The translations under genes and the position numbers were made by a program. This document shows, one piece after another, positions 1-42,906 of a stretch of DNA of 42,906 nucleotides. The notes beneath the pieces are model-generated. The model did no database searches and was not told the origin of the DNA. It saw nothing but the letters and a program-made list of their open reading frames with translations. The number at the start of each line of letters is the position of its first letter. Within the stretch, counting starts at the first letter, position 1. The stretch is from Candidatus Woesearchaeota archaeon (GTDB lineage Archaea > Nanobdellota > Nanobdellia > SCGC-AAA011-G17 > JAGVZY01): assembly GCA_018302225.1 (NCBI GenBank), contig JAGVZY010000015.1, positions 1 to 42,906 on the forward strand, given 5' to 3'.

Positions 1-114
1 AATATGTCTATGATATTTTAGTATAATTTCCTTATTTATCTGAGAAATTTGGGCTTTTTCTAGAAGCTGCAACTCTTTTTCGTATCCATTTTCTCTTCTT
101 GGAATGTCATGCAT
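1..114 (-). CDS. Truncated N-terminus, probable tyrosine recombinase
   Basis: A minus-strand frame is open from an ATG at 114 to the window edge and gives 38 residues. It begins MHDIPRRENGY and continues with a helix containing ISQINKEIILKYHRHI. This pattern resembles the N-terminal SAM-like core-binding domain of archaeal XerA/phage-type integrases, where a short basic segment precedes an 'S..NKELILKF' helix. The catalytic domain lies outside the window, so the assignment rests on this short resemblance only. The gene runs away from a tRNA-Glu gene about 100 bases upstream, a common position for integrases. It could equally be the chromosomal XerA recombinase. Confidence 0.4.
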   Translation of the reverse strand, partial: MHDIPRRENGYEKELQLLEKAQISQINKEIILKYHRHI

Positions 115-174
115 ATTTTTACATTCAGAAAGAGTAAAAGGGTTTCAATTAAAACTTGCTATCTCCAACTATAA

Positions 175-188
175 CCCCTAATTAGGGG
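175..188. repeat. Perfect 14-base palindrome downstream of tRNA-Glu
   Basis: The sequence CCCCTAATTAGGGG is a perfect palindrome lying between the 3' end of tRNA-Glu and the start of the truncated recombinase gene. It could be a tRNA 3'-trailer hairpin, a weak terminator or a protein-binding site. Nothing else in the sequence decides between these. Confidence 0.35.
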
Positions 189-212
189 GGAGCTTCGCAC
201 CTTAAGGTATAA

Positions 213-287
213 CGCTCCCAACGAGATTTGAACTCGTGTCTCAAGCTCGAAAAGCTCGAATGATTGACCGGGCTACACCATGGGAGC
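213..287 (-). tRNA. tRNA-Glu (anticodon UUC)
   Basis: The minus strand folds as a complete intronless tRNA. The acceptor stem is GCTCCCA/TGGGAGC with discriminator G. The D-arm segment GGTGTAGCCCGGTCAATCAT is typical of archaeal tRNA-Glu. The anticodon stem CGAGC/GCTTG encloses the loop TTTTCGA, giving anticodon TTC. The T arm is ACGAG-TTCAAAT-CTCGT. No CCA is encoded. A TATA-like element (GTTTAAAAAG on the minus strand, about 318-328) lies upstream. Confidence 0.95.
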
Positions 288-449
288 ATAGAACCTTTTA
301 AAAAGAGATAAGAACACTTTTTAAACCTTACTATTAAATAGTCTATGACAAAAGAAAAGCATATGTCTAAGAAGAATAAATTGGCTTAGTTAAACAAGAC
401 AGGTAATAATACAAGGGCAGAAATGCCTTATTTATGTCGTTGACTAAAA

Positions 450-899
450 TCAACCTTTTTTCTCAGTTATCTTCTTCTCTTTACTAATGCAGTGCTCATA
501 TAAAAACCAACATAGTTCATACAAAGGCTTACTACCATATCCATTTATATTTGGTGTAGAAAGTTTGAATTTACTTCTTATTTTATCATAAAATTTATGC
601 CTTTGTTCTTTAGTAATAAAACCATAAGAGGAAAGACTAATATTAGGATTAATTAACATCTTTTTGTTTTTTTCATCTTCTATTGCCCATACAACTGTAA
701 GATAAATTTCTCCAATTTTTTTACTTATATCAGTATTTAAATTTTTTTTATGTCTTAAATACTCACAAAGTAAATTTTTTATATCTCCATTTGCAGAAGT
801 ATATTCAATGGGTACATTATGTTTCAGTCTATCAGAATAATCTCTAACCCTATTACTAATATCTTCAGGTGTGACTATCGAATAAATTCTTGGGGTCAT
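450..899 (-). CDS. Hypothetical protein, 149 aa
   Basis: I do not recognise the family. The protein is soluble and predicted mainly helical and charged, with a conserved-looking aromatic C-terminal part (YELCWFLYEH) and a lysine-rich tail. No signal peptide, membrane segment or metal-binding motif is visible. It starts with ATG at 899 and lies 40 bases downstream of another unknown gene in the same direction, so the two may be co-transcribed. Confidence 0.6.
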   Translation of the reverse strand: MTPRIYSIVTPEDISNRVRDYSDRLKHNVPIEYTSANGDIKNLLCEYLRHKKNLNTDISKKIGEIYLTVVWAIEDEKNKKMLINPNISLSSYGFITKEQRHKFYDKIRSKFKLSTPNINGYGSKPLYELCWFLYEHCISKEKKITEKKG

Positions 900-939
900 T
901 TTTTTACCTTCGCAAACTTCAATTTCTTAAGTAGCTTGT

Positions 940-1299
940 TTATAAATCTTTCTTAGAAAATAATGCCTTGCCCAATAAATTGCATTTAATGCCAAAACAG
1001 CTTACTCTTACATCTTTGTCTTTGTGTCTTCCAGCTAAAACAGAAAAACCAAGGACTGCGTTGGGATTATTTACTTGCATTTCTTTAAATAATTGATAAA
1101 CTTGTTTAGGAACAACATGAATAAAATAACTATTTAATCTATTCTCTTCGACAATAATAAAATAATCTTTTCTTTCATTTTCTCCAAGTTTTAATTTAAG
1201 TGTATCTTTTCTAACCCTCTCAATTATATCTGAAAATGCTTTTAAGAATTTAGCCTTTCCTTTAATTTCTGTCTGTGCTAGTTCATCCCAACTATTCAT
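940..1299 (-). CDS. Hypothetical protein, 119 aa
   Basis: No family is recognised. The sequence has a helical N-terminal part (MNSWDELAQTE), a central beta-rich segment (DYFIIVEENRLNSYFIHVV) and a second beta segment that includes VRVSCFGIKCN. A small alpha/beta domain is likely. There are two cysteines but no CxxC pair. It precedes the 149-residue unknown gene on the same strand with a short gap, and a tRNA gene lies upstream. Confidence 0.6.
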   Translation of the reverse strand: MNSWDELAQTEIKGKAKFLKAFSDIIERVRKDTLKLKLGENERKDYFIIVEENRLNSYFIHVVPKQVYQLFKEMQVNNPNAVLGFSVLAGRHKDKDVRVSCFGIKCNLLGKALFSKKDL

Positions 1300-1344
1300 T
1301 TAATTAATTAAAATTTGAGATATTATAAACTTATAGAAAAATGG

Positions 1345-1479
1345 TGATCCCGCGGAGATTTGAACTCCGGACCTCCGGCTCTCTTAGAGAGATTCGGTAA
1401 TATTTACCGAAGGTGGCCATATAAGACCGGTGCTATAGTTGTCCAGGTGTTTACACCTACCAGACTAAGCTACGGGATC
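1345..1479 (-). tRNA. tRNA-Ile (anticodon UAU) with two insertions
   Basis: The 135-base minus-strand gene reduces to a standard 74-base tRNA if two segments are removed. The acceptor stem is GATCCCG/CGGGATC, discriminator A, and the T arm is CGGAG-TTCAAAT-CTCCG. A 39-base intron (1381-1419) sits between positions 37 and 38. It contains an 8-bp hairpin TTCGGTAA/TTACCGAA, and its junctions form CTTA/TAAG flanked by 3-base bulges (TAT and AGA), matching a relaxed bulge-helix-bulge. Splicing gives loop CTTATAA and anticodon UAU on a CCGGT/GCCGG stem. A second 22-base insertion (about 1435-1456), with its own hairpin AGGTGT/ACACCT, lies in the D arm near positions 21-23; its exact junctions are not resolved. 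CCA follows the discriminator at 1342-1344, perhaps by chance. Confidence 0.8.
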
Positions 1480-1528
1480 ATCCTTACCTTTAAAAACAAA
1501 AGACTAACTTTTAAAGCTTACTATTATT

Positions 1529-2263
1529 TTAAGCCCATTTTGATAAATATCTAGCAATCCTTTCAGGTTCAAATAATGGCCAATCATGGTTTGTATCTAG
1601 CCAGATTATTTCCCCTTTTTTAGATAATTCTTTCATAGTCTTAACATAATTTTCATTCAAAAGGGTATCATTCCTTCCCCATAAAAATATAATCGGACAT
1701 TTAATATTTTTGATATCTTCTTTTAAATCTTGGTCTAAACAATTTTTAAATAATCTTTGAAAATCTCTATTAAATATATTCTTAGCATAATTATAAGTTC
1801 CAAAAAGCATAACAACTAAAGAATTCCAAAAATGTCCTTTAGACTTTAGAAAGGCTCGGATAGTTCCAAGAGCCATTGCTTTTGGTGAAACTTTGGATTT
1901 ATCTACTTTTAATCCTGCGGCGTTCATCAAAACTATTCTGTTAGTAGGATTTTTAGAAGCATATCTAATTGCTATTAAACCTCCTGCTGAATGAGTAAAT
2001 AAAGTTGGATTCTTAATTTTTAAAAGTTCAACAAAATTTTTAGTTAAATTTACTAATCCATCTAAAGAAAAACCTTTTTTTAGTTTACCTGATTTTCCAT
2101 GCAGGGGTAAATCAAATGCCCACACTCTATATTTTTTACTTAAAATATTAATTATTTCATCATATCTTTTTATATCTCCAAAAACACCTGTAATAAATAT
2201 TGCATCTTTACCTTTGCCTTTCACAAGGTAGTGAATTTTTATACCATCAATATCAATATACAT
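1529..2263 (-). CDS. Alpha/beta-hydrolase fold protein
   Basis: The 244-residue protein has the layout of an alpha/beta hydrolase. The nucleophile elbow is THSAGG (serine in the H-S-A-G-G context), the acid loop is WGRNDTLL, and a late histidine occurs in DTNHDWPLFEPE, giving a complete Ser-Asp-His set. The oxyanion region near the N-terminus reads FITGVFGD rather than the usual HG motif. No signal peptide is present, so it should be cytoplasmic. The substrate cannot be inferred; esterase or C-C hydrolase activity is possible. It is divergent from the YchF gene with about 75 bases between starts. Confidence 0.85.
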   Translation of the reverse strand: MYIDIDGIKIHYLVKGKGKDAIFITGVFGDIKRYDEIINILSKKYRVWAFDLPLHGKSGKLKKGFSLDGLVNLTKNFVELLKIKNPTLFTHSAGGLIAIRYASKNPTNRIVLMNAAGLKVDKSKVSPKAMALGTIRAFLKSKGHFWNSLVVMLFGTYNYAKNIFNRDFQRLFKNCLDQDLKEDIKNIKCPIIFLWGRNDTLLNENYVKTMKELSKKGEIIWLDTNHDWPLFEPERIARYLSKWA

Positions 2264-2339
2264 ATATCTTCTTTAATTTTAAGGCTATTTAAATTTTGCT
2301 TAGGAAACCTTTTTATATCCTTTTATTTCAACTAATCTT

Positions 2340-3530
2340 ATGATAATTGGACTTGTAGGAAAACCTTCAGCCGGAAAGAGTACTTTCTTTAAAGCTGCAA
2401 CTTTAGCAGAAGCAGAAATAGCTAATTATCCATTTACAACCATAAAACCTAATTCTGGAGTAGGTTATGTAAAATTAGAATGTGTTGAAAAATTCTTTAA
2501 TGTTAAATGTAATCCTAGAGAGGGATTTTGTATTCACGGAAATAGATTTGTTCCTGTTCAAATGATTGATGTTGCTGGATTAGTTCCAGGTGCACATGAA
2601 GGAAAAGGAATGGGCAACCAATTCTTAAATGATTTAATTCCGGCAGATGTCTTAATTCATGTTGTAGATATTTCAGGTTCAATAAATGAAATTGGAGAAC
2701 CAGTAACACCCTTGTCATATGATCCATTAAAAGATATTGAATTTTTAGAATATGAAATGGAAATGTGGATTCTCCAAATTATTTCAAAAGGTTGGGAAAA
2801 GTTTGCAAGAACTGCAAAACAAGAAAAAGCAAAAGCAGTTGATGCTTTATTAAAACAATTAACTGGACTAAAAGTTACTAAAGAAATGATTGAAGAAGTT
2901 ATTAAACCCTTTCCAACTGAATTAGAAAAATGGACAGAACAAGATTTAAGAAAATTTGCAAAAGAAATTAGACAAAGAAATAAACCTTTAATCATTGCTG
3001 CAAATAAAATCGACGTTCCTGGTGCAGAAGAGAATTTTGAAAGAGCAAAACAAAAATTTACAAATCTAAAAATAATTCCTTGTTCAGCAGAATCTGAACT
3101 CGCATTAAGAGAAGCAGCAAAAAAAGGTTTAATAGAATATATTCCTGGAGAAGGTACTTTTAAAATTTTAAACAAAGAAAAACTTTCAGAATCGCAAATA
3201 AAAGCCTTAAACTTTATACAAAAAAATATTCTTGATAAATTTAAAAGTACGGGGGTACAACAAGTTTTAGATATCGCAATATTTGACTTATTGAAATATA
3301 TGCCTGTTTTTCCTGGTGGATTAAATAATTTAGTAGACAGAAATGGAAATGTACTTCCAGATTGTTTCTTAATGCCTAAAAATTCAACCGCCTTAGACTT
3401 TGCATTTAGGATACATACTGATTTAGGAAAAGGATTTATTAGAGCCATTGATGTTAAAACTAAAAGAACAGTTGGAAAAGAGCATCTTCTTAAATTTGGA
3501 GATGTTGTAGAAATTATTTCTAACAAGTAA
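2340..3530 (+). CDS. ychF: YchF/Obg-like translation-associated NTPase
   Basis: This 396-residue protein belongs to the YchF branch of Obg-like NTPases, which bind ribosomes. The P-loop is GKPSAGKST (about residues 7-15), the G3 motif is DVAGL, and a base-recognition motif NKID is present. The archaeal form has an insertion rich in Cys/His (CNPREGFCIHGNRF) before G3, seen here. A C-terminal TGS domain ends the protein (FRIHTDLGKGF...HLLKFGDVVEII). Length matches archaeal homologues. A TATA element TTTTTATATCC lies about 25 bases before the ATG, so the transcript is probably leaderless. Confidence 0.93.
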   Translation: MIIGLVGKPSAGKSTFFKAATLAEAEIANYPFTTIKPNSGVGYVKLECVEKFFNVKCNPREGFCIHGNRFVPVQMIDVAGLVPGAHEGKGMGNQFLNDLIPADVLIHVVDISGSINEIGEPVTPLSYDPLKDIEFLEYEMEMWILQIISKGWEKFARTAKQEKAKAVDALLKQLTGLKVTKEMIEEVIKPFPTELEKWTEQDLRKFAKEIRQRNKPLIIAANKIDVPGAEENFERAKQKFTNLKIIPCSAESELALREAAKKGLIEYIPGEGTFKILNKEKLSESQIKALNFIQKNILDKFKSTGVQQVLDIAIFDLLKYMPVFPGGLNNLVDRNGNVLPDCFLMPKNSTALDFAFRIHTDLGKGFIRAIDVKTKRTVGKEHLLKFGDVVEIISNK

Positions 3531-3561
3531 ATTTATATATTCTAAACTTTTTAAACCACTG

Positions 3562-4398
3562 ATGGACCATATATTATACTATAAAAAGGTCTGTGAGAAA
3601 TTAACAGATTTCTTAGATAAAAAACCTTTAGCAACAAGAATATGGATCCCAGCAGGACCTAAATTATTAAAGCGTGGTTCGAAAAATGGAATTATTTATG
3701 CAAAAGATGTTGTTGAATTAACAAATAAAAAATTCTTAGACGCAAGAAAAGAATTTTTACATCTCAAAGATGCAAGAAGTTTACTTACTAAAAAACAAGA
3801 ATCGCTTTGGAATTATTTTGTTCCAAGAAAAAACATGGATTTATTTTATTCTACAAATGGTGAAGGTTATGAAAAGCCCTTAGATAGAATTTTCATTGAT
3901 ATAGACAGACACAATCTTCCTGCTGAAAAAGCACAAATTGTTGCAAATGAATTAATTAAAATAATAGATTCAGATTCAAATTTTCCTATAAATTATAAAA
4001 AATTCTTTATGTGGACAGGTTCATCATTTCATATATATTTGTTATTAAAAGATAAAGTAGAACACGAATTTTATGAAGACTATTTATCTTATAATAATAA
4101 ACACCCATTAAAAAGTTTTACTGGAAAGTGGGCTGCTTTGATAAAGTCAAAAACAAAAATAGATGTTTTTGCAGGACATGAAAAATTTCCAAATAAAATT
4201 AATTTGGATCCTTCACAATCTGTTTCAGGCAAATTAGCAAGAGCACCTTATTCTTTACATATGAAAGATGCTTTAACTGTGGATGGAATTGCAGTTCCTT
4301 TAAAACAAGACCAATTGCAAGATAAACATTTATTAAAAGACCTAAAAAAGCTCAATCCTGAGAATATATTTGACTCTGAATACTTTAAAAAGGTTTAA
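3562..4398 (+). CDS. Archaeo-eukaryotic primase superfamily protein
   Basis: The 278-residue protein shows the three signature elements of the AEP (PrimPol/LigD-like) fold. A metal-binding DID occurs in RIFIDIDRH, a nucleotide-contacting serine-x-histidine in TGSSFHIYLLL, and a basic segment SGKLARAPYSLH follows, corresponding to the R-x-P-x-S-x-H region of small primase subunits. A further acidic residue in KIDVF may be motif III. It is shorter than a canonical PriS and no zinc motif is visible, so a stand-alone primase-polymerase or repair polymerase is possible. It follows ychF by about 30 bases with its own TATA box (TTTATATATTC). Confidence 0.7.
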   Translation: MDHILYYKKVCEKLTDFLDKKPLATRIWIPAGPKLLKRGSKNGIIYAKDVVELTNKKFLDARKEFLHLKDARSLLTKKQESLWNYFVPRKNMDLFYSTNGEGYEKPLDRIFIDIDRHNLPAEKAQIVANELIKIIDSDSNFPINYKKFFMWTGSSFHIYLLLKDKVEHEFYEDYLSYNNKHPLKSFTGKWAALIKSKTKIDVFAGHEKFPNKINLDPSQSVSGKLARAPYSLHMKDALTVDGIAVPLKQDQLQDKHLLKDLKKLNPENIFDSEYFKKV

Positions 4399-4439
4399 AA
4401 GAAAGCTTTATAAACCCCTTACTCAATTTTAAGTTTTAA

Positions 4440-4541
4440 ATGAAGAGAAGCTCAAGACGTTGGAAAAAGAAAGGCCAAATGCGTTGGAAATGGCAAAGAA
4501 AACGTATGAAGAAAGAAAAGCGTAGAAGAAAGATGAAGTAG
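4440..4541 (+). CDS. rpl41e: Ribosomal protein eL41
   Basis: A 33-residue, extremely basic peptide begins MKRSSRRWKKKGQMRWKW and ends KRRRKMK. It has the form of archaeal eL41, the smallest large-subunit protein, which bridges the subunits; in Thermococcales the protein has a similar start (Met-Lys-Arg-Arg... then WKKKGRMRWKW). I chose the first ATG because of that resemblance and because a TATA box (CTTTATAAAC) lies about 25-30 bases upstream, predicting a leaderless message. A shorter 20-residue form from the internal ATG at 4479 would match the shorter eukaryotic L41. Confidence 0.9.
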   Translation: MKRSSRRWKKKGQMRWKWQRKRMKKEKRRRKMK

Positions 4542-4621
4542 TTCTAGAACTTATTTTTTATTTGATTTAAAATTTATATTTTTTTCCTAGATTTATATTA
4601 ACTATAGTTAATGCTATAAAT

Positions 4622-4657
4622 AAAAAAGAGGTTAAAACTAAATTTAACCTCTAATTT
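4622..4657. terminator. Bidirectional hairpin terminator
   Basis: A perfect 10-bp stem AGAGGTTAAA/TTTAACCTCT with a 6-base loop is flanked by an A run on the left and a T run on the right, so it reads as an intrinsic terminator in both directions. It would end the minus-strand gene at 4667-4888 and also transcription from eL41. It marks the left edge of the bacterial-looking cluster. Confidence 0.75.
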
Positions 4658-4666
4658 TTTGTTGAC

Positions 4667-4888
4667 TTAATATGTCTTAGGTAATAAAACAAAAGTCCAC
4701 ACTAAAAACACACTAAACCACGCAGAATAAGCAAGGGATACTATTGAGATTGAATGTTCACCGTAGAATTTATTTGGAACGCAGGCAACTATAATAATGG
4801 TTAAAAAGCATGAAACCAGTAAACCAATAATTGCCCAGACTGGAGGTAGGGTAATATAAGCTAAGATATAGAATAATAAATCTTTCAT
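4667..4888 (-). CDS. Small membrane protein, 73 aa
   Basis: A short protein with two predicted membrane helices, roughly residues 4-36 (LLFYILAYITLPPVWAIIG and following, with LTIIIVACV) and 48-69 (SIVSLAYSAWFSVFLVWTF). No family is recognised. The start is fixed by a strong Shine-Dalgarno sequence AAAGGAGGTGA seven bases before the ATG. The same SD block with identical flanks (AAAGGAGGTGAAAAAGAATGAAAGA) precedes the broken gene at 5857-6062, so the two may be paralogues or share a duplicated leader. Confidence 0.75.
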   Translation of the reverse strand: MKDLLFYILAYITLPPVWAIIGLLVSCFLTIIIVACVPNKFYGEHSISIVSLAYSAWFSVFLVWTFVLLPKTY

Positions 4889-4908
4889 TCTTTTTCACCT
4901 CCTTTAGA

Positions 4909-4957
4909 TTTGAAAAGAAAAAAAAGCCAATCTTATTTTTTAGATAAAATTGGCTTC
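4909..4957 (-). terminator. Intrinsic terminator after the SPFH lipoprotein gene
   Basis: On the minus strand an imperfect stem of about 13 bp (AAGCCAATTTTAT with ATAAGATTGGCTT, one G-U pair) is followed directly by a long T run. It lies between the stop of the SPFH gene and the Shine-Dalgarno sequence of the next gene. The form is a bacterial Rho-independent terminator. Confidence 0.75.
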
Positions 4958-4979
4958 TTATATTGTGAGATAATAAATT

Positions 4980-5801
4980 CTATTTCGCGTTCAAGATGAG
5001 GGGCATCCCGGCCGCATTCGGATTTGTAGGAAGTATCACAAAAGTTGTGTTAGGTGATCCAGCAAGTTTGGCATATGCTTCGATTGCTTCATGCTGAAGA
5101 TAATTTTGGGTAAGGGTTGACTGAATTATATCCTGTGATTTCCTTATTCCCTCTGCGTTAGTAATTCTTATCTTGGCATCTTTTTGAGCAATTTGCTCTT
5201 CCAAATCTTTTTGCTGGAGCAACTGTTCTTTTACAATTTTCGTTTCAATAGATGCAGCTACAGAGTCAGGATAGTTTATACTACCTATCGTGGAATCTAC
5301 GAAAATGAAAGGAGTTTTCTCAAAAACCTTTGAGAGTTGAGTTTTAATTTCTTCTTGGACTTTGAGTTGTTCATCCTTTACACCTTTGGTAGTATATTTT
5401 ACTACAGCATTTCTTACAAATCCGCGATGAAGCGCTTTAAATGATCGTTCATACCACCCATCTGCCCCATATTTTTCCACAACTTCTTTAATCCTCTGTG
5501 GATCAATGGCTAATATCACGTGAGAATTAAGACGTATTTTTAATTCGTCTTTAGCAAGGATTTCAAAATTCTCGTGATAAGTTTTAGGTGTATAATTAAG
5601 ATTCAGGACCATGTTTCTCCAACCCATGCCATATTTTGTAGGTCCTACTTGCATGCCTAAGTAGCCACCTTTACCAAAAAGAAAAGGTTTATCGATCAGA
5701 TAGCCTACGCAGCCTTGGGGAGTTGACGGATTTGTAACTCCACACCCTGTAAGAAAGAAAATAACAAAAAATACCATAGGAATATAAAACATCTTTTTCA
5801 T
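4980..5801 (-). CDS. SPFH/prohibitin-like lipoprotein
   Basis: The 273-residue protein has a lipoprotein signal peptide: charged MKKMF, hydrophobic stretch, and lipobox LTGC with the acceptor cysteine at residue 20. The mature part resembles the SPFH (stomatin/prohibitin/flotillin) domain: an N-terminal beta region (TYHENFEILAKDELKIRL), a middle section with RGFVRNAVVKYT, then a long amphipathic helix (KEQLLQQKDLEEQIAQKDAK) and a small-residue tail. SPFH proteins form ring- or cage-like membrane assemblies; a lipid-anchored form would face outward. A GGGGG-type Shine-Dalgarno precedes the ATG. It is the largest gene of a cluster of tiny membrane proteins, with which it may form a membrane complex (inference). 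Confidence 0.75.
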   Translation of the reverse strand: MKKMFYIPMVFFVIFFLTGCGVTNPSTPQGCVGYLIDKPFLFGKGGYLGMQVGPTKYGMGWRNMVLNLNYTPKTYHENFEILAKDELKIRLNSHVILAIDPQRIKEVVEKYGADGWYERSFKALHRGFVRNAVVKYTTKGVKDEQLKVQEEIKTQLSKVFEKTPFIFVDSTIGSINYPDSVAASIETKIVKEQLLQQKDLEEQIAQKDAKIRITNAEGIRKSQDIIQSTLTQNYLQHEAIEAYAKLAGSPNTTFVILPTNPNAAGMPLILNAK

Positions 5802-5856
5802 AAAAAAATACCCCCTTAAAAATTATTTAGACCCTTAAAATTAAAAACAGGCCGTT

Positions 5857-6062
5857 CTATTTTTTGATTTCTTCAATAGAATATTGCTCTCTTTTTTTCT
5901 CGAACCATTTTTTATAGAGGCAAATACCTGAAATCAGAGTGAGTATTCCTCCGCATATCCAAATAATGACCCCATAGAATTAGGCAGATTTGATGAAAGT
6001 ATAAATCCACCCAAAAAAGCAAGTAGCAGTCCCACTAAGATAAATGTCCAATAATCTTTCAT
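5857..6062 (-). pseudogene. Frameshifted two-helix small membrane protein
   Basis: From an ATG at 6062 with a strong AAAGGAGGTGA Shine-Dalgarno, the first frame encodes MKDYWTFILVGLLLAFLGGF and then stops at 5934-5936. A second frame, shifted by one base at or near the GGGG run (about 5972-5975), continues with IIWICGGILTLISGICLYKK and ends KKREQYSIEEIKK at 5857. Joined, they give a protein of about 67 residues with two membrane helices and a basic tail, much like its neighbours. The break is either a real mutation or a homopolymer error. No programmed slippery site is evident. Confidence 0.65.
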
Positions 6063-6093
6063 TCTTTTTCACCTCCTTTAAAATTTAAATTAA

Positions 6094-6153
6094 AAAAGAA
6101 GAGCTGATGCTCACTGCAAGATGTGGGCGCAAAAAACAGCAAGACACCAGCTC
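6094..6153 (-). terminator. Long-loop terminator-like hairpin
   Basis: On the minus strand GAGCTGGTG pairs with CATCAGCTC (one G-U) across a loop of about 35 bases, and TTCTTTTTT follows immediately. It would terminate transcripts entering from 6308-6877. The loop contains GCCCACATCTTGCAGTGAGC, which partly repeats in the next structured element. Confidence 0.55.
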
Positions 6154-6168
6154 TCCCAGATATATTCA

Positions 6169-6280
6169 AACAGGCAGGGCTCAACACAAGATGTTCTATT
6201 TTTCAGTTAAGTACAATGGCGGTGCACTATTGAAAACATTAAACAGTTGTGATTGAAGAGAAAAAAACACCCCGCCTGTT
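6169..6280 (-). other. Structured intergenic element, possible small RNA
   Basis: AACAGGCGGGG at the right end pairs with CCCTGCCTGTT at the left end (11 bp, one G-U) on the minus strand and encloses about 90 bases. No T run follows, so it is not an ordinary terminator. Inside it the string ACATCTTGTGTTGAGC resembles ACATCTTGCAGTGAGC in the neighbouring hairpin. No open frame with a ribosome binding site is seen here. Confidence 0.4.
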
Positions 6281-6307
6281 GTAGACATTAAAGATAAATT
6301 TTTTCAA

Positions 6308-6877
6308 TTAAACCTCTTCATCAAGAATTTCAATCTCAATTCTTTTATGCGTTGATTTAATAATCTTAAACTTCAGATTTTGTAGCCTTTTTATCTCTGA
6401 ATTATTATTTAAGTAACATAGTGTAGAATTGAAATTTATTATCACAAATCCTTTAAACATCTGAACATATTCAATATTTTCAAGAAAAGACTTAATTCTA
6501 TCAGAATCTTTCTTTGCTTGTTCAGATAAGGGTTTAAACCCTTGATTTATCTCTGCGTAATATACTCGAGATAGAACATAAGTATCTTCAACTTCTTCTT
6601 TAGCAAGAATTTTTTTATCTTTAGAAACAGTTTCTTTTGCTGTTTGAAGTGGAAGATTTTTGAATTTGGTTTCATAAACTAAATACTTCTGAATTTTAGA
6701 AATCGCCTTATGTCCAACAAAAGAAAAGAGAACAATAATAAAAAGAACAGTAAATATCCTCTTTATAATTATTCTTCCATTTTTTTCTTTTGCAAATATA
6801 CTAGCAAATATTTCTCCTACAACTAATGTGGCTATTGCCATTATAACTGCAGGGAATATAAAGTTTCTGAATAGCAT
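6308..6877 (-). CDS. Membrane protein with soluble C-terminal domain
   Basis: The 189-residue protein starts with two membrane helices (about residues 5-28 and 40-61: FPAVIMAIATLVVGEIFASI and IFTVLFIIVLFSFVGHKAI), then has a charged, mainly alpha/beta region of about 125 residues with no cysteine motif. I recognise no family. A G-rich Shine-Dalgarno (AAGGGGGGTAAAATT) precedes the ATG. It sits in the middle of the one-direction cluster and is its second largest gene. Confidence 0.7.
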   Translation of the reverse strand: MLFRNFIFPAVIMAIATLVVGEIFASIFAKEKNGRIIIKRIFTVLFIIVLFSFVGHKAISKIQKYLVYETKFKNLPLQTAKETVSKDKKILAKEEVEDTYVLSRVYYAEINQGFKPLSEQAKKDSDRIKSFLENIEYVQMFKGFVIINFNSTLCYLNNNSEIKRLQNLKFKIIKSTHKRIEIEILDEEV

Positions 6878-6904
6878 AATTTTACCCCCCTTCTAAAATT
6901 TGTT

Positions 6905-7081
6905 TTAATTATTTTTTTCAGAAAAAGTATCATCTTTTGATCTTATTAATCTTTCAAGCTGATATACTTTATATATTAAGAAAACTAACAAAGCGGGCAC
7001 CATCAGCCTATAAAGAAAATAAGTTACTATAACTGCAAGGCAAGCAAGAATTATCCAGTAGTATACCCTCTTTTCTTTCAT
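6905..7081 (-). CDS. Small two-helix membrane protein, 58 aa
   Basis: The start at 7081 (MKEKRVYYWIILACLAVI) is preferred over an in-frame upstream ATG at 7135 because AAGGAG lies seven bases before it. The protein has a membrane hairpin (residues about 7-37: YYWIILACLAVIVTYFLY, then MVPALLVFLIYKVYQ) and a charged tail (RLIRSKDDTFSEKNN). No family is recognised. It lies 27 bases upstream of the 189-residue membrane protein gene, so the two are probably co-transcribed. Confidence 0.7.
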   Translation of the reverse strand: MKEKRVYYWIILACLAVIVTYFLYRLMVPALLVFLIYKVYQLERLIRSKDDTFSEKNN

Positions 7082-7119
7082 TTTATTTCTCCTTAATATC
7101 AAATTTAAAAAAAGAAAAA

Positions 7120-7177
7120 AGAAAAGCCGGCACAAGCTAAAAACTTGGGCATAATTTTTAAAATCTCATGCCGACTT
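7120..7177 (-). terminator. Intrinsic terminator
   Basis: On the minus strand AAGTCGGCA pairs with TGCCGGCTT (one G-U) over a loop of about 36 bases and is followed by TTCTTTTTTC. It separates the 41-residue gene from the genes further along the cluster. The long loop includes TATGCCCAAG, loosely like the loop of the hairpin at 6094-6153. Confidence 0.6.
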
Positions 7178-7213
7178 CTCAAATATACTAAACTTAATTA
7201 AATTCAGCGAAAT

Positions 7214-7339
7214 TTATTTCATCACAATATCTATTATTACCTTTGCAACATTTACGCAGATATAAGCTGATGTAAGAATTCCAATTCCTATAAACATCTC
7301 TTTGAGACCTGTAAGTATTGCTGAAAAAACTCCGCGCAT
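7214..7339 (-). CDS. 41-residue single-span membrane peptide
   Basis: An ATG at 7337-7339 is preceded by a good Shine-Dalgarno (TTGGGAGGAAAACAA). The frame encodes MRGVFSAILTGLKEMFIGIG and a second hydrophobic stretch (ILTSAYICVNVAKVIIDIVMK), ending at TAA 7214-7216. The peptide is hydrophobic throughout with few charges and probably spans or lies in the membrane, like a phage holin or a small subunit of a membrane complex. A longer open frame overlaps in another register but lacks a ribosome binding site. Confidence 0.6.
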   Translation of the reverse strand: MRGVFSAILTGLKEMFIGIGILTSAYICVNVAKVIIDIVMK

Positions 7340-7356
7340 TTGTTTTCCTCCCAAAT

Positions 7357-7554
7357 TTAATCGTTAAATTTTTTAAGCCAAGGATGTTTATAGGCAAGAA
7401 ATAACGTTAGACTTGTTGCCACGAAAATTATCCCATACATGACTCCGAGGCGAGTATCTGGATCTATGCTCTGTGGAGACATAACATCTAAACATAAAAG
7501 TGGGAGAGAAATTGCCCAGATAATAATTATTAAAACAACTCTTATCAAGTTCAT
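7357..7554 (-). CDS. Small two-helix membrane protein, 65 aa
   Basis: The start is set at 7554 (MNLIRVVLIIIIWAISLPLL) because GAAGGGGGT lies upstream of it with proper spacing; an in-frame ATG at 7572 would put that site inside the gene. Two membrane helices are predicted, residues about 3-22 and 42-58 (VMYGIIFVATSLTLFLA). They are joined by a polar segment with PQSIDPDTR that probably faces outward. The family is not known. Confidence 0.7.
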   Translation of the reverse strand: MNLIRVVLIIIIWAISLPLLCLDVMSPQSIDPDTRLGVMYGIIFVATSLTLFLAYKHPWLKKFND

Positions 7555-7623
7555 AGTATTTACCCCCTTCAATTTTCAGAATATTTTGCAAAGAACTCTT
7601 TTTTCTCTTTTCTCCTTTAATTT

Positions 7624-7833
7624 TTATTTTTTAATCTTCATGTTGACTATCCAACTAATAAACGGCGGTAGTGCATATTGTATCAGGATAATAGAAAAAA
7701 CGATTAGTATATCTGATGTAGTAATCATCTTCTTTTCAAGAAAAATATAAACTACAAAAAGGAATATAAATAGAAAAGTCAACTTTGAAAGAATATTAAT
7801 ATAATTCCCTAATCCAAGTAATAGCTTTTTCAT
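7624..7833 (-). CDS. Small membrane protein, 69 aa
   Basis: Two hydrophobic segments (about residues 14-33, LSKLTFLFIFLFVVYIFLE, and 41-62, DILIVFSIILIQYALPPFI) are connected by a short EKKMITTS turn. A GAAGTGAG element precedes the ATG. It is the first gene of the minus-strand cluster and is divergent from the rRNA operon, so the promoter for the whole cluster probably lies in the AT-rich region to its right. No family is recognised. Confidence 0.65.
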   Translation of the reverse strand: MKKLLLGLGNYINILSKLTFLFIFLFVVYIFLEKKMITTSDILIVFSIILIQYALPPFISWIVNMKIKK

Positions 7834-8196
7834 AACTCACTTCAAATTTATTTTAAAACCTATTCCTAACTTATTTCACAATAATTTTCAATTTCAAAGA
7901 AAAACAATATACTTCAAACTAAAAAACTCTCAAAAATTCTCTTCTGGAAAACCCATAATTTTAACATATTACATCTTTTCCAAAACACTTACAAGTGTCT
8001 TTTTCAGATTCTCACTTTTTAGTGTTTCAATTTATATACAATAACAAAAATAAACTACTATTAGATTTTTAAAACTATTCAAAGTTCACAACCATAAAGT
8101 AATGATTTTAATAAAATCTCAAATCAGTCTATAAATATTTTTTATTTAGCCTACCGAAGGTGGCTTGCGTTGATAAAGCGCAGTCTTATTTTCGGA
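7834..8196. other. AT-rich spacer with a nested hairpin
   Basis: No gene is seen in this stretch between the small-protein cluster and the rRNA promoter. The left two thirds are plain AT-rich DNA. At 8154-8195, CCGAA pairs with TTCGG and encloses a second stem TGCG/CGCA, immediately before the rRNA TATA box. This could be an upstream control element, or a transcript end for RNA arriving from the left. Confidence 0.45.
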
Positions 8197-8211
8197 AGCT
8201 TTATATACATG
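8197..8211 (+). promoter_or_regulatory. Archaeal TATA promoter of the rRNA operon
   Basis: AAGCTTTATATACAT is a near-ideal archaeal box A preceded by purines in the BRE position. Transcription would begin near 8235, leaving a leader of about 180 bases before mature 16S. It is the best promoter in the region. Confidence 0.7.
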
Positions 8212-8358
8212 TTGTCTTCACAAAACTAAGGAAAAGCTATACAAATGCTTTTTGTTCTGATATGTTTGGAAAAATGATAAACATATCTTTGTTATGAGTA
8301 CTTTTCATATTGTTGGAGAGTATGATGCAGATGAGTAGGAGTTTTGTTATAAATTAAA

Positions 8359-8382
8359 CCTTGTAGTTCCTACAATTTAGTT
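8359..8382 (+). other. 16S processing stem, leader half
   Basis: Leader segments CCTTGTAG (8359-8366) and ATTTAGTT (about 8375-8382) pair with CTATAAGG (9945-9952) and AACTAAAT (9933-9940) in the 16S trailer, with unpaired bases between the two helices on each strand. This is the helix-bulge-helix layout cleaved by archaeal splicing endonuclease to release pre-16S. Confidence 0.65.
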
Positions 8383-8419
8383 TTTTTTAAGCTTTATATT
8401 ATAGCGGCCAGTATTTTAA

Positions 8420-9885
<1,466 letters not shown>

Positions 9886-9989
9886 TTTTTATTTTTATAT
9901 CATAATAAAAAAATATTTTTAAATGAAATTCAAACTAAATGTTACTATAAGGTTTTTATAACGCTCAAACTACTCATCACAAAAAAAAT

Positions 9990-10120
9990 GGGCTCGTAGC
10001 GTAATGGTATCGCACCACCCTTGCATGTTAAGAATCGCAAGATTCTCAAAGACAGGTGGGGGTTTCGGGTTCAAGTATAATTTGCCTAAAAGCATTTTAT
10101 TGAGAATCCCGACGAGTCCA
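9990..10120 (+). tRNA. tRNA-Ala (anticodon UGC) with two introns
   Basis: It occupies the 16S-23S spacer, the usual place for archaeal tRNA-Ala. The acceptor is GGGCTCG/CGAGTCC, discriminator A. The anticodon stem CCACC/GGTGG encloses CTTGCA plus A38. A 28-base intron (10026-10053) sits after position 37 and folds as GAATC-GCAA-GATTC. A second insertion of 31 bases (about 10075-10105) interrupts the T loop: TTCAA before it and AT after it restore TCGGG-TTCAAAT-CCCGA, and TCAA/TTGA pairing with short flanking bulges resembles a bulge-helix-bulge. Removing both leaves exactly 72 bases. The T-loop junction is ambiguous by two bases because TTCAAGT is also a possible loop. Confidence 0.88.
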
Positions 10121-10339
10121 TTTCATACTTTTTAAAATCAAATCTTTGAGAAAAATTTGCAAATTTATTTGCAGACAACTATTCAATCAAGAGATTGTTT
10201 AGTGAAGAACCGAGATGTGAATTACAATTTAAAATCGGAATTTTAAAATTGTATCTTTGCTCTGAATGTTAAAATAAAATAAAAAAAATATTTTAAAATA
10301 TTTTTCATAAAAATTTTAATTCATATTCATATTGATGAG
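10121..10339 (+). other. tRNA-Ala to 23S spacer
   Basis: No gene is seen. The spacer holds several hairpins: TGCAAAT/ATTTGCA near 10158, CAATC-AAGA-GATTG near 10184, and a long AT-rich stem ACAATTTAAAAT with AATTTTAAAATTGT near 10222-10252. These are likely precursor-processing or folding elements. Confidence 0.5.
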
Positions 10340-10356
10340 GCCATTCATAAATTAAT

Positions 10357-10361
<5 letters not shown>
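10340..10361 (+). other. 23S processing stem, 5' half
   Basis: GCCATTCATAAATTAAT (10340-10356) is the perfect 17-bp complement of 13565-13581, and the adjoining AGTGG pairs with CCACT at 13557-13561, with three extra bases on the 3' strand. The helix-bulge-helix form matches archaeal pre-23S excision sites and sets the approximate ends of 23S. Confidence 0.75.
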
Positions 10362-13562
<3,201 letters not shown>

Positions 13563-13581
13563 AAATTAATTTATGAATGGC

Positions 13582-13809
13582 TTTCATTTTTTTATAACAC
13601 GCACGCTTACTATCAACATAGTTGATTGTACTTCAACAAGTTGAGTGTATCAACGCGAGCGTATTCGATTAAATTGAATACACTTAGAAATAATTCTATA
13701 AGAAATTTGAAACTAATAATACTTTGATTAGACCTAAGTCTAGATAATTAAAATTATTAAACAATTTATAGCCTTAGTGAGAACTAGATTCTTTATCTTA
13801 TACTAAAAC
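13582..13809 (+). other. Structured 23S trailer, no 5S found
   Basis: No 5S rRNA or protein gene is seen here. ACGCT (13603-13607) pairs with AGCGT (13658-13662) and encloses two hairpins, ATCAAC-ATA-GTTGAT (13612-13626) and TCAAC-AA-GTTGA (13633-13644). TATTCGAT/ATTGAATA (13662-13680) and TAGAC-CTAA-GTCTA (about 13729-13742) follow. The region probably forms the 3' end of the rRNA precursor. Confidence 0.5.
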
Positions 13810-14895
13810 TTACTCTTCACCTTGCATTTGTATCAGTTCAATTGCTTGGTTATAATTTTGTTTTAAAAGCTCTTCCATTCCCTTGATAACTCTCTGAGCT
13901 CGTTCTTGATTTCTATTTACCAAACTTTCAGAAGATTTAGAATAACTATCAGTTAGTTCTTGCATTTGTTTATTATATTTTTCATTTGCAGCGTTCATAG
14001 CAGTTTTTGTTTCAGAAATTCTTTTGCTTAAATTAATTACATTTTTTAGAGCCTGATTATATAATTTATCTCTAGTTGCATCTGTATTATTTATAATATC
14101 TATTTCAACCATTTTTTCAATATTATCAACAAGCTGATTTTCATATTTTGCAAGAACATCAATATCTTTAAGATAATCCTTTCTTGTAGTTTTGAGCTCT
14201 TTTAAGAACTTTTCATATTTTTTCTTTAATTTATCTTCAGAATTAGAATAAATAAATTCTATTTGATCTCTCTTTTGATCAATAATCTTCAGAGCAAGTT
14301 CGTAATAATTCATAGCTTGTTCAACTTTAAAATTATTATTCTTACTTGATTTAGAATCCAAGATATTTCGGTATTCTTCCTCTACTTTCTTTTCAATATC
14401 AGATTTATCTAATTTTTTATCCAAATCTTTTCTATTTATCTCATTTATTTTTAGATAATCTATAATTGTAGTTTGGGGAGATTTTATATCTTTTATTTTT
14501 TCTAAATTTTCTTCATAAAACTGATTCATTCTATTTTTATTAAATTCAACTTCCCTATTAATGGCTTGTTTAGTTAATTTACATATTTCTTTTTTATTTG
14601 CCAGCACATATTGAGCAATTTCTTTACTTAAAACACCTTTATCCAACTTTCCCCAGGTATAATCAAAACCTACTACAAACTTAGAAATTTCTTCCTCTGA
14701 ATAGCCTATTGATTTTAAGAATAATAAAGCACTTTTTTGAAAGCTATAATCTTTTATAGTATTTCTATCAAAACCCTCAGTAGAGTATTCTTTAATTTCT
14801 GCAGGTTTAGTTTTTTTGTCTGCAGCATAAGCTGTTCCACCAAGAAGAAAGATTAATGCAGCACCATAAGTCGCTATCTTTGAAGGTTTATTCAT
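13810..14895 (-). CDS. Exported coiled-coil protein
   Basis: The ATG at 14895 gives MNKPSKIATYGAALIFLLGG followed by TAYAAD, a clear secretory signal peptide with a likely cut after AYA. An in-frame TTG at 14913 is less likely because the TATA box TTTTAAAAGG lies about 25 bases before the ATG. The mature part of about 335 residues is almost all helical and highly charged with heptad-like patterns, e.g. DKLKKKYEKFLKELKTTRKD and RISETKTAMNAANEKYNKQM. No enzyme motif is visible. It may be a cell-surface or periplasmic structural protein. Its gene is the first past the rRNA operon, converging on it. Confidence 0.8.
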   Translation of the reverse strand: MNKPSKIATYGAALIFLLGGTAYAADKKTKPAEIKEYSTEGFDRNTIKDYSFQKSALLFLKSIGYSEEEISKFVVGFDYTWGKLDKGVLSKEIAQYVLANKKEICKLTKQAINREVEFNKNRMNQFYEENLEKIKDIKSPQTTIIDYLKINEINRKDLDKKLDKSDIEKKVEEEYRNILDSKSSKNNNFKVEQAMNYYELALKIIDQKRDQIEFIYSNSEDKLKKKYEKFLKELKTTRKDYLKDIDVLAKYENQLVDNIEKMVEIDIINNTDATRDKLYNQALKNVINLSKRISETKTAMNAANEKYNKQMQELTDSYSKSSESLVNRNQERAQRVIKGMEELLKQNYNQAIELIQMQGEE

Positions 14896-14969
14896 AGCCT
14901 TTTTAACCCTCAAAACCTTTTAAAACTTTCCAACTTTATTTAAATAGTTTATAAAGCTCTCTTTTAAAC

Positions 14970-15641
14970 TCAACGAATTATAGTTCCAATAAATCTCTTT
15001 CCAGAAATAGCCTTTTCAAGATTTTCTATACCTTGAAGAATTGCAGTTTTTACTTTATATCTATTTATTATTTTTGCAGCACTTTGATCAAGAACAAAAT
15101 GTTGCCCTGCCCTATACTTTATTTTGTTTGAAATTTTCATAAAATCACTAAAGCTTATCTCAGAAATAAACTTAGCATTCTTAAATTTTCTAGGATCCTT
15201 ATCAAATAAACCCTTAACATTGGTCATATTAATAAAAATATCTGCATGTAAATATCTTGCAATCATAGCAGAATCTCCGTCAGAAGTCATGTCTGGATGA
15301 TATCCAAGAGCACCACAAACAACAACATTAGATTTTTTCAAATGTTTTTTTACTTCTTCTAAAGAATCTGGAATTGTTTTATTTTCATCTAAAAAATTAC
15401 TCAAGAACATAGCATTTAATTTTGTAACTTTAATTCCAATTAAAGAGCATCTTTCTTCTGATAATTTATCTTTACGTAAAGCTTCAATATATTTTCTTGC
15501 AATACTTCCGCCACCAGTTACGATTATAACTTTATTGTCTTTTTTAATCTTAGCTAAAGACTTTTTAAAATTTTTTAAGAAATTATAATCTATTTCATTA
15601 GGAACAATCAAGCTTCCACCTAAAGATATTACTATTTTCAT
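14970..15641 (-). CDS. pyrH: UMP kinase
   Basis: The 223-residue protein is an amino-acid-kinase-fold UMP kinase of the archaeal type, which phosphorylates UMP to UDP in pyrimidine synthesis. Motifs seen are ISLGGSL at the N-terminus, the glycine loop VTGGGSIARKY, DGDSAMIARYLHAD for UMP/metal binding, and NVKGLFDKDPRK near the nucleotide site. Length fits the short archaeal form. The starting ATG is immediately preceded by an AAGGGG element. About 75 bases separate it from the next gene in the same direction. Confidence 0.93.
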   Translation of the reverse strand: MKIVISLGGSLIVPNEIDYNFLKNFKKSLAKIKKDNKVIIVTGGGSIARKYIEALRKDKLSEERCSLIGIKVTKLNAMFLSNFLDENKTIPDSLEEVKKHLKKSNVVVCGALGYHPDMTSDGDSAMIARYLHADIFINMTNVKGLFDKDPRKFKNAKFISEISFSDFMKISNKIKYRAGQHFVLDQSAAKIINRYKVKTAILQGIENLEKAISGKRFIGTIIR

Positions 15642-15736
15642 TTAAACCCCTTTTACAATTAAAAACTCCTAATTCTATTTAAATTTATCTTAACAAATGG
15701 ACAAAATTTATAAACTTCTTAATTTTATCTAAATCC

Positions 15737-16603
15737 ATGGAAAAGAGGGAATTAAATAGACTTCTTAGTGAAATTTCTTTAGTTTTAGCTGCTTTTTTCT
15801 TTCTGAATACTTCAACAAATATTACAGGCAGTTTTATAGGTGTTTCAATACCTGCTACTGCAAGCTCTTTATTTTCACTAGCTTTTCTTTTGCTTTCTAG
15901 TTTGTTTTATACTTCAACTGCTCCAAAAGCACCACTTGAAGATTTAGTTAAATCTGAATTTAATTTAGCTAACGAAATGGCTAATTTAACAGCAGGGGAA
16001 AAAATAATTTATATTTTAGATAGCTCAGCGATTTTTACTTATTCAGAAAATACTCAAAAATTATTAACTCTTTTAAATACTAGTAAAGGTAATTTCTACA
16101 TAACAAAATCTGTTTTAAATGAAGTACACGATTATCCTACCAAATCTATATTAGAAAAAAATGTAATAATCTTAGATAAGATTGAAAAAGATCCCAATAA
16201 TTATAAACATTGCATAGATTGGGCCCAAAGTTCTTTAGAAGGAACTATTAAAAATGAAAATTATCTCATAGCAAAAGAATTTATTCAAACAGGAAAGCCA
16301 CCAAAAAATCTAGATAATACTAAAATGAATCAAATAATTAAAACTGTTAAAACTATACAAAAGAATGCTAGACCCGGAGAAACGATTACTAAAGATTATA
16401 TTCTTAAAAAACTGGATCAAAATTATGGCCTTTCAAATACAGACGCAGACATATTAGCTGAAGGAATTTATTTTGCAGGACAAAATATTAATGTGGTTAT
16501 TTTAAGTAATGATAATCATTTAAAGCAAGCTGTTGAAAATTTAAATAAAAAAGGAAATAGAAATGTTCATTATCTGCCCACATACACACAAGCAGTAGCT
16601 TAA
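15737..16603 (+). CDS. Membrane-anchored PIN-domain nuclease
   Basis: The N-terminal 60 residues contain two membrane helices (about 9-29 and 40-60: SLVLAAFFFLN and ATASSLFSLAFLLLSSLFY). A cytoplasmic PIN domain follows with the acidic set expected for metal-dependent RNases: Asp in YILDSSAIF, Glu in VLNEVHDY, Asp residues in LSNTDADILAEG and Asp in ILSNDNHLKQA. The domain order Asp...Glu...Asp/Asp...Asp matches Nob1/VapC-like PIN proteins. No antitoxin gene is adjacent, and membrane anchoring argues against a standard VapC toxin. A TATA box (TTTATAAAC) lies about 25 bases upstream. Confidence 0.85.
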   Translation: MEKRELNRLLSEISLVLAAFFFLNTSTNITGSFIGVSIPATASSLFSLAFLLLSSLFYTSTAPKAPLEDLVKSEFNLANEMANLTAGEKIIYILDSSAIFTYSENTQKLLTLLNTSKGNFYITKSVLNEVHDYPTKSILEKNVIILDKIEKDPNNYKHCIDWAQSSLEGTIKNENYLIAKEFIQTGKPPKNLDNTKMNQIIKTVKTIQKNARPGETITKDYILKKLDQNYGLSNTDADILAEGIYFAGQNINVVILSNDNHLKQAVENLNKKGNRNVHYLPTYTQAVA

Positions 16604-17112
16604 ACAAGTTTTAAACTTTTAAATTCATATCTTACTTTAATTTGATCTATTTTTTCTTTAAATAAATCTAAGGAGCCTCCTGGGAGATATTTTAAATCTG
16701 CCCTATCTATATTTATTGGACCATGAGTTCCAGAAAGGTGATAAGCATCTAAGAGTGTAGATCTCACAACTTTATTTTCTCTAAGGGTTGAATCTTTTTG
16801 AAGATTTCTGATTAAATAATAATTTAATTTACCTTCAGAATATCTATACAGCTTAGAAATTGTATTTATGTAATCAGAAGTAGATTCAAATTGTTGGTTT
16901 AACATAAGACCCAAATTAAACCCCTTTTCATCTTTTGCAATTTCAACTAAATAATCAAGTTCTTCATCATTAAATGTGTGATTATAAAAAAATAAATTAT
17001 TAAAATCACCTCTTTTCTCGTCTTGAAATTTTTTAAATCCAAAAGTTAATATAGACTTCTCTGAACTAACAATTTCTTTTTTTATATCATCTAAAAATAT
17101 TATCTCACTCAT
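16600..17112 (-). CDS. Hypothetical protein, 170 aa
   Basis: No family is recognised. It is a soluble acidic protein without a signal peptide, rich in aromatic residues (FFYNHTFNDEELDYLVEIA). The C-terminal region holds HLSGTHGPINIDRADL, which looks conserved. Its end overlaps the convergent PIN gene by four bases, and it starts one base beyond the stop of the upstream lytic transglycosylase gene, so it is almost certainly co-transcribed with that enzyme and may be a partner or immunity-like factor (inference). Confidence 0.65.
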   Translation of the reverse strand: MSEIIFLDDIKKEIVSSEKSILTFGFKKFQDEKRGDFNNLFFYNHTFNDEELDYLVEIAKDEKGFNLGLMLNQQFESTSDYINTISKLYRYSEGKLNYYLIRNLQKDSTLRENKVVRSTLLDAYHLSGTHGPINIDRADLKYLPGGSLDLFKEKIDQIKVRYEFKSLKLV

Positions 17113-18051
17113 TTAAATTTCCCCTGATAGAGATTCAGCAATATTTCCAACATTTCTTATATATTCATCAGATCTATTATATTTTCTAACAACCTTCCAA
17201 TTAGGATTATTGGGATGTAAAGGCTCACCATTTAAATCCGAATTCCATCCATTATCCGCAAGATATTTTGCAGAAGCATGTATTGTCTTCTTTATATTCC
17301 AAATATCGCCATCAGGATAATATTCATTTGCTGTGCTTGGAAGATACTGTCCAAAACCAAAACAACCCATATAGGAAGAAGGTATATCATTTAGTCTATA
17401 AGGCGGTATTTCTGCTTTCTTCCCAAATTTAAGTAATTCTGATAACTCTCTGATTGCAAAGTTTTTTTTAGTTGGTTCAAATTTATACAAAGATAAAAAA
17501 ACATTTACAGGCCTATGATTCCCAATATAATTTGGATTACCATATTTTGTTTCAATTCCTACAATTCCAACTAAACATCTATAGTCAACACCCAATTCCG
17601 CTTCAGCTTTTTTAAGTTCAGGTTTATACTTATTGACAAAACTCTTTAAGTTTAAATTTTCTAGTTTAAGATTTTTTGCTTGATAATATTCAAGATATAA
17701 ATTTCCAAAACTATTATCAAAATTTGGTTTCTTTTTTTGCTTCAAGAGTTTTAATCTACTTTTTTTAGGAGCATACAAATCAAAATCAATAGCTTTATTA
17801 GAAAGAAGTAAGTGTACTTCATAAGGATCATGACCGAAATCTTTTACTAGTTTATTCATTACTTCATTAATAGTTTCATCTAACCCATTAATAAGGTGAA
17901 GATCTCTATTCTGTAAAAAGTTGTACATTCCTACACTTTTTACCTGACGATTATTTACTTTTTGTTCACTTACTTTATTAGGCATATAATTTCCTGCTAA
18001 AAAATAAGCAGATAACAATACTACCATTCCATTTTTTAATATTTTATTCAT
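17113..18051 (-). CDS. Exported MltB-type lytic transglycosylase
   Basis: The 312-residue protein has an N-terminal membrane/signal segment (about 8-21, GMVVLLSAYFLAG) and a C-terminal SLT_2/MltB-like domain from about residue 135. The catalytic glutamate is E167 in VGIVGIETKYG, equivalent to the GVETxxG motif of MltB. GCFGFGQYLPST (229-240) matches the GxxGxxQFxPS motif. YYPDGDIWN and ASAKYLADNGW follow in family order, and the C-terminal KYNRSDEYIRNV matches the Y-N-x-S-x-x-Y substrate-groove motif. Such enzymes cleave the MurNAc-GlcNAc bond of murein. Archaea lack murein, so the target is presumably bacterial. It sits directly upstream of the 170-residue unknown gene in one transcript. Confidence 0.85.
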   Translation of the reverse strand: MNKILKNGMVVLLSAYFLAGNYMPNKVSEQKVNNRQVKSVGMYNFLQNRDLHLINGLDETINEVMNKLVKDFGHDPYEVHLLLSNKAIDFDLYAPKKSRLKLLKQKKKPNFDNSFGNLYLEYYQAKNLKLENLNLKSFVNKYKPELKKAEAELGVDYRCLVGIVGIETKYGNPNYIGNHRPVNVFLSLYKFEPTKKNFAIRELSELLKFGKKAEIPPYRLNDIPSSYMGCFGFGQYLPSTANEYYPDGDIWNIKKTIHASAKYLADNGWNSDLNGEPLHPNNPNWKVVRKYNRSDEYIRNVGNIAESLSGEI

Positions 18052-18139
18052 TTTATAGTTTTAGTTCATTAATTTTTGATAAAACAACTCTCAGATTTTA
18101 GTAAACTTCTTTAAACACTTGTTTATAAACTTTTTTATT

Positions 18140-18424
18140 TTAATCAACTGTGAATAATTCTGAATCATGAACATCAAATAATCCTAATCTTGCACCTGCA
18201 TCCAACCAACCATGAGCATAATTTAAGGCAGCAAAAGCGTTAACATAATCTTCTTTTTTATAAAAATGTTCTGCATCTGAAATATATCTAAATATCATAT
18301 CTATAAAATCTGCTCTTTGCTTATCCATTTCAGGCAGTCTATTTCCTGATTTTTTAGCCATAGCAAACGCTTCTTTAGTGACTTTAAAGTACCTTTTTAG
18401 CCTTTCTTCACTTATTTCCTTCAT
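18140..18424 (-). CDS. DUF357 family protein
   Basis: The 94-residue all-helical protein has the archaeal DUF357 signature, including an acidic/basic first helix (ISEERLKRYFKVTKEAF), YISDAEHFYKKEDYVNAFAA and the highly conserved NYAHGWLDAGARLGLF. DUF357 proteins are widespread in archaea and of unknown function. The start at 18424 is an ATG following a purine-rich stretch. It is divergent from the nucleotide kinase fusion gene. Confidence 0.88.
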   Translation of the reverse strand: MKEISEERLKRYFKVTKEAFAMAKKSGNRLPEMDKQRADFIDMIFRYISDAEHFYKKEDYVNAFAALNYAHGWLDAGARLGLFDVHDSELFTVD

Positions 18425-18560
18425 AGTTTATAAATACCCCATAGATTTAAAAACCTATCCTCATTTTTGTAAATTTTAGTAATAAAAAAATATATCATTT
18501 TCTGTATCTATATTAGAGTTGGTAAATCCTTTTAAATAAAATAAGCTCAGTTTTTTTGAG

Positions 18561-19712
18561 ATGAAAAGAAATTTATTTATAGCAATTGAAGGATGTGATG
18601 GTGCCGGTTCTTCTACACAGGTAGGTGCATTAAAGGATTTATTAAACCTAACAGGAAGAAAAGCTTTCGAAACAAAAGAACCAACAAACAATCTTGTTGG
18701 CGGATTGATTAGAGGTGTATTAAGAAAAAACTGGAAAATAGATCCAAAGGGTTTTCAGTTATTATTTGCTGCAGACAGATCACATCATTTAGATGATGAA
18801 ATTCTACCAACCTTGCAAAAAGGAAATATTATTACAGATAGATACTTTTTTTCAACAATAGCTTATGGTTCTTTAGATGCGGATATTTCATGGCTAAAAA
18901 GTTTAAATAGTTATTTTAGAACCCCTGACGCTACATTTATAATTGATGTCCCACCAGAAGTATGTATAGAAAGAATCAAAGCTTCAAGATCTTCTATGGA
19001 GTTATTTGAAGAAAAAGAAAAACTTTGTAGGGTCCAAGCAACATACCATATCCTCGCAAAACAATTTCCAGGTGTATATCTCATTGACGGAAATCGCAGT
19101 AAGGATGAAATTCTAAAAGAAATTTACGCGACTTTAAAACCTTATTATCATAAAAATATTATTGCTATTTCAGGACCACCTGGTTCAGGAAAAGGATCAT
19201 TTGCAGAAAAATTAGCAGAAAAAATAAGTTACACACATTATTCTATAGGCGAAATAAGAAGAAAAATGGCTAAAGAAAAAGGAGTTCCTTTAGCAGAATT
19301 AAATAAAATAGGTGAGCATGAAGCTTATACAGATAATGATGCAGACGCCTATATGCAAAAGTTGGCTCAAGAAGAAGATAATTTTATTGTTGATGGAAGA
19401 CTTTCTTATTTTTTTATACCTTATGCACTCAAAATATTTTTAGATGTAGATCCTAATGAAGGAGCTAAACGTGTTTTTGAAGCAGGAAGATCAGAAGAAA
19501 AATTTAAAAGTATAGATGAAGCGAAAATGGCAATTGAGGATAGAGCTACATCAGATGCAAGGAGATATTACAAATGGTATGATATTGAAAATGTTTATTC
19601 AAAGTCAAACTTCCATTATATCATAGATACAACAAAATTAAGTGTGGATCAAGTAATAAACAAAATAACAGATGAAATACTTCCAAAGCACGAAATTTAT
19701 AAAATTAGCTAA
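18561..19712 (+). CDS. Thymidylate kinase-cytidylate kinase fusion
   Basis: Two nucleotide-kinase domains are joined. Residues 1-195 resemble dTMP kinase: AIEGCDGAGSSTQ P-loop, TKEPT, FAADRSHH and the DRY motif ITDRYFFSTIAYG. Residues about 197-383 resemble archaeal CMP kinase: ISGPPGSGKGSFAEKLAEKI, YSIGEIRRKMA and FIVDGRLSYFF. The first P-loop has serine in place of the usual lysine (GAGSST rather than GAGKST), while the second keeps its lysine. Together with UMP kinase nearby this covers pyrimidine monophosphate phosphorylation. A TATA element TTTTAAATAA lies upstream of the ATG at 18561. Confidence 0.9.
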   Translation: MKRNLFIAIEGCDGAGSSTQVGALKDLLNLTGRKAFETKEPTNNLVGGLIRGVLRKNWKIDPKGFQLLFAADRSHHLDDEILPTLQKGNIITDRYFFSTIAYGSLDADISWLKSLNSYFRTPDATFIIDVPPEVCIERIKASRSSMELFEEKEKLCRVQATYHILAKQFPGVYLIDGNRSKDEILKEIYATLKPYYHKNIIAISGPPGSGKGSFAEKLAEKISYTHYSIGEIRRKMAKEKGVPLAELNKIGEHEAYTDNDADAYMQKLAQEEDNFIVDGRLSYFFIPYALKIFLDVDPNEGAKRVFEAGRSEEKFKSIDEAKMAIEDRATSDARRYYKWYDIENVYSKSNFHYIIDTTKLSVDQVINKITDEILPKHEIYKIS

Positions 19713-19804
19713 AACTTACTATTGACTATTTTGCGGCAATTCTTACATAATTGCCTTTCCTTTTCTTTTAAAGGTTTCTTACACATCTCGCATTTTTGTT
19801 CCAT
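19709..19804 (-). CDS. 31-residue zinc-ribbon protein
   Basis: A short frame from ATG 19802-19804 to TAG 19709-19711 encodes MEQKCEMCKKPLKEKERQLC then KNCRKIVNSKF. Two CxxC pairs (C5/C8 and C20/C23) spaced by 11 residues form a minimal zinc ribbon. The gene converges with the kinase fusion, sharing four bases at their stops. Tiny zinc proteins of this kind are common in DPANN genomes; the function is unknown, with nucleic-acid or protein binding likely. Confidence 0.7.
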   Translation of the reverse strand: MEQKCEMCKKPLKEKERQLCKNCRKIVNSKF

Positions 19805-19882
19805 AGATTTGAAAATAAGAAACAGCTATTTAAAGCTTTTTAATCCAAAAAGTATAAAAATCAACCCCTTCTCAGTTAAACT

Positions 19883-20833
19883 ATGCGTTACGAAAAACAA
19901 GTTATATTTGAAAGAATAGGCCAAAAAGGACAAGATTTTCTAAGTAAGGCACATGTCTGTATAGTTGGTTTAGGTGCTTTAGGCTCATATACTTCTAATT
20001 TCTTAGTAAGAGCAGGAATAAACAAATTAACTTTAATAGATAGAGATGTTATTGAAGAATCCAATTTACAGAGACAAAATGTTTATGGCGAGCAAGATAT
20101 AGGCAGACTAAAAACCGAAGTACTAACAGAAAAACTTTTACAAATAAACTCAAAAATACAAATAAAATCTTACTTTGCAGATTTAACTCATAAGAATAGT
20201 TCTTTATTAAAATCAGATTTAATCTTAGATTGTACAGATAATATGGAAACAAGATTTCTAATTAATGACTTTGCATTAAAAAATAATATCCCCTGGATAT
20301 ATTCTGCAGTTTTAGGTTCAGAAGGTATGGTCATGAATATTATTCCCAAAAAAACACCTTGTTTTAGATGCATATTTCAACCACCAACATCTCAATTGGG
20401 AACTTGCGACACAGAAGGAATAATTAATACAATACCTGCAGCAATCTCAGCACTACAAGTAACAGAAACAATAAAAATTATCACAAAACAAGCTTATTCA
20501 AAAGAATTAATTCATTTCGAAATATGGAAAGGCAAACTTTCTAAAACTAAAACAAAAAAATTACAAAAATGTCCTGCTTGCTCAGGAAATTACGAATTTC
20601 TTAATGGAGAAAAAGCAACAGATGCAATAAAATTATGTGGTGTCGGCACTTATCAAATTACCGGACCAAAATTAAATCTTACAAATCTTTCTAAAAATCT
20701 TCCAAATGCAAGAAAAATGGATTCTTACGTAAATTATAATAACAATATTTTCTTTGAAGATGGTAGGGTAATAATAAAAGCCAAATCTCTAGAAGAAGCT
20801 AAATCTATTTATTCTAAATATATAGGTAATTAA
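19883..20833 (+). CDS. E1-like adenylyltransferase (ThiF/MoeB/TtuC type)
   Basis: The 316-residue protein carries the E1 fold: VGLGALGSYTSNFLVRAGI nucleotide loop, LIDRDVIEESNLQRQ (Asp and Arg finger), DCTDNMETRFLIND, and two CxxC zinc pairs (CFRC and CPAC). A candidate catalytic cysteine is in GTCDTEGI. A short C-terminal extension with a VNYNNNIFFEDGRV segment follows the zinc site. Such enzymes adenylate the C-terminal Gly-Gly of ubiquitin-like sulfur carriers. The carrier at 24594-24809 and TtuA at 24811-25734 are the obvious partners, although Rel and TrmA-like genes lie between them. Confidence 0.88.
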   Translation: MRYEKQVIFERIGQKGQDFLSKAHVCIVGLGALGSYTSNFLVRAGINKLTLIDRDVIEESNLQRQNVYGEQDIGRLKTEVLTEKLLQINSKIQIKSYFADLTHKNSSLLKSDLILDCTDNMETRFLINDFALKNNIPWIYSAVLGSEGMVMNIIPKKTPCFRCIFQPPTSQLGTCDTEGIINTIPAAISALQVTETIKIITKQAYSKELIHFEIWKGKLSKTKTKKLQKCPACSGNYEFLNGEKATDAIKLCGVGTYQITGPKLNLTNLSKNLPNARKMDSYVNYNNNIFFEDGRVIIKAKSLEEAKSIYSKYIGN

Positions 20834-22746
20834 CTCAGTTCAATTGAAACAGTTTTAACACTTTTTATCTTTTCCAATCTTTTAATTAGCAACTTTAACT
20901 TATTTAAATTTTCAACCAAAACACCAAAATAGCAAGCCACAGTCTGATTTCCAGAGTTTTTAGCTTTAGCAGAATCTATATTCAATTTCATAGTCGTAAT
21001 TACATTTAACAATTCAGTTAATATTCCTACTCTTTCATTAGCTAAAACTTTTAAATTAACAATCCCTTCAATAGCCTCTGCCCAGTCTACTTTAATTTTA
21101 TCAGAATTTCTTGAACTTTTTATACAACCTTTTTTATGAATAGTTAACTTTCCTGTTCCAGCTAGAAATCCTTCAATTAAGTCTCCAGGTAAAGGATCAC
21201 AGCAAACAGCAAGTTTAATTGAAGCAACAGGAAAATTAGTATTAAGATTAAACAAACTAAATTTTCTTTTAACAGGAATTTTAACTCTTTGGGCATTAGT
21301 AGGTATATTACTAGTCGCTCTTATTGTACTATTAATTTTACTTCTTGCTTTACTTGTAATTACAAATTTTAACCAATCTCGATTAGGTTTATGATTCTTA
21401 GAAGTAATAATCTCAATAATATCTCCATTTCTTAGAGTATGTGATATTCCATAAAAAGAATCATTTATTTTTGCACCTGTACATCTATCACCTATTGTAC
21501 TGTGGATGGCATATGCAAAATCAACAACTGTAGAGTCATGTGGAAGTTCAATTAAATCTCCATTTGGAGTAAACACAAATATTAAATCTTCAAATACTTC
21601 TATTTTTAGATTCTTTGTAAATTTTTTTTCACTTTTTAATTCTCTCTGCCAATCCAATACTTGTTTTAACCATTTTATTTTATCATCTATTTCAGAGTCT
21701 TTTACATTCTTATAACTCCAATGTGCAGCCAAGCCATGTTCTGCAATTTCATGCATTTCTCCAGTTCTTATTTGTATTTCTAAAGGATTTCTAGAATAAT
21801 TTATTCCAATATGGATGCTTTGGTAACCATTTTTTTTAGGCTGAGCAATGTAATCTTTTAATCTTCCAGGAATTCCATTCCATTTTTTAGTAATTAAGTC
21901 TAAGGCTTTATAAGTATCTTTAATATCTTTTGTAATTATTCTTATTGCAAACAAATCATAAATTTTGTTTAAATCATCAATTTTTCCATGTATTTTTTTA
22001 TAGACACCATAAACCTCTTTTTGCCTTCCATACACTTTAGCGTCTATATTTTGCTGTTTAAGTAATTCTTTTATGTCTAATATTGCCCTTTCAATCACCT
22101 GTTGGCTCTTATTTTCCTTTCTTCTTATTTTTCCAACTAATTCAGAATATTCTTTGGGATATAAATTTTTAAAAGCTAAATTTTCAAGCTCATGCTTTAG
22201 ATTTATTATGCCTAGTTTGTAAGCCAGAGGAGCGTAAACATCCAATATTTCTTGAGATATTCTCTTTCTACTTTCTAAGTCCAAGTATTCTAATGTTCTT
22301 GCATTATGTAGTTTGTCTGCAAGTTTAACAAATATTACTCTTATATCCCTTACAGACGACAAAATAACTTTTCTTACTTTTTCAGCCGCCCATTCATGCT
22401 TACTTAATTTTTTTGCAGAAGCATTTTTTACTTTTTTTAGCAAAGTGACTCCTTCAACAAGTTCATAAACTTTTTCTCCAAACTTTTTTATTTCATCTAT
22501 TTTTGTTGAAGTATCTTCTAAGGTATCATGTAATAAACCTGCAACAATTGTCTCGGGGTCTAATCCTAAATCTGCTAAGATTAAAGCTACATTATAAGGG
22601 TGTATAAAAAAATCTTCTCCAGAAACCCTCTTTTCACCAGAGTGCTTTTCTTTAGAAAAATTATAAGCTTCTTCAATTAAACTTAAATCCTCTTTTGGAT
22701 AATTCCTTCTTACTTTATCCAATAAAATCTTTAAATCTATATCCAT
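20830..22746 (-). CDS. rel: Bifunctional RelA/SpoT-type (p)ppGpp synthetase/hydrolase
   Basis: The 638-residue protein has the full long-RSH order. The HD hydrolase domain (HPYNVALILADL, GLLHDTLEDT, KLADKLHNARTL) is intact. The synthetase domain has DLFAIRIIT, LKDYIAQPKKNGYQSIH and EIQIRTGEMHEIAEHGLAAHW. A TGS domain (FVFTPNGDLIELPHDSTVVD) follows, then a conserved CC-containing segment (KLAVCCDPLPGD) and a C-terminal ACT domain. Start chosen at the ATG at 22746 because a TATA box (TTTATAAACTT) lies 25 bases upstream; an in-frame TTG is four codons earlier. Long RSH enzymes are bacterial and only scattered in archaea, so transfer is likely. It overlaps the convergent E1 gene by four bases. 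Confidence 0.93.
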   Translation of the reverse strand: MDIDLKILLDKVRRNYPKEDLSLIEEAYNFSKEKHSGEKRVSGEDFFIHPYNVALILADLGLDPETIVAGLLHDTLEDTSTKIDEIKKFGEKVYELVEGVTLLKKVKNASAKKLSKHEWAAEKVRKVILSSVRDIRVIFVKLADKLHNARTLEYLDLESRKRISQEILDVYAPLAYKLGIINLKHELENLAFKNLYPKEYSELVGKIRRKENKSQQVIERAILDIKELLKQQNIDAKVYGRQKEVYGVYKKIHGKIDDLNKIYDLFAIRIITKDIKDTYKALDLITKKWNGIPGRLKDYIAQPKKNGYQSIHIGINYSRNPLEIQIRTGEMHEIAEHGLAAHWSYKNVKDSEIDDKIKWLKQVLDWQRELKSEKKFTKNLKIEVFEDLIFVFTPNGDLIELPHDSTVVDFAYAIHSTIGDRCTGAKINDSFYGISHTLRNGDIIEIITSKNHKPNRDWLKFVITSKARSKINSTIRATSNIPTNAQRVKIPVKRKFSLFNLNTNFPVASIKLAVCCDPLPGDLIEGFLAGTGKLTIHKKGCIKSSRNSDKIKVDWAEAIEGIVNLKVLANERVGILTELLNVITTMKLNIDSAKAKNSGNQTVACYFGVLVENLNKLKLLIKRLEKIKSVKTVSIELS

Positions 22747-22821
22747 AGGTTTAATCAATAACCCAAGTTTATAAATTTTCTTTTTGGAAATCTTTTTAAG
22801 CTAACCCATAAATTTTAAGTT

Positions 22822-23937
22822 ATGGCTGAAATATGCAAATATTATGGTAAATGTGGTGGTTGTACTTCTCAACATATCCCCTATAAAACTCAGTTAATAA
22901 ATAAAAAGAACTTACTTGCTAGTCTCTTAAAGATTAAAAATTCAGAAATAGACCTCTTCTCAGCCAACGAATTTAATTATAGAAATAGAATGGACTTTGT
23001 TTTTCATGAAAAAGGTTTAGGTTTTAGAGAAAAAGATACTCCAAACCAAATTTTAGATATAGACCAATGTATTATTGCAGAACAACAAATAAACTCCCTT
23101 TTAATCGAATTAAGGGATTTTTTTAAAGAAGTAGACCATTTCGACTTTAAAACTTATAAAGGAACTTTTAAATATGCAGTTATAAGAACTCCAAAATCAG
23201 ATTCATCAATTTCATTCGTTTTAAATTCAGATTCATTTAGAATTGAACAAGCCATAAAAAAAATAAAACACTTTTCAAAAAATACAACTGCAAAAAAGGT
23301 TTTAGTTGCTTATACACCTTCAAATTCAGAATTAAGTATATCTAAAGAAATTTTAGTAATCAAGGGTTCAAAATTTTTAAAAGAAAATATCTTAAATAAG
23401 AATTTTGTTTATTCCTCACAAGGTTTTTTTCAAAACAACTCCAAATTACTTGAAGAAATGCATTCTTATTGTAATTCTTTGTTAAAGCAGTATCCAACTC
23501 AAGAAGCCCACCTTTTAGATTTATATGGTGGAGTAGGAACATTTGGAATTATAAATTCAAACTTATTTAAACAAGTTTTTACAGTTGAAAATAATACTGA
23601 GTGTACAGAATCTGCAGAATTAAATACAAAAAACAATAATTGTAAAAATATAAAAGCAATTACTCTTGATGCAGCAAAAATAAATAAACTAAACCTAGAA
23701 AAAATAAAACCTTTGTTTGTTATTTTAGACCCACCAAGAAGTGGAATGCACCAAAAAACAATAAACCATTTAAATCAACTTTTACCTGAAGTTATAATTT
23801 ATATTTCTTGCAACCCGCAGCAATTAGGTAAAGATATTCCCAGATTCAGAAAATACAAGATTAAAAGTGTAGCTTTGTTCGACTTTTTTCCACAAACCTT
23901 TCATTCAGAAGTCATAGCTGAATTAGTGAAAATTTAA
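22822..23937 (+). CDS. RNA m5U methyltransferase (TrmA/RumA family)
   Basis: The 371-residue protein begins with the Fe-S ligands CKYYGKCGGC and has the family arrangement: a central region, GFFQNNSKLLEEM, then a Rossmann domain with LLDLYGGVGTFGI for SAM binding. The catalytic region is ILDPPRSGMHQ followed by YISCNPQQLGKD, where the cysteine attacks uracil C6. The family methylates uracil C5 in tRNA or rRNA; in some archaea a RumA-like enzyme makes m5U54 of tRNA. Its neighbours are tRNA sulfur-transfer genes, which favours a tRNA target, since TtuA thiolates m5U54. It is divergent from rel. Confidence 0.9.
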   Translation: MAEICKYYGKCGGCTSQHIPYKTQLINKKNLLASLLKIKNSEIDLFSANEFNYRNRMDFVFHEKGLGFREKDTPNQILDIDQCIIAEQQINSLLIELRDFFKEVDHFDFKTYKGTFKYAVIRTPKSDSSISFVLNSDSFRIEQAIKKIKHFSKNTTAKKVLVAYTPSNSELSISKEILVIKGSKFLKENILNKNFVYSSQGFFQNNSKLLEEMHSYCNSLLKQYPTQEAHLLDLYGGVGTFGIINSNLFKQVFTVENNTECTESAELNTKNNNCKNIKAITLDAAKINKLNLEKIKPLFVILDPPRSGMHQKTINHLNQLLPEVIIYISCNPQQLGKDIPRFRKYKIKSVALFDFFPQTFHSEVIAELVKI

Positions 23938-23983
23938 TAATTCTTAGAAAACCTTTAAAAGCTCTTTGATTTAAATACCCCTT

Positions 23984-24616
23984 ATGAATGCAAAATTTAA
24001 AAGAAATAAAGCCTTACTATTGCTGTCGTCAGGTATAGATAGCCCTGTAGCAGGTTATTTGCTCAAAGAACAGGGCACAGACCTAATTCCAGTTCATTTT
24101 GATCATTATCCTTTGAGACAAACTAAAGAGCTCAAAATAGATAAATTATGCAAAAAACTCAATTTTAAAAATTATTATCTTGTTCCATATGGAAACCTAC
24201 AAATTGAAATAATCAAAAAATGTAATCCAAGATACAGATGCGTTTTATGTAGAAGATTTATGTTTAAAATTGCAGAAAAATTAGCAGAAAAAGAAAAAGC
24301 AGACTATCTTGCAACAGGAGAAAATTTAGGACAAGTAGCAAGTCAAGTTTTAGAGAATATGGTTAACACTGATAAATCAATTAAGTTAATAATCTTAAGA
24401 CCTTTATTATGTAGAGATAAACAAGAAGTAATAAACATTGCAAAGAAAATAGGAACTTTTGAAATTTCAATAACACAAAACAGTTGTTGTGGTGCAGTTC
24501 CACAATGTCCCATTACAAAATCGAAATTAAATATTATTTTACAAGAAGAAGAAAAATTAGATGTTGAAAAACTTGTTAAAGAGGCAGTTAAAAATGCAAG
24601 TCTTCATAGAATTTGA
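23984..24616 (+). CDS. ThiI-like PP-loop sulfurtransferase domain, stand-alone
   Basis: The 210-residue protein matches only the pyrophosphatase domain of ThiI. The PP-loop is LLSSGIDSPVAGYLL, and YLATGENLGQVASQ with LRPLLCRDKQEVI follow as in ThiI. The ferredoxin-like and THUMP domains normally ahead of it, and the rhodanese tail, are absent. Cysteines occur in RYRCVLCRR and NSCCGAVPQC. In ThiI the activity is tRNA 4-thiouridine formation; without THUMP the tRNA must be bound another way. It overlaps the next gene by 23 bases, so the two are coupled. Confidence 0.85.
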   Translation: MNAKFKRNKALLLLSSGIDSPVAGYLLKEQGTDLIPVHFDHYPLRQTKELKIDKLCKKLNFKNYYLVPYGNLQIEIIKKCNPRYRCVLCRRFMFKIAEKLAEKEKADYLATGENLGQVASQVLENMVNTDKSIKLIILRPLLCRDKQEVINIAKKIGTFEISITQNSCCGAVPQCPITKSKLNIILQEEEKLDVEKLVKEAVKNASLHRI

Positions 24617-24809
24617 AAAAGAAAAAAGTAATCAAAATTCAAAAAAATTAGAATTAAAAGAAAATTCAACTGTAAAAGACCTTTTAATAGAATTAAATCT
24701 AAATCCCACAATAGTCTTAGTAACAAGAAATAACCAACTTACACCAGAAATTGTAAGATTAAAAAACAAAGATAAATTAAAAATTTTAGAAGTGGTTTCT
24801 GGAGGATAA
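24594..24809 (+). CDS. Ubiquitin-like sulfur carrier (ThiS/MoaD/TtuB type)
   Basis: The start at the ATG at 24594 (MQVFIEFEKEK) is preferred over an in-frame ATG at 24561 because it gives the first beta strand of the ubiquitin fold and a usual 71-residue length. The middle reads ENSTVKDLLIELNLNP as in ThiS/MoaD, and the protein ends in VVSGG, the C-terminal Gly-Gly that is adenylated and thiocarboxylated. It overlaps the ThiI-like gene and its stop is one base before the TtuA start, so the three genes form one operon. Confidence 0.88.
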   Translation: MQVFIEFEKEKSNQNSKKLELKENSTVKDLLIELNLNPTIVLVTRNNQLTPEIVRLKNKDKLKILEVVSGG

Positions 24810-24810
24810 A

Positions 24811-25734
24811 ATGACTTGTAAAAGTTGTAAAACAAATCCGGTATTTAATCTTCCTAACTCAAACATTTATTTATGTATCTCTTGTTTTAATAAATATTTT
24901 GAAAAGAATGTTTTTAAAACAATTAGACAATTTAATTTAGTAGATAAAAATGATAATATTGCGGTTGCAGTATCGGGAGGAAAAGATTCATTAAGTTTAT
25001 TGTATATTTTAAATAAAATTACTTCTAAAAATAAAAATATTAAATTAATTCCTATTTTAATCGATGAGGGAATAAAAGATTATAGGGATAAAACAATAAA
25101 AGATGCTAAAAAATTATGTAAACAATTAAATCTGAAGCTGAACATCCTTTCATATAAAAAAGAGTTCGGCTATACTTTGGATCAATTACTCGAACTTTCG
25201 AAAGAAAAACCCTGTTCTGTTTGTGGCGTTCTCAGAAGATATCTATTAAATAAATATGCAAGAAAGTTAAAAACAACTAAAATTGCAACAGGGCATAACT
25301 TAGATGATGAATCTCAAGCTATAGTTATGAATCAATTCAGAAACAATCCAGAAGTAAATGCAAGATTAGGACCTATAACAGGTATAAAAGACAATCCTTT
25401 ATTTATACGCAGAATTAAGCCCTTTTACTTTTTAACAGAAAAAGAAACCACTGCATATGCTTATCTTCACAAATTTACTTCAAATTATAACTCCTGTCCC
25501 TATACTTATAAGTCTTATAGAGGAGATGTAAGAAATATGTTAAATTCTTTTGAACAAAATCATCCTGGAATAAAAAATTCAATAATAAAATCCTTTATAG
25601 AAATTTTACCTTTGTTAAAAAAGAAATATTCTTCTCTGCCAGATACTAAATCTTGTAAGAAATGTAAAGAGCCTTGTTCTGGAGAAATTTGTCAGTGTTG
25701 TAATCTTATAAATAACATCCAGAGAAAGAAATAA
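24811..25734 (+). CDS. ttuA: tRNA 2-thiolation enzyme, TtuA/Ncs6 family
   Basis: The 307-residue protein has the whole TtuA layout. There is an N-terminal zinc finger (CKSCKTNPVF ... CISC), a PP-loop AVSGGKDSLSLLYIL, the Fe-S cysteines PCSVC plus a third in NSCPYTY, the motif TGHNLDDESQAIVMNQ, and a C-terminal zinc finger (CKKCKEPCSGEICQCC). The family makes 2-thiouridine in tRNA, at position 54 (TtuA) or 34 (Ncs6/NcsA). The adjoining carrier protein, E1 enzyme and m5U methyltransferase favour position 54, but this is inference. GGAGG within the carrier gene provides its ribosome site. Confidence 0.9.
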   Translation: MTCKSCKTNPVFNLPNSNIYLCISCFNKYFEKNVFKTIRQFNLVDKNDNIAVAVSGGKDSLSLLYILNKITSKNKNIKLIPILIDEGIKDYRDKTIKDAKKLCKQLNLKLNILSYKKEFGYTLDQLLELSKEKPCSVCGVLRRYLLNKYARKLKTTKIATGHNLDDESQAIVMNQFRNNPEVNARLGPITGIKDNPLFIRRIKPFYFLTEKETTAYAYLHKFTSNYNSCPYTYKSYRGDVRNMLNSFEQNHPGIKNSIIKSFIEILPLLKKKYSSLPDTKSCKKCKEPCSGEICQCCNLINNIQRKK

Positions 25735-25735
25735 C

Positions 25736-26122
25736 TCATTTTTTATGCTTTTTTCTATAATCTTTAATTGCTTCCTCCAAAGTTTCAGAACCCAATATAG
25801 AACAATGATGCTTTATTGCAGGTAATTTACCAAGATGCTCCGCGATATCCTTGTCATTTATTTTTTCGGCTTGTTCTAAAGTTTTGCCCTTAGCCAGCCT
25901 ACACAAAGCTTCAGAAGAAGAAATTGCCGCAACACAACCATAAGTTTTAAATTTAATATCTTTAATTTTATTTTTTTCAACTTTAATAAAAACTTCCATT
26001 ACATCACCGCAACTAACATTTCCTTTCTTTCCATGTCCATCTGGATTCTTGATTTCACCTACAAATTTTGGATGTTTAAAATATTCCATTACTCTTTTAC
26101 TATAAATATTTGAATCAGACAT
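25736..26122 (-). CDS. iscU: IscU/NifU-type Fe-S scaffold
   Basis: The start is placed at the ATG at 26122 (MSDSNIYSKRVMEYFKHP), preceded by TGGAGG, rather than at an upstream ATG that would bury this site. The 128-residue protein has the three scaffold cysteines: SCGDVMEV, YGCVAAISSSEAL and HHCSILGSETLEEA, with the Asp after the first cysteine also present. It overlaps the end of dcd by eight bases and belongs to the regulator-nifS-dcd-iscU transcript. It should receive sulfur from the adjacent desulfurase. Confidence 0.93.
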   Translation of the reverse strand: MSDSNIYSKRVMEYFKHPKFVGEIKNPDGHGKKGNVSCGDVMEVFIKVEKNKIKDIKFKTYGCVAAISSSEALCRLAKGKTLEQAEKINDKDIAEHLGKLPAIKHHCSILGSETLEEAIKDYRKKHKK

Positions 26123-26612
26123 GACTTTGCCTCCAGAATTTACCTTTATAACCTGCTTTTCCCTCAACTCCAAATAAAATTAATTGACAGATACCCATTC
26201 CTTCCTTTAAGACTATAGGCCTATTTAAATTATTTTTAATTTCTAAAACCTGTTTATTATTAACTCCTGGATGAACATAATTTGAAGTAGAATGCACACT
26301 TAAACCCAATCTAGCAAACCTACTTCTTCCTGTTAATAAACCCGCAACATTATTTGGAAGTTTTATTGTTTCTTTTGTTACACCTAAAATAAATTCACCT
26401 GGTTGCAAAAGATATTCTTTTTTCTTTACAACTTTAGTAAATTTCTTACAATCTTGATTTTCAGTTAACACTATTTGTTTAATTCCTTCTTTGAATATTC
26501 TAAACTCATTACCTAAATGAAGTTTTATTGTTGTATCATCTATTTCAGTTTTAGTTATTACAATTTTTTTATTTTTAATCTCTTCCAATATTTTTTCTTT
26601 AGATAATATCAT
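26115..26612 (-). CDS. dcd: dCTP deaminase / dUTPase family protein
   Basis: The 165-residue protein has the trimeric dUTPase/dCTP deaminase fold: LQPGEFILGVTKE, TGRSRFARLGLSVH, VHPGVNNKQVLEIKNNLN and a C-terminal GMGICQLILF. The Glu in VLEIKN occupies the place of the catalytic glutamate of dCTP deaminase, favouring deamination of dCTP to dUTP, though a dUTPase activity is possible. Its presence between nifS and iscU is not explained by function and looks like operon packing. Confidence 0.85.
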   Translation of the reverse strand: MILSKEKILEEIKNKKIVITKTEIDDTTIKLHLGNEFRIFKEGIKQIVLTENQDCKKFTKVVKKKEYLLQPGEFILGVTKETIKLPNNVAGLLTGRSRFARLGLSVHSTSNYVHPGVNNKQVLEIKNNLNRPIVLKEGMGICQLILFGVEGKAGYKGKFWRQSHV

Positions 26613-26616
26613 ATTT

Positions 26617-27738
26617 TCACCCTTTATATTCTGAACTTATCTCTCTTAATTTTTTAACAATTTTTGGTAAAACCTCACAAACATAATCAATTTCTTGTTT
26701 AGTATTTTGTTTTCCAATTGTAATTCTTAAACTACCATGCGAATCTTCTGGTTTTAGTCCAATAGCACTTAAGACATGACTAGACTTTAGAGACTTTGAA
26801 GAGCAAGCACTTCCAGTACTTGCGCAAATTCCGTATTCATCTAACATTAGAATCAATGCTTCACCTTCTATACCCTTAAATCCAAAATGAATATTTCCCG
26901 AAAGTCTATTATTCCCTCCATTTACCCAAGAATCTTTAATTTCTTTTAAAACCCTATTTTTAAGATAATCCCTTAGTTTAGATATTCTTAAATTGTCTTT
27001 TTCCATATTTTTAATAGCCATCTCAGTTGCTTTCCCTAAACCAGCAATTCCAGGAACATTTTCAGTTCCAGATCTTAATCCAGATTCTTGTCCACCACCA
27101 ATTAAAAGAGGTTTAATTTTAACTTTTTTATTAATATAAACTGCTCCAACGCCTTTTGGACCATAAATCTTATGCGCACTTAAACTTAACATTTCAAAAT
27201 TCTTTGTATCTAGCTCAACTTTTCCAAAACTTTGCACTGCATCTGTATGTAATGGAATATTTTTTTCTTGACATAATTTATGTATTTTTTCTATTTGTTG
27301 GATTGCCCCAATTTCATTATTTGAATGCATAATTGTTACTAAATTTATTTTTTTAGAATTTAATTTTTGTTTTAATTCTTCTAAATTAACATAGCCTTTT
27401 TTATCGACACTAACAATTTCACAATTCTTCCTCAATCTACAAGTATTTAATACAGCCGGATGCTCAATAGTACTGGTTAAAACAGAATCAAAGTTCTTTA
27501 TAATTAAATTATTTGATTCAGTTCCTCCAGATGTAAAATAAATTTCTTCAGGCTCAGCATTTATAGCTTTTGCAATCTGCTCTCTTGCCTTTTCAATAGC
27601 CATTCTAGATTCTAAACCTAACCCATATAAAGTAGATGCATTTCCAAATTTATTTGAGAAGTAAGGTTTCATCGCTTTAAACACTTCTTTATCGAGAGGT
27701 GTTGTTGCCGAATTATCCAGATAAATTAATTTTTTCAT
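26617..27738 (-). CDS. nifS: Cysteine desulfurase
   Basis: The 373-residue PLP enzyme shows YLDNSATTPLDKEV, FTSGGTESNN, HTDAVQSFGK, and the PLP lysine in SLSAHKIYGPKGVGA. The mobile catalytic cysteine is in GICASTGSACSSKSL. The length and the 'STGSACSS' loop fit the NifS/IscS class. It removes sulfur from cysteine as persulfide for IscU and for tRNA thiolation. Its ATG overlaps the regulator's stop codon (ATGA), and four bases separate it from dcd. Confidence 0.95.
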   Translation of the reverse strand: MKKLIYLDNSATTPLDKEVFKAMKPYFSNKFGNASTLYGLGLESRMAIEKAREQIAKAINAEPEEIYFTSGGTESNNLIIKNFDSVLTSTIEHPAVLNTCRLRKNCEIVSVDKKGYVNLEELKQKLNSKKINLVTIMHSNNEIGAIQQIEKIHKLCQEKNIPLHTDAVQSFGKVELDTKNFEMLSLSAHKIYGPKGVGAVYINKKVKIKPLLIGGGQESGLRSGTENVPGIAGLGKATEMAIKNMEKDNLRISKLRDYLKNRVLKEIKDSWVNGGNNRLSGNIHFGFKGIEGEALILMLDEYGICASTGSACSSKSLKSSHVLSAIGLKPEDSHGSLRITIGKQNTKQEIDYVCEVLPKIVKKLREISSEYKG

Positions 27739-28100
27739 TTAAAACAAACCTCGCAAGTTTTTTTAGCCACACCATATTTTTTGTGAATTTTGCAGGTTAT
27801 CATCTTATTTCTTATTAATTTACATAAACTTTCAATCTCTTCAAGCAAGTCACCATTATTTTTTATTTTTTCAGCAGACTGTTCTATTTTTTGTGCAACA
27901 TCCATCTCAAATTTTAACTCAGTTCCACGTTTTCCACTTAGATATTGAGATACTGCCGCTTCTGTTATTCCCAATAACTCTGCAATTTTATTCTGCCTTA
28001 AACCTTTATGTTGTAGTTCTAATGCAATGGCTCTTCTTAATGCAGGCAATATATACCATACTTCTATTTCTTGAGGCGTTAGAAATTGTTTTAATGTCAT
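27735..28100 (-). CDS. HTH regulator with C-terminal cysteines
   Basis: The 121-residue protein has an XRE-like helix-turn-helix (LRQNKIAELLGITEAAVSQY, about residues 34-53) and a helical linker. It ends with a cysteine cluster in MITCKIHKKYGVAKKTCEVC, which could hold an Fe-S cluster or zinc. It resembles archaeal predicted regulators of the COG2522 kind. As the first gene of the nifS-dcd-iscU operon it is a plausible Fe-S-responsive repressor, an analogue of IscR (inference). AAAGGAGTG precedes the ATG. Two copies of a 20-base element upstream are its likely operators. Confidence 0.85.
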   Translation of the reverse strand: MTLKQFLTPQEIEVWYILPALRRAIALELQHKGLRQNKIAELLGITEAAVSQYLSGKRGTELKFEMDVAQKIEQSAEKIKNNGDLLEEIESLCKLIRNKMITCKIHKKYGVAKKTCEVCFK

Positions 28101-28118
28101 TTTACACTCCTTTGAATA

Positions 28119-28138
28119 TTTAATTTTATTAAACTATA
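28119..28138. promoter_or_regulatory. Operator-like repeat, copy 1
   Basis: TTTAATTTTATTAAACTATA contains the inverted repeat TTTAAT-TTT-ATTAAA and recurs exactly 40 bases further on. On the minus strand it also supplies a TATA-like stretch for the nifS operon, so binding by the regulator would block transcription. Promoter and operator probably overlap here. Confidence 0.6.
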
Positions 28139-28158
28139 ATTTACCCAAGTAAATTCAG

Positions 28159-28178
28159 TTTAATTTTATTAAACTATA
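28159..28178. promoter_or_regulatory. Operator-like repeat, copy 2
   Basis: An identical 20-base copy of the element at 28119-28138, again with the 15-base inverted repeat. The 40-base spacing is close to four helical turns, so both copies lie on the same face of the DNA, suggesting cooperative binding of a dimeric regulator. Confidence 0.6.
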
Positions 28179-28232
28179 GTTAATATTTAAATGTTACGGT
28201 TAGCCTTGTTAAGATACACTAATAAATTTAGA

Positions 28233-29321
28233 TTATCTATCACAAATAATAGAATAAGGGTCTTCTAATTTTCCTAAAATCTCTTTTGCCTGAAGATATG
28301 CTATGTAACCATAATCATTAAGCGCCTTCTTTACTTGGGCTTCTCTAATTTTATGCATCGTTTCTATTATTTTGTCTGGCGCTATTTCATTTCTAAGAAT
28401 AATTTGTTCAGTATTTAGCTTAGAATCTATTCCTTTATTATATCTTTCTAAAATTGCTTTGGCAGATCCAATCTTCTTAGCAACTAGTTCTAAATAAATT
28501 AAAGAAAGTGAATATAAATCTGTATTATTTGTAAAATTACCATTCTTACTTCTAATCTCTCCAATAAATCTTGCAAATTGTTTATACAAATTTTCAAATC
28601 TTTCTTTTTTATATATCTCTTTCATTTCATCTTGGCTATATATATCTTGATCATATTCTTTAAGATTGGGAATAATCATTTTCAAATTTCTGTCTTTTAT
28701 AGCTCCATCCCAACCCTTAATAAGCACCACCAAAGCGTTTTCTATATCTTTGTGCATTTCTTTAGAATTTATTTTATTTAGTATTTCATCTAAATCCTTT
28801 CTTTCTTTTACATATCTCATTCTATAATCTGAATGATTTTCAAAAATTTTATAATATTCATCCTTCAATACATCATGACTTTTGTACCATGAGTATAAGA
28901 AAAAATCTTTTCTGGGGTTAATTATAGAAAATTTTCTAGGTTGAAACTCTTGTCTGCTTTTTAAATTTCTTAATCCTGTTAAAAAGAAATAAATATTTTG
29001 TCTAACGAGTTTTGCATTAGACGCATAAATTAAATCGTTATAAATCATTTCTGGAATATTTTCTAATGATAGCGCAATATCCTTACCATTTATACCGCAG
29101 AAGTTTTTATTTATCCAGTCTATTTCATTATCAATTCCTTTTTTAATTTTTCCTGCATCAGGAGATATTTCCTTTAGCCTAAAGATAACCCTCTTACTAT
29201 TTGGGTCGATTAAAGAATTAGAATCGGTTTTAACAAGCCAAAAATCTCTTTCATCGAGAGCCTTTAATTTACTGGCCTGAATTGTTTTTAGAGCAATTGT
29301 TTGATTTGTCAAATCATTCAT
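28233..29321 (-). CDS. Hypothetical protein, 362 aa
   Basis: No family is recognised. The protein is soluble, mainly helical and very rich in charged residues, with no signal peptide or metal motif. The N-terminal 60 residues look beta-rich (FWLVKTDSNSLIDPNSKRV) and the remainder is helical (EMKEIYKKERFENLYKQFAR; DYGYIAYLQAKEILGKL near the end). Its gene is separate from the nifS operon by about 50 bases beyond the operator region and divergent from a methyltransferase gene. Confidence 0.65.
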   Translation of the reverse strand: MNDLTNQTIALKTIQASKLKALDERDFWLVKTDSNSLIDPNSKRVIFRLKEISPDAGKIKKGIDNEIDWINKNFCGINGKDIALSLENIPEMIYNDLIYASNAKLVRQNIYFFLTGLRNLKSRQEFQPRKFSIINPRKDFFLYSWYKSHDVLKDEYYKIFENHSDYRMRYVKERKDLDEILNKINSKEMHKDIENALVVLIKGWDGAIKDRNLKMIIPNLKEYDQDIYSQDEMKEIYKKERFENLYKQFARFIGEIRSKNGNFTNNTDLYSLSLIYLELVAKKIGSAKAILERYNKGIDSKLNTEQIILRNEIAPDKIIETMHKIREAQVKKALNDYGYIAYLQAKEILGKLEDPYSIICDR

Positions 29322-29398
29322 CTTAATTACTTCTTTTAATTGTTATTTTAATAAGATATTTAAAAAACTATATAAATCTTTTTATAAATTAAGCTCTT

Positions 29399-29887
29399 AT
29401 GGGCTATTATAATTCAATTTCAGAAGGATATAATGAACTTCACAAAGAAGAACAGCTAAACAAGCTAAAATTTATAATTCCCCGTATAAACAAGTCTAAA
29501 TCTCTTTTAGACATAGGCTGTGGCACTGGAATTTCAACCATAAAGACAATCAACTCGGTTGGAATTGATCCTTCCAAAGAATTAATAAAAATTGCAAAAT
29601 CTTCTTACCCAAAAATCAAATTTTTAGTCAGAGAGGCAGAATCTTTACCTTTTAAAAATAAATCTTTTTATACAGTAATTTCAGTTACAGCAATTCAAAA
29701 TTTTAAAGATATAAAAAAGGCAATAAAAGAAATAGAAAGAGTTGCACAAAAACTAATTATAATTACTTGTTTAAAGAAATCAAAGAAATTAAATAAGGTT
29801 TCAAAAATTCTTAAAGACTACAAACAAAAAGATATAGGCATTGATATTATGTTTGTAAAAGAAATTAAATCAAACCAACAGAACTAG
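29399..29887 (+). CDS. Small class I SAM-dependent methyltransferase
   Basis: The 162-residue protein has a Rossmann methyltransferase core: motif I LLDIGCGTGIST, the acidic residue after strand 2 in SVGIDPSKELI, AESLPFKNKSFYTVISV, and KAIKEIERVA. It is shorter than usual and lacks the C-terminal strands of a full domain. The substrate is unknown. The N-terminal YYNSISEGYNELH is typical of UbiE/Methyltransf_11 proteins. Its last 23 bases overlap the convergent next gene. Confidence 0.85.
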   Translation: MGYYNSISEGYNELHKEEQLNKLKFIIPRINKSKSLLDIGCGTGISTIKTINSVGIDPSKELIKIAKSSYPKIKFLVREAESLPFKNKSFYTVISVTAIQNFKDIKKAIKEIERVAQKLIIITCLKKSKKLNKVSKILKDYKQKDIGIDIMFVKEIKSNQQN

Positions 29888-30332
29888 CAGATTCGGTTTT
29901 TCTTCTTAAACCAAAAGGTTGATCTTCATGAGCTTTTTTAGCTTCATCGTTTTTTTTCTTAGTATGTTCTATATATTCTCTATTTAATTTTAGATCAACT
30001 TCATACATCTTTTCATTAATTTGTTTAGTAACCGTTTTACTGCCCCAGGCATTAACTTTATAATTAACAAAATTATTATCCATCAAAGCATTTATGTCTC
30101 TATAAATTTCTTCGATAAGTCTTATTGCCTCTTTAAAATCAATTTCATACTTAGTAGCATTCTCATTTAGAAACTTCCTTAATTCAATAATATTAACACT
30201 AGCTTTTCTAACATAATCTACATTTGCTTTTAAACCATTGTCATAGATTTGCGCAGTACTAGGATCTATAACTCTTCTTACACGATCTTTCAATTGTCCA
30301 AAATAAACAAACATATCTTGAAGTTCACTCAT
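29865..30332 (-). CDS. Hypothetical helical protein, 155 aa
   Basis: No family is recognised. Three or four amphipathic helices are predicted (MFVYFGQLKDRVRRVID, FKEAIRLIEEIYRDINALM, EKMYEVDLKLNREYIEH) with a disordered C-terminus ending SASSVGLI. There are no cysteines, signal or membrane segments. The ATG lies inside the end of the upstream 43-residue zinc-protein gene, so they are translated together. Confidence 0.65.
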   Translation of the reverse strand: MSELQDMFVYFGQLKDRVRRVIDPSTAQIYDNGLKANVDYVRKASVNIIELRKFLNENATKYEIDFKEAIRLIEEIYRDINALMDNNFVNYKVNAWGSKTVTKQINEKMYEVDLKLNREYIEHTKKKNDEAKKAHEDQPFGLRRKTESASSVGLI

Positions 30333-30456
30333 CTTTGGAATCTCCGTTCATACATTTCAAACTACAAAAATTTAATATTTCTCCTGCAAAGGGCACGTCA
30401 AGTATTGCTTTGTCCTCTTCTTCTATTTCTTTTCCACATACAGAGCATTTAACCAT
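30325..30456 (-). CDS. 43-residue zinc-binding protein
   Basis: From ATG 30454-30456 the frame encodes MVKCSVCGKEIEEEDKAILD, continues with VPFAGEILNFCSLKCMNGDS and ends at TGA 30325-30327. CxxC near the N-terminus and CSLKC later form a TRASH/YHS-like treble-clef zinc or metal site. Its stop codon lies within the start of the 155-residue helical protein gene (eight-base overlap), strong evidence for a two-gene unit. The role is not known. Confidence 0.75.
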   Translation of the reverse strand: MVKCSVCGKEIEEEDKAILDVPFAGEILNFCSLKCMNGDSKDE

Positions 30457-30471
30457 AGTAAAAAGAAAAAA

Positions 30472-31956
30472 TTATTTAAAAACATCAAAGACATTACCGC
30501 CAGAATTTGAGTCAGTTTTGTTTGCCTGATTTACTAAAAACTGATAATCTTCTTTGGTTGGTGTCATTGAATCTGATTTAGCTTTATTTTGTGCAGGAAC
30601 ATATCCCCGATCTTTTATTTTTCTAAGAATATTTTGTCCTTCCATTCTATCTCTGTGCCAGGTTATTTCCTTTCTTCTAGAATCATTACTTGTCTTGAAT
30701 ACTAATACTCCTATTGTAACTAAAGCTAATGCTAAAATTACATATGTCCATGGCGATTTAGATAAAGGAACTTTTTCATAGACTACTTGTCCTGTTATTT
30801 CTGGATAACTCGGCATTTTAATATCATACGCCCCATATTTAACTGATTCCTCTTTTAAGTCATATAAAATACTTTCATTTACTTTTAGATTTACGTTTTT
30901 TATGATTCTATAATTCTTTGCATCACTTCTTAAATTAATTTCAACCGGTTTTTTATACTCAACATTACCTATATTTTGAATAGTAACTATAGTTCCAGAA
31001 ACCGCAACATCCACTTTTTCAGATTTTTCAACAATGAATTTGGCTTCTGATAAATAATCTTTAGATTCACCCGCTATAATCCAGGTTCCAGGAATAGCTA
31101 ATCCTTCTAAGACTATATTAAAATCTTCATCAGTATTAATTACTTTTTTTAACTTAACAACCCCATTTGGATCTCTTAAAACTACCGAGGCTTGATCAGC
31201 CAATAATTCACCAGTTTGATCTTTTAATTCAGCATTTACAACAACTGTCTCTCCCGGTCCATAACTCATTTTGTCAACGACAATTTTCAATGCAGTTGGT
31301 ATGGCATCTACAGTAAATGTAGTTTCATCATTGCCTATATTACCTAAAACATCACTTGCTTCAACTTTAATAATATGTGCTCCAGATTCTATATTTGTAT
31401 TTAATTCTATTTTCTTTTCAAAAAAACCTCTAACAACCTCAGCTTTGTCAATTTTAGAATCGATTATTATATATGCAACCCCATTTTCAAGATTTTCTCC
31501 TGATGCAAGTTTAACATCACCAGAAACAATAATCTCTGAGCCAGGTGTAGGGGTATAATCAGACAATATAGTTTTAATAGTTAATGCGTTAGACACTGTA
31601 AAATAAGAACTTTCAGCTTCATCTATTTCACTATCCCATGAAAAACTTGCTTTAATAATACATCTTCCTTCAGCATCCGAAGGGATATTTAATTTCTCAG
31701 AGAAAAATTCTTTTTCATCTGCTTTTAGTGTAGTATATTTTGAAAATACATTTGAATATGTGGAACCATTATTACAATCTATGCCCATTTTTAATAAGCC
31801 TTCTATATTCTGGTTTTCAACTACAAACCCATTTACAGAAATAGTCCTACCTAAATTATAGGTAGTACTTGCCAAATTGTTGATAGAAACTGTCGCGAAT
31901 GCTATATTAGCCATCAATAATAATAGTCCGAATATTAATAAAACACCTTTTTTCAT
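30472..31956 (-). CDS. Surface protein with Ig-like domains and C-terminal anchor
   Basis: The 494-residue protein starts with a signal peptide (MKKGVLLIFGLLLLMANIAFA). The exterior part, about residues 22-400, consists of several beta-sandwich repeats; patterns such as YTPTPGSEIIVSGDV and MSYGPGETVVVNAEL are typical of MG2/Ig-like or CARDB domains. A single membrane helix (WTYVILALALVTIGVLVF, about 413-430) precedes a basic cytoplasmic tail of about 60 residues. This is a type I membrane protein, probably exposed on the cell surface for structure or contact. It is followed by the zinc and helical protein genes. Confidence 0.85.
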   Translation of the reverse strand: MKKGVLLIFGLLLLMANIAFATVSINNLASTTYNLGRTISVNGFVVENQNIEGLLKMGIDCNNGSTYSNVFSKYTTLKADEKEFFSEKLNIPSDAEGRCIIKASFSWDSEIDEAESSYFTVSNALTIKTILSDYTPTPGSEIIVSGDVKLASGENLENGVAYIIIDSKIDKAEVVRGFFEKKIELNTNIESGAHIIKVEASDVLGNIGNDETTFTVDAIPTALKIVVDKMSYGPGETVVVNAELKDQTGELLADQASVVLRDPNGVVKLKKVINTDEDFNIVLEGLAIPGTWIIAGESKDYLSEAKFIVEKSEKVDVAVSGTIVTIQNIGNVEYKKPVEINLRSDAKNYRIIKNVNLKVNESILYDLKEESVKYGAYDIKMPSYPEITGQVVYEKVPLSKSPWTYVILALALVTIGVLVFKTSNDSRRKEITWHRDRMEGQNILRKIKDRGYVPAQNKAKSDSMTPTKEDYQFLVNQANKTDSNSGGNVFDVFK

Positions 31957-32061
31957 AACTCTTTTTTATGTTGAGCTTATATAAAAACTTTACTAATTTT
32001 TTTACTCCTACAAAGATTTAGTTAAGTTAGATTTAAATACTCCTATTATCTCCCTTTTTTT

Positions 32062-33798
32062 ATGAAAATTAGTTCAGCAAAAGATGAAGAAAATGCTCCA
32101 GAATCTTCAAAAGTGGAGCTTATTAGGCATTCTGCAGCCCATGTACTTGCAGAAGCAGTAAAAGAACTATTTCCAGATGTTAAATTAGGAATTGGTCCTG
32201 CAATTGAAAATGGTTTTTATTATGATTTTGATTTAAAACATACTTTCACACCAGAAGATTTAGAAAAAATAGAACAAAGGATGAAAGAAATCATAAAAAG
32301 AAATGAAAAATTTGAAAGATTTGAATCAACAAAGAAAAAAGCAGAAGAGATTCTTAAAGATGAACCTTATAAATTAGAATTATTAAAAGAATTAGATAAA
32401 CCAACTTTTTATAAAAATGGAGAATTTATAGATTTGTGTAAGGGTCCACATGTGAATTATACTCCTGCAATAAAAGCATTCAAATTGACAAAAGTTTCTG
32501 GTGCATATTGGAAAGGAAATTCTGATAATAAACAATTACAAAGAATTTATGGTTTAGCATTTAAAACTAAAGACGAATTAAATAATTATTTAAAGCTTTT
32601 AGAAGAAGCTGAAAAAAGAAATCACCTCCACTTAGGAAAAAAACTAGATTTATTTTCATTTCATTCAGAAGCTCCAGCAATGCCTTTCTGGCACAATAAT
32701 GGGATGATTATAAAAAATGAATTAATTAAATTTTGGAGAGAATTACATCAACAAGAGAATTATCAAGAAATTGAAACACCCATTATATTAGATAAAGAAT
32801 TATGGTTAAAATCTGGACACTGGGATAATTATAAAGAAAATATGTATTTTACAAAAGTAGATAATAGAGACTTTGCAGTAAAACCTATGAACTGTCCAGG
32901 TGGAATGTTATTATATAATGAAAAATTACATTCTTATAAAGAGTTTCCATTAAAAGTTGCAGAACTAGGTTTAGTTCATAGACATGAGATGTCAGGTGTT
33001 ACTTATGGATTATTTAGAGTAAGAAGATTTACACAAGATGATGCACATATTTTCATAACTGATGAGCAAATTAAAGATGAAGTTATAGACATAATAAAAT
33101 TAGTTGGCAGAATTTACAAACAATTCGGATTTACTTATTCTGTAGAAATCTCTACAAGACCAGAAAAATCTATAGGTACAAAAGAACAATGGGATTATGC
33201 AGAAGATTCACTTAAAAAGGCTCTTAAAGAGCTTAAATTAGATTTTAAATTAAATGAAAGCCAAGGTGCATTTTACGGCCCAAAAATAGATTTCCATATT
33301 AAAGATGCAATTGCAAGAACTTGGCAATGTGGAACAATACAATTAGATATGGCAATGCCCGAAAGATTTGATTTAACTTATGAAGGTAAAGATGGAAAAA
33401 AACATCGCCCAGTTATGTTACACAGAGCAATTTATGGTTCACTTGAAAGATTTATAGGAATATTAATAGAACATTATGCCGGACAATTCCCTTTATGGCT
33501 CTCACCTGTTCAGGTTATTTTACTTACAATTACAGATGCTCAAAAAGAATATGTTAAAAAATTGTCTCAAAAATTAAAAGAGTTAGATATTAGAGTAGAA
33601 ATAGACACAAGAAACGAATCTATGAGTAAGAAAGTTAGAGACGCTCAATTAAATTATATTCCTTATATCCTTACAATAGGTGATAGAGAAATTCAAAACA
33701 AAGAATTAGCAGTAAGAACTTTAGATGGTAAAATAAAAACAGAAAAAATTAATTTATTTATAGAAAGAATTCTTAAAGAAATAAAAGAAAGAAAATAA
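32062..33798 (+). CDS. thrS: Threonyl-tRNA synthetase, bacterial type, no TGS domain
   Basis: The 578-residue class II synthetase begins with the bacterial-style N2 editing domain: HSAAHVLAEAV (HxxxH) and DLCKGPH. The catalytic core follows with motif 2 LGLVHRHEMSG-type sequence, zinc ligands in KPMNCPGG, the histidine of motif 2 and the LHRAIYGSLERF region, and motif 3 GSLERFIGILIEH. The C-terminal anticodon domain (PVQVILLTITDAQ...NKELAVRTLDG) is complete. Most archaeal ThrRSs have a different, D-aminoacyl-deacylase-like editing domain, so this gene looks transferred from bacteria. The usual N-terminal TGS domain is missing. A TATA box lies about 25 bases upstream of the ATG. Confidence 0.95.
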   Translation: MKISSAKDEENAPESSKVELIRHSAAHVLAEAVKELFPDVKLGIGPAIENGFYYDFDLKHTFTPEDLEKIEQRMKEIIKRNEKFERFESTKKKAEEILKDEPYKLELLKELDKPTFYKNGEFIDLCKGPHVNYTPAIKAFKLTKVSGAYWKGNSDNKQLQRIYGLAFKTKDELNNYLKLLEEAEKRNHLHLGKKLDLFSFHSEAPAMPFWHNNGMIIKNELIKFWRELHQQENYQEIETPIILDKELWLKSGHWDNYKENMYFTKVDNRDFAVKPMNCPGGMLLYNEKLHSYKEFPLKVAELGLVHRHEMSGVTYGLFRVRRFTQDDAHIFITDEQIKDEVIDIIKLVGRIYKQFGFTYSVEISTRPEKSIGTKEQWDYAEDSLKKALKELKLDFKLNESQGAFYGPKIDFHIKDAIARTWQCGTIQLDMAMPERFDLTYEGKDGKKHRPVMLHRAIYGSLERFIGILIEHYAGQFPLWLSPVQVILLTITDAQKEYVKKLSQKLKELDIRVEIDTRNESMSKKVRDAQLNYIPYILTIGDREIQNKELAVRTLDGKIKTEKINLFIERILKEIKERK

Positions 33799-33800
33799 TT

Positions 33801-34298
33801 TTAAGATAATTCTTCAGTATTATTTATGTCTGTATCGTTAATGTAATCTGTATCTAAAAATCTCCCATAAATTTGCCAAAATCTTTTAGGAGTAATTACA
33901 TCAATTTTAGGGTTTTCATTTCGATAATAATAGTTTTTTAAAGCTTCAACAATCTTACCTGCATTCTTAAATGCAAATAAAATTTCATTAGGTACTTCTT
34001 TTCCAACTCTACCATAGTCAACTTCACTCATTGTATCTCCAAAAGCATAGATTATATCTGGGTATAAAGATAATATTTTTCCAGTGATTTCACTTTGAAA
34101 AGTTTTAAATATAAAATTAAAAGATTCTATATTGTTTTGGCCAGGTACATTTAAATCTTCAGCAGATCTTTTAATCCATTCATGAACTCTTCTTCCAACT
34201 AAACTATCGGGTATAGGCTCTTCAGAAAGTAAATCTAGTTTTTTAGCAGGCATAAGATAATCTTCAATTCTTCCTTTATTAGCTTGATTTAGCACCAT
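33801..34298 (-). CDS. Hypothetical protein, 165 aa
   Basis: No family is recognised. The protein is soluble, with a basic N-terminal part (MVLNQANKGRIEDYLMPAKK), a possible helical core (GRRVHEWIKRSAEDLNV) and an acidic C-terminus (NDTDINNTEELS). No signal or cysteine motif is present. It converges with thrS with two bases between the stops. Confidence 0.6.
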   Translation of the reverse strand: MVLNQANKGRIEDYLMPAKKLDLLSEEPIPDSLVGRRVHEWIKRSAEDLNVPGQNNIESFNFIFKTFQSEITGKILSLYPDIIYAFGDTMSEVDYGRVGKEVPNEILFAFKNAGKIVEALKNYYYRNENPKIDVITPKRFWQIYGRFLDTDYINDTDINNTEELS

Positions 34299-34390
34299 TT
34301 TTACCTATTAATTATATTATAAAATAAGTAATCCTGCCTTTATAAAACTTTTTCATAAAATATTTAAACCAAACACCTAGCCTTTAAACT

Positions 34391-34903
34391 ATGCTTGAAA
34401 AGTTTAAAGAAGATGTTAAAAAGATAGAGTCTAGTAAAGAGTTTAAAGACCTCAAAAAAACATGTAAAAACTTAATTCTCGCAGATGGTTTTATTCTATT
34501 AGAAAAGCAAAACTATGACTCTGGAGATTATGGGGACTGGCAAATTGACTTTTTTGACAAAGATTCTGGATGTATGTTTAGTTTTACTTTTGAAGATAAA
34601 AAAATAAATGTTAAGAAAACAACAGAAATAGTAAAAGCTGATGAAGAAGTTCACAAAGTAAACATAAAAAATTTAAAAATCTCTTTTGAAGCTATTCTAG
34701 AAAAAGTTGAAAGAATAAGAGAAAAAAATTATTCAAATGAAAGGCCTTACAAAATAATTATCATAATCCAAAATAGAAAGAAACAAGATATTTGGAATAT
34801 CACTTATTTAACTGCAAATTTTAAAACTTTAAACTTAAAAATCTCTGCAGAAACAGGAGATTTAATTGAAGAAAGTCTAAAACCCTTAATTTCTTTTGGT
34901 TAA
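34391..34903 (+). CDS. Hypothetical protein, 170 aa
   Basis: The N-terminal part is helical (FKEDVKKIESSKEFKDLKK). The rest alternates beta strands and helices and ends with IWNITYLTANFKTLNLKISA then ETGDLIEESL, a pattern like a single PepSY-type unit. No signal peptide is seen, so it would be cytoplasmic. I do not recognise a specific family. It converges with the DUF167 gene, overlapping it by four bases. Confidence 0.6.
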   Translation: MLEKFKEDVKKIESSKEFKDLKKTCKNLILADGFILLEKQNYDSGDYGDWQIDFFDKDSGCMFSFTFEDKKINVKKTTEIVKADEEVHKVNIKNLKISFEAILEKVERIREKNYSNERPYKIIIIIQNRKKQDIWNITYLTANFKTLNLKISAETGDLIEESLKPLISFG

Positions 34904-35157
34904 TTAATTATAATAATTTTATCTCTGCTTTTCAATCCTATTAAAGCAATTTTTTTCTTTAGTAGTTTAGAAAATAATTTTATAATCTCAATATTTGCTT
35001 TATTATCTTCAGCTTTAGCATGAATATGGACTTTTAAAACTTTCAGTTTATCATCCCAACCCACAATTTCAGTTTTCTGTGTTCCTAGTTTTACTCTTAT
35101 TCTTAATTTACTATTATGAATATATTTTTCAATCTCTTTAGAATTAAAATCACTCAT
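34900..35157 (-). CDS. DUF167 (YggU) family protein
   Basis: The 85-residue protein fits the YggU/DUF167 family of small alpha/beta proteins: LRIRVKLGTQKTEIVG, LKVHIHAKAEDNKANIEIIK and LIGLKSRDKIIII. The central A-x-A-x-x-x-x-A-N motif is the family signature. Function is unknown throughout the family. The gene overlaps the end of dphB by eight bases and is co-transcribed with it. Confidence 0.88.
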   Translation of the reverse strand: MSDFNSKEIEKYIHNSKLRIRVKLGTQKTEIVGWDDKLKVLKVHIHAKAEDNKANIEIIKLFSKLLKKKIALIGLKSRDKIIIIN

Positions 35158-35911
35158 GTTTCACTTTCCAATAATTTAAAGCTTCTTCTTCCATAAAATG
35201 TAAGTTTCCAGGAACAATTAAACATCTTGGTTCCTTCTCAAGATTATGTAAATATCTTGTTTTTCCATACTCGATTTCTGGCTCAGAGCTTCCTAAAGCT
35301 GCGCAAGCAACACAAAATGTTTCCTCTGTAAATAATTTATCATTTCTAGATTTTTCAACTTCTAATAAAAGGTTAATAGCTTCTCTAACAGTCATAAATT
35401 TGTCTTTTTTAGGATCTAAATCTAATAAAAACAAAGTATGCAATCCATTTTGTTTGTTCATTTTCAAAACATCATAAAAACTTTCAACTTTAAAATTTTC
35501 TTTTGGATAGGGAATTGAAGCAACTTTTCCAAAGTTATAAACTTCTAAACCTGTAATTCCTACAGCTGTAATAACTGAACTTCCATGTATAACTCTTACA
35601 GGAATTTTAGCTTTTTTTGCTCTTAGCCATATATCTATATGGGTCGTGGCTGAAAAAACATCACCAACAACTAAAAATGCAACATCTGATTTAGATGCTT
35701 TTTCAACAATGGCATCTCCAGCTTGTTCAACATCTTCTCTATCTAGTACAGTTATCTTTTTACCATAAAAATCTTCCATTTCTTCAAGAGATGAAGATAA
35801 TGCAGAAGTATAGCCCTCTAAAAATATCGTCTGACATTGTCTAATTGCCCACAAACCTTTCATAGAGATATCAGTTTTCTCACTTAATCCAATACCTATT
35901 ATATATAACAT
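35150..35911 (-). CDS. dphB: Diphthine synthase
   Basis: The 253-residue protein is a tetrapyrrole-methylase-fold methyltransferase of the DphB/Dph5 family, which methylates the modified histidine of elongation factor 2 with SAM. Diagnostic segments are MLYIIGIGLSEKTDIS, FLEGYTSALSS, FLVVGDVFSATTHIDI, HGSSVITAVGITGLEVYNFG and FLLDLDPKKDKFMTVREA. Length is normal. The presence of this archaeal/eukaryal gene supports the archaeal assignment of the genome. Confidence 0.95.
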   Translation of the reverse strand: MLYIIGIGLSEKTDISMKGLWAIRQCQTIFLEGYTSALSSSLEEMEDFYGKKITVLDREDVEQAGDAIVEKASKSDVAFLVVGDVFSATTHIDIWLRAKKAKIPVRVIHGSSVITAVGITGLEVYNFGKVASIPYPKENFKVESFYDVLKMNKQNGLHTLFLLDLDPKKDKFMTVREAINLLLEVEKSRNDKLFTEETFCVACAALGSSEPEIEYGKTRYLHNLEKEPRCLIVPGNLHFMEEEALNYWKVKHE

Positions 35912-36038
35912 ATTTATTTAAAAAGGCGAAAAACTATATAAATATAATCAAATTAAACCTCTCTAAACCCTTTTTAGACTCTTCAAAACTTTCTTAAATC
36001 TTTCAGCTTATTATTTATTATGGCTTACAACCCGAAAA

Positions 36039-37022
36039 ATGAACAAAAAACTAATTTCATTATTATTAACTGGATTTCTTAGTATATTTCCTTATAGGGA
36101 TAGCCTAGCTAAATCAAAAATTGTCTCAAAAAATTTAATCAAACCTTCTTACAATTTTAAACATAAATATTTAAGACCGGACTATATCTTTTACAATTTA
36201 GGTATATATTATAGTGATAATTCTGTATCTGCAAAAAATAGATTTGGTATGGTGGTTCACAGAACAGAACTAAATGACACCTTAAGTTTAAAAGTTTTAA
36301 TTAGAGATCAAAGTGCAAACTATTTAATTATGAACAATGGTGATTTAAGAATTATAATTCCACCAAAATACAAATCAAACCATGCAGGATTTAGTATGTT
36401 TAACGGATTTGAAGAAAGATGTTTAGGAACTCTTGATGAAAGATTAAAAAATGAATTTTCTTTAAATATGACTTTTATTGGCGCAGAATTAAGTGGAAAT
36501 TGTAAATCTAATCCAACTAATGCCCAATATAAAACCTTAGAAAGATTAAAAGAACAACTTCAAGAAAGATATAAATTTCCAGATTATTTAGTAATTGGGC
36601 ATGGCATGGCTTCTTACACAGGAGATCCAGATAGCAAATATCATCATCAATTAGGAAATCATACTGATCCTGGAAAACATTTTGATTGGAGTAAAATTGG
36701 AATAGATATAGAAAGAACAAATTTAGATTTGATTCTTGAAAGAGTTAAAAGTCCTAAAACTAAAATTAAATCTTATTCTACTCAGGAATTAGTAGAATTA
36801 TTAAAAACAGTTCCAAATAATTATAATTTTGAAATAGTTAAAGAAAGTACAATTCAAAATACAAAAATCAAAATAGTTTCACTTTCAGATTTGGCTCATA
36901 ATCCCTCTAACTCTTACAATTTTAGCAAAGCATCAAAATGCAAACACTTTTTAAGTAATTTTGAGAGCATAACAAAAACAAAACTAAAAAGAAATCCCAC
37001 TTATAATTTATTTATCAGATAA
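36039..37022 (+). CDS. Exported N-acetylmuramoyl-L-alanine amidase (Amidase_2 type)
   Basis: The 327-residue protein has a signal peptide (MNKKLISLLLTGFLSIFPY, cut probably after SLA near residue 24). The amidase domain, about residues 65-225, shows the zinc ligands of the AmpD/T7-lysozyme family: H74 in MVVHRTE, H188 in VIGHGM, and D210 in HTDPGKHFDW, plus the conserved H-A-G (SNHAGFSMF, H115) and the E in FIGAELSG. It should cut the bond between MurNAc and L-Ala in murein. The C-terminal 100 residues form a separate, unrecognised region that may bind the substrate. It is monocistronic and upstream of tRNA-Ser on the other strand. Confidence 0.85.
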   Translation: MNKKLISLLLTGFLSIFPYRDSLAKSKIVSKNLIKPSYNFKHKYLRPDYIFYNLGIYYSDNSVSAKNRFGMVVHRTELNDTLSLKVLIRDQSANYLIMNNGDLRIIIPPKYKSNHAGFSMFNGFEERCLGTLDERLKNEFSLNMTFIGAELSGNCKSNPTNAQYKTLERLKEQLQERYKFPDYLVIGHGMASYTGDPDSKYHHQLGNHTDPGKHFDWSKIGIDIERTNLDLILERVKSPKTKIKSYSTQELVELLKTVPNNYNFEIVKESTIQNTKIKIVSLSDLAHNPSNSYNFSKASKCKHFLSNFESITKTKLKRNPTYNLFIR

Positions 37023-37026
37023 TTGA

Positions 37027-37110
37027 CGCCAGAGGCAGGATTTGAACCTACAAGTCCCGAAGGACATCGGTTTTCGAGACCGACACACTACCTGGTTATG
37101 TGACTCTGGC
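37027..37110 (-). tRNA. tRNA-Ser (anticodon CGA)
   Basis: A class II tRNA without intron: acceptor GCCAGAG/CTCTGGC, discriminator G, anticodon stem TCGGT/ACCGA enclosing CTCGAAA (anticodon CGA), a long variable arm GTCC-TTCG-GGAC, and T arm GTAGG-TTCAAAT-CCTGC. The long variable arm and the anticodon identify serine (UCG codon). No CCA is encoded. Confidence 0.96.
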
Positions 37111-37114
37111 AGGA

Positions 37115-38323
37115 TTATTTAACTTTTTTAATTTTATAAACTGAATCATTTATTCTTGCAATTTTATCGAGCTTTATTGCAACTATCTTTCCTTTTTTTG
37201 CAGATTTTATTTTTTTATTTTCTACTTCCATACTTTTTAATTCTTGTTTTATCACGCCAGTAGTTTTTCCTTGAACTAAAATTTCATCTCCTAATTTTAA
37301 TTCAGCAGCATAGATTTTAATTGCAGCAACTTTTATTTTATTATAAAAATTCAAAACTTTTCCAACATAAACTTTTCTTTCAGTTGCTTTTGAACCATGA
37401 ACATCAATAAAATCATTTCCAGAAGGCTTTCTAAAATAAAATCCACTTGAAAATCCACGATTATAAACTTTTTCTAATTCAGAAGATAAGTCATCTTTGA
37501 TTTTTAAGTTTAATTTTTTCTTGAAATATAAATCTATTGCTTTTCGATAAGCAGAAACAACAGTATAAACATACTCTGCACTTCTTTTTCTACCTTCAAT
37601 TTTAAAAGCATCAGCTTTAGTTTCAATTATTTTATCAATAAAATTAATAGTACACAAATCTTTAGGAGACATAACATAATCTTTTCCTAAAATTAATTCG
37701 TTTGGTTCTTCAGCATCTTTTATTAAATATTGTCTTCTACAAGGTTGTAAACATTCTCCTCTATTGGCGCTTTTTCCAAACAAATGATGACTCATAAAAC
37801 ATCTTCCACTTAGAGAAACACACATCGCACCATGAATAAAAACTTCAACTTGCAATTTGGTTTTAGATTTTATTTTTTTAATTTGATCCAAACTACATTC
37901 TCTTGCCAAAACAATTCTCTTTATTCCTAACTTTTTATACTCTTCAACAGCTTCTGAATTTGCAACTGAGGCCTGTGTAGATAAAAACACATTTAATTTC
38001 AATTTTTTTGCCTCTTTAATTATTGCAAAGTCCCAAGCAATTATAGCATCTATCTTTGCTTTTTTTGCTTTTATTAAAATTTCTTTTACTTTTACTATTT
38101 CAGTTTCATAAATAATTGTATTTAATGTTAAATAAGCTTTAACTTTATTTTTATGACACTCCCCCACAATCTGATCTAACTCAGAAATTTTAAAATTCTC
38201 AGCTTCAGCTCTCATATTTAATTCTTTTAATCCAAAATAAATAGCATTTGCACCTGCATTTATTGCTACCTTTAACATTATCCAATCTCCTGCAGGAGCC
38301 ATCAATTCAGGCTTTTTATTCAT
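37115..38323 (-). CDS. U32-family protein, TrhP/YegQ-like tRNA hydroxylation factor
   Basis: The 402-residue protein belongs to the U32 family, now known for tRNA or rRNA cytidine/uridine hydroxylation rather than proteolysis. It begins PELMAPAGDWIMLKVAINAG, has the TIM-barrel pattern with YFGLKELNMRAEA and VFIHGAMCVSLSGRCFMSHH, and carries the four cysteines of the Fe-S site: the two in AMCVSLSGRCF and the two in GECLQPCRRQY. DAFKIEGRKRSAEYV is the family signature. A C-terminal beta-barrel domain follows. The best match is TrhP (ho5U34 formation), but RlhA-like action cannot be excluded. Confidence 0.88.
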   Translation of the reverse strand: MNKKPELMAPAGDWIMLKVAINAGANAIYFGLKELNMRAEAENFKISELDQIVGECHKNKVKAYLTLNTIIYETEIVKVKEILIKAKKAKIDAIIAWDFAIIKEAKKLKLNVFLSTQASVANSEAVEEYKKLGIKRIVLARECSLDQIKKIKSKTKLQVEVFIHGAMCVSLSGRCFMSHHLFGKSANRGECLQPCRRQYLIKDAEEPNELILGKDYVMSPKDLCTINFIDKIIETKADAFKIEGRKRSAEYVYTVVSAYRKAIDLYFKKKLNLKIKDDLSSELEKVYNRGFSSGFYFRKPSGNDFIDVHGSKATERKVYVGKVLNFYNKIKVAAIKIYAAELKLGDEILVQGKTTGVIKQELKSMEVENKKIKSAKKGKIVAIKLDKIARINDSVYKIKKVK

Positions 38324-38377
38324 ATTTAAATAGGTTAATCTAAACCTTTAAATATTTATACTTTTGAAAATTAAAAA

Positions 38378-38901
38378 ATGTTCGAAGATATTAAATTAAT
38401 ATATAAAAATGATCCAGCTTGTAAAAATATAGAATTTATACTCTATCCTTGTTTGCATGCAATTGTTTTACATAGATATTTTGCACATCCTTTATATCAA
38501 ATAAAAATCCCTTTTATCCAAGATTAATTTCACAAATCTCAAGATTTTTAAAGGGCATAGAAATTCATCCGAGTGCAAAAATAGAAAAAGGATTTTTTAT
38601 AGATCATGGTCTTGGCGTAGTTATTGGTGAAACTGCAAGTCTAGGAAATAATTGCATTTTATTTCATAATGTTACTCTTGGTGGAACTGGAAAGCACATA
38701 GGAAAAAGACATCCGACAGTGGGTAATAATATCACAATTGGAACTGCAGCAACAATTCTTGGACCAATTACAATTGGAAATAATGTAAAAATTGGCGCAG
38801 AGCCTGTAATTATAAACAAAAATGTTCCTGCTAATTGCACAGTTGTTGGAGCACCAGGAAAAATAGTAAGATTAAACGGAAAAAAAGTAAATCTGGAATG
38901 A
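38378..38901 (+). pseudogene. cysE: Serine O-acetyltransferase, frameshifted
   Basis: From the ATG at 38378 the first frame gives MFEDIKLIYKNDPACKNIEF and [16 protein letters not shown], then stops at 38525-38527. Shifting back one base within CAAATAAAAATCCC (about 38498-38511) continues smoothly with [58 protein letters not shown] and the left-handed helix repeats to a stop at 38899-38901. This is the order of CysE, which acetylates serine for cysteine synthesis. A TATA box (AAATATTTATAC) lies 25 bases upstream. The A run makes a sequencing or assembly error as likely as true inactivation. The enzyme would feed the cysteine used by NifS. Confidence 0.85.
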
Positions 38902-38905
38902 AAGC

Positions 38906-39172
38906 CTATTTAACTTCTTCTTTTTCTACAATTTTATACTTTTTATCAAATTTTTTCTGCTTAATCAGAGAAGTTAAACCTTCAATTACTATTGCTAATC
39001 CTGCTAAACACCAAAACCAATCAGAAGAAATTTTTATTATTTCTAAAGCATTTAAAGCAGAACCAACAGCCATAATAAAACCCATTAAAATAAATAATTG
39101 GTATTTTACTAGAGATTCATAACTTATAATTTGTACAGGTAATTTAACTGGGAGTTTAAGTGGAATTTTCAC
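38906..39172 (-). CDS. Small two-helix membrane protein, 88 aa
   Basis: An amphipathic N-terminus (MKIPLKLPVKLPVQIISYES) is followed by two membrane helices (about residues 27-45, QLFILMGFIMAVGSALNAL, and 52-68, WFWCLAGLAIVIEGLTS) and a basic tail with KKFDKKYKIVEKEE. No family is recognised. It ends five bases from the cysE stop (convergent). Confidence 0.65.
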   Translation of the reverse strand: MKIPLKLPVKLPVQIISYESLVKYQLFILMGFIMAVGSALNALEIIKISSDWFWCLAGLAIVIEGLTSLIKQKKFDKKYKIVEKEEVK

Positions 39173-39225
39173 TTGATTTTATAGAAACTTTTTCTTTTTA
39201 AACTTTATTGTTTTAAAAAAATAAA

Positions 39226-39654
39226 TTAGCTTGCAACTATTTCTACAAGCTTTATTTTAAAATTTAATACTTTTCCAGCCATTGGATGATTCATATCAAT
39301 TATAATATCTTTATCACAAACGTGTGTGATAATTGCAGGAATTTGTCTTCCATCTGGCAATCTAATTCCTAACATCATTCCTTCTTCTATTTTTTGATTT
39401 TTTGGGAATTGATCTCTTGGGATAGTCTTTTTCAAATCTTCTACTCTCTCTCCATAACCTTCATGAGGTAAAATCTTAATTGTCTTTTCTTGTTCGATTT
39501 TCATTCCTAAAACTGCATCATCAAATCCTTTGATAACTTGTTTTGTGCCAACTTCAAATTCTAGGGGAGTTCCCTTTGAACTATCAAAAATTTCTTCATT
39601 ATCAAAACTTCCTTCATATTCTACTTTTACTTTATCTCCTTTTTTAACTGTCAT
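39226..39654 (-). CDS. FKBP-type peptidyl-prolyl isomerase (SlyD-like)
   Basis: The 142-residue protein opens VKKGDKVKVEYEGSFDNEEI and continues FDSSKGTPLEFEVGTKQVIK then GFDDAVLGMKIEQEKTI, the FKBP core. The insert-in-flap region (GYGERVEDLKKTIPRDQFP) followed by VITH-like HVCDKDIIIDMNHPMAGKVL is that of the SlyD-like archaeal short FKBPs, which combine isomerase and chaperone action. Length is typical. It is divergent from a short unknown gene. Confidence 0.93.
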   Translation of the reverse strand: MTVKKGDKVKVEYEGSFDNEEIFDSSKGTPLEFEVGTKQVIKGFDDAVLGMKIEQEKTIKILPHEGYGERVEDLKKTIPRDQFPKNQKIEEGMMLGIRLPDGRQIPAIITHVCDKDIIIDMNHPMAGKVLNFKIKLVEIVAS

Positions 39655-39718
39655 TTTTATGCCTTCTTGCCTAAAATCTCACAATAGATTTATAAAACCT
39701 TATATTTTGGATTGTATC

Positions 39719-40081
39719 ATGAGACCTTTAAAAGCAATTACGCGGCATATAGTTTGTTCTACCGCTTATCCTCAAAAAAATGTTCTTTTAGGATTAGAAG
39801 AATTTAATTTATTTCAAAATTTAATTAAAAATGATGGAATTATTACTGCCACATCTGAATTAGAAAAAATAGCTAATCAAGCAGAATTAACAGGCAAACT
39901 TAAGTTTGGTGCTGATTTTGAAAAAAAAGAGCCAACCATCAAACTAACACCTTATGGGAGATTTTTATATGGATCCCAAATAAATTCAATACTCTTGGCA
40001 AATAAACAATATCTTTTTTACGGAATTTATTCCATTGCAGAGTTTGCAGGTGCAACGATTTATCAATTTAAAACAGATTAA
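39719..40081 (+). CDS. Hypothetical protein, 120 aa
   Basis: The start at 39719 (MRPLKAITRHIVCSTAYPQK) is chosen because a TATA element (CCTTATATTTTGG) lies about 25 bases before it; the longer frame upstream is only the antisense of the FKBP gene. The protein looks like a small alpha/beta domain with a C-terminal ELAGATIYQFKT-like strand (EFAGATIYQFKTD). No family is recognised. Confidence 0.65.
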   Translation: MRPLKAITRHIVCSTAYPQKNVLLGLEEFNLFQNLIKNDGIITATSELEKIANQAELTGKLKFGADFEKKEPTIKLTPYGRFLYGSQINSILLANKQYLFYGIYSIAEFAGATIYQFKTD

Positions 40082-40167
40082 TTCTTTTTTACATTAAGCT
40101 TAATTCTAATTAGTTTATTAAGAATAAAATAACAAACTATAAAAAGAAGTTTATAAACTATCTATTT

Positions 40168-40911
40168 ATGACGGCAATATATCCATTTCTTTTAATCTTT
40201 TGCGTGGCTAGCCTTCTCGGATGGATTTTAGAAGTTTTATATGCTTTAGTTACTAAAAAGAAATTAATTAATAGAGGTTTCTTGTTTGGACCTTACCTAC
40301 CGATTTACGGGTTTGGAATAGTTTTGCTTTATATTCTTTTTTCATTAAATATTAATATTTTTTTAAAAATTTTATTTGGTGGATTTTTAGTTACTTTAAT
40401 AGAATTATTTACTGGCTTATTTTTCATTAATTTTTATAATTTAAGATTATGGGATTATTCAAACGAATTTTTAAACTTTAAAGGAATAATTTGTTTAAAA
40501 TACAGTATTTATTGGATTTTATTGATTAGTTTACTTTATCGATTTTTATTAAGACCTCTTAATTTACTTATAAATTTTAGTTCTAATTCTTGGAGTATAT
40601 TTATTTTATTAGAACTTTTTTATGTTACTATAACTATAGATTTCTTTAACTCATTAGGTATAGCTCAAAGAATTAAAAAACAAGTTAATTTATTTAATCA
40701 AAAGAATTTAATTCAATTAAAATTAAATTACGAAATATTTAGACAGAATTCTTTAAATTATATTAAAAGACTCAAACAAGTAAATTTCTTTGAAAAGAGA
40801 TTATTTTTAATCTCTCATTTTAAAAATAAAGATTTTAGAAAAATGTTTAACGCGTTCTTAGAGAAAAATAAAGCTGCTTTAATCAAGCATAAAAAGAGAA
40901 TTAAATTATAA
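40168..40911 (+). CDS. CmpB-like multi-pass membrane protein
   Basis: The 247-residue protein matches the pattern of the putative ABC-transporter type IV/CmpB family: SLLGWILEVLYALVTKKKLI, NRGFLFGPYLPIYGFGIVLL, TLIELFTGLFF and LRLWDYSNEFLNFKGIICL. Five or six membrane helices occupy residues 1-165. The C-terminal 80 residues are basic and soluble. The family is common in Firmicutes and of unclear function. No ATPase partner is nearby, so transport is unproven. Confidence 0.75.
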   Translation: MTAIYPFLLIFCVASLLGWILEVLYALVTKKKLINRGFLFGPYLPIYGFGIVLLYILFSLNINIFLKILFGGFLVTLIELFTGLFFINFYNLRLWDYSNEFLNFKGIICLKYSIYWILLISLLYRFLLRPLNLLINFSSNSWSIFILLELFYVTITIDFFNSLGIAQRIKKQVNLFNQKNLIQLKLNYEIFRQNSLNYIKRLKQVNFFEKRLFLISHFKNKDFRKMFNAFLEKNKAALIKHKKRIKL

Positions 40912-40992
40912 AATATCTTCCAATTGCCTTTCAGCAGCTACATATACTTCTTACTAGAAAGCAACGCATATTAATATAATTGATTGACTAAA

Positions 40993-41070
40993 TGTTCATA
41001 AATGAACAGCAGTTTATTAAAAATAAACCAAATGTTTACGCAGTAAACAGTTGTTAACCAAAGGTTAACA
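40993..41070. repeat. Four tandem short hairpins
   Basis: Four perfect inverted repeats follow one another within 78 bases: TGTTCAT-AA-ATGAACA (40993-41008), GTTTATT-AAA-AATAAAC (41012-41028), TGTTTAC-GCA-GTAAACA (41033-41049) and TGTTAACC-AAA-GGTTAACA (41052-41070). Stems are 7-8 bp, loops 2-3 bases, spacers 2-4 bases. Three of the four begin TGTT and end AACA. The rest of 40912-41156 holds no visible gene. The next gene starts about 86 bases further on. Confidence 0.8.
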
Positions 41071-41156
41071 TAAAGTGTACTACAGAATCACAAGATGAAG
41101 ATTTCTATTTTACAATTAAGGCAAAAATTTATAAAAAATAAACCCTTTTTAATATT

Positions 41157-41405
41157 ATGAAAAAAAGAAAAAATGAAGAAGAATATGAAATAAAATGGTG
41201 GAAAGATTGGTTAGAAGCCGATTTATTAGAAAAAGAAAAAATGGTGGAAAAATTGCCAATAGTCAATGAAATGTGTGATTTTATTCACTGGAAAAAGATC
41301 CCAAATAAGATAAGAAAACATCTTTTAGTTATAACCCTAAATGGCTTTTTTGAAGATTTAGAAAGCGCAATGTATACAAAAATGCGCAATGAAAAGAAAA
41401 GATAA
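41157..41405 (+). CDS. Small basic protein overlapping a Fic gene, 82 aa
   Basis: The protein is helical and highly charged, with tryptophans near the N-terminus (YEIKWWKDWLEADLLEKE) and a DFIHWKKIPNKIRKHLL segment. No family is recognised. Its last 17 bases overlap the Fic gene, so translation is coupled. Such a pairing is seen in toxin-antitoxin loci, but the Fic protein carries its own inhibitory motif, so the small protein need not be an antitoxin. A TATA box (TTTATAAAAAATAAAC) lies about 25 bases before the ATG. Confidence 0.65.
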   Translation: MKKRKNEEEYEIKWWKDWLEADLLEKEKMVEKLPIVNEMCDFIHWKKIPNKIRKHLLVITLNGFFEDLESAMYTKMRNEKKR

Positions 41406-42417
41406 TTTTGTAGTCCCAAAAATAGAAACATTTAAATATGTAGTCACCCATTATATTCTTATGAACATAGAAAAGAGGAAATTTGGAAAGAAGATTAAGT
41501 ATTACTTATCTTATTCGTATAGAGAGGGTCTTAAAACCTATAAGCTCAGAAAATATCTTGGCCATGATTTAACTAAAGAGAAACTCAAAGAAAGAGTACA
41601 AATAGCAGAAAAACTAATTTTAGAAGAAATCCATAAATATAATATTATTAAAGACCCATTACAGTTTGAGCTCTCTAAGGAAGAAATTCTCTTAATAAAA
41701 TCATTAGAAAAACAAATCCCCTTAAAGATATCTCATTTATCTGAGCAAGACTGGAAAAACTTCTCGGAATTATTTACTTATAATACTAATGCTATAGAAG
41801 GCAGTAAATTAAATCAAAAAGAAGTAAAGAATTTATTAGAAGAAGACAAATGGCCTGATAAATCTAAAGAGGATATTGCTGAAGCCTATGGTGTAGAAGA
41901 AGCTATAAGATTCATCCGTGGAACTAAAGAACACATTTCCCTTTTTTTAATTAAGAAAATTCATAAAATTGTGTTTAAGAATTCAAAACCTTTTTCAGGA
42001 AAACTAAGAAAAAAAGGAGAAGAAGTTGTTGTCTTAGATGCCAATAGAAATATTATTCATGAAGGTGCGCCACAAGCAAGAATAACAAATTTGCTTAAGA
42101 GTTTAGTTAATTGGTATGAATTAAATAAAAGTAAATATCCTGCTTTGGTTCTTGGAGCAGTTGTTCACAACCAATTTGAAAACATACATCCTTTTGCAGA
42201 TGGTAATGGTCGGGTGGGAAGAATATTATTAAATAATATTTTAATTAAACATAATTTACCTCCAATTAATATAACCTTCAAAAATAGAAAAGAATATTAC
42301 GAATCACTCCGAGCTTATGAATTAAATAAAGATTTAAAACCCACTATTCAATTTTATATTAATCAATACAAGCAGTTAGAAAAAGAATTGGGTGACCACA
42401 AAAAGAGAGAAAAGTAG
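41389..42417 (+). CDS. Fic-domain AMP-transferase, self-inhibited class
   Basis: The 342-residue protein contains the complete Fic motif HPFADGNGRVGR (about 267-278), with the catalytic histidine and phosphate-binding glycines and arginine. An N-terminal inhibitory helix motif TNAIEGS (133-139; [S/T]xxxE[G/N]) is present, so this is a class II enzyme held inactive by its own Glu. The first 110 residues form a separate helical region with YSYREGLKTYKLRKYLG, a basic motif seen in archaeal Fic proteins. It transfers AMP to a target protein hydroxyl; the target is unknown. It is coupled to the 82-residue gene. Confidence 0.92.
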   Translation: MKRKDNFVVPKIETFKYVVTHYILMNIEKRKFGKKIKYYLSYSYREGLKTYKLRKYLGHDLTKEKLKERVQIAEKLILEEIHKYNIIKDPLQFELSKEEILLIKSLEKQIPLKISHLSEQDWKNFSELFTYNTNAIEGSKLNQKEVKNLLEEDKWPDKSKEDIAEAYGVEEAIRFIRGTKEHISLFLIKKIHKIVFKNSKPFSGKLRKKGEEVVVLDANRNIIHEGAPQARITNLLKSLVNWYELNKSKYPALVLGAVVHNQFENIHPFADGNGRVGRILLNNILIKHNLPPINITFKNRKEYYESLRAYELNKDLKPTIQFYINQYKQLEKELGDHKKREK

Positions 42418-42451
42418 TCACCTCTTTAAAATAAATAGAATAAACTAAAAA

Positions 42452-42814
42452 TTAAAAAACTAAGACTAATAACATTAATCCAAATATAATTTTATCTTCA
42501 TATACGCGTTTTAAGAAATTTTGAGATTTCCACCAATTATTATATTTACTTAAGTTTTCTTTTTTAGCAAAATATTTGGTTTGTATCCAAAGTTTTAAGG
42601 GTTTAGCATGCAGATTGCATATAGGTGTTTTTTTATCTAAGTAATCTATTTTTACATGTCTTTGACAAACTATTCTGCCACATTCGGGGCAAATGCTCAT
42701 TTCTTTGTAGGTTTTGTTAATAGACTCACAAATCTTACATTTTTTCAATTCATCTAATAAATATAATTCTTTGTTATTCTTCACATAGAATTGTTGGGTA
42801 TATTCCATTTTCAT
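42452..42814 (-). CDS. Zinc-finger protein with C-terminal membrane helix
   Basis: The 120-residue protein has two CxxC pairs and further ligands: CKICESINKTYKEMSICPEC then GRIVCQRHVK and PICNLHA, a cross-braced B-box/RING-like arrangement binding probably two zinc ions. A hydrophobic C-terminal segment (IIFGLMLLVLVF) would anchor it in the membrane with the zinc domain in the cytoplasm. The first ATG (42814) and a second ATG two codons on are both possible starts. Family and function are not recognised. Confidence 0.75.
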   Translation of the reverse strand: MKMEYTQQFYVKNNKELYLLDELKKCKICESINKTYKEMSICPECGRIVCQRHVKIDYLDKKTPICNLHAKPLKLWIQTKYFAKKENLSKYNNWWKSQNFLKRVYEDKIIFGLMLLVLVF

Positions 42815-42826
42815 TCTTGTCGAAAG

Positions 42827-42876
42827 GAAACTCTTAACAGACTTTAGTCTGTAGTGGAATTTCGACCTCCTTCGTA
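42827..42876. repeat. Nested hairpin at window end
   Basis: GTCGAAA (about 42829-42835) pairs with TTTCGAC near 42863-42869, enclosing an inner stem CAGACTTTAGTCTG (about 42839-42852). It precedes the zinc-finger gene on the minus strand and could be a leader structure. An open frame reading MFPKNYEGGRN on the minus strand crosses it but cannot be judged because the window ends. Confidence 0.4.
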
Positions 42877-42906
42877 GTTTTTGGGAAACATTTTTCTTGT
42901 CTTAAA

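Follow-up and report, generated by a model that had tools for sequence, protein, structure and literature searches.

The window analyzed here, by which we mean the whole stretch of 42,906 nucleotides, carries a gene for a compact lytic transglycosylase of the SLT_2 (MltB) type. We consider it likely that this enzyme is exported or surface anchored, that it cuts bacterial murein by means of Glu167, and that, together with at least three other murein-active enzymes, it belongs to a murein-free DPANN archaeon. That it is exported and active, that its substrate is bacterial, and what it does ecologically are inferred rather than observed directly. The features on which this reading is based are compiled in Table 1.

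Pfam SLT_2 (PF13406) covers residues 130-272 of the 312-aa open reading frame (ORF) with 89.6 bits (E 2.7e-25), which exceeds the gathering cut-off of 24.3 bits and places the product in this superfamily. A Pfam scan of the protein at E values up to 0.01 retrieved SLT_2 alone and no cell-wall-binding domain. All NCBIfam MltB models scored well under their cut-offs, the MltB equivalog TIGR02282 with 78 bits against a cut-off of 281. In the PDB, phmmer found as the best solved relatives Pseudomonas SltB1 (5o8x, 4anr; E 1e-12) and E. coli Slt35 (1qus; E 2e-10), together with a lytic murein transglycosylase B (9vlr). The N terminus comprises two lysines and then a hydrophobic core with a Kyte-Doolittle value of 2.36 over 11 residues (maximum of 1.35 elsewhere in the protein), which is consistent with a signal peptide or an anchor. 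The initial annotation had described an enzyme with the MltB catalytic glutamate, a GxxGxxQxxPS motif, a C-terminal tyrosine motif, and an export signal, and all of these were recovered: (i) E167 aligns with the glutamate of Acinetobacter baumannii MltB, (ii) QYLPS is intact in motif II (GCFGFGQYLPST), (iii) YNRSDEY is intact in motif IV, with Tyr263 also kept, and (iv) from the hydropathy of its lysine-preceded N terminus, the protein is apparently exported.

Table 1. Positions of the transglycosylase gene, its motifs, and related features. Coordinates refer to the window unless a contig is named.
Feature	Position	Strand	Description
Compact SLT_2 (MltB-type) lytic transglycosylase	17113..18051	-	312 aa; Pfam SLT_2, TIGR02282, PDB relatives
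Codon of catalytic Glu167 (GIETKYG)	17551..17553	-	Aligned with A. baumannii MltB Glu129
Motif II GCFGFGQYLPST	17332..17367	-	Residues 229-240; alignment
Motif IV YNRSDEY	17161..17181	-	Residues 291-297; alignment; directly downstream of motif III
Predicted N-terminal export signal or anchor, positively charged and hydrophobic	17986..18051	-	Residues 1-22; hydropathy
Orphan soluble protein	16600..17112	-	170 aa; starts directly after the transglycosylase stop codon
Amidase_2 protein (N-acetylmuramoyl-L-alanine amidase-like), predicted to be exported	36039..37022	+	327 aa; PF01510 E 2.4e-13; AmpD model E 2.3e-10
Tandem-SLT protein	Contig C18, L053 1-1815		At least 604 aa; two SLT domains; open at contig start
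Cytosolic Amidase_2/PGRP-like protein	Contig C10, L105 4782-5222	-	146 aa; 84.6 bits
Archaeal SSU and LSU rRNA genes, complete	8419..13567	+	Rfam RF01959 1375 bits, RF02540 2444 bits

The active-site groove was compared with that of A. baumannii MltB, using the residue numbering and the list of active-site residues of its structure paper (PMC13134497). In the alignment, Glu129 corresponds to E167, Ser183 to S226, Gln192 to Q235, Phe193 to Y236 (aromatic in both), and Tyr227 to Y263, and within motif IV, Tyr313, Asn314, and Tyr319 correspond to Y291, N292, and Y297, respectively. Two groove residues were changed, namely, Arg155 to K195 and Thr311 to R289. The archaeal protein thus shares with the family-3 lytic transglycosylases (GH103: E. 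coli MltB/Slt35, P. aeruginosa SltB1, and A. baumannii MltB) the SLT_2 domain, the catalytic glutamate, the Ser/Gln/Tyr/Asn/Tyr residues of the groove, and, as predicted, export, but it is only about 25% identical to them, falls under the NCBIfam MltB cut-off, and lacks both an alpha/beta domain of about 65 residues and the Asp ligands of the EF-hand. In SltB2 this domain spans residues 227-291, and the same paper defines the EF-hand-like Ca2+ site of the family (PMC12547810). In the 312-aa protein, the bacterial DxDxDG of this site is replaced by PDGDIW. An intact DxDxDG loop was absent from all 10 aligned DPANN proteins, and the alpha/beta domain, which precedes motif IV, was missing in the 10 DPANN proteins compared. 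Since this domain is absent, motif IV follows right after motif III, and 62 residues separate motif II from the YN pair. This spacing is 52-68 residues in the six DPANN proteins that match the motif pattern, whereas canonical forms from bacteria have 119-135. Some of the bacterial proteins sampled (L060 and, in part, L054) also lack most of the alpha/beta domain yet keep the EF-hand, and the double loss is therefore a hallmark of the DPANN proteins in this sample. The paper on SltB2 suggests that the EF-hand contacts PBP2 (PMC12547810), and an organism devoid of PBP2 would presumably not need it; A. baumannii MltB bound no metal (PMC13134497).

Structure prediction, which the initial annotation had called for, gave matches to MltB-type folds. 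The AlphaFold model was built from five sequences only and is of modest confidence (pLDDT 66, pTM 0.59), with a helix at residues 2-21, a low-confidence stretch at residues 20-44, and residues 225-251, around and after motif II, unresolved. The top seven Foldseek matches of this model were all family-3 lytic transglycosylases (E 6e-7 to 7e-5, TM 0.40), separated by a wide gap from the next match (E 0.66). The model supports an MltB-type fold class for the 312-aa protein, but its quality does not suffice to demonstrate the groove.

Three further genes for putative murein hydrolases, which the initial annotation had not noted, were identified in the genome. The 327-aa amidase encoded in the window has a signal-like N terminus by hydropathy, which predicts its export, and likely zinc ligands (H74, H188, and D210) were read from its sequence. 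The tandem-SLT protein has the catalytic Glu in both of its SLT domains, again as read from the sequence; its gene lies next to archaeal genes for TFB and ribosomal protein S8e and to one for an LSm protein, all likewise named from their sequences. The contig of the 146-aa amidase also carries SecY-like and primase-like genes, and this cytosolic enzyme possibly processes imported muropeptides. By their sequences, the genome would contain at least four murein-active genes, two for cutters of the glycan strand and two for amidases. Anhydro-muropeptides are the products of lytic transglycosylases, and AmpD-like amidases remove the peptides from these products; the set is thus functionally coherent. 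As also proposed in the initial annotation, the other contigs were searched for murein synthesis genes. Neither Mur_ligase_M nor Transpeptidase had a match in the genome, whereas of 14 control genomes, 12 had the former and 10 the latter. On these two family searches (Mur ligase and penicillin-binding transpeptidase), the archaeon appears unable to make murein.

In the mechanism that we propose, Glu167 would cut the MurNAc-GlcNAc bond of bacterial murein and probably leave 1,6-anhydro-MurNAc ends. The 312-aa enzyme and the tandem-SLT protein would cut the glycan strand, the exported and the cytosolic amidases would cut the stem peptide, and with all four enzymes the archaeon would breach and break down the walls of the bacteria on or beside which it lives. 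This would serve entry or attachment, and food. The most likely role is thus predicted to be lysis of, or feeding on, bacterial murein. The initial annotation had reasoned that the enzyme should act on bacteria in competition, feeding, or attachment. Action on bacteria is retained as the best reading, given the three further hydrolase genes and the lack of matches to Mur ligase and transpeptidase genes, with the reservation that domains of the canonical enzymes are missing; competition, feeding, and attachment are not separable from sequence data.

To place the enzyme among its relatives, we determined the distribution of the three catalytic families. Of 371 genomes sampled from the phylum, 13 had an SLT_2 match above the family cut-off and were spread across many families of the class, and among 145 genomes of relatives from the order and class, only the genome that contains the window had such a match. 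In the 371-genome sample, SLT was found in 168 genomes (45%) and Amidase_2 in 40 (11%); at least one of the three families occurred in 185 genomes and all three in four, the source genome included. Amidase_2 was more common in genomes with SLT_2 (5/12 versus 35/359; Fisher P = 0.005), three of the five positives belonging to one genus, and the co-occurrence of SLT_2 and SLT was not significant (8/12 versus 160/359; P = 0.15). Genome G302 was left out of both tests, since its SLT_2 match lies within an SLT protein. Pattern scans of genome contigs retrieved no match in one case and four loci in another, the alignment being too divergent for such scans. In a related archaeon (L003 1-2865, genome G121), we observed an Amidase_2 protein that is at least 955 aa long, bears a signal, and also matches SLT_2 weakly within its chain.

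The nearest relative of the 312-aa protein is that of genome G234 (36% identity over 200 columns), and in an alignment of 11 proteins, the other DPANN homologues were 19-32% identical to it. The 283-aa homologue of G225, a genome of the same class, is the same protein as that of 'Candidatus Woesearchaeota archaeon nzgw53' (L044), and the window thus belongs to the class that includes Woesearchaeota. E167, Y291, and Y297 were invariant in the 11 aligned DPANN proteins, Q235, N292, and S226 were nearly so, and a hydrophobic N-terminal segment was present in all 11. Invariance of E167 among proteins this divergent indicates that the active site is under selection; loss of the glutamate in homologues, which would have spoken against the enzyme, was thus not observed (11/11 keep it). 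The gene neighborhoods of the DPANN homologues differ, except for three genomes of one genus (G213, G250, and G271) with common neighbors. In the phylogenetic tree, ten DPANN proteins split from 34 bacterial proteins with bootstrap/SH-aLRT values of 99/96, and of 100/94 after poorly filled columns were dropped. The comparison with bacterial homologues that had been suggested initially therefore separates the DPANN proteins, at 99-100% bootstrap, from a bacterial side that is mostly Pseudomonadota; with its long branches and this sampling, it names no donor.

The patchy distribution also fits a different reading, in which the enzyme is secreted solely as a weapon that kills competing bacteria, with neither attachment nor feeding, in the manner of the haloarchaeal peptidoglycan hydrolases, since such a pattern has been read as the trace of an arms race (Strock et al. 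2025, PMC12352652). We regard this as unlikely, because the enzyme has no cell-wall-binding domain, Gram-negative targets would be shielded by their outer membranes, and a second amidase in the cytosol is more readily explained by the processing of fragments that have been taken up than by killing.

Still less probable is a switch of the enzyme to a glycan other than murein, such as the surface glycans of the archaeon itself or those coating a host that is also an archaeon. The long branches, the missing alpha/beta domain, and the R155K and T311R changes would be in keeping with a new substrate, but every other murein-contacting residue compared is kept and muramoyl amidases, for which we know of no archaeal substrate, co-occur with the enzyme. 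The bonds of pseudomurein are beta-1,3 and are not cut by lysozyme-type enzymes, which argues against pseudomurein as the target, as does the near absence of such enzymes from pseudomurein makers (Strock et al., PMC12352652). We give little credence to a third possibility, a catalytically feeble adhesin that retains the groove to bind murein during attachment to a bacterial host. Attachment has been proposed for related large proteins of Pacearchaeota and Woesearchaeota (Castelle et al. 2021, PMC8204110), but nothing would prevent a protein that only binds from losing the catalytic Glu, which is invariant in all aligned homologues.

Bacterial contamination, an assembly chimera, or a provirus gene is very unlikely: SLT_2 is mainly bacterial and exceeds the cut-off in none of the order and class relatives searched, but complete archaeal rRNA genes lie on the contig, 4-9 kb from the transglycosylase gene, the near neighbors are an archaeal-type UMP kinase and a DUF357 protein, G+C content (0.285) and codon use resemble those of the flanking genes, the form of the enzyme is the compact one of DPANN proteins, and scans of viral contigs confirmed no relative. 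The codon log-likelihood of the gene is -0.80 per codon, and most genes of the window range from -0.68 to -0.88. On the rRNA, neighbors, G+C content, and codon use, we consider the gene resident in the archaeon and not very recently imported. The chimeric contig that the initial annotation had named as a possible refutation was accordingly not found. As to a viral origin, no PHROG murein family matched, and the few matches in phage records (26-32% identity) were labeled bacterial mltB or were unannotated. The source genome (814 kb in 21 contigs) is 99.4% complete with 0.8% contamination.

Several other observations were made in the window. A group I intron lies within the archaeal 23S rRNA gene (12294-12535, +; Rfam 60.9 bits), and a single ORF (18561-19712, +) fuses a thymidylate kinase to an archaeal-type cytidylate kinase. 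Full-length RelA/SpoT-type proteins are uncommon in archaea, and one with HD, synthetase, TGS, and ACT domains is encoded at 20830-22758 (-), above the TIGR00691 cut-off. The remaining observations are a Fic-domain protein (41389-42417, +; PF02661 E 1.1e-17), a protein with a LigD primase-polymerase-like domain (3562-4398, +; E 8e-9), and a protein with an AYA|A-type signal sequence and a long charged body, probably coiled-coil, that has no family match (13810-14913, -).

The orphan gene that abuts the transglycosylase gene is co-oriented with it, and its ATG directly follows the TAA stop codon; because of this junction, the co-transcription stated in the initial annotation is very likely. The 170-aa orphan protein had no match in Pfam, NCBIfam, or PHROG, only chance-level matches in 378 genomes of the class, and no N-terminal signal segment by hydropathy, and its single-sequence structure was unusable (pLDDT 43). 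We considered it as the immunity protein of a toxin-immunity pair and rejected this candidate, as it lacks a signal segment and resembles neither a known inhibitor nor any other protein. The suggestion that it might protect the cell thus found no evidence, and immunity would be superfluous in a cell without murein. Its orientation and position point to no more than a cytosolic role within the operon.

For most DPANN archaea, an archaeal host is usually assumed rather than known. The idea that DPANN archaea degrade bacterial murein has been published: (i) large proteins with murein transglycosylase domains in Pacearchaeota and Woesearchaeota led Castelle et al. (2021, PMC8204110) to suggest that the hosts are bacteria, (ii) Vigneron et al. 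(2022, PMC9723730) took genes for GH23 enzymes and pore-forming toxins as signs of vampirism, and (iii) in the survey of Strock et al. (2025, PMC12352652), about 5% of archaeal genomes had modular peptidoglycan hydrolases, two of which, from haloarchaea, were shown to kill bacteria. The general claim is therefore not new. The fam00969 proteins of Castelle et al. and the GH23 proteins of Vigneron et al. share with our enzyme a murein lytic domain, a murein-free DPANN host cell, and the proposed bacterial target; however, the former, of up to 3,000 aa, and the latter, of the SLT type, both resemble the tandem-SLT enzyme of the genome, whereas the 312-aa protein is small and of the SLT_2 type. 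The hydrolases of Strock et al. are likewise archaeal, patchy, and often exported, and are prominent in Nanoarchaeota, but their definition requires both a catalytic and a cell-wall-binding Pfam domain, and the single-domain 312-aa protein, without the latter, therefore falls outside it. What appears to be new is the compact SLT_2 form without an EF-hand and the four-gene set in one genome, neither of which was named in the literature searched, which excluded most subscription journals.

Murein-hydrolase families occur in about half of the sampled genomes of the phylum, and SLT (45%) and Amidase_2 (11%) each in far more than the 5% published for all archaea under a stricter definition that requires a wall-binding domain. 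Four murein-active genes with two complementary chemistries in a murein-free archaeon make a bacterial partner or prey of this lineage a concrete and testable hypothesis, and these genes provide targets for work with purified enzymes. We tentatively propose, as a possibility well short of the basic reading, that the DPANN transglycosylase lineage shed the EF-hand, which is suggested to tether the bacterial enzyme to the machinery of murein synthesis, and the alpha/beta domain, and so became a pure enzyme of attack or feeding. With the exported amidase, the tandem-SLT protein, and the cytosolic amidase, it would form a complete murein-digestion kit of an archaeon that lives on bacteria. The domain losses would then illustrate the reduction of an enzyme with a housekeeping task in bacteria after its release from wall synthesis.

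Follow-up and report, generated by a model that had tools for sequence, protein, structure and literature searches.

The genome of a DPANN-type archaeon encodes an exported-looking, predicted zinc amidase of the AmpD/AmiD/AmpDh2 type which, in an organism that shows no sign of having its own peptidoglycan, quite probably is secreted and acts together with an MltB-type lytic transglycosylase on the walls of bacteria. The window analysed here is the whole 42,906-nucleotide stretch of contig C15, which belongs to an 814-kb, 21-contig, 99.4%-complete genome and holds complete archaeal SSU and LSU rRNA genes. Peptidoglycan hydrolases of DPANN have already been published, and the window amidase is a further example. 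If active, this exported amidase would join the wall-cutting enzymes known from DPANN and would suggest a bacterial partner or prey for the archaeon. DPANN with cultured hosts mostly attach to other archaea.

Amidase domain, predicted zinc site and modelled fold

The gene had been proposed, in an earlier note made from the same DNA, to encode an Amidase_2 enzyme with a signal peptide and a full set of zinc ligands, and the domain and the ligand positions were borne out. The 327-aa product matches PF01510 with E=2.4e-13 (51 bits, against a curated cut-off of 26), and the predicted His/His/Asp zinc set (H74, H188 and D210) is complete in the sequence, with both histidines invariant and D210 falling, by pairwise alignment, at the position of the AmpD zinc Asp in the motif ‘TDPG..FDW’ (Table 1). 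E150 presumably corresponds to E116 in AmpD numbering. The N-terminus, MNKKLISLLLTGFLSIFPYRDSLA followed by KS, is Sec-signal-like as judged by eye, and the model places a helix at residues 3-14, within the putative signal peptide; a SecY-like ORF, likewise read by eye, lies on another contig of the same genome. A sigma-70-type promoter scan has no meaning for archaeal DNA.

Table 1. Positions in the window of the amidase gene, its parts and the transglycosylase gene
Feature	Position	Strand	Basis
Exported-looking AmpD/AmiD-type Amidase_2 enzyme	36039..37022	+	ORF, 327 aa, ATG start; PF01510; fold match
Putative Sec-type signal peptide, residues 1-24 (..DSLA, then KS)	36039..36110	+	Translation, by inspection
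Amidase_2 catalytic domain, residues 71-212	36249..36674	+	Pfam match and confident modelled core
H74, predicted zinc ligand 1	36258..36260	+	Invariant, 38 aligned sequences
E150, predicted catalytic Glu	36486..36488	+	Invariant, 38 sequences; aligned near AmpD IGIEL motif
H188, predicted zinc ligand 2	36600..36602	+	Invariant, 38 sequences
D210, predicted zinc ligand 3, TDPG motif	36666..36668	+	Pairwise aligned to AmpD RKTDPGPSFDW
C-terminal tail, residues 223-327	36705..37019	+	No recognised wall-binding domain; mostly low pLDDT
MltB-type lytic transglycosylase (SLT_2), 312 aa, exported-looking	17113..18051	-	PF13406, E=2.7e-25

The surroundings of the third ligand are less regular. Where AmpD has its usual active-site Lys, at the second position ahead of the Asp ligand, the alignment shows His208, and because of this replacement the activity of the amidase is not certain. 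H188 and D210 are separated by 22 residues, as against about 10 in AmpD, and the AmpD equivalog model (NCBIfam NF008758, PRK11789) gave the amidase 40.1 bits, under its cut-off of 143.

Two AlphaFold2 models were made with alignments built from the window and related-locus sequences. Core blocks at about residues 71-110 and 151-180 had pLDDT values >90, residues 194-209 had values <50, and most of the C-terminal tail was also low. The first model (A4) was poor at the third-ligand region, and the second alignment bettered residues 211-220 only. Foldseek placed the AmpDh2/AmiD/AmpD class among the best matches of the amidase model, the second model aligning with AmpDh2 at Z 18.1 (rmsd 2.2, 135 residues), with AmiD at Z 17.0 and with AmpD at Z 15.3. 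As modelled, the fold of the catalytic domain is of the AmpD/AmiD/AmpDh2 type.

Like AmpDh2, AmiD and AmpD of Proteobacteria (PDB 4bpa, 4bol, 2bh7, 2y28), the window amidase thus combines the same core fold (Z 15-18) with the same predicted zinc His/His/Asp, catalytic Glu and TDPG..FDW motif, at about 26-28% identity across the aligned core. It differs from them in having His208 for Lys, more residues in the loop that joins ligands 2 and 3 and another C-terminal tail, as well as in its carrier, an archaeon without sign of its own peptidoglycan. The wall-binding fold for which the earlier note had suggested modelling the C-terminal ~100 residues did not materialise: neither Pfam nor comparison with the C-terminal repeats of relatives detected a wall-binding domain in the tail, and the stretch was modelled poorly.

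Genomic setting and other wall-cutting genes

The amidase gene has a GC content of 0.26 and a GC3 of 0.14, close to the values of neighbouring genes, and is flanked by genes for a probable Dph5 (a TP_methylase gene read as diphthine synthase), tRNA-Ser and a U32 peptidase; ThrRS also belongs to this cellular neighbourhood. Contamination of the assembly is therefore unlikely. Peptidoglycan synthesis was sought in the archaeon’s own genome through profile searches for two families, the PF00905 transpeptidase and the PF08245 Mur ligase domain (Mur_ligase_M), and neither had any match, with controls matching 10/14 genomes for PF00905 and 12/14 for PF08245. The archaeon appears incapable of building a bacterial cell wall, which points to bacterial peptidoglycan as the most likely substrate of the amidase.

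The MltB-type protein, the only SLT_2 protein in the genome, retains the Glu of the G-I-E-T motif in an alignment. Its gene is abutted on the same strand by a 170-aa ORF (window 16600-17112, -) that has no convincing Pfam match and is possibly co-transcribed. Describing the amidase as a “second” murein hydrolase proved too low a count, since the genome has a further Amidase_2 protein and another that bears a pair of SLT domains. The former (L068 6285-6686, contig C10) is small, with 134-146 aa and no signal-like N-terminus; its neighbour is a 101-aa protein containing a single hydrophobic stretch, and primase and LeuRS were recognised by eye in the flanks. The latter (L160 34-1812) carries both SLT domains (PF01464) in one protein on contig C18, a 6.7-kb contig on which ORFs for S8e and TFB were also recognised by eye. 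It lies near the contig start, in a frame that reaches near the contig end, and is possibly longer than seen.

Relatives of the amidase and its pairing with SLT_2

The sequences most similar to the amidase, gathered in part by a scan with an alignment of the relatives alone, belong to Amidase_2 proteins that carry an HSMVAYG motif; the majority are bacterial (many from Verrucomicrobiota/Kiritimatiellae), with a few from DPANN. Across the genomes and viral contigs searched, the closest relatives are ~33% identical over the domain, and no close archaeal orthologue was found among 99 relatives or 371 phylum genomes, where the matches were weak and confined to the domain. The HSMVAYG family (L085-L157) is the best profile match (65.5 bits) and has the motifs SM(W/F).G and HxMxxY in common with the window amidase. 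It differs in its predicted third ligand, a Cys (HRGRK[RK]C) rather than Asp210, in the C-terminal repeats that most of its members bear, to which the window tail has no match, and in the often Tat-like RRxF start of the DPANN members examined, compared with the start of the window amidase, Sec-signal-like by eye. One candidate relative, a match in genome G026 (L004), was subtilisin-like by eye and was discarded.

In the tree, the window amidase falls outside the HSMVAYG clade on a long branch. Its join with L078 (99/90) was set aside as possibly spurious, each of the two being a long branch. Three DPANN members (L019, L020 and L023) sit apart from one another among bacteria, in a region where many forks are weak, a pattern which suggests that related amidases may have entered DPANN by several separate transfers. 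The window amidase may thus also have come by transfer from bacteria.

That note had also taken the presence of both activities in one window as a sign of a deliberate antibacterial or host-interaction toolkit. Proximity is no evidence for this, because 18 kb of unrelated genes separate the two; what does speak for a toolkit are the complementary, exported-looking domains, the lack of a transpeptidase or Mur ligase match in the genome and a fusion of the two domains elsewhere. The fusion is an 822-aa protein from a Deltaproteobacteria MAG (L094 6693-9158, +) in which SLT_2 (E=1.6e-33) shares a single frame with Amidase_2 (E=4.6e-20); it was seen once among 73 loci, and the flanks of the HSMVAYG-family loci held no other SLT_2 near the amidase. 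Its C-terminal repeats look LysM-like by eye and have no Pfam match. Both genes also occur 11 kb apart on a Pacearchaeota contig (G404). The fusion and this shared contig favour joint action of SLT_2 and amidase, and the fusion ties the two activities together in a concrete form that can be tested.

Co-occurrence of the pair across genomes, which the earlier note had suggested as a check, with absence of the pair from all related genomes as the refuting outcome, spoke in part against the toolkit. Amidase_2 was present in 13/103 genomes of the same order, and SLT_2 above the cut-off in 1/103, the window genome, which was likewise the only one to have the pair. Among 371 genomes sampled from the phylum, SLT_2 above the cut-off was found in 13, Amidase_2 in 40 and both in 5. 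One-sided Fisher tests gave P=0.0076 for all 371 genomes, 0.028 without the window genome and 0.27 after genus g139 had also been collapsed, values to be read as descriptive, because the rule of counting SLT_2 above the cut-off was a choice and three groupings were tried. The count is weaker still in that the Amidase_2 of two of the genomes, G181 and G230, belongs to a different type that lacks a signal-like N-terminus. Phylum-wide co-occurrence of amidase and SLT_2 is weak.

Archaeal peptidoglycan hydrolases have been surveyed in PMC12352652 (Strock et al. 2025), which lists Nanoarchaeota as rich in them and reports that two haloarchaeal enzymes kill bacteria. These hydrolases and the window amidase have in common a wall-cutting catalytic domain, a signal-like N-terminus and an archaeal carrier; the modular definition used in that work needs a wall-binding domain, and the window amidase has none in Pfam. 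Murein transglycosylases of Pacearchaeota and Woesearchaeota are described in PMC8204110 and PMC9723730. Like the SLT-domain protein of the window genome, they are predicted bacterial-wall cutters of DPANN; they are transglycosylases, whereas the window gene encodes an exported-looking amidase.

Proposed function and alternatives

What follows on the export and activity of the amidase, on the order in which the enzymes act and on their use to the archaeon is inferred. H74, H188 and D210 would hold zinc and E150 would activate water, and the enzyme, judged by its family, would work outside the cell, hydrolysing the MurNAc-L-Ala bond of bacterial peptidoglycan or of fragments derived from it. 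The MltB-type transglycosylase would first free 1,6-anhydro-muropeptides, and the amidase would work best afterwards; in bacteria, MltB makes anhydro-muropeptides, and the AmpD/AmiD/AmpDh2 class accepts them. Most likely, the archaeon would in this way breach or digest the walls of any bacteria that it contacts, gaining cell contents and muropeptides, so that the amidase probably helps it to feed on or attack neighbouring bacteria. The antibacterial precedent for archaeal peptidoglycan hydrolases (PMC12352652) supports wall digestion, as do the murein transglycosylases known from DPANN (PMC8204110, PMC9723730).

Scavenging is a serious competitor, though we favour it less. The secreted amidase and transglycosylase would then degrade free fragments or dead cells, the peptides being imported as food, which fits the making or use of anhydro-muropeptides by MltB and the AmpD/AmiD/AmpDh2 class in bacteria, as generally known, and the lack of a wall-targeting domain in the amidase. 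This option has been raised in PMC12352652 and PMC11537232. Against it, an exported MltB-type enzyme can act on intact walls too. A further proposal is rather doubtful: some DPANN would possess a two-step route of wall digestion taken over from bacteria, in which the MltB-type enzyme yields anhydro-muropeptides and the exported AmpD-type amidase strips their peptides, in the service of feeding on bacteria or of predation.

An inactive protein of the Amidase_2 fold that, in the manner of non-catalytic PGRPs, attaches to bacterial walls would account for His208 at the position of the catalytic Lys and for the divergent, poorly modelled third-ligand region, but the sequence retains the catalytic Glu and the full set of three predicted zinc ligands, and we consider it improbable. 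A virus-derived endolysin retained after infection, whether for lytic use or now idle, is highly improbable, since its trace in weak PHROG endolysin matches (E 5.5e-6) is set against cellular neighbours (probable Dph5, U32 peptidase, tRNA-Ser and ThrRS), no relatives in IMG/VR contigs in scans with either the protein or the alignment, a signal-like N-terminus, and the fact that an archaeal virus needs no murein lysin to leave its host. A tblastn search of phages and plasmids returned AmpD-like or endolysin matches only, at about 27-34% identity over less than half of the protein.

Three other features of the window were recorded. The archaeal LSU rRNA gene contains a group I intron match at 12294-12535 (+), which scores 60.9 bits where the gathering score is 50. 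At 13810-14913 (-) lies a gene for a 367-aa protein with a signal-like N-terminus, charged coiled-coil-like sequence and no Pfam match. A Fic-domain protein encoded at 41389-42417 (+) matches the SoFic and PDC-S04 models in PADLOC.
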